This document shows, one piece after another, positions 1-24,446 of a stretch of DNA of 24,446 nt; position 1 is the stretch's first letter, and the number at the start of each line of letters is the position of its first letter. The position numbers were made by a program, and so were the translations under genes. Source of the stretch: a virus; the IMG/VR virus record IMGVR_UViG_3300036761_000560, positions 1-24,446 of that record; one strand, given 5' to 3'. The notes beneath the pieces were generated by a model. The model did no database searches. It saw nothing but the letters and a program-made list of their open reading frames with translations, and was not told where the DNA came from.

Positions 1-566
1 GTTCCGTAGATAACTGGAGTGATTGAAATGGTATTATTCGGATCTGTAATTCCACACCCGACTGTCCAGTAGTTGATGACAGGATTTGGTCGCCAGTAAA
101 GTTTTAGCCAGTTACTCGATCCCCCTACCCCATGCCACATTGCGGCACCAGAAATCCAAAAAGGACCAAGTGGTTTGATAAATCCTACCATGCTAAGGTA
201 ACGAGTTGGGATGACGGGCCTACCATATGACTTGGCCCAGGTTGTTGGAATCGCAGTATCATTATGTCCAAATCCTGGAGTGCTCCAAAACTTAATGGTA
301 GGGTCATCGGTTGGCATTATTAGTTGTAAGACTCCATTGATTGCTATGGGACTATAATCAATGATGGTAAGACCAGCTCCCTCATTAAATTTAAACCAGC
401 AATATAAACTAATTATATTTGGTGGAGTATAAATGAGCTCACCAGCGGAGTGCTCTCGTGAACGATACTTAATCGGAGATGCTTCCAGAGGTGAGACGAC
501 ATCTGTTCGATACTTATCTGGAACAGCTTCCAATGGGGAATGTATTTTTGATCTATAACCTGTCAT
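1..566 (-). CDS. LamG/concanavalin-like lectin-fold tail protein (partial, runs off left edge)
   Basis: An ATG at 566-564 opens a frame with no stop to base 1, so the first 188 residues are visible and the C-terminus is missing. After a short repeated N-terminal stretch, residues about 46-70 read LYCWFKFNEGAGLTIIDYS, the signature of LamG/concanavalin-type jelly-roll domains (W-x-F-N-E-G-x-G then D-x-S). Trp and Tyr are frequent throughout. In phages such domains sit in tail fibres or adhesins and bind glycans, so a receptor-binding or virion-surface role is inferred. The start lies 2 bases after the TGA of the preceding gene and has no recognisable ribosome binding site, unlike most genes here, so it may depend on re-initiation. 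A GTA/ATG-rich stretch just upstream offers an alternative ATG at 578. Confidence 0.75.
   Translation of the reverse strand, partial: MTGYRSKIHSPLEAVPDKYRTDVVSPLEASPIKYRSREHSAGELIYTPPNIISLYCWFKFNEGAGLTIIDYSPIAINGVLQLIMPTDDPTIKFWSTPGFGHNDTAIPTTWAKSYGRPVIPTRYLSMVGFIKPLGPFWISGAAMWHGVGGSSNWLKLYWRPNPVINYWTVGCGITDPNNTISITPVIYG
438..557 (-). repeat. 15-residue tandem repeat at N-terminus of the lectin-like protein
   Basis: Residues about 4-43 of the left-edge protein contain about 2.6 copies of a 15-residue unit: YRSKIHSPLEAVPDK, then YRTDVVSPLEASPIK, then a degenerate YRSREHS start. The core SPLEAxPxKYR is nearly identical between copies. It could be a linker or a virion-attachment segment ahead of the lectin domain. 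Confidence 0.6.
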
Positions 567-568
567 AA

Positions 569-1126
569 TCAATACCATAGAACTTCGTAGCTGTCAACAA
601 ATTCACTCGCAGCATTATTTGTCCACTCCACCTTAACACTTGCTAAGGTTACTCCTGTTGTTGGATCAACGTAAAGTGTTTCATCCGTTATCACTATCCC
701 AGTAACCATCGAAGGTTTAGGAGCCGCTGCGGATAGCCAGATAACAATAGGAGACCAAGGTGATTGAATGAAGCCAATTCCGTAAGCTTTGACACGAAAT
801 TCGTATTCAGTGGAGAAGAGAAGGTCTCGGAAGGTAACTTCATTTGAAGAACTCCACCATTCACTCCAGTAGATTGTGGTACGTTTTCGAATGCCCCACA
901 CATAAATGGCTGCATCCTTAACCTTCGTACAGTGAGCCCAGATGTATGCGTCAAAGCCTTCAACTCCAGTCACCACCTTATCAATGATTGTTCGTTCGAG
1001 TTCCTTACCAGCAAGACCCGTCTGATCACGCCATTTATCGAGCCAGTTGTAAATGTCCTCAAAGAGAAGATTGGCAGTGGCCTCCGCCTGCTTGTCGAGC
1101 ATGACAACTTTGGCAACGGATTTCAT
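569..1126 (-). CDS. Fibronectin type III tail-associated protein
   Basis: 185 residues from ATG at 1126, which overlaps the TGA of the upstream gene as ATGA. A longer TTG start at 1177 is possible but has no ribosome binding site. The N-terminal 45 residues are helical (LDKWRDQTG). A first fibronectin III-like domain follows, recognised by STEYEFRVKAYG and the closing S-PWSP segment. A second begins near KPSMVTGIVITD and contains VKVEWTNN, then ends abruptly at SYEVLWY, about half-way through a normal domain. Fibronectin III domains are common in phage tail proteins and are thought to help surface binding. The abrupt end and the lack of a clear ribosome binding site suggest a broken or recombined fibre gene. 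The only SD-like GGAG upstream is buried in a hairpin. Confidence 0.6.
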   Translation of the reverse strand: MKSVAKVVMLDKQAEATANLLFEDIYNWLDKWRDQTGLAGKELERTIIDKVVTGVEGFDAYIWAHCTKVKDAAIYVWGIRKRTTIYWSEWWSSSNEVTFRDLLFSTEYEFRVKAYGIGFIQSPWSPIVIWLSAAAPKPSMVTGIVITDETLYVDPTTGVTLASVKVEWTNNAASEFVDSYEVLWY

Positions 1127-3441
1127 ATTGGAGGTGACTCCAATCTGGCCCATTGTACGAGAGAACGAAAACTCCAACGCTTCGTTGCTGTCATTCTGAG
1201 ACCAAGATAGGTGCCTTTGTAACCAAGGTCGGGAACGCCAAGTTCGGAACGTTTGTTAGTAGTGGAGTCAATCGTTTCGACAATGTTCTTTGTGCTGTCA
1301 ACAGTGTCAATGTAAGGTTCAATAGTGAGAGAGACATTCGTTGCTGTCAACTTCTTAGCCCATAGGATGAGTTTGGCAAAGTCTTTGCGAGATTCAGGGG
1401 TGTCGAAGTCGTCGTCAGCAGTCTGGATGATAGAGGTAATGTCGACACCAGCATCAGTATCTCCTGTGAAACAGTTGTAAGTGTGTCCTGTTGCAGCATG
1501 ACCAAGATGGATTGTGTTGACACCACTAACACGTGCAACGTAGCCACAGCGAGCATTCCAACCTGTAATTGTGAACCAAAATCGCTTCGGTACGTAGTAA
1601 GCGAGAATGAGAGTGGGGTAAGTGTCACCGGTTTGAGGAATACCAATAAGGATAAAGTTGTTGTAGTAGAGCATCCAACTCGTTCCGATGTAAGCAGAGG
1701 GGATGAGGTCGATGTAGTTCTTAACAGAGGTGCCACGGGCGATTGCGGAGTCACTAATGACCTCAAAAAACGACCCATTGAAGCTGATGACACCATTCGT
1801 GTCGAGGAAGTAGAATTCATTCTCACCAGCACAAACAGCGAGTGGACCGACACCACTATATATCCTGCTAACATTACGTGGAGAAATCGTAAGATCGTCA
1901 GAGTCAAACTTCCATATCGAGTCATTCTTGCCTACGTAAACGAAGTCCATAGCAGAGATGAGCCACTTTATCTCCGCACCGAAGTTAGGTTCGAGTTCAA
2001 AGAAGTCGAGGTGATCGTAAATGTCGATACTCTCCTCCTTCGACACCATGATTCCACATGGATACTGTGTGCCATCAAGATCGGTGAGGTTACCAATAAT
2101 CATACACTTGTCATGACGTGTAATCGCCTTCGGTGTGTAGGGGTAGCCCTCGACAGTGTCTTGAATGTCACCAAGACTGGCCTCTGCAATGTTGTCAGTG
2201 TATGTCGTTGTGGATGCAGCGTAGAGAATGGTAAGGAGACGCCATTCTGCTGACGTACCACCAAGACGATAAATCTTCTTAGAGGCAATGCGGGTTGAAC
2301 CAGGTATGGGGATGTTAGTGAGGTCAACCTGTTGTGCTGTCACCACCACCCCCGTTATTACAGAGGTGGAGATGTCAGCATAACTATCTCTCACATCAGA
2401 TATAACCGATGGATCACCCTCCCATCCATCGATGGTCACAAAGGTGACTCGATACCAGTATGTGCCAGTGAGGTTACCAGCGGCAACGTTGACAGCGGGA
2501 ATCGGACCGGTCTTCTCCAAGCGACAAAAGTCAAGGGTGGAAGAGACTGCGACGGTCGATGTCACACGAAGTCTTATCGCTGCAATACTACTCCAATTTG
2601 CCATTGCACCAACGTTGGTGAAGGCTATTTTACGTACCTTAAACTCGAAGGCAACGTTTGGAGCGGAGGTAACGTCCCAGTCAGCAAGGGTGTCGAGTTG
2701 GATGGTGTAGTATTTGGCAAAGCCGACGTCACCTAAGTCGAGGTAACAGTTGGTATAGGAAGCGTAAACACCTCGAATGAAGTAGATGGAGATGTAGTCG
2801 TAGGTAGAGGAGGTAGAACCGTCGGTGTGCAGGGTGAGATTAACCGGAGCAGTGAGGGTCTTTGTTGCTGTCATTGCAACGGCACCACTCGTAGTGAAGT
2901 CAATACATTGCGTGCCATAAATTTGATTGGCTTTGTTAGTTGTGGCGGTACCATTGACCATGCCAGCAGTCCAGGTTGTTGTGTCTTCGAAGTTCTCGAT
3001 GAGTTTGTAGTCTTTGGAGGAATCAATACCAATGGTGTAAGGGGTGTCACCGTAACGGTAAGCGACCATTTTGTTAACTTGATCACAGACGATGGCAGTG
3101 TCGTTGAATTGCATGATTCGACAGAGGGTGTTGGTGGAGAGGCCACTATAACGTTCTGTAAACACTCCAGCATCTCCTGTGTAGAGTTTGCCATTGGAGA
3201 CAGCGAGTTCGAGGTTGAGAGTGAGAGTGGGAGCGTAGTGGGCGATGCCAAAGACACCGCTCGAAGCGGGTAAGACAGTTGCGTTGTACTTCGCCCACCC
3301 TTCTCTCGTGTCGAGGGATGTCTTACGAGGGAGCATGTTTTGAACGAGTTTGACGATTCCAGGTTGAAGAGAGGTGGAGTCGTCGGATGAGTTCATACCG
3401 AGAATAATTTTAAGAGAGCGAGGGGCGGTTTTAGGTGGCAC
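1123..3441 (-). CDS. Large tail nozzle/stopper-like protein
   Basis: 772 residues from a GTG at 3441, preceded at good spacing by AAGGAGG, and overlapping the previous gene by 11 bases. The N-terminus (LQPGIVKLVQNMLPRKTSL, then REGWAKYN) matches the opening often seen in large beta-rich podovirus tail proteins near the nozzle or hub, where a list of parameters is followed by a 'genuine start' sequence and repeated short beta-strand blades. Residues about 320-360 (TGTYWYRVTFVTIDGWEGDPS) look like an Ig/fibronectin-type strand set. No enzymatic motif is visible. Position after two adaptor-like genes and before fibre-type domains supports a distal tail role. The family assignment is from style and context, not a specific motif. 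Confidence 0.6.
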   Translation of the reverse strand: MPPKTAPRSLKIILGMNSSDDSTSLQPGIVKLVQNMLPRKTSLDTREGWAKYNATVLPASSGVFGIAHYAPTLTLNLELAVSNGKLYTGDAGVFTERYSGLSTNTLCRIMQFNDTAIVCDQVNKMVAYRYGDTPYTIGIDSSKDYKLIENFEDTTTWTAGMVNGTATTNKANQIYGTQCIDFTTSGAVAMTATKTLTAPVNLTLHTDGSTSSTYDYISIYFIRGVYASYTNCYLDLGDVGFAKYYTIQLDTLADWDVTSAPNVAFEFKVRKIAFTNVGAMANWSSIAAIRLRVTSTVAVSSTLDFCRLEKTGPIPAVNVAAGNLTGTYWYRVTFVTIDGWEGDPSVISDVRDSYADISTSVITGVVVTAQQVDLTNIPIPGSTRIASKKIYRLGGTSAEWRLLTILYAASTTTYTDNIAEASLGDIQDTVEGYPYTPKAITRHDKCMIIGNLTDLDGTQYPCGIMVSKEESIDIYDHLDFFELEPNFGAEIKWLISAMDFVYVGKNDSIWKFDSDDLTISPRNVSRIYSGVGPLAVCAGENEFYFLDTNGVISFNGSFFEVISDSAIARGTSVKNYIDLIPSAYIGTSWMLYYNNFILIGIPQTGDTYPTLILAYYVPKRFWFTITGWNARCGYVARVSGVNTIHLGHAATGHTYNCFTGDTDAGVDITSIIQTADDDFDTPESRKDFAKLILWAKKLTATNVSLTIEPYIDTVDSTKNIVETIDSTTNKRSELGVPDLGYKGTYLGLRMTATKRWSFRSLVQWARLESPPI
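1127..1144 (-). other. Perfect hairpin abutting the fibronectin gene start
   Basis: On the minus strand ATTGGAG-TCAC-CTCCAAT forms a 7-bp stem with a 4-base loop, ending one base before the ATG at 1126. The only SD-like GGAG near that start lies in the stem. It could restrain independent initiation so that translation depends on ribosomes arriving from the upstream gene; this role is inferred. Confidence 0.4.
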
Positions 3442-4261
3442 CTTGCTGTCCTCCTTGTTCTATTTGTGGCATTGGCAACCCCACACCTGCTGCATACTCT
3501 TGATAGAAACCCATAGCGAGTTGTGAGTCACGATTCTTTATTGACCAGCGATAACAGATGTAAGGGATGAGGTAACGATGTTTGTTCTCTGCGAAGTTAG
3601 GAGAGGCAAGATCGGTATACAAACCACTATCCATCGCTGAGTAGAGCATTGTGTATGTGCCGACGCCGCCATAGATGGTGAGAGGCGTGTCGTAGAGGAT
3701 AGCAGTAGTGAGGGATGAAACGAGTTCTCGACAAATCCAAGTTACGGTGTGGTCAGTCTGCTTCGTTCCTAAGGTTGTTGGCCAAACCGGTTCGATGATG
3801 TCAGAGAGACCTCCTGTGAGACATTCATACATGTAACCATTGGCGACGGAGGGGGTGACGTAGGTGAAGGTGTGAAGACCAGAGGAAGGCCAAGTGTTGT
3901 AAGTAGTGGAAGCGTACCAAGGAGAGAGAGTGATGGGAGATTGAGAGTGGTAGTAGAAGAGAGGAACGCCAATGACTTTGTAAGTTCTTCCAACGTTCAT
4001 AGCTTCGATTAAGTCGAGGGGGGAACCGTTGTGGTTGAGAAAGTTCTTTGCAGCGAGGAAGTCCCAAGGACAGTTGTAAGTAGAGACATTATTCAAGACA
4101 GTGAGAGAGAGAGGTTTGGTGTAGATAGCTCCTTTTGTGCACATGTCTTTAATACCGTCGTTGATCCAGTTGTTAACATCATCAACAGATGCATAAGAAG
4201 CTGAGGCCGTCTTCTCAGCCATCAACGTACGTGCTTCGAGAATAATTTGTGATCGATTCAT
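3431..4261 (-). CDS. Adaptor-like tail/connector protein
   Basis: 276 residues, ATG at 4261 after AGGAGG. The N-terminus (ILEARTLMAEKTASASYASVDDVNNWINDGIKDMC) is the pattern of phage head-tail adaptor proteins: a short helical repeat in which a 'D-x-x-x-W-I-N-x-G' helix packs against a partner helix. The middle is Tyr/Ser/Thr-rich and probably beta, and the C-terminus returns to helix (YLIPYICYRWSIKNRDSQLAMGFYQEYAAG), as in adaptors that bind the portal ring. Together with the similar protein at 4971-5849 it probably forms the connector below the portal. Ends in a Gln/Gly-rich tail (EQGGQQGAT). Confidence 0.6.
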   Translation of the reverse strand: MNRSQIILEARTLMAEKTASASYASVDDVNNWINDGIKDMCTKGAIYTKPLSLTVLNNVSTYNCPWDFLAAKNFLNHNGSPLDLIEAMNVGRTYKVIGVPLFYYHSQSPITLSPWYASTTYNTWPSSGLHTFTYVTPSVANGYMYECLTGGLSDIIEPVWPTTLGTKQTDHTVTWICRELVSSLTTAILYDTPLTIYGGVGTYTMLYSAMDSGLYTDLASPNFAENKHRYLIPYICYRWSIKNRDSQLAMGFYQEYAAGVGLPMPQIEQGGQQGAT

Positions 4262-4295
4262 TCACACCTCCTGGTTCATAAGATGAGGCAGATAG

Positions 4296-4961
4296 TTATC
4301 TCATTAGTTTGTGGTACTTTTTAGCCAAGTGTCTAAAAACTGCAGGGTAATCTTTAAAGAATGAAGACCCTTCGAGATAATAGCCATACGTCTCAGAAAA
4401 CAACTCAGAGGCGTTATGTAAACTTACGTCTGACCGATTTTCTAATTGACTTAGTACTTCTTTTGACAGTTTATCATATGCATTCGTTAAAACTGCTCGA
4501 TCTTCAGGCTGCATCATGTAAAACATTTCATGTCCTACTTCGTGTGGAATAAGGTGAGGTGTTACTTGCGAAGGATCAACTCCAATTTTTGTCGACGTTC
4601 TCCAAAGAGGTGCGCCTGATCCGTGTTTGGACCAAATTGCTCCACTAGCTAAAGGGTGTGTCTTTGTATAAGATTCTTTTCCTATATCTTTATACGTACC
4701 AAGCATACCTACAGACTGTCTCACCTTCCTTGGAATTCGCATCGCTACTTCCTGCATCCATGCACCAAGTGAGGGTCCTCCTACTTTTGCTGCCAACTTT
4801 TCTAAACTGCTTGCAAGTGCTCCTTTGGATAATGCAAATGGTGTTGGTGTGATATAACTACTTATATCATACGGGTCAGGCATAATATACTTCAATCCTG
4901 GTACCTTCTCAGTCAAATCCATTAATTGTCGCTGTGTCTCTGATTGCTTAACGTATGACAT
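4296..4961 (-). CDS. HEVGH zinc metallopeptidase-like protein in the tail module
   Basis: 221 residues, ATG at 4961 preceded by GTAGGAGA. Residues 140-144 are HEVGH, the zinc-binding and catalytic motif of HExxH metallopeptidases, and residues 184-195 (ASELFSETYGYY) supply downstream glutamates of the gluzincin type; the E-x-F-x-E-x-Y/F pattern resembles the lethal-factor C-terminal-like (ATLF) group. No signal peptide or membrane segment is seen. It sits between two adaptor-like genes, so it could be a virion-borne protease acting on host surface proteins or on virion proteins. The gene looks more AT-rich than its neighbours (roughly 30-40% GC in sampled lines), consistent with a later insertion. 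Activity and target are unknown. Confidence 0.65.
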   Translation of the reverse strand: MSYVKQSETQRQLMDLTEKVPGLKYIMPDPYDISSYITPTPFALSKGALASSLEKLAAKVGGPSLGAWMQEVAMRIPRKVRQSVGMLGTYKDIGKESYTKTHPLASGAIWSKHGSGAPLWRTSTKIGVDPSQVTPHLIPHEVGHEMFYMMQPEDRAVLTNAYDKLSKEVLSQLENRSDVSLHNASELFSETYGYYLEGSSFFKDYPAVFRHLAKKYHKLMR

Positions 4962-4970
4962 ATCTATCTC

Positions 4971-5849
4971 CTACTCAATACTATCGTGCGAAGCCCAAAA
5001 CGTATCCGACACCGGTGCTGTCTCCCCTCCCATCTTATCCTTCACTCTATCCTCTCTCGATGCGAGTTGATAGTCTTCATCCTTCGTCGCATCAAGAATG
5101 GTTTGGTAAACCATAACTTGTTCAGACACTCTCTGCTCCCATCCCACCTTCGGTTCTAATGTTGCTTTCAAGCGATAACATTGTAAGAGAGCATGGTTTT
5201 CAACTAAGTCTTCTGGTAAGATAGGAGAGGTCGTAACGAGAAGAGGTGTGACCTTTCTCTTCCCATACCCTCTCAATGGGTAGGTATTGTCAGGTACGGG
5301 ATAGACCTCAACCTGAAGATTGCCATTCGAGTCATAACCAGCGTAGGCATAATAACAAGGCTCACCTGACATTGTTCTCGCTGGGTCGGCTTTGTTGAAG
5401 AACCATTGACTCTTCTTTACCAACGACACGTTGTAAGCAATGTCAAAGAGGAGTTTGAAGTCGCTGCTTAGAGAGTAGATGATTTTGAAAGTTGAGTATG
5501 TAGTTGCTGCCGTCAACACCAATCCTGTCCAATCTCTCAACACAATGTTAGGAGCAAAGTAAGAGGCGATTTCAAAGATGGAGTCAGAGTAATGCACCCT
5601 CATATGTCTCCCTACGAAGGATGGATCGAAGATTGCACCTCCACCTGGAGTCACCGTTCCATCTGCTGTGATCGTCACCGTACCTGTTGAGTATTGAGGA
5701 ATGGTGTGTGTCGTACGTACGACATTCAACATATTCCACTCCATCATGGCGAGTTGACGGTAGGAGTCTTGAATGGTTGACTCGATGAGAATGGGGTTGA
5801 GACCAGGTACAAACCTTAGGATGTTATTCTTCATCGATGACAGCGACAT
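4971..5849 (-). CDS. Adaptor/connector-like tail protein
   Basis: 292 residues. The ATG at 5849 has GGAGG seven bases upstream; the longer TTG frame from 5879 overlaps the previous gene and has no binding site, so the ATG was chosen. The N-terminus (SSMKNNILRFVPGLNPILIESTIQDSYRQLA) is a helical pair like that of adaptor proteins that dock on a portal. A beta-rich middle follows (VTITADGTVTPGG, DPSFVGRHMRVHY) with features of a small barrel, then a helical C-terminal region (ALLQCYRLKATLEPKVGWEQRV). The 'F-x-x-x-x-V-G-R/K-x-M-R' segment recurs in phage tail-completion proteins. A role in the head-tail connector is likely; the precise family is not certain. Confidence 0.6.
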   Translation of the reverse strand: MSLSSMKNNILRFVPGLNPILIESTIQDSYRQLAMMEWNMLNVVRTTHTIPQYSTGTVTITADGTVTPGGGAIFDPSFVGRHMRVHYSDSIFEIASYFAPNIVLRDWTGLVLTAATTYSTFKIIYSLSSDFKLLFDIAYNVSLVKKSQWFFNKADPARTMSGEPCYYAYAGYDSNGNLQVEVYPVPDNTYPLRGYGKRKVTPLLVTTSPILPEDLVENHALLQCYRLKATLEPKVGWEQRVSEQVMVYQTILDATKDEDYQLASREDRVKDKMGGETAPVSDTFWASHDSIE

Positions 5850-5862
5850 TTGCTTACCTCCA

Positions 5863-6264
5863 CTAAAGTAATAACCCAATCAACGAAGGAATGTCCTTCA
5901 ACACGTTTGGAAAGTATTGTTGGAGTGTTGTGACAACCAGAGAACCTAACATTCTAACTCGAAGACCAAGAGATGCACCGAGTTCAAAATCTGTCCATTG
6001 GGTCTTCGTAGCTAAGATATCCAATTCATCCATTGCCTTGACAGCTTGAAAAGGAAGTTTACCAATGTTCTCACCAAGTGACGCTCTTATAAAACCTGAG
6101 TTGAGAGACCAAGTAGAGAGAAAGTCTTTAGCAAGTTGACGAGATGCTTCTGCGTTCTTAATATCCCATTGACCCGTCTTTGCAATCCCTCCTCTTATGT
6201 AAGAACATCCTTGCGTCATTGTTATGGGAACAAGAAGTAATACGATAATAAGAAATTTTTTCAT
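5863..6264 (-). CDS. Small putative lipoprotein
   Basis: 133 residues, ATG at 6264 overlapping the upstream stop as ATGA and preceded by GGAG. The N-terminus is a classical signal peptide: MKK, a hydrophobic run to about residue 16, then MTQGC with Cys20 as the possible lipidated residue. The -3 residue is Thr rather than the usual Leu, so lipidation is plausible but not certain. The mature part is helical with no recognised domain. Phage lipoproteins of this size include outer-membrane spanins and superinfection-exclusion proteins. A spanin is less likely because the mature part is not proline-rich and no inner-membrane partner lies beside it. Confidence 0.55.
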   Translation of the reverse strand: MKKFLIIVLLLVPITMTQGCSYIRGGIAKTGQWDIKNAEASRQLAKDFLSTWSLNSGFIRASLGENIGKLPFQAVKAMDELDILATKTQWTDFELGASLGLRVRMLGSLVVTTLQQYFPNVLKDIPSLIGLLL

Positions 6265-6527
6265 CTAACGTCTCCTTTCATGTTAGTAGGGAGTACAAGT
6301 TTAGGTACGACAACTTGTTGTGGTTTGAAATCTTTCACCAAATCACGAGCGATTTCGAGTAAGCCATAACAGAGCACCTTGTCGTGAAGTGGACCATGAA
6401 TGTTGATTTCACCGTTTGGTGCGACGATGATTGTGAATGTGAGTCCCTCTGCACCTGGTGGCACACTTTTTAAACCTGCATTATTACTCATTCTAAGCTC
6501 CTTTCTTCTTCGTGCGTTTGCGCCCAT
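6261..6527 (-). CDS. Small conserved-looking protein of unknown function
   Basis: 88 residues from ATG at 6527, whose A and T overlap the upstream TAA (TAATG), with GGGAG upstream. An internal ATG at 6491 (MSNNAG) also has a good AAAGGAG, giving a 76-residue form without the very basic RRRKELR head; either start is possible. The body has a beta pair (LTFTIIVAPNGEINIHG) and one helix (KVLCYGLLEIARDLVKDF). No family is recognised. It is co-transcribed with the glycosyltransferases before and the lipoprotein after it. Confidence 0.6.
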   Translation of the reverse strand: MGANARRRKELRMSNNAGLKSVPPGAEGLTFTIIVAPNGEINIHGPLHDKVLCYGLLEIARDLVKDFKPQQVVVPKLVLPTNMKGDVR

Positions 6528-7228
6528 TACACTCTCCCAATGTCATGCAACCACTCATCAAAACGCTCCTTCGTCCTTCCCCAACCTGGTATCTCGTCTG
6601 CTTCTAACCAACCTTGTGGCTTTCTCCTAAACTGATCTTGTTTCGTTCTCTTGTAAGTAAAGTTATTAGAATGGTTGATGTGGATGGAAGGGTGTAGGGC
6701 AGTGTAAGTCTCTATACCACCACAACGATCTTTTACAGGCACACCCTTTGGTGGTGTGAAACCGAGTATTCGATCGTGACCACAACGTTCTTCCTGTGCG
6801 AGAGCGAGATGAAAGTGTTTGAGGAGTAAGTTACGATAAGCACACATGAGAGATTCGTCACTGTGATGGTAAGTGAATGCCTGTCCATCCTTGGCACTGA
6901 CAAACCACTTATTCGTATCGAAACAGAACACATCCTCCCTCGATGGTGTGATGTCAAAGTGAGAAGGATGGTAGAGGATGTCGTGTTCGACAAAGAAAAC
7001 TACATCCGTTGGACATTCCTCTAACCCTTTTATTGTTTGTTTGTAAATAGAGATAATACCACGAGGATGGTACATGACGAAGTTCTTACCAAAGTCGATT
7101 GGGTAGTGAGAGATGGAGACAATTGGAAACCCCCACTCTTTCATACATCGCTTGAGTTGATTGCGACACACCTGCAAGATGCGTTCCTCACAGCGATTAT
7201 CAGTGTAGTAGATCAATCCTTTACTCAC
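6527..7228 (-). CDS. Glycosyltransferase-like protein (stand-alone copy of fusion C-terminal domain)
   Basis: 233 residues, GTG at 7228 with GGAGG six bases upstream, overlapping the preceding gene by 8 bases. It aligns over its whole length with the C-terminal half of the two-domain enzyme at 7221-8837: LIYYTDNRC/LIYYTDSHC near the start, VFFVEHDILYHPSHF/VFLIEHDILYNPSHF in the middle, and ADEIPGWGRTKERFDE/ADEVPSWGKTRGRFDE at the end. The EHD triad (about residue 80) after four hydrophobic residues is placed like the metal-binding DxD of GT-A glycosyltransferases. A role in transferring a sugar is inferred from this and the neighbours. It is not a known family by motif alone. Confidence 0.6.
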   Translation of the reverse strand: MSKGLIYYTDNRCEERILQVCRNQLKRCMKEWGFPIVSISHYPIDFGKNFVMYHPRGIISIYKQTIKGLEECPTDVVFFVEHDILYHPSHFDITPSREDVFCFDTNKWFVSAKDGQAFTYHHSDESLMCAYRNLLLKHFHLALAQEERCGHDRILGFTPPKGVPVKDRCGGIETYTALHPSIHINHSNNFTYKRTKQDQFRRKPQGWLEADEIPGWGRTKERFDEWLHDIGRV

Positions 7229-8837
7229 CTATCGCCTCCCGTATGATTTCGTCAAACCTTCCTCTCGTCTTACCCCAACTTGGCACCTCATCCGCACGAA
7301 TCCACTCAGGAGGGAGTTCGTGACGCTGTGTCTCGTTGAAGTTGAAACGGGAGGTTGAGAGGTTAGAAGAGTGACGGATGTCAAGATTGGGATGCTCTGA
7401 CTTGAAGGTGCGAATGTGAAAATGTTGCACCCCTTCATATCTCCGTTTACCAATAGCATGGCCCATTGTCTGATGAGAGTAACCAACCTTATCAATCATT
7501 GCTAAGAAGTCAGTGAGCCACTTTAATAATGTCTTTCGATAAGCAACGATGTGACCATTACTCCACGAGTAGTAGAAGATAGCCTCTCCCGTTTCGGCGT
7601 TAAGAGACCAGCGATTCATGTTGTAATAAATTTCATTGACATTAGGAGGAGTGAAGGCGAAGTGACTTGGGTTGTAGAGAATATCATGTTCGATGAGAAA
7701 GACAATGTCTGCCATGCTTGCTTGTAAGCCTCTGACAATTTGTCTGTACATACTGACAGTAGCCCGAGGGATGTCCATGACAATGTTTCTACCGAAGTCA
7801 ATGGACTTCTGTGAAACGGAAATGAGAGGAAAGTGATGTGTCTCCATGCACCTCTCAAGTTGTTTCTGACAAGCCAAGAGAATATCCTCACGACAGTGAC
7901 TATCCGTGTAATAGATTAATTCTTTCTTCACTATTTGTTGAGTCCAATCCGGTACTGGATCGAATTTTTTAATCAACCAAGAGATAGGGTGTTTGGCAAG
8001 TGACCACTTCCCTTCTAACCATAACTGCTTCGAGCGTTGTCTCGCCTTCGTGATACCAGGGTTGTGGTAGGGAAAGCCAAAGTCACCTCCCTGTGTGCGA
8101 AACATATGAGAGAACCAGGTTTTCTTATTGACGGCTAACCTTCCTCCTGAGAGCCATGATTTACAGGCGATCTCCGTACCCATTTGTCCCCACGAGCCAT
8201 GTTCTTCATCCATCCCACCTAAGTCCCAATAACGTTGACGATGCATCATCCAACATGCACCGATGAGAGACATCGTGTCGGCAATGTCAGCTTTTGACTC
8301 CTCTCTCTGTCCAAGTGCTCCCCAGTATTGAAATTTCAAATCACGATCAAAACGCATGAAGTCAGAGCAACGATTGAGGCGAGGTTGCCATACGATGACT
8401 CTCTCGAAGGCAGTCTTATTGTCACATTTAGGACATGAGGTTGGTGTTGGGCCTTGATATCGAGTATCACCACATTTCCCACACTTCCAATCGAAGGCGT
8501 GGAGGTTGTACATTCGTGGAACGATGGTCCAATCGGGTTCACAATCAGCCACCAACTTCACATCGAATCCCTTATCGAATGAACAATGTGCATCACACTT
8601 CATAACGAATTTGGCTTTTGAAAGTCTCGCTGCTTCGTTTGTGGCGGCCCGTTGACCAATGGATTGTGAGTGGTAGATGAGATGAACTCGTGGGTGATCA
8701 TGAATGGGTGGATCGGGCCAATTACCATCGCAGACAGCGATCACCTCTGTCTCTCCTTCAATGTTTGCAAGGATATTCTCGATGGTTTTAGAGAGAAACA
8801 TTTCGTTACGGGCTGGAATGAGAACGCTTAGGTCCAT
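7221..8837 (-). CDS. Two-domain glycosyltransferase (GT2 plus EHD domain)
   Basis: 538 residues, ATG at 8837 after GAGGAAG. Residues 1-300 are a family 2 glycosyltransferase: SVLIPARNE at the start, KCDAHC with a DxH metal site at 82-84, and an acceptor-side region (IGACWMMHR, GGMDEEHGSWGQMG). Residues 119-138 hold an inserted zinc ribbon (CX2C...CX2C), absent from the paralogue at 12370-13164. Residues about 303-538 are a second domain with an EHD triad at 383-385, repeated as a separate gene at 6527-7228. The junction sits right after VPDWT, exactly where the single-domain paralogue stops. Probably transfers two sugars in sequence; donor and acceptor are unknown. Confidence 0.75.
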   Translation of the reverse strand: MDLSVLIPARNEMFLSKTIENILANIEGETEVIAVCDGNWPDPPIHDHPRVHLIYHSQSIGQRAATNEAARLSKAKFVMKCDAHCSFDKGFDVKLVADCEPDWTIVPRMYNLHAFDWKCGKCGDTRYQGPTPTSCPKCDNKTAFERVIVWQPRLNRCSDFMRFDRDLKFQYWGALGQREESKADIADTMSLIGACWMMHRQRYWDLGGMDEEHGSWGQMGTEIACKSWLSGGRLAVNKKTWFSHMFRTQGGDFGFPYHNPGITKARQRSKQLWLEGKWSLAKHPISWLIKKFDPVPDWTQQIVKKELIYYTDSHCREDILLACQKQLERCMETHHFPLISVSQKSIDFGRNIVMDIPRATVSMYRQIVRGLQASMADIVFLIEHDILYNPSHFAFTPPNVNEIYYNMNRWSLNAETGEAIFYYSWSNGHIVAYRKTLLKWLTDFLAMIDKVGYSHQTMGHAIGKRRYEGVQHFHIRTFKSEHPNLDIRHSSNLSTSRFNFNETQRHELPPEWIRADEVPSWGKTRGRFDEIIREAIGE

Positions 8838-8838
8838 A

Positions 8839-8895
8839 TTACTTCCTCTTCATCACTCTCTTTGGCATTTTCTTCATATCTTTCTGCACTGGCAT
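8839..8895 (-). CDS. Possible 18-residue basic peptide gene
   Basis: Between the aminotransferase stop and the two-domain glycosyltransferase, an ATG at 8895 with AAAGGAAG upstream opens an 18-codon frame (MPVQKDMKKMPKRVMKRK) ending TAA at 8839. Its last codons supply the GAGGAAG binding site of the next gene, so it fills the gap exactly and would couple the two. Length alone does not prove it is real; half the residues are Lys, Arg or Met. Confidence 0.35.
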   Translation of the reverse strand: MPVQKDMKKMPKRVMKRK

Positions 8896-8896
8896 A

Positions 8897-10009
8897 TTAC
8901 TCACTTCCTTTCATTACTTCACAGATGTGCTCGACATCACAATCTCGCAAAAAGAGATGTAAAGGTAAGGTCAACGCCTGTTGATAAAACTCCTCCATTC
9001 CTTTACATCCATTCTCTCTCTCACACTCATTATATATGTGATAAAGATAATTAGGTTTGTAATGGCAACCAAATTGAATGTCATTTCTTGTTAGTGCCCG
9101 TACTATCTTCTCTCTATCCTTACACCTCACTTCCATAAGATGGTTAGAACTTTGAGAGTTGGGAGATTGAGTAAGCAGTTGAATCATCTCACACCCATCG
9201 AATCCCTTTCTATACAAATCCACTAACTCCTGTCTTCTCTGATTATCTCCATCCACTCTCTTCAACTGTGCCCTACCAATCGCTGCGGTGATGTCGTTCA
9301 TGTGAGACTTATACCCTAACTCATGAACGTCGTACTCCCAACTATACCCCACATTCGTGCGATCCCTTGTTGATTTGTCAATTCCCAACCACCGCAATCG
9401 TCTCGCCTTGTCAGCTATCCACTTCTCAGAAGTGACCAACATCCCTCCATCTCCTGTGGGGAGGTTCTTCACTGCGTGGAAGGAGAAACAGGCGAAGCGA
9501 GAGTTAGAACCAATCTTTCTTCCTTTGTAAGTCGATCCACAGGCATGGGCGCAGTCTTCAATCACCTCTGTTCCCTCTTCTCCTTCAATCATCTCATACA
9601 ACCTATCTATATCCACTGGCTGCCCACCGTAGTGAACTATCATAATCACACCAGGATGGTAAGCAGTCAAAAGTCGTTCCACAGAGTCTAAATCTATGTT
9701 GCCAGTCATGGGGTCAATGTCGGCAAAGATTATATCGTATCCGTGTTGGAGTAGAACGTGATTAGTACTGACGAAGGTGTTTGGAGTACTGACAGCCAAA
9801 ACATCCACACTGTCTAAACAAGTAATTGCTGCCTCCAAAGCTCCTGTGCCTGAGTTAAAGGCCACAGCGTGTTTTGCTCCAAGATAGGATGCGAACTCCT
9901 TCTCAAACGCCTCCACCTCTGGACCGAGTCCAAGCCAGCCGGAGTCGAGAACTCGAAGAACACCATCCTTTGCTTCCTGACAGATGTAAGGTTTGAAAAG
10001 GGGTATCAC
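8897..10009 (-). CDS. DegT/DnrJ/EryC1-type sugar aminotransferase
   Basis: 370 residues from a GTG at 10009 that overlaps the upstream TGA, with GGAGG just before. It is a complete PLP-dependent fold-type I enzyme of the DegT/DnrJ/EryC1/StrS family, which transfer an amino group to keto-sugar nucleotides. Seen motifs: DSGWLGLGPEVEAFE (23-37), SGTGAL (53-58), TPNTF (75-79), D152 in EDCAHA (ring-nitrogen contact), and the PLP lysine K181 in FSFHAVKNL, followed by TGDGGM. Length fits the family. It should make an amino-sugar donor for the neighbouring glycosyltransferases. No dehydratase or epimerase accompanies it, so the keto-sugar must come from the host or from outside the window. Confidence 0.9.
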   Translation of the reverse strand: MIPLFKPYICQEAKDGVLRVLDSGWLGLGPEVEAFEKEFASYLGAKHAVAFNSGTGALEAAITCLDSVDVLAVSTPNTFVSTNHVLLQHGYDIIFADIDPMTGNIDLDSVERLLTAYHPGVIMIVHYGGQPVDIDRLYEMIEGEEGTEVIEDCAHACGSTYKGRKIGSNSRFACFSFHAVKNLPTGDGGMLVTSEKWIADKARRLRWLGIDKSTRDRTNVGYSWEYDVHELGYKSHMNDITAAIGRAQLKRVDGDNQRRQELVDLYRKGFDGCEMIQLLTQSPNSQSSNHLMEVRCKDREKIVRALTRNDIQFGCHYKPNYLYHIYNECERENGCKGMEEFYQQALTLPLHLFLRDCDVEHICEVMKGSE

Positions 10010-10296
10010 AACTCCTCCATTATCTTGTGCAGACGAATGAGGTCTTTGCGTTCACTCTTACTATCCATACCATGTCGATATCGCCAAAGTTTATCGTTTG
10101 TCCTTTTAGCCATCACAGTGGCGATACGTACTTTTTTCATTATCACCCTCGCCTTTGGATCGTCAATTGTCTCGGCAAGTTTATACATACGACGGAGAAC
10201 TTCACAGAGTGACCAATATCGACCCACTTTTTCCATATTGAGAGCTTGACATTCCTTCTCTGTCACTTCTCGTAAAACCTTAATCGGCTCTGCCAT
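10006..10296 (-). CDS. Small helical protein of unknown function
   Basis: 96 residues, ATG at 10296 immediately after the upstream stop, with GGAG in the end of that gene. It is all helix by appearance and rich in charged residues (ARVIMKKVRIATVMAKRTNDKLWRYRHG), with no zinc or catalytic motif. Its stop overlaps the aminotransferase start, so the two are translationally coupled. It may be an accessory subunit for the cassette, but nothing in the sequence says of which enzyme. Confidence 0.6.
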   Translation of the reverse strand: MAEPIKVLREVTEKECQALNMEKVGRYWSLCEVLRRMYKLAETIDDPKARVIMKKVRIATVMAKRTNDKLWRYRHGMDSKSERKDLIRLHKIMEEL

Positions 10297-10986
10297 TTAT
10301 GTCACTCCAACCACTTTGAACTCTTCAATGAACAAAGGTAAGGCTTTAAGTGATGAGAGATGTACAACATCTTGATAATAATCCGTATATCCTCCAATGG
10401 GCATTAATCGATCGAAGAGAGTGATAAAGCGACCACCTCGTACCGACATTCCTTTTTTAAGTTCATCATTTAGTATCCGTGTCGCAAGATTGCGTTCAGG
10501 TTCGGTACCAAAGGATGGATAGCGATTGCCGATAGGCCACGGTGGTGATGGATGTGGACCAATGACAAGGATGTGTTGGTAAGTCAGGGGTATGTCCGTG
10601 ACGATGGTGTCAATGTCTCGCAGATAGGTCGCACCACAAAGCCTCGCTTCTATCTCAATTTCCTGTTGTAATCCATTACGTTGTGCCCGTTTGTATGCTC
10701 TCTTCACGATCCACATACGACAATCAATCTCTCCCCAAACTAGACATAGGAAGTCTTTCACAGAGTTGAAGTAGGTTTTGACAACTTCCCTAACTACAGG
10801 CGTTCCATGTTTCCCAAAGTTGACAGCGAGATGTGGTCCAACGTGGTAGCACCACCAATTAGGTCTGTATAGACTCTGTACCCGTTGCGGCCAAAGTGGA
10901 GCAATCCAACGCTTAGATAAGCCACCGAAGACCGAAACATTACTATCACCAATGAAATGTAGGTTCGTCTCTTTCAAAGGATACAA
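10297..10986 (-). CDS. SGNH-hydrolase-like protein (esterase or acyltransferase)
   Basis: 229 residues from TTG at 10986, or 226 from TTG at 10977, which overlaps the upstream stop and has GGAG at a better spacing; no ATG precedes the first motif. The order of motifs fits the SGNH/GDSL group: GDS with the nucleophile Ser at about 15 (LHFIGDSNV), GEID in the block III position (normally GxND), and DVVH as the Asp/His block near the C-terminus. Such domains add or remove acetyl groups on sugars, which matches the cassette. The replacement of the block III Asn by Ile-Asp is unusual and could weaken the assignment. Confidence 0.65.
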   Translation of the reverse strand: MYPLKETNLHFIGDSNVSVFGGLSKRWIAPLWPQRVQSLYRPNWWCYHVGPHLAVNFGKHGTPVVREVVKTYFNSVKDFLCLVWGEIDCRMWIVKRAYKRAQRNGLQQEIEIEARLCGATYLRDIDTIVTDIPLTYQHILVIGPHPSPPWPIGNRYPSFGTEPERNLATRILNDELKKGMSVRGGRFITLFDRLMPIGGYTDYYQDVVHLSSLKALPLFIEEFKVVGVT

Positions 10987-11813
10987 TCTCCACAGATAGG
11001 ATGCTCTGTTCTCTCAATCGTTAACTGTTGTGCAAACTCTTTATAAACTTCACTCATTAGAATTGCATTATACTTATCTCTCTTCAAATCTCCCAAGATG
11101 TGAGCGGTTGGATGTGCGCAACATGGCACAGCATACCCATCTGAATTGACATAAAACGTTGCACCAGAAAAAGCATCTTTAATGAAGTGACAAGCCTTGT
11201 TCGTAACAGCAGGCTTAACTTGTTTGACTCCTGGTAAGTAAAGATACCTGCGATAACTTGGTTCCCAATCATTTGGCGTGAGTATCTGATTCCATCGCTC
11301 ACGTCCTGTCTTTGTCCGACCAATAATTCGAGTCCTCAACTTCAAATTCGGTGCATATTCGTCTCTAAGCCTCCTTCCAGTTGAAAGAAAATTCATCAAC
11401 ACGTCCCATTTTGCAGGTGGTCGAAGTCTTTCATAATCTTCTTTTGTCCCATTTCCATCACAACTTACCACCAATATATCCAATTCACCTGTCTTAAAGA
11501 GGTCAGTTATTTTAGAAAAGTCCTGATATTGACCATTTGTGGATATTTCCAAGCGACTATACTCTCTCCACCATGTTTGTTTAGGTATCTCAAGAACCAA
11601 CTCGATGAGATTTGGGTGGAGTAAAGGTTCTCCGAAGTTAAATAAACGAAGAAGAGAGATGGCGGCAACATCAAAATTCTTCAAACAGGTTGCGAAGTCA
11701 GTGAGGGAGATAAAGGAAATCCCTGTATTGATGGCAGAATTTGGACAACCAATACATTTCAACTGACACCCACTAACTATGTCAAAACCTAATCTACGCA
11801 GTGTTTTAACCAT
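10974..11813 (-). CDS. Radical SAM/SPASM-type enzyme
   Basis: 279 residues from ATG at 11813, whose first bases overlap the TAA of the methyltransferase (TAATG) with GAGGAAG upstream; a start 51 bases earlier overlaps more and is unlikely. CX3CX2C at residues 16-23 (CQLKCIGC) binds the [4Fe-4S] cluster, then the FNFGEPLLHP glycine-rich segment and LEISTNG follow as in radical SAM barrels. Several Cys near the C-terminus (CHF, CCAHP, CGDC) are typical of a SPASM-like auxiliary cluster. Such enzymes modify peptides or small molecules by radical chemistry. In a glycosylation cassette the substrate could be a sugar or a peptide; this cannot be told from sequence. The gene looks more AT-rich than the neighbouring genes. 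Confidence 0.8.
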   Translation of the reverse strand: MVKTLRRLGFDIVSGCQLKCIGCPNSAINTGISFISLTDFATCLKNFDVAAISLLRLFNFGEPLLHPNLIELVLEIPKQTWWREYSRLEISTNGQYQDFSKITDLFKTGELDILVVSCDGNGTKEDYERLRPPAKWDVLMNFLSTGRRLRDEYAPNLKLRTRIIGRTKTGRERWNQILTPNDWEPSYRRYLYLPGVKQVKPAVTNKACHFIKDAFSGATFYVNSDGYAVPCCAHPTAHILGDLKRDKYNAILMSEVYKEFAQQLTIERTEHPICGDCIL

Positions 11814-12439
11814 TACTTCCTCACCCAGAACCAACTGGGATGAATGTCGTTGGTGATGTACCATTGAGTGATTGAGTGAGCGTAAGTGTAAGCATTGACA
11901 GCTTCCACTACACCAATCTTGGAGATGTGAAAGTAGTCATGTCCAGAGACAATGCCTCCAATACGTACCTTGCGATTCCATGTTATGAGATCGATCATTA
12001 TGTCGTCGAAGAGGTGAGAGGCATCGATGTAAACGAAATCGAGTGAACCATCCTTAACCTCCTTCGCTGCATCGACACTTAACATACGTTTCACTTCAAT
12101 ATCACGTCCAACCAACCGTCCCATAGCAGAGTCGTAACGAGACTGTTTCAACTCTCCCAACCAAGGGTCGACGCAGATTAAGTGAAGGTTGGGGTTGGCG
12201 TCTAATAAGACCTTAGCGTTTTCCCCTTTATACACTCCAACCTCTGCTCCTAATTTGTAACCAAGTTCGTAGAAGAGTGTGGCAAGATCGTTGCGAGAGA
12301 AGGTGTTGGTTTTACTACTAAAAGGTAAAATACCCCCTTTCATGCGAAACTTATGCCAAATGTGTCGATCTACGTCCACGATGGGACTGGCGCAAATTTC
12401 CCTATCAACCAAGAGAGGGGATGAGTCTGTTTGGGCCAT
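11813..12439 (-). CDS. Class I SAM-dependent methyltransferase
   Basis: 208 residues from ATG at 12439 (GGAG nine bases upstream); an ATG at 12454 is also possible. Either start overlaps the preceding gene by 70-85 bases in another frame, so the first residues (to about VDVDRHI) are less certain. Motif I is GAEVGVYKGENA, followed by VDPW, then DFVYIDASHLFDD and the GG of KVRIGGIVSGHDYF. This is the pattern of the Methyltransf_24/cephalosporin-hydroxylase-like group, often found with glycosyltransferases where it methylates sugars. Substrate unknown. The stop overlaps the radical SAM start. Confidence 0.8.
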   Translation of the reverse strand: MAQTDSSPLLVDREICASPIVDVDRHIWHKFRMKGGILPFSSKTNTFSRNDLATLFYELGYKLGAEVGVYKGENAKVLLDANPNLHLICVDPWLGELKQSRYDSAMGRLVGRDIEVKRMLSVDAAKEVKDGSLDFVYIDASHLFDDIMIDLITWNRKVRIGGIVSGHDYFHISKIGVVEAVNAYTYAHSITQWYITNDIHPSWFWVRK

Positions 12440-13164
12440 AGGTTCTGTCTCCATACCTTATTTGCATACTCAATAGATTTAGCACGAGCTTCCCTACGTT
12501 CTGGATAATCGGTGGAAGGTTTGGACCAGTGAGCATACCATGTACTACGGTTGAGAACGCAGCGCCCACCAGAGAGCCAAACTTTGAGACAAATCTCCTG
12601 CGCTTCACGTCCTGTCCAGCCGTAGTTGATGTCGTCCTCACCTTCGATCTTTTCAAACAACTCTTTACGCATGAACCAACATGAACCTTGTGTGGTCATG
12701 AGATCAGCAATGGGTTGGCCATTGACTCTCTCTGCATACTCAGGCCAATCCTTACCTTTTAATGTGTCATGGTGGATGTATTGGAATTCGTGTATTTCGT
12801 TCGTGCGTTCCCACTTCTCAACATTCAACCCATAACGAATGGGGACAATTAACCAATCGGATTCGCAACCCACCTTCAACTTCTCATCGAAGGCTTCGTC
12901 GAAAAGACAGTGAGCATCGCATTTTAGAAGGTAGTCACCTTTAGCGACGCTGGCTGCGGAGTTGATTGCAGAACGCATACCTTGTGAGGCACCTCTGTGA
13001 ATGAGAGTGAGGTTAGGGTTGTCTCGTAGGGTTGGCGATGGCCACCAACCATCCAACACAACAATAACCTCAACCTCTCCCCTTACTTTCTTAAAGAGGT
13101 CAGAGAGCATTTGTTGAAGGTAAGATTCATTGCGTGCTGGAATGAGAATTGAGACTTTTTTCAT
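12370..13164 (-). CDS. Family 2 glycosyltransferase, single-domain paralogue
   Basis: 264 residues, ATG at 13164, 9 bases after the serine-repeat gene. Starts with SILIPARNE, has KCDAHC with the DxH metal site at 83-85 and GCESDWLIVPIRY, and ends in HPLSWLIGKFAPVPSWT. It aligns with residues 1-299 of the two-domain enzyme at 7221-8837 but lacks the zinc ribbon insert and stops right where that enzyme's second domain begins. The fold and DxH site are those of GT-A enzymes such as the polypeptide GalNAc-transferase-like group. Being the first gene after the serine-rich protein, it is a good candidate for the enzyme that starts the sugar chain on it; that is inference. Confidence 0.8.
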   Translation of the reverse strand: MKKVSILIPARNESYLQQMLSDLFKKVRGEVEVIVVLDGWWPSPTLRDNPNLTLIHRGASQGMRSAINSAASVAKGDYLLKCDAHCLFDEAFDEKLKVGCESDWLIVPIRYGLNVEKWERTNEIHEFQYIHHDTLKGKDWPEYAERVNGQPIADLMTTQGSCWFMRKELFEKIEGEDDINYGWTGREAQEICLKVWLSGGRCVLNRSTWYAHWSKPSTDYPERREARAKSIEYANKVWRQNLWPKQTHPLSWLIGKFAPVPSWT

Positions 13165-13173
13165 ATCCTAACC

Positions 13174-13839
13174 TTATGCCCCAGTTGGTGATGGACTTGC
13201 TGAGATAGATGGACTTACCGAAGCACTTGGGCTCCACGATGGACTCACACTGGCTGAGAGACTTGCAGATGGACTCACCGATGGAGAGAGTGAGGCAGAG
13301 ATTGAAGGCGATACACTCAGAGAGATTGAAGGTGAAAAACTGGGCGATACACTCGCACTTATGGATGCTGATGGACTCACACTTGGTGACACCGAAGCAC
13401 TAATACTTGCACTTGGTGAGACACTCGGACTCTCACTCGCACTGATTGATGCACTCGGAGAGGGAGATAAACTCACTGATGCCGAGATACTTAGTGAGAC
13501 ACTCAGTGAAATACTCGCTGATATACTCAACGATATACTCGCCGATGGACTCTGTGAAGCACTCGGTGAGAGTGAGATCGATGGTGAGATCGATAGTGAG
13601 ATTGATGCGCTGGCCGACTGTGATGCACTTATCGACGCCGATGGTGCTGTTCCAGCTACGTGTAACCAACTTGCCCAGTCAGCAGTTACATCCGTGAGCA
13701 CCCAAAAATCATTTGCAGTGGTGTCGAGCCAAAGAGTTGGTACGGTGTATGTATTATCATCCTCCGTTGGAGGATCGGACTTTATCACATACTCTAAATA
13801 ATTCCTTCCCCAAACTCCTCCTCCAGTTCCCCAAGCCAT
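13174..13839 (-). CDS. Serine-repeat virion protein
   Basis: 221 residues, ATG at 13839 with AAGGAGG upstream. Residues 1-65 resemble the short N-terminal module of phage head or tail fibres ([19 protein letters not shown], then WLHVAGT). Residues 67-218 alternate Ser with Ala, Ile, Leu, Val or Pro in a strict two-residue repeat, with a few Gln, Glu, Phe and Trp. No membrane segment or signal peptide, so it is a structural rather than exported protein. The gene lies after the head genes and immediately before a glycosyltransferase cassette. A Ser-rich extended arm displayed on the virion and decorated with sugar is the most economical reading; no direct evidence of glycosylation exists here. 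Confidence 0.8.
13186..13641 (-). repeat. Serine-X dipeptide repeat region
   Basis: About 76 consecutive Ser-X pairs coded with a mixture of TCN and AGY serine codons, so the DNA is not a simple tandem repeat even though the protein is. It resembles a stretch kept by selection at protein level. The antisense strand stays open across it because of this pattern. Confidence 0.85.
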
Positions 13840-13851
13840 TTCTCTACCTCC

Positions 13852-14226
13852 TTATTGTACACAAAGATACATTGTTACGAGTGAGTCCACCTCGTTCCCT
13901 GCATTACCACGAACGACGAAACGTATATAAGGAAGGTAAGGTGGAATGAAAGAGTAAATCCGAACGGTCTCAACATTCATCGTTGTGATAATATCAGCAG
14001 CACCAACTGGTGTGGCAAAGTGAGCAGCGGTGTCATCGTAGGACATCTCGTAGTAGAAACGTAAATTAGGTGTCCCGAGAACAGAGGTGGCCTGTATCCA
14101 TGCACTGAACGATCCACTCACGTGCTCAACTTTGAAACTTGCACTCGTAACGGTGGCGAGACCATTACAAAGTTCGCCTGACCAAACCTGCATTGCACCT
14201 AAGAGACCAACAACATAATTTGACAT
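13852..14226 (-). CDS. Small virion-like protein, unknown
   Basis: 124 residues, ATG at 14226 with GAGGAGA upstream. Mostly beta by appearance (ATVTSASFKVEHVSGSFSAWIQ, NLRFYYEMSYDD, LPYIRFVVRGNAG), like a small jelly-roll or decoration protein. No catalytic or binding motif. Position between capsid-type genes and the serine-repeat gene suggests a virion surface component. Confidence 0.55.
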   Translation of the reverse strand: MSNYVVGLLGAMQVWSGELCNGLATVTSASFKVEHVSGSFSAWIQATSVLGTPNLRFYYEMSYDDTAAHFATPVGAADIITTMNVETVRIYSFIPPYLPYIRFVVRGNAGNEVDSLVTMYLCVQ

Positions 14227-14245
14227 TTCAGTCTCCTCAGAAGAA

Positions 14246-14271
14246 AGAAGGGAGAGCGAAGTCTCCCTTCT
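14246..14271 (-). terminator. Strong hairpin with T-rich tail between head genes
   Basis: AGAAGGGAGA and TCTCCCTTCT form a perfect 10-bp stem with a 6-base loop, just after the stop at 14281 on the minus strand. TTCTTTCTTC-type pyrimidine tract follows in the transcript direction. It looks like an intrinsic terminator that may lower expression of the genes further left relative to the capsid genes. Confidence 0.55.
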
Positions 14272-14280
14272 GTGAGATTG

Positions 14281-14586
14281 TTATGAACCCATTACAAGAA
14301 TGTCAACATTGAAAGCTGTGGCTGCATCACAGTTCGTGTTGGAGGCTTTGTGACAGATAACCACCAAATTCGTATCGTCCCAAATTCCAACAACAGGTCC
14401 GTTAGCCACCACTGTTCTGAAAACAACTCCAGTCACAGCATCGATGATAGAGAGACCACAGATTGCAGCACTTAGTTGGATACCTTCCGTTTGGTAGGCG
14501 GATACGACACATCTGACTCTGTGCACTCTCTTATTTCCCATTACTGTGATTGGAACAACTGTATAAGTAAAAGTTGCAAAAGCCAT
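14281..14586 (-). CDS. Small head or decoration-type protein, unknown
   Basis: 101 residues, ATG at 14586 after AAGGAGGTACGAAA. Beta-rich and hydrophobic with no motif (FTYTVVPITVMGNKRVHRVRC, ATAFNVDILVMG). Its place two genes after the capsid, strong binding site and terminator-like hairpin behind it fit an abundant decoration protein. Family not recognised. Confidence 0.55.
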   Translation of the reverse strand: MAFATFTYTVVPITVMGNKRVHRVRCVVSAYQTEGIQLSAAICGLSIIDAVTGVVFRTVVANGPVVGIWDDTNLVVICHKASNTNCDAATAFNVDILVMGS

Positions 14587-14598
14587 TTTCGTACCTCC

Positions 14599-15378
14599 TT
14601 ATTGGTCAAGAGTCAGCCAGATGAGACTTGGATGTTCTGCGGCTGATCCAATTTGAACAACAACACCCCAATCCTGCGTGGTTACTCCTGTGAGAAGCTG
14701 TCCATTCACGTCATCAACTCCAGCCATTGCTCCAATCGTGTAGGTAGCACCACAGAAGATTGAGCAAAATCCTCCTGTCTGCAACCAAGCATGGTAAGTG
14801 ACGGTGGCTGTTGATTGTGTAACGGTAATGAGTGGAACGCCAGTTGGTCTGTTCGTTGGGGTTGTGGCTGGGTGAATGACAACCGCACGCCAAGGATCTC
14901 CATAAAGGGTAGCTTTGGTTGTGGTAGCGGTGAGAGCACAACCAAGAGGATCGTAGAGATGGAGACGAAGGGTACCACCTGCTGCAGCAAGTGCTTTGTG
15001 ACTCTTGATCTTGTAAGCACTTCCCTCACCAATCGCCACGCCACCGGCATTGAACCAAAGATAACCTCCTGCGTATTGGTTGACGACAACTGCTGTTGCC
15101 CCATGTGTTACGTCAACGTAGGTCTGTCCTATAACAGCTGACGTTGTAACGGAAATGTTAGCAGCGTGAACAACTACGGTAGCACCCGTGGTCATATAAC
15201 CTGGTGAAAGCGCTGCTCCCGTTCCGTTAGAGCCATACCGAAAAATTCGATCCCCTAATCTGAGTTTTTCACCAAGTATGTGATGTTGCTCTGTGGAGAG
15301 TTCATAGATGGATTGTCGAGAGACCGTAATCTCTCCCTTAAAACTTGTGGTTTGTCCTGGTACACTTGTTAAAGCCAT
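14599..15378 (-). CDS. Capsid-associated protein
   Basis: 259 residues, ATG at 15378 after AAAAGGAGG. The N-terminal segment STEQHHILGEKLRLGDRIFRYG carries the 'LGxRxxxxDRxFRYa-x-NG' pattern I associate with proteins coded next to the major capsid gene in many phages, followed by SPGYMTTGATV. The rest is beta-rich and Gly/Thr-rich with repeats of short strands, as in head spike or fibre-like surface proteins. Likely head surface; exact role unknown. Confidence 0.55.
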   Translation of the reverse strand: MALTSVPGQTTSFKGEITVSRQSIYELSTEQHHILGEKLRLGDRIFRYGSNGTGAALSPGYMTTGATVVVHAANISVTTSAVIGQTYVDVTHGATAVVVNQYAGGYLWFNAGGVAIGEGSAYKIKSHKALAAAGGTLRLHLYDPLGCALTATTTKATLYGDPWRAVVIHPATTPTNRPTGVPLITVTQSTATVTYHAWLQTGGFCSIFCGATYTIGAMAGVDDVNGQLLTGVTTQDWGVVVQIGSAAEHPSLIWLTLDQ

Positions 15379-15504
15379 TTTAAAATCCTCCTTTTGGTTT
15401 TGTCTACCTCATACTCTCATTGGCTTGAAAGCGGAGGTTGAAGTTGTCTCCCTCTATTTCTTACCCACGGAGGGAGTTGCGTGGGCGTGTGGATAGGAAA
15501 GGAG

Positions 15505-15528
15505 CTAAAAACCACACGAGGTTTTTAG
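15505..15528 (-). terminator. Hairpin at the end of the capsid gene
   Basis: CTAAAAACC and GGTTTTTAG form a perfect 9-bp stem with a 6-base loop; the capsid TAA (15527-15525) is in the first arm. The short GC core and T-run inside the stem make it at best a weak terminator, or an RNA end or processing site. Confidence 0.35.
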
Positions 15529-16460
15529 GTCAATCCTGTCATTATTCCCTGCACCCTACGTTGCTGACAAATGAGATTGCCCATCGTAAGCAACTGTCTA
15601 ACATAAGCGTCCTGATTGGTTGGTGTCTTCTCCGCCGTCCAGTCGAAGTTCTTGTGTCGATTGAAAACAAACTTCCAGAAGTCGGTGTTGAGGAAGAACA
15701 TGTAACCAGCAGGACAATGATTATCAACGATCATATCAGCATGACCGTTGAAGTTGATGCCAGTGAAACCAACCTGAGCCAACGATGACTTAGAGTCAAG
15801 AAAGCGTTGTTGAGGTTGAACCCGTGCCCACACTTTATCATAGAGAGTCTGCGTTGTGAAGATCAAATCAGGCTTCTTCTGTCCGATGGTGCATGAACCA
15901 ATCATTGAGTTGATGGCGTCGAGAGTGACTGCACCACCCGTTGAATCGATTTGAGCTGTCCACCAGGTATCGGTTGCGCCTGAAATGCCTCCGTAGGAAG
16001 CGTAGGTGGTGCTGTCGATGGCATTCAGTAAACCATCGAAGTCCTTCGATACGTTACCCGTACCATCACCAAAGATCATGTTAGAGAGGAGTTCGTTCAT
16101 GGTCATTGTAGCTGTCTCCATCTTCGATTGGAGTAAGCCAATGACCTTCTCATCCCCTTCTGTCTTGGCAATGTCGGTACCTGGGATTGTAACGTTGACG
16201 TAGACTGCCTTCCAATCCCACTCAGCCATTGTCTGTGTCTGCTTATATGAGATGTCGAATGCATCGAGTCCCATATAAGAGCCACCTGCCAACTGTCCAT
16301 ACAACACAGGTTGAACAATCTTAGAGCCGGAGTCAAAGATGATCTGCGACTTGGCTAAGAGTTTGACAAGAAGGGCATTTCCAACAAAAATCTGGTCGAT
16401 CAGGGTAGGAATGTATTTCTTCCTCACCGCAGCGTCCATGTCGTTATATGTTAGTGCCAT
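15525..16460 (-). CDS. Major capsid protein, HK97-fold type
   Basis: 311 residues, ATG at 16460 after AAGGAGG. Starts with MALTYNDMDAAVRKKYIPTL, a helical arm, then a beta/alpha core with Y-x-DM-type strand pairs (WDWKAVYVNVTIPGTDIAKTEGD), a helix KVIGLLQSKMETATMTMNEL typical of the spine helix, and the peripheral region GDGTGNVSKDFDGLLNAID. Late part DWTAEKTPTNQDAYVRQLLTMGNL fits the final strands. It is preceded by a scaffold gene and no capsid protease is visible, in line with scaffold-assisted assembly. Length is typical for the family. Its leader is heavily structured. Confidence 0.85.
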   Translation of the reverse strand: MALTYNDMDAAVRKKYIPTLIDQIFVGNALLVKLLAKSQIIFDSGSKIVQPVLYGQLAGGSYMGLDAFDISYKQTQTMAEWDWKAVYVNVTIPGTDIAKTEGDEKVIGLLQSKMETATMTMNELLSNMIFGDGTGNVSKDFDGLLNAIDSTTYASYGGISGATDTWWTAQIDSTGGAVTLDAINSMIGSCTIGQKKPDLIFTTQTLYDKVWARVQPQQRFLDSKSSLAQVGFTGINFNGHADMIVDNHCPAGYMFFLNTDFWKFVFNRHKNFDWTAEKTPTNQDAYVRQLLTMGNLICQQRRVQGIMTGLT

Positions 16461-16465
16461 TTTTT

Positions 16466-16541
16466 CCTCCTTCGTTAGTGTAGAGCGTAAGCTAACGAAG
16501 GTGACTTTATTGGTTCATGTTGTGAACCAGGTCACTTCGTT
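16466..16541 (-). promoter_or_regulatory. Structured leader with competing pairings before the capsid gene
   Basis: On the minus strand, CCTTCGTTAG (16501-16492) pairs with CTAACGAAGG (16478-16469), a perfect 10-bp stem that covers four of seven bases of the binding site AAGGAGG (16472-16466). The upstream segment GTCAC-CTTCG (16505-16496) can instead pair with CGAAGTGAC (16539-16531) at the scaffold stop, with one bulge, enclosing a 7-bp hairpin (TGGTTCA/TGAACCA). The two pairings exclude each other. It looks like a translational switch linking scaffold and capsid synthesis; not tested. Confidence 0.5.
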
Positions 16542-17272
16542 TCCCCAACGGCTCGTTCTTTGAGAAATTGTTGTGTGGCATCAGTAAAGGATTTTGGAGC
16601 CTGTTCTGGCTTTGTAAAGGTTAAAGGAACGGTACCACTTCCCGTCTCAAGAGTCTTCTTCGCTTCGGCTTCCTTCTCCTTGATACGAGTAGCGACCTTT
16701 TCTTCCACTTGTTTGCCAATGATCTCATCCCTATACGTGGTGTCGTACGCAGCACTTAAATCTCCGAGACCCTTCTCTGTCGCTGTCTTGAGCACCTTCT
16801 GGATGTCCATCTCAGGATGGGCGAATTTCTGCTCAACCAGATCGAGAGAGAGGGTGAAAGCGTTAGACAGTTTTCCTTGCTGTTCCGCAAGACTGTTGAG
16901 GCGTTTCTCAAATGCGGCTGCTCCTTTGTTGATCGCATCGATCACCTCTTGAATGGTCGGTCCGCCATCGCCCTTACCTCGTTTTCCCTCTTTGATGTTA
17001 GGATTGGGAGTTATCTCTCCCTCACTTGGCTCCCAGCCATCGGGGAACGCCTCAGCGTACCAATCCTGCCATTCGTACAACTTATCTTCAAGTTGTTGGT
17101 GACGAGTTTCGAGGGCCCTCGAACCCTTCGACTTCTCTGACCATTCTTGAAACTTCTTCGTCACGCCCGCTTTCATGGCGTTGTACACTTTCTGCAACTC
17201 AGGATTTTTCTGTATTGCTTCGAGATCCTCTTTTGTTGCGAACTCTAAATCTCTGTCATCGTTCAGTGTCAT
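16532..17272 (-). CDS. Scaffold protein
   Basis: 246 residues from ATG at 17272 (AAGGAG at ideal distance); a start two codons earlier (17278) has the binding site too close. Highly charged, Lys/Glu/Gln-rich, mostly helical with no hydrophobic core signature: KNPELQKVYNAMKAGVTKKFQEW, HQQLEDKLYEWQDW, a disordered GKRGKGDGG linker, then LNSLAEQQGKLSNAF and a basic C-terminal helix (EEKVATRIKEKEAEAKK). This style, together with position directly before the capsid gene, is standard for phage scaffold proteins that guide capsid assembly and leave afterwards. Confidence 0.75.
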   Translation of the reverse strand: MTLNDDRDLEFATKEDLEAIQKNPELQKVYNAMKAGVTKKFQEWSEKSKGSRALETRHQQLEDKLYEWQDWYAEAFPDGWEPSEGEITPNPNIKEGKRGKGDGGPTIQEVIDAINKGAAAFEKRLNSLAEQQGKLSNAFTLSLDLVEQKFAHPEMDIQKVLKTATEKGLGDLSAAYDTTYRDEIIGKQVEEKVATRIKEKEAEAKKTLETGSGTVPLTFTKPEQAPKSFTDATQQFLKERAVGETK

Positions 17273-17354
17273 TGTCATTCTCCTTTTCTCTCCTGCCCCA
17301 CGCTCCTTTCCACAGTCGATGTGAAGGGTTTGTAGGAGAGGGAGTGGTTAGAAA

Positions 17355-17744
17355 TTACAAACCTGCCCCCATTTCTGGAGACTCTTCTTCACCCTCTTCC
17401 TCTTTCGGTCTTCGAGGTCGCCTCTGCTTTCTTCCTCCTGTCTGTGGAGGTCCACCTGCTTCTGGTCCACCCAGTGAAGTGAGACCTTGTTGAAGCGTTT
17501 GCATAGCTTGTTGAACGATGGGGGCAATGTTAGGGTCAAGCTGTGCCGCTTGCATCAACGCATCGGAAGCTCCCATTACAAGTTGAATAGCTTGTTGCTG
17601 TCCTCCTTGTTGCTGTCCTCCCATCCTTCCACCCATTTGCATCAACATATCAGCAGTGCGTGGAGAGCGACCCTCAGTCATCGATGGTACGCTTCGCTCA
17701 CTTCCTCGAATTGGAGGAGGAATTTGTTCTCGTTCGTTTGGCAT
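17355..17744 (-). CDS. Gln/Gly/Pro-rich small protein of the head module
   Basis: 129 residues from ATG at 17744 after AAAGGAGG; an earlier start would include a basic run without a binding site. Low-complexity with MQMGGRMGGQQQGGQQQ, a helical middle (QLVMGASDALMQAAQLDPNIAPIVQQ), and an acidic-basic C-terminus (RRPRRPKEEEGEEESP). No domain recognised. Co-located with scaffold; could be an internal or scaffold-associated protein. Confidence 0.6.
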   Translation of the reverse strand: MPNEREQIPPPIRGSERSVPSMTEGRSPRTADMLMQMGGRMGGQQQGGQQQAIQLVMGASDALMQAAQLDPNIAPIVQQAMQTLQQGLTSLGGPEAGGPPQTGGRKQRRPRRPKEEEGEEESPEMGAGL

Positions 17745-17782
17745 TTTTCCTCCTTTCTCTCTTTTCACATTAGAGAGAAGAA

Positions 17783-17814
17783 CCTCCCCTCACCTTTGTT
17801 AGAATAAGGGGAGG
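17783..17814 (-). terminator. GC-rich hairpin with T-rich tail
   Basis: CCTCCCCT and AGGGGAGG make an 8-bp GC-rich stem with a 16-base loop on the minus strand, followed by TTCTTCTCTCT, after the tiny gene at 17853-17957 and before the Gln-rich gene. Probable intrinsic terminator or attenuator separating the portal/lysis segment from the scaffold/capsid segment. Confidence 0.45.
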
Positions 17815-17852
17815 AGTCATTGTTGACTATTGAGTTTGGAGAGTTAACGGAA

Positions 17853-17957
17853 TCACACGATCAAGCCCCGTTTCCCTCGACCCTTTCTTCCACCACCTTT
17901 ACCGCCTTTACCACCTTTACCACCTTTTTTCTGACCACCTTTACCTTTTTGGGCCAT
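17853..17957 (-). CDS. 34-residue Lys/Gly-rich basic protein
   Basis: ATG at 17957 with AAGGAAGG nine bases upstream; stop TGA at 17853. Sequence MAQKGKGGQKKGGKGGK and more of the same, then RKGRGKRGLIV, is almost wholly Lys, Gly and Arg, so highly positive. It is likely a DNA- or RNA-contacting packaged peptide; no family is named. A second frame from GTG at 18004 (47 codons to 17861; MASDNPNPARKEGDVQWPKK...) overlaps it and also has a good binding site (AGAAGGA), so which is translated is open. The K-G-G repeat in this frame suggests the ATG one is genuine. Confidence 0.45.
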   Translation of the reverse strand: MAQKGKGGQKKGGKGGKGGKGGGRKGRGKRGLIV

Positions 17958-18021
17958 TGTACATCGCCTTCCTTTCTGGCTGGATTAGGATTGTCGCTTG
18001 CCACGGCGAGTCCTTCTCTTA

Positions 18022-18192
18022 CTATCGAATGAAACTCTTCACAGTGTATCCACCGATCCCTGCAAGAGCACCTATTGAGATACTTAAAGCAATACCGTTC
18101 ATTCCTTTGTAGAGAGCAACCAACTCTAAAATCAAGATAAAAGTTGCACAGATTAAAGGGATAAATTTTTCTGTAGTGGACTCCGTTTTCAT
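18022..18192 (-). CDS. Two-helix small membrane protein, holin-like
   Basis: 56 residues, ATG at 18192 after GAGGAGATAAAA. Two hydrophobic segments: about 11-28 (IPLICATFILILELVALY) and about 32-52 (NGIALSISIGALAGIGGYTV), joined by a short KGM turn, with charged N-terminus (MKTESTTEK) and basic end (VKSFIR). Size and topology fit class II holins, which make lysis holes in the cell membrane. No endolysin gene lies near it in this window, so other membrane roles are possible. The start of its binding site lies within the last codons of the 41-residue gene. Confidence 0.6.
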   Translation of the reverse strand: MKTESTTEKFIPLICATFILILELVALYKGMNGIALSISIGALAGIGGYTVKSFIR

Positions 18193-18194
18193 TT

Positions 18195-18320
18195 TTATCT
18201 CCTCATTAAGGCCATTCTCGTCACTTCTCGACCACTTTGCACCCTACTCTTTCCCCTTCGTAGATGACCTTTGCGAAATTGTTTGCGAAGGTAACGTAAG
18301 CGATTTGATGTTCGACTCAT
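18195..18320 (-). CDS. 41-residue Arg-rich basic protein
   Basis: ATG at 18320 with GAGG upstream; stop TAA at 18195. Residues MSRTSNRLRYLRKQFRKGHL and the rest (RRGKSRVQSGREVTRMALMRR) carry many Arg and Lys. Its last codons hold the binding site of the holin-like gene, so the two are coupled, which supports translation. The role may be DNA binding; no family recognised. Confidence 0.5.
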   Translation of the reverse strand: MSRTSNRLRYLRKQFRKGHLRRGKSRVQSGREVTRMALMRR

Positions 18321-18333
18321 CCCTACCTCAACT

Positions 18334-18699
18334 TTACGTGTAGGCTATCGATACCACAACAGCAGCCGCAGGACTCGCCACGCCTGCCGTGCCTCCTGTC
18401 GTGACCGTTGCAACCTGTAAACCAAGTGTAAAGACAATCCCTGCCGTCGCTACTAGAACATTCCCTTTAAACGCTGCTGGCACTTTAATAACCCAATCAG
18501 GAACGGTTGTGCCTACAACGACAGCAGCTGCCAAGTCCCAAAGTTTCACAAAAGACGGTGCAGCGCAGAGGGAGTTGTCGACGTGAATGACATAGAATGT
18601 GCCTGTTGCAGCTTTGATAACGACGGCTGCGTTGGCACTCACTGTGTCTTGAAATAGGTTCGTTGCGAGAGCCGTGAGAATGAGATTTGACACTGCCAT
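18334..18699 (-). CDS. Small virion-like protein
   Basis: 121 residues, ATG at 18699 after AAAGGAGG. Beta-rich, hydrophobic and low in charge (AAVVIKAATGTFYVIHVDN, FKGNVLVATAGIVFTLG, VTTGGTAGVASPAAAVVVS). No catalytic motif. It lies next to the portal and resembles the small head-decoration type proteins left of the capsid, but is not clearly a homologue of any of them. Confidence 0.55.
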   Translation of the reverse strand: MAVSNLILTALATNLFQDTVSANAAVVIKAATGTFYVIHVDNSLCAAPSFVKLWDLAAAVVVGTTVPDWVIKVPAAFKGNVLVATAGIVFTLGLQVATVTTGGTAGVASPAAAVVVSIAYT

Positions 18700-18710
18700 A
18701 TTATCCTCCT

Positions 18711-20444
18711 TTACTTCCCAATCTGTGGTTGTTGCATACCCATTTCACCTCGACCACTACCTCCACCTCTCAACATTTGTTTAGACAGCTTTGATGGTCG
18801 TCTTGGTGGACCTTCAACCCCCATTTGTTGTTTTTCGTTCGTTCTCTTGTAAACATCCTCCCAGTTAGGCCATTCAATTGTCTTCAACACCTCCTCTCCA
18901 TCAAGCACGCCAGCTTGTAGTAATTGCATAGCAATGAGACCTTTTTGCCACCTTGTAATGGCAAGAGAGGAAGTGGGGACAACCTTATAACGAAAATCTT
19001 GAAAGGCTTGTGTGATTTTAATACCTGCTTTATCCAATGACTCTCGTATCTTCTGACGTTCCCATACGTATTGTTGAAACTTCCCATCGTCGCCAAGAAG
19101 GTTGAACATGCGATCTTCGGTGTAGTATTGAAAAATACGAGAGATTCGTTTCTGTCCGATGCGTTGTTGCAATGACTCAATTTGACGAGCTTTGAGACGA
19201 ATAGCTGTGGAGGCAGCAATTTGTAGCGATTCAATCGCTGCACCACTCGTTACCTGTCCTGGCCTCCTTCCCTCCGTCGCTTCTGTGATTGAGGAGAGTT
19301 TCTCCAACCCAGTGAGGATTTGCATCAAGACGTTGGGAACGTAAGCGGGAAGGGATGGAGCAGGTTCACGTCTTAACTCTCTTCCAATACGTTTCCTTAC
19401 ATACGATCCAGGTTCGTTAGAGAGTTTGTCCCAATCCGTCTCAGGTAAGGCATCCTGATCACCTATCCATATCCCATTCCCCATTAGAATGGCGTTCTCA
19501 ATGATGGTAGCCATTACCTTATTAAACATTACTTGAGGCATTTCCAACTTACTAACCTCATTGAATCCATAGGCTGAGTCGACATTGAAATCCCACTCCA
19601 TCGCATCGAAGGGAAGGTTACCATCGAGGTAGCGATTACCTCCATCCTCAACGATGCAACCACCGGCAACGAGAACCTCCCGCCAGTTGGGGTATTTGAG
19701 CCCATCTTTCTCCTCCGTCTTTCTATCCCTTACCCAGTAGTCACGAACGAAGGAACGTGGAATGACGGAGGTTACGGATGGTTCGCTATCACCTCTCCCC
19801 CCAAAGAGTTGGCGAAGTTTAGCCCACACACTATCCTCTTTAACCTGAGAACTCGTACCGAAGTCAGCTTGAATGTCATCAGCCCTCTCCTTCCATCTGT
19901 CTTTGAGATAGTCGGTAGGGCGAACGGTGTCGAGACAAAAGTACTCACCATTGTTGAGATTGTAAGTTCGCATAACGAATGGGTCGAAGACACACGTACG
20001 AGGGTCGAGAACAACGATGTCAATATCCCCATGTCCCCAATCGAGTGATGGGTCGAAGCAGGTGTTGGTGTAAGCCATGCCGAAGTGTTGTTCGAGCATG
20101 ACGAATTCTGTCAACTTCTGCTCCCACGATCGCTCCTCATCAATCCCTTCGTTTACCTTCTTAAGCATTGCACACACATCGTCAAGACCCTTCTTCCTAC
20201 TCACGATGTCGAAGGTAGGTCGAGAATCGGTCAACATCGCTGTCTTCTTCTCCACGATTTGACCAAGGAAATTCATCACAGCGTCGATTTTATACTTAGG
20301 ACGTTTGTCAGGCCAGGTCTTACCTCTAATGACGTCGATGGAGTGTTTCCAATTCTTACTCCACTTATCACGAGCCTTCGTCCCCTCGTCGTAAAGTTTG
20401 TTCAGATAGGCAAGAAGTTCTTGTTCACCTTTTGAGATTGCCAC
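18711..20444 (-). CDS. Portal protein
   Basis: 577 residues from GTG at 20444 with AGAGG upstream, beginning 3 bases after the previous stop. The N-terminal helices (KLYDEGTKARDKWSKNWKHS), the KIDAVMNFLGQIVEKKTAMLTDSRP segment and the DIDIVVLDPRTCVFDP pattern are those of phage portal proteins of the P22-like kind. The region around residues 440-470 (IESLQQRIGQKRISRIFQYY) is the crown/stem helix set. The portal is the 12-fold ring at one capsid vertex through which DNA passes and to which the adaptor proteins bind. C-terminus Gln/Gly/Pro-rich (GGGSGRGEMGMQQPQ). Confidence 0.85.
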   Translation of the reverse strand: MAISKGEQELLAYLNKLYDEGTKARDKWSKNWKHSIDVIRGKTWPDKRPKYKIDAVMNFLGQIVEKKTAMLTDSRPTFDIVSRKKGLDDVCAMLKKVNEGIDEERSWEQKLTEFVMLEQHFGMAYTNTCFDPSLDWGHGDIDIVVLDPRTCVFDPFVMRTYNLNNGEYFCLDTVRPTDYLKDRWKERADDIQADFGTSSQVKEDSVWAKLRQLFGGRGDSEPSVTSVIPRSFVRDYWVRDRKTEEKDGLKYPNWREVLVAGGCIVEDGGNRYLDGNLPFDAMEWDFNVDSAYGFNEVSKLEMPQVMFNKVMATIIENAILMGNGIWIGDQDALPETDWDKLSNEPGSYVRKRIGRELRREPAPSLPAYVPNVLMQILTGLEKLSSITEATEGRRPGQVTSGAAIESLQIAASTAIRLKARQIESLQQRIGQKRISRIFQYYTEDRMFNLLGDDGKFQQYVWERQKIRESLDKAGIKITQAFQDFRYKVVPTSSLAITRWQKGLIAMQLLQAGVLDGEEVLKTIEWPNWEDVYKRTNEKQQMGVEGPPRRPSKLSKQMLRGGGSGRGEMGMQQPQIGK

Positions 20445-20447
20445 TTT

Positions 20448-20783
20448 TTACCTCTTCAACTTAAGTGCTTTCATTCCTGGTTGGTAGTAAACTGATTCGT
20501 CACTAAATGATGGATGTCCAGGTAACTTATAAAGATCAGAGAGATGTCCCGTTTCTGGATCAGAACTGAGTCCTCGAAGAAAAGCTCCACGTAAGTCGTA
20601 AAAATGACGTGGATCATCAGGATTTGGATTAAGACCAAGTCTCGTTGAGCGTTCTGTATTCCAATTTTGGAAGTTTTGTTCCATCATGGATGTAAATAAA
20701 TCCTTCCATTTTGGTGGCGTCCAACCCTGCGATTCCACATTGAGAGTTCCAATATAATCAGCGACATCACCCCAACCTTCCAT
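20448..20783 (-). CDS. Short phage protein with FYDLRGA...HPSFSDESVY motif
   Basis: 111 residues, ATG at 20783, three bases from the previous stop. The central run DPRHFYDLRGAFLRGL then GHLSDLYKLPGHPSFSDESVY is a motif I recall in many phage virion-associated proteins ('YDLRGA ... GH.D..K.P.HP.FS.ES.Y'), function unknown. N-terminus Trp-rich. Located directly before the portal; may be an internal virion or ejection protein. Confidence 0.6.
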   Translation of the reverse strand: MEGWGDVADYIGTLNVESQGWTPPKWKDLFTSMMEQNFQNWNTERSTRLGLNPNPDDPRHFYDLRGAFLRGLSSDPETGHLSDLYKLPGHPSFSDESVYYQPGMKALKLKR

Positions 20784-21068
20784 TTACATTTTCTCCCTTT
20801 TCTTTCCTGTTCGAGTGTAGAAGTCTTGCTCAATCCTATACTCTCTCTCCTCCACACTCTCACCCACAACAACATCCTTCTCATAGGGTAAAACGACGCC
20901 AGCCTGCTCTTCCACAATGTTGAGTGGTGGTGCTGGTGTCAGTTTAGCTTCTCGAAGGAGGCGATGGTAGCCAAGTTTGTGGTACCAAATCCACACTCGC
21001 CTTCCAAGTAAGTAAGTCACACCAATCGCTGCATATAAACTAAGCAGGAGCAATATAGATTCTGTCAT
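20784..21068 (-). CDS. Small membrane-anchored protein
   Basis: 94 residues from ATG at 21068; TTG at 21086 would give 100 but overlaps the upstream gene by 47 bases, and neither has a clear binding site. The N-terminus is a hydrophobic segment (about 3-20, ESILLLLSLYAAIGVTYLL) followed by RRVWIWYHK, so one membrane anchor with the rest inside. The remainder is charged (VEEREYRIEQ). Unknown function; its place between terminase and portal genes does not suggest a virion role clearly. Confidence 0.5.
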   Translation of the reverse strand: MTESILLLLSLYAAIGVTYLLGRRVWIWYHKLGYHRLLREAKLTPAPPLNIVEEQAGVVLPYEKDVVVGESVEEREYRIEQDFYTRTGKKREKM

Positions 21069-21720
21069 CAGGTGCACCGTTGTCAACCTTTATCTGCAAA
21101 CCAAACAACTCATTCTTCCCCCCCAATGCAGGACCAATCTGTCGATAGACATTAGAAGCGAGAACAATTTGTCTGGGTTTACCACCTTGTTTCACAACAT
21201 TGTCTTTCAGTGATTGAATGTAGAGAAGGAGGCGTTCTCGTAATCGCTCCGTCTGTGCTTCTAACTTCTTCGCTAACTCCTCCTTACTCCTCTTCCCCCC
21301 ACACTCATTGGAACAAAAGCGTTGACCATACTTGTGAGGAGTGAATTCGTTATGGCAATATTCACACACTCTTTTCAACTCAGCGATGACAGGGTCTCTC
21401 CACGAGGGGTCGAGATCGGGGGAGGATAGTGTGCCCTGTGTGTATTGAGAAAGAACGGAGCCAGCGATTAATTCCCACCTCGGTATTTTGAGAACGATGT
21501 CAGCGATTTCGCTGACAAAGTCTCGAATCGAAGATGGGAGTTGTGTGATGATGATGTTAGCTGCCGATTCGAGGATGTCAACTGGACGTCCTCGTATTTC
21601 TGGTGGTTCCCCCACTGGTATAGGAGTTTCATTAAGTACGTTACCAGCTACCTTCACTTCCTCAGGCTGTTCTTCCATTGGAGTGAGAATGTCAAGTGGA
21701 TTTGTTCGTCCTCGTGTCAT
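21040..21720 (-). CDS. Zinc-finger protein beside terminase, unknown
   Basis: 226 residues, ATG at 21720 after AAAGGAGA. A zinc finger is visible as CX2C-X13-CX3C (C119, C122, C136, C140: CEYCHNEF...FCSNEC), of the treble-clef type. A coiled-coil segment follows (EELAKKLEAQTERLRERLLLYIQSL). The N-terminal 45 residues are Pro/Glu-rich and probably disordered. Could be a packaging or DNA-binding accessory; family not named. Confidence 0.6.
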   Translation of the reverse strand: MTRGRTNPLDILTPMEEQPEEVKVAGNVLNETPIPVGEPPEIRGRPVDILESAANIIITQLPSSIRDFVSEIADIVLKIPRWELIAGSVLSQYTQGTLSSPDLDPSWRDPVIAELKRVCEYCHNEFTPHKYGQRFCSNECGGKRSKEELAKKLEAQTERLRERLLLYIQSLKDNVVKQGGKPRQIVLASNVYRQIGPALGGKNELFGLQIKVDNGAPDDRIYIAPA

Positions 21721-21743
21721 CGTTTGTCTCCTTTCCTCATTTG

Positions 21744-23543
21744 TTAATAATTAAGCCACGCCGTCTCATTATCTTTAAAATAACTTGCCTTCTCACTCCT
21801 CACATCACTTGGCATGTTAGAGACGTCACACTCCCAAGGCGACACAATCATCCTCGGCTTAGTCTCCGTGACAATGGGTGTAGAGAGCAATCCTAACTCC
21901 TTCAATAACGATGAAGATTGATAGGAGTGAGCCAAAGTAAACGTTGCAATCATCATTGCCATCACCCTGTCATCGAAACTCCCTCCATCCGCTTCACCTC
22001 CTGTCGATGAGCGTTTAATGAATGACATCATCTCATCGACGAGTGCCTCGGAGCGTAGGATTAAGATGTCAGCGTTAATGCAAGCGGAGACGTAATCACA
22101 GAGGAGAGGACGGGTTGCGACATTAGTGTCCCAACCCAACCTACTCGTTAACTGTTTACCAAACCTATCGAAATACTGCCACTGATAAATATTCCAATAA
22201 TGTTCCTTCAACTCATTCAAGCAAGTCAAACCACCACCCCCTGCGTTAATCTCTGGTGACAACATTCCCTCATTATAGTAACGACCAAGACTGATCGCCT
22301 TACCTGCCAACACGACAGGGTCGACCCAGTCTCTCCACTCCGCTACCTGTACGATGTGAGGGGAGTTCTTTGGAACTCTGAGCACTTCGATGCAGGCAGG
22401 GTCACCTGTCTCACTCTCACCCGTTTTGGGATCAATACCTAATACGTACTCACATCCAGGTTCAGGGTCTTCCCATAGTAAGAGTGGACCGTCTGCATTC
22501 TCCACCTTACCGTATGGGGTGATGTCACCAATGAAGACAGGGGGGACGCATTTGGGGAGGAGTTCTCGTAGTTTCTTCCGAGAGAAGTAAGGGAGGCCAG
22601 ATGCGATGAATGCCTCCACGTCGTCGACAGGATACTCCTGATGGAAGAGATCGATGTCATCTTGTAAATCCATGATCTTGTGTCGACGCCAATGGAGTTG
22701 GAAAGGGGTGGCTTTCTTCTTCCCCATTAACATCTTCTCCTCATCGTCGAGTGAGGAGATAAAGTCACCTTCCTCATCCTTGTAATCCCACTCCCTTACA
22801 TACTCAGGAAATTCCAACCAGGAGAAGAAAATGGGGGTGAAGTTGGAATCTCCTTCCTTCGCTTTTAACCATTCGTTGTGAAAAAAGTTACCACGTCCAT
22901 TGGCCGTCGACTCTAATACCAACACCGAACCTGGCACGTCAGGGACGGCGGGTATGACGGAAGGACATAAGGTGTCTGGGTCGTCGTAGAAGGCCACCTC
23001 CGAGAGATGTCCACAAGTGTAACCACCTGATCGAAGAGCTGTTCCTTTTCTCGCACTATAAACTTCAATACGAGAGCGAAGTCCTGGATTGGTGAAACGA
23101 TCTTTATCGTTGGGATTTTCAAACACCAACTCTTTCTTCGATGAGTAACGAGTCATGGGGCGATGGGAAGGTGGAAGCATGTCGTAGTACAACCTTGACA
23201 TCTCAAAAATCGTATTGAGTCCATCCTTGTCTTGGGCGATGATGAAGGAGTGGGTGAATTGATTAGTGACAACTTTGTGAAAGAGGCGACCCTCAACGTA
23301 GGTAGAAATACCCTCTCTTCGTGCCTTGAGGACGATGATACGGACGTAACCGACGTCTTTGAGAAGTTTTTCAAAAAGGTTGTGGAGGCGAAGTTGCGTG
23401 GGGTTAAAATTGAGAGGGATTATTTTCTCTACTTGGAAGGTTTTGGGACCATAATACGTCTTAATACGCAGGAAGCGAGGGGCGTAGTAGGCGAAATCTT
23501 TAATCTGATTGAAGTTGGAGTCAGGTTCAACCTGATTTGTCAT
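21744..23543 (-). CDS. terL: Large terminase subunit
   Basis: 599 residues from ATG at 23543 (GAGG upstream); a start at 23582 overlaps terS further and has no binding site. ATPase: Walker A-like KARREGIST at 73-81, Walker B-like HLSEVAF at 179-185, coupling LESTANG at 210-216. C-terminal nuclease: GIDPKTGE (Asp371) and SFDDRV (Asp524/525) as acidic metal ligands. It cuts concatemeric DNA and pumps it into the head through the portal. Length and order (terS, terL, portal) are standard. Overlaps terS by 17 bases, so coupled translation is likely. Confidence 0.9.
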   Translation of the reverse strand: MTNQVEPDSNFNQIKDFAYYAPRFLRIKTYYGPKTFQVEKIIPLNFNPTQLRLHNLFEKLLKDVGYVRIIVLKARREGISTYVEGRLFHKVVTNQFTHSFIIAQDKDGLNTIFEMSRLYYDMLPPSHRPMTRYSSKKELVFENPNDKDRFTNPGLRSRIEVYSARKGTALRSGGYTCGHLSEVAFYDDPDTLCPSVIPAVPDVPGSVLVLESTANGRGNFFHNEWLKAKEGDSNFTPIFFSWLEFPEYVREWDYKDEEGDFISSLDDEEKMLMGKKKATPFQLHWRRHKIMDLQDDIDLFHQEYPVDDVEAFIASGLPYFSRKKLRELLPKCVPPVFIGDITPYGKVENADGPLLLWEDPEPGCEYVLGIDPKTGESETGDPACIEVLRVPKNSPHIVQVAEWRDWVDPVVLAGKAISLGRYYNEGMLSPEINAGGGGLTCLNELKEHYWNIYQWQYFDRFGKQLTSRLGWDTNVATRPLLCDYVSACINADILILRSEALVDEMMSFIKRSSTGGEADGGSFDDRVMAMMIATFTLAHSYQSSSLLKELGLLSTPIVTETKPRMIVSPWECDVSNMPSDVRSEKASYFKDNETAWLNY

Positions 23544-24141
23544 CCTCTTTATCCTCTGGAGGAAGGTCGACCATGTTGTCATCGTCGTCAGCTAACAGAT
23601 CGCTGAGAGCTTCATCCTCTTCTTCGATGAGAGTGTCGAGAGGGGGCATCTCACTCCCTGATTCATTATCCGAACCAGAAAGTGAGCCATTCCTCGGTAC
23701 GTATGTTGTCTCCTTAAATATCACCTCCCTCTCCAACCTCTTCTCATACGACAAATCGGAGGGATTCGTTGGCTCGGTAGGTTCAATGGAAGGCATTTGT
23801 CTCAGGATACGACCAAAGAGATGTGTCAAGGCTTTATTCCCTGCATCGACACGATAGGGTAATGTAATCTCTTCATTATTCACAATGGATTTGAGAAGTT
23901 CCGCTCCACTCTCACTCGCATCAATTATCCTATCTTCGATGGCGAGGATGCGTGTTTGTCGCTTCTTCAACTGACGTCTGAGTTCAAGTTGAAAGAGAGG
24001 TGATGTGACGATGATGGAGATACGAGACTGTGACATCCCCAAATCTCTTGCTATCTCCACTTCTTTCTGCCCCAACATGAGACGATTCATTATCTCAACG
24101 TGTCGAGGGAGAATGCGAGAGATTTGAACAGATTGTGCCAT
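23527..24141 (-). CDS. terS: Small terminase subunit
   Basis: 204 residues, ATG at 24141, six bases after AAAGG. Helix-turn-helix at about 26-48 (QKEVEIARDLGMSQSRISIIV) is the DNA-recognition module used to find the packaging site. A central helical region follows (LELRRQLKKRQTRILAIEDR), then a long acidic tail (EEEDEALSDLLADDDDNMVD). It partners the large terminase coded next. The start codon itself lies in a copy of the intergenic 12-mer, hinting at self-control. Confidence 0.75.
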   Translation of the reverse strand: MAQSVQISRILPRHVEIMNRLMLGQKEVEIARDLGMSQSRISIIVTSPLFQLELRRQLKKRQTRILAIEDRIIDASESGAELLKSIVNNEEITLPYRVDAGNKALTHLFGRILRQMPSIEPTEPTNPSDLSYEKRLEREVIFKETTYVPRNGSLSGSDNESGSEMPPLDTLIEEEDEALSDLLADDDDNMVDLPPEDKEDDKSG

Positions 24142-24143
24142 AT
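24134..24143 (-). repeat. Inverted copy of the intergenic 12-mer at the terS start codon
   Basis: ATATGGCACA on the minus strand, the same first 10 bases as the copy at 24266-24277 but in the opposite orientation. It includes the terS ATG. Confidence 0.4.
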
Positions 24144-24162
24144 CACGCCTTTTCTACCCCCC

Positions 24163-24191
24163 ATTATAAAATAAAAAAAAGGGAATGTCAA
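24163..24191 (-). promoter_or_regulatory. Consensus sigma-70 type promoter for the leftward operon
   Basis: Read on the minus strand: TTGACA (24191-24186), 17-base spacer, TATAAT (24168-24163), both boxes exact. Transcription should begin near 24156, about 15 bases before the terS ATG. It would drive the whole structural operon. Confidence 0.85.
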
Positions 24192-24235
24192 GATATTTCT
24201 TATGGGATAAGGCATTGTAAAGATTGAAGAATGCG

Positions 24236-24277
24236 ATATAGCACATTATAGCTATGAATGGCCCAATATGGCACATT
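24236..24277 (+). repeat. Two direct copies of a 12-mer, 30 bp apart
   Basis: ATATAGCACATT (24236-24247) and ATATGGCACATT (24266-24277) differ at one base and start exactly 30 bp apart, near three helical turns. They lie between the leftward and rightward promoters. They could bind a regulator or the small terminase. Confidence 0.5.
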
Positions 24278-24288
24278 CACCATTCTCA

Positions 24289-24318
24289 CTGACACTACCC
24301 AATTCTGGCTGATATGAT
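24289..24318 (+). promoter_or_regulatory. Possible rightward promoter
   Basis: CTGACA (24289-24294), 18-base spacer, TATGAT (24313-24318) with TG two bases upstream of the -10 (extended -10 form). It would start a transcript near 24325 heading to the possible gene at 24352. Confidence 0.45.
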
Positions 24319-24351
24319 AGAGAGACAGAGAGAAAGGGAGTCAGAGAAAAA

Positions 24352-24446
24352 ATGCGACTACTAAAAATTGCGAAAGTGAAAAAATGTGTGGTTAGAGGTC
24401 TTATCCTACTCGGCGGCCACACTCCCCCTAACCCCTACTATGGAGG
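24352..24446 (+). CDS. Possible divergent gene, cut by right edge
   Basis: ATG at 24352 with AAAGGGAG about 11 bases upstream, open to the window end (31 codons: MRLLKIAKVKKCVVRGLILLGG...). It is short and not recognised. If real it is the first rightward gene and marks a switch in transcription direction. Confidence 0.3.
   Translation, partial: MRLLKIAKVKKCVVRGLILLGGHTPPNPYYG

Follow-up and report, generated by a model that had tools for sequence, protein, structure and literature searches.

Recurrent pairing of GalNAc-transferase-like enzymes with Ser-X repeat proteins in environmental phages suggests dedicated O-glycosylation of a virion protein

In a virus fragment of 24,446 bases from IMG/VR (the window), a gene for a protein with a long Ser-X repeat is followed by an enzyme cassette headed by a relative of the eukaryotic polypeptide GalNAc-transferases (GalNAc-Ts). 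We infer, with considerable confidence, that this cassette is a dedicated module for O-glycosylating a virion protein on its Ser-X tail. Dozens of other environmental phages also pair Ser-X with GalNAc-T-like genes, and phages therefore probably build mucin-like, sugar-coated virion proteins of their own.

The terminase, portal and major capsid genes all lie on one side of the cassette, and the glycosyltransferase (GT) gene, which begins at 13164, is itself inside the structural gene region (Table 1). The cassette had initially been placed between head and tail genes; the head side holds, and the tail side carries no firm assignment. The product of the small gene directly before the Ser-X gene has no match in PHROG. 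From the Ser-X gene onwards, the minus strand encodes the GT, a methyltransferase, a radical SAM/SPASM protein, an SGNH-like protein, a 96-aa ORF, a DegT aminotransferase, a fused GT and the 6527-7228 protein. The Ser-X gene ends in TAA and the ATG of the GT gene follows after 9 bases, confirming the same-strand arrangement described in the initial annotation. The cassette as a defence system was dropped, as a PADLOC scan for such systems gave no match.

Table 1. Features of the window and the evidence for their assignment
Feature	Coordinates	Strand	Evidence
Stand-alone copy of the C-terminal domain of 7221-8837 (proposed glycan-extending transferase)	6527..7228	-	predicted GT-A fold
Fused second GalNAc-T-like domain and C-terminal GT-A-fold domain	7221..8837	-	rubredoxin-like zinc-ribbon insert
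DegT/PseC-like sugar aminotransferase	8897..10009	-	PF01041 5.6e-94
96-aa ORF	10006..10296	-	within cassette
SGNH-like protein (possible O-acyl transfer or hydrolysis)	10297..10986	-	GDSN and DxxH motifs by eye
Radical SAM/SPASM protein	10974..11864 (likely start 11812)	-	SPASM 9.5e-10
Methyltransf_24 SAM methyltransferase (proposed sugar O-methylation)	11813..12454	-	PF13578 4.8e-14
Polypeptide-GalNAc-transferase-like GT-A enzyme (proposed initiating O-glycosyltransferase)	12370..13164	-	PF00535 6.3e-13
Ser-X repeat virion protein (proposed O-glycan acceptor)	13174..13839	-	~65-aa N-terminal anchor and S-X repeat
Small gene of structural type, immediately preceding the Ser-X gene	13852..14226	-	62% identical L069 ortholog, same position
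Major capsid protein (MCP; used to find sister phages)	15525..16460	-	phrog_9953 2.5e-57

The Ser-X gene has 222 codons and encodes 221 amino acids. Its repeat occupies the C-terminal residues 67–218, a length of 152 residues that agrees with the approximately 150 first estimated, and all 76 serines share the same parity, occupying alternate positions. These serines are specified by 32 AGY and 44 TCN codons, intermixed, and TRF detects only weak short arrays in the region. With two disjoint codon families interspersed and the parity unbroken, the alternation is maintained at the protein level; chance and DNA slippage of a microsatellite are ruled out as its source. The ortholog in the sister phage L069 has the same anchor and the same repeat. 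In two other records, L199 and L200, the anchor domain is kept without the repeat, and both lack the GT family. Based on these repeat-less relatives and the place of the gene behind those for the capsid and the small structural-type protein, we suggest that the N-terminal domain of about 65 residues anchors the protein on the particle. Synteny likewise suggests that the Ser-X protein is a virion component.

GT27 polypeptide GalNAc-Ts are the enzymes that initiate mucin-type O-glycans on Ser/Thr. The cassette GT is a relative of the eukaryotic GT27 GalNAc-Ts, and so is the fused enzyme in its N-terminal half, a relationship overlooked in the initial annotation, which listed the cassette GT as a plain glycosyltransferase. 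By family assignment both are of GT2 type; in the 264-aa cassette GT, PF00535 is the sole family found. A profile of 30 family sequences matches GT27 end to end (E 7.5e-14), and its 14 best PDB profile matches, over residues ~3-252, are GalNAc-Ts. The structure model (pLDDT 81.6) retrieves GalNAc-Ts without exception among the top 50 Foldseek matches; in the VIA structural search the 29 best matches are GalNAc-Ts with Z 22.9-24.5, the next being at 19.1. Across 81 family sequences D83, H85, E190, G200 and H212 are invariant. D83-x-H85 and H212 align with the D-x-H and H-V-F-R of GalNAc-Ts, so the metal motif and the distal metal-binding His are both present. The Gal/GalNAc-T motif W-G-x-E-N-x-E...W-x-C-G-G is also recognizable, with E187 conserved in at least 90% of 30 sequences and E190 and GG199-200 invariant among them. 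The C-terminal ricin-type lectin domain usual in eukaryotic GalNAc-Ts is absent. Searching 50,697 phage records by tblastn with two family members returned no cultured or annotated relative, and BFVD contains one similar viral protein (TM 0.79, 27% identity).

How closely does this GT family follow Ser-X genes? A portal-based control scan returned just the known sister phage, and we therefore took 22 loci of another phage GT family as the control. Of the 79 viral loci, 64 have a Ser-X gene within 10 kb of the GT (53 of 67 clusters once redundancy is removed), against none of the 22 control loci (p ~1e-11), which supports the initial interpretation. Loci with the cassette and no Ser-repeat gene are not routine: in 14 of the 15 exceptions a contig end falls within 10 kb on at least one side. 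General Ser/Thr-rich tracts are mostly missing from these 15 loci as well; one, L032, has a Thr-X-type repeat. The nearest enzyme gene is at most 100 bp away in 41 of 82 Ser-X loci, often with an overlap of 1-4 bases, and the two genes share a strand in all 119 cases (119/119), which is partly expected for late phage operons. In the reverse direction, a scan by DNA pattern found the GT family in 10 of 24 Ser-X records, compared with 0/22 control records. Two further records carry a pair made up of a divergent GT and a DUF233-like protein (DUF233 is our own label for the 6527-7228 protein and the equivalent C-terminal domain), and 12 show no trace of these enzymes; two of these 12 span 26-34 kb and another spans 66 kb.

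The same association is seen within a single capsid family. Three lineages (the window, L069 and L002) have both the repeat and the cassette GT, and six distinct lineages (L001, L195, L199, L200, L201/L202 and L203) have neither; no record in this family carries one alone.

Comparison across the 79 loci separates a conserved core from variable genes. The core consists of the GalNAc-T-like enzyme, the methyltransferase and another enzyme of GT-A fold. Methyltransferase homologs occur in 58/79 loci, many of them as fusions with the GT, and DUF233 homologs in 72/79. The radical SAM, SGNH-like and DegT genes are variable decoration: with 0, 0 and 6 occurrences among the 79 they are ruled out as the core of the system, and the initial annotation gave them too much weight. 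Its identification of a methyltransferase, a radical SAM enzyme and a sugar aminotransferase holds. The radical SAM protein matches BtrN weakly (E 0.004); the aminotransferase scores 305 bits against TIGR03588, under the 423.5 cut-off, and is 76% identical to its L069 counterpart. For the SGNH enzyme only the motifs stand, with no match in Pfam, NCBIfam or PDB. Of the two further GTs proposed, the fused enzyme is substantiated: its best phmmer matches are GalNAc-Ts (E 1.3e-5), its zinc ribbon corresponds to NF045720, and its architecture of a GT with the C-terminal domain is found repeatedly among relatives. It lacks the E187 equivalent, one of the two conserved Glu. The other, DUF233, has no Pfam family and is predicted to adopt a GT-A fold; its model (pLDDT 95.7) matches GT-A folds at Z ~13.

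These data suggest how the module might work. The N-terminal ~65 residues would hold the Ser-X protein on the particle. Judging from homology and catalytic residues, the GalNAc-T-like enzyme would move a sugar from a nucleotide sugar onto the regularly spaced serines; the fused second GalNAc-T-like enzyme and its GT-A-fold partner could lengthen the glycan or start new ones elsewhere. O-methylation of the glycan may fall to the methyltransferase, while phage-specific decoration may come from the DegT, radical SAM and SGNH-like proteins. The outcome would be a mucin-like, sugar-coated appendage, probably serving as a hydrophilic shield or as an adhesion or receptor ligand. The analysis itself establishes the repeat, the kinship to GalNAc-Ts including the active-site residues, the conserved core, the strong genetic linkage, and the shared presence or absence of repeat and cassette; the glycosylation, its donor sugar, the location on the virion and the biological role are inferences from these.

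We considered whether the cassette instead alters a host surface polysaccharide (LPS, capsule or teichoic acid) against superinfection, as in serotype conversion, with Ser-X an unrelated neighbour. The aminotransferase, methyltransferase and acyl-type genes do recall O-antigen clusters, and DegT is near PseC/ArnB-type enzymes. DegT, however, is limited to so few relatives that it falls outside the core, the GT resembles protein-modifying GalNAc-Ts rather than Gtr/undecaprenyl enzymes, its tight linkage to Ser-X genes is recurrent, and the cassette is in the late structural region beside the capsid gene. We regard this explanation as improbable. Hypermodification of phage DNA with glycosylated bases, protein being uninvolved, is less probable still, to the point of being negligible. 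Phage GTs often act on modified DNA bases, but no base-hydroxymethylating or related gene is seen in the window, and a GalNAc-T-type fold linked to Ser-X speaks against it.

Alternatively, the enzymes could glycosylate another virion protein, such as the major capsid or small head protein, the Ser-X tail being an unmodified disordered spacer. Phage capsid glycosylation exists (Che8; Freeman et al. 2023, cited in PMC11256854), and sister phages without Ser-X have the same capsid family. These sisters keep their capsid and small head proteins yet lack the cassette, so the capsid is not its constant partner. Among unrelated phages it is Ser-X that recurs as the companion, and no type of capsid does so: only 2 of the 79 loci contain homologs of the window's MCP, portal and scaffold. 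We consider modification of another protein unlikely, and favor the Ser-X tail as the acceptor.

Whether this is true mucin-type O-glycosylation in phages of uncultivated bacteria (many probably Patescibacteria/CPR or neighbours), with a GT27-clade initiator acting on a purpose-built Ser-X protein, is evenly balanced in our judgment. If so, mucin-type initiation occurs outside eukaryotes, and the origin of the GalNAc-T fold may lie in prokaryotes or viruses. The literature describes mucin-type O-GalNAc glycosylation as absent from bacteria (PMC5504323). CAZyme profiling has, however, assigned GT27 to L. reuteri isolates from food (PMC12741103), so we do not claim that it never occurs in bacteria. 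A literature search for GT27 together with phages found no paper combining both. A widespread phage family that bears the GalNAc-T catalytic signature and is genetically linked to its own Ser-X acceptor would be the closest counterpart in the prokaryote world, and would open the mucin-type question to a direct test in E. coli. Such a family would also yield a GalNAc-T-like enzyme that is small, lacks the lectin domain and has a known, very regular acceptor, useful in glycoprotein engineering. In addition, it would explain why environmental phages carry such conspicuous Ser-X proteins and indicate sugar-coated virions among phages of scarcely cultured hosts.

Compared with GT27 enzymes (GalNAc-T1, -T2, -T10 and Toxoplasma GalNAc-T3), the phage enzyme shares the GT-A catalytic fold (~2.5-2.9 Å over ~250-262 residues), the D-x-H metal motif, the E..E..W..GG motif, the second metal His and a Ser-rich acceptor with Pro. 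It differs in having no ricin-type lectin domain or Golgi signal anchor, in its ~15-20% identity, in being phage-encoded, and in its frequent fusion with a methyltransferase or with another GT-A domain. GtfA and GtfB, the transferases of Gram-positive serine-rich repeat glycoproteins (SRRPs), are GT-B and belong to a different superfamily than the phage GT. In the SRRP systems (Fap1, GspB), as here, the Ser-repeat acceptor gene adjoins its own transferases and modifiers (PMC5207161, PMC7948813). SRRPs are cell-wall adhesins exported via accessory Sec, whereas the acceptor here is apparently a virion protein and comes without export genes; family searches found neither GtfA/GtfB-type transferases nor accessory Sec genes among the cassette proteins. 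The mycobacteriophages Che8 and Rita also modify virion proteins with phage-encoded transferases; there the acceptor is the capsid protein, the available text of the source mentions no dedicated Ser-X repeat (PMC11256854), and the window GT is without a tblastn match in the phage collection. The staphylococcal Ser-Asp repeats share a perfect dipeptide Ser repeat (PMC3794999), but X is Asp, the proteins are on the bacterial surface, and SdgA and SdgB are most alike each other and not GalNAc-Ts. On those repeats SdgA/SdgB load nearly every unit stepwise, placing 59 GlcNAc on 60 DSD motifs (PMC3794999).

Genes on this 24,446-base IMG/VR virus fragment are read on the minus strand in the order terminase, portal, scaffold-like protein, major capsid protein, three small genes, the Ser-X gene and the cassette. 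The Ser-X protein comprises an N-terminal domain of about 65 residues and a 152-residue repeat in which 76 of 76 serines lie on the same parity and X is chiefly Ala, Pro, Ile, Val or Leu. Over 15,855 Ser-X positions, X is Pro in 34%, Ala in 18%, Val in 13%, Ile in 9% and Leu in 7%. The serines of the window's repeat use 32 AGY and 44 TCN codons in mixed order, so selection acting at the protein level maintains the pattern. Nine bases separate the Ser-X stop codon from the start of the first glycosyltransferase. Elsewhere in the window, the structural region encodes a protein with an HEVGHE motif, likely a zinc metallopeptidase, with relatives in two capsid-sharing sister phages (L001 and L002). 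A small protein has a signal sequence and a lipobox-like Cys (MKKFLIIVLLLVPITMTQGC) and is a possible lipoprotein or lysis component.

Coordinates of features in the window and in other contig loci
Feature	Record	Position	Strand
Major capsid	window	15525-16460	-
Fused transferase	window	7221-8837	-
Zinc ribbon in fused transferase	window	8392-8492	
HEVGHE protein	window	4296-4961	
Lipobox-like small protein	window	5863-6264	
Thr-X-type repeat	L032	8376-8744	
Divergent pair	L111	G004:7138-8210	
Divergent pair	L118	G008:5990-7062	
Interrupted capsid gene	L001	6048-7640	
Interrupted capsid gene	L002	3296-4928	
Interrupted capsid gene	L201/L202	~9962-11366	
Transposase pair and cassette	L149	7899-17140	
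Transposase pair and cassette	L162	5212-16429	

The linkage between Ser-X and the enzyme is real. Viral contigs were scanned with an alignment of the first transferase's family, without regard to Ser-X, and yielded 79 loci in total. A Ser-X ORF lies within 10 kb of the transferase in 64 of them (53 of the 67 clusters formed at 80% identity) and in 0 of 22 loci of a control phage glycosyltransferase family (Fisher p 9e-12). For 14 of the 15 viral loci without Ser-X, the contig ends within 10 kb. In one locus without Ser-X, a repeat of Thr-X type (TKTSTATRTKTST) lies close to the cassette and is possibly an alternative acceptor. All 119 Ser-X ORFs in the pooled viral and MAG loci share the strand of the enzymes, as is partly expected in late operons, and the nearest enzyme gene is at most 100 bp away in 41 of 82 loci, frequently overlapping. 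The converse search, which used a Ser-Pro/Ala DNA pattern and ignored the enzymes, yielded 24 Ser-X records. Ten contain the transferase family, which is present in none of 22 control records; two more contain a divergent GT2 paired with a DUF233-like gene (DUF233 being our label for a 233-aa domain); and 12, mostly short fragments, contain neither. The GalNAc-T-like profile missed these divergent pairs, so the system probably extends beyond the scanned family.

Sister phages were found via the window's capsid protein. One contig (L069/L193) keeps the window's order of small gene, Ser-X, transferase, methyltransferase, DegT, transferase fusion and DUF233. In L002 the transferase is fused to the methyltransferase, and a Ser-X gene lies 24 bp after the transferase fusion. 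L001, L195, L199, L200, L201/L202 and L203 share capsid, portal or small genes with the window; they have no Ser-X in the locus and no member of the transferase family in the whole record. Left out of scoring were L198, whose contig ends inside a transferase gene, and L194, L196 and L197, which are too short. In these small numbers, both elements occur in three members of the capsid family, neither in six distinct members, and discordant cases are zero. At the corresponding position, L199 and L200 retain a gene that encodes the N-terminal domain of the Ser-X protein but no Ser-X tail. Based on this tail-less gene and the joint presence and absence, the repeat behaves like an optional extension that is present along with the cassette. 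Separately, several sister phages have an interrupted major capsid gene; the interrupting ORF in L001 and L002 is LAGLIDADG-like by eye and sits at nearly the same codon in both, which suggests a self-splicing intron or an intein with a homing endonuclease. The capsid gene is unbroken in the window and L069.

Among the 79 viral loci, homologs of DUF233 are found in 72, of the methyltransferase in 58 and of DegT in 6; radical SAM and SGNH-like homologs are found in none. DUF233 matches no Pfam family. Its model has a confident GT-A fold (pLDDT 95.7) and aligns with many GT-A enzymes at Z ~13, and the PBCV-1 capsid glycosyltransferase is among its Foldseek matches. In place of the window's radical SAM, SGNH-like and 96-aa ORFs, L069 carries a further methyltransferase-like gene, suggesting that glycan decoration genes are interchangeable. 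The best PDB match of the radical SAM protein is BtrN, a weak one (E 0.004); in a possible pairing, it would oxidize an alcohol to a ketone that feeds the DegT aminotransferase.

Judged by sequence profiles and a predicted structure, the first transferase is GalNAc-T-like. Pfam labels it only 'Glycos_transf_2', and searching PDB sequences with the single protein is enough to find GalNAc-T12 (E 2.4e-4). A 9-sequence profile gives full-length matches to GalNAc-Ts, and with a 30-sequence profile 14 GalNAc-T sequences rank top (best E 7.5e-14, spanning residues ~3-252). A different phage transferase, from the sister phage, gave zero PDB matches. With the AlphaFold model (pLDDT 81.6, pTM 0.85), GalNAc-Ts fill all of the best 50 Foldseek rows; in a VIA re-alignment the best 29 entries are all GalNAc-Ts (Z 22.9-24.5), and the score then drops to 19.1. 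D83-x-H85, E190, G200 and H212 are invariant across 81 family members and line up in sequence alignments with D-x-H, the Gal/GalNAc-T motif and H-V-F-R, whose metal and catalytic roles are established for GT27. For the fused transferase, too, the best PDB matches are GalNAc-Ts (E 1.3e-5), but it lacks one motif Glu. Its GalNAc-T-like domain, the second in the window, contains an inserted rubredoxin-type zinc ribbon (CGKCG...CPKC; NF045720; residues ~116-148), which is kept in the L069 ortholog.

The transferase family was found in none of 50,697 phage records, and a second family member as query likewise found none. In genome_contigs it occurs at 53 loci, mostly in Patescibacteria/CPR MAGs (Woesebacteria, Daviesbacteria, Levybacteria, Saccharibacteria, WWE3 and others), with Ser-X nearby in 18. 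Some of these loci resemble phage contigs (L177). The L149 locus is part of a WWE3 contig of 240 kb and has FtsX and TsaE genes at a distance of 5-8 kb, and thus integrated or cellular versions of the system may exist. In L149 and L162, both CPR MAG contigs, the cassette is preceded by the same kind of gene pair: a small membrane protein and an IS200-like transposase, the latter recognized in L149 by a Pfam match with an SH3 domain and in L162 by eye; a mobile element possibly carries the cassette into CPR chromosomes.

The best reading of the cassette is a putative protein O-glycosylation system for the Ser-X tail. The GalNAc-T-like enzyme would start the glycan, the GT-A partner would lengthen it, and methylation would follow. 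Eukaryotic GT27 GalNAc-Ts usually have a lectin domain, whereas the phage family does not; for this reason we file the family as GT27-related rather than as a GT27 member, and whether the name GT27 fits depends on activity and a tree. As an established precedent, SdgA and SdgB load nearly every serine of dipeptide Ser-Asp repeats (PMC3794999). Glycosylation of phage virions is established for Che8, as cited in PMC11256854.
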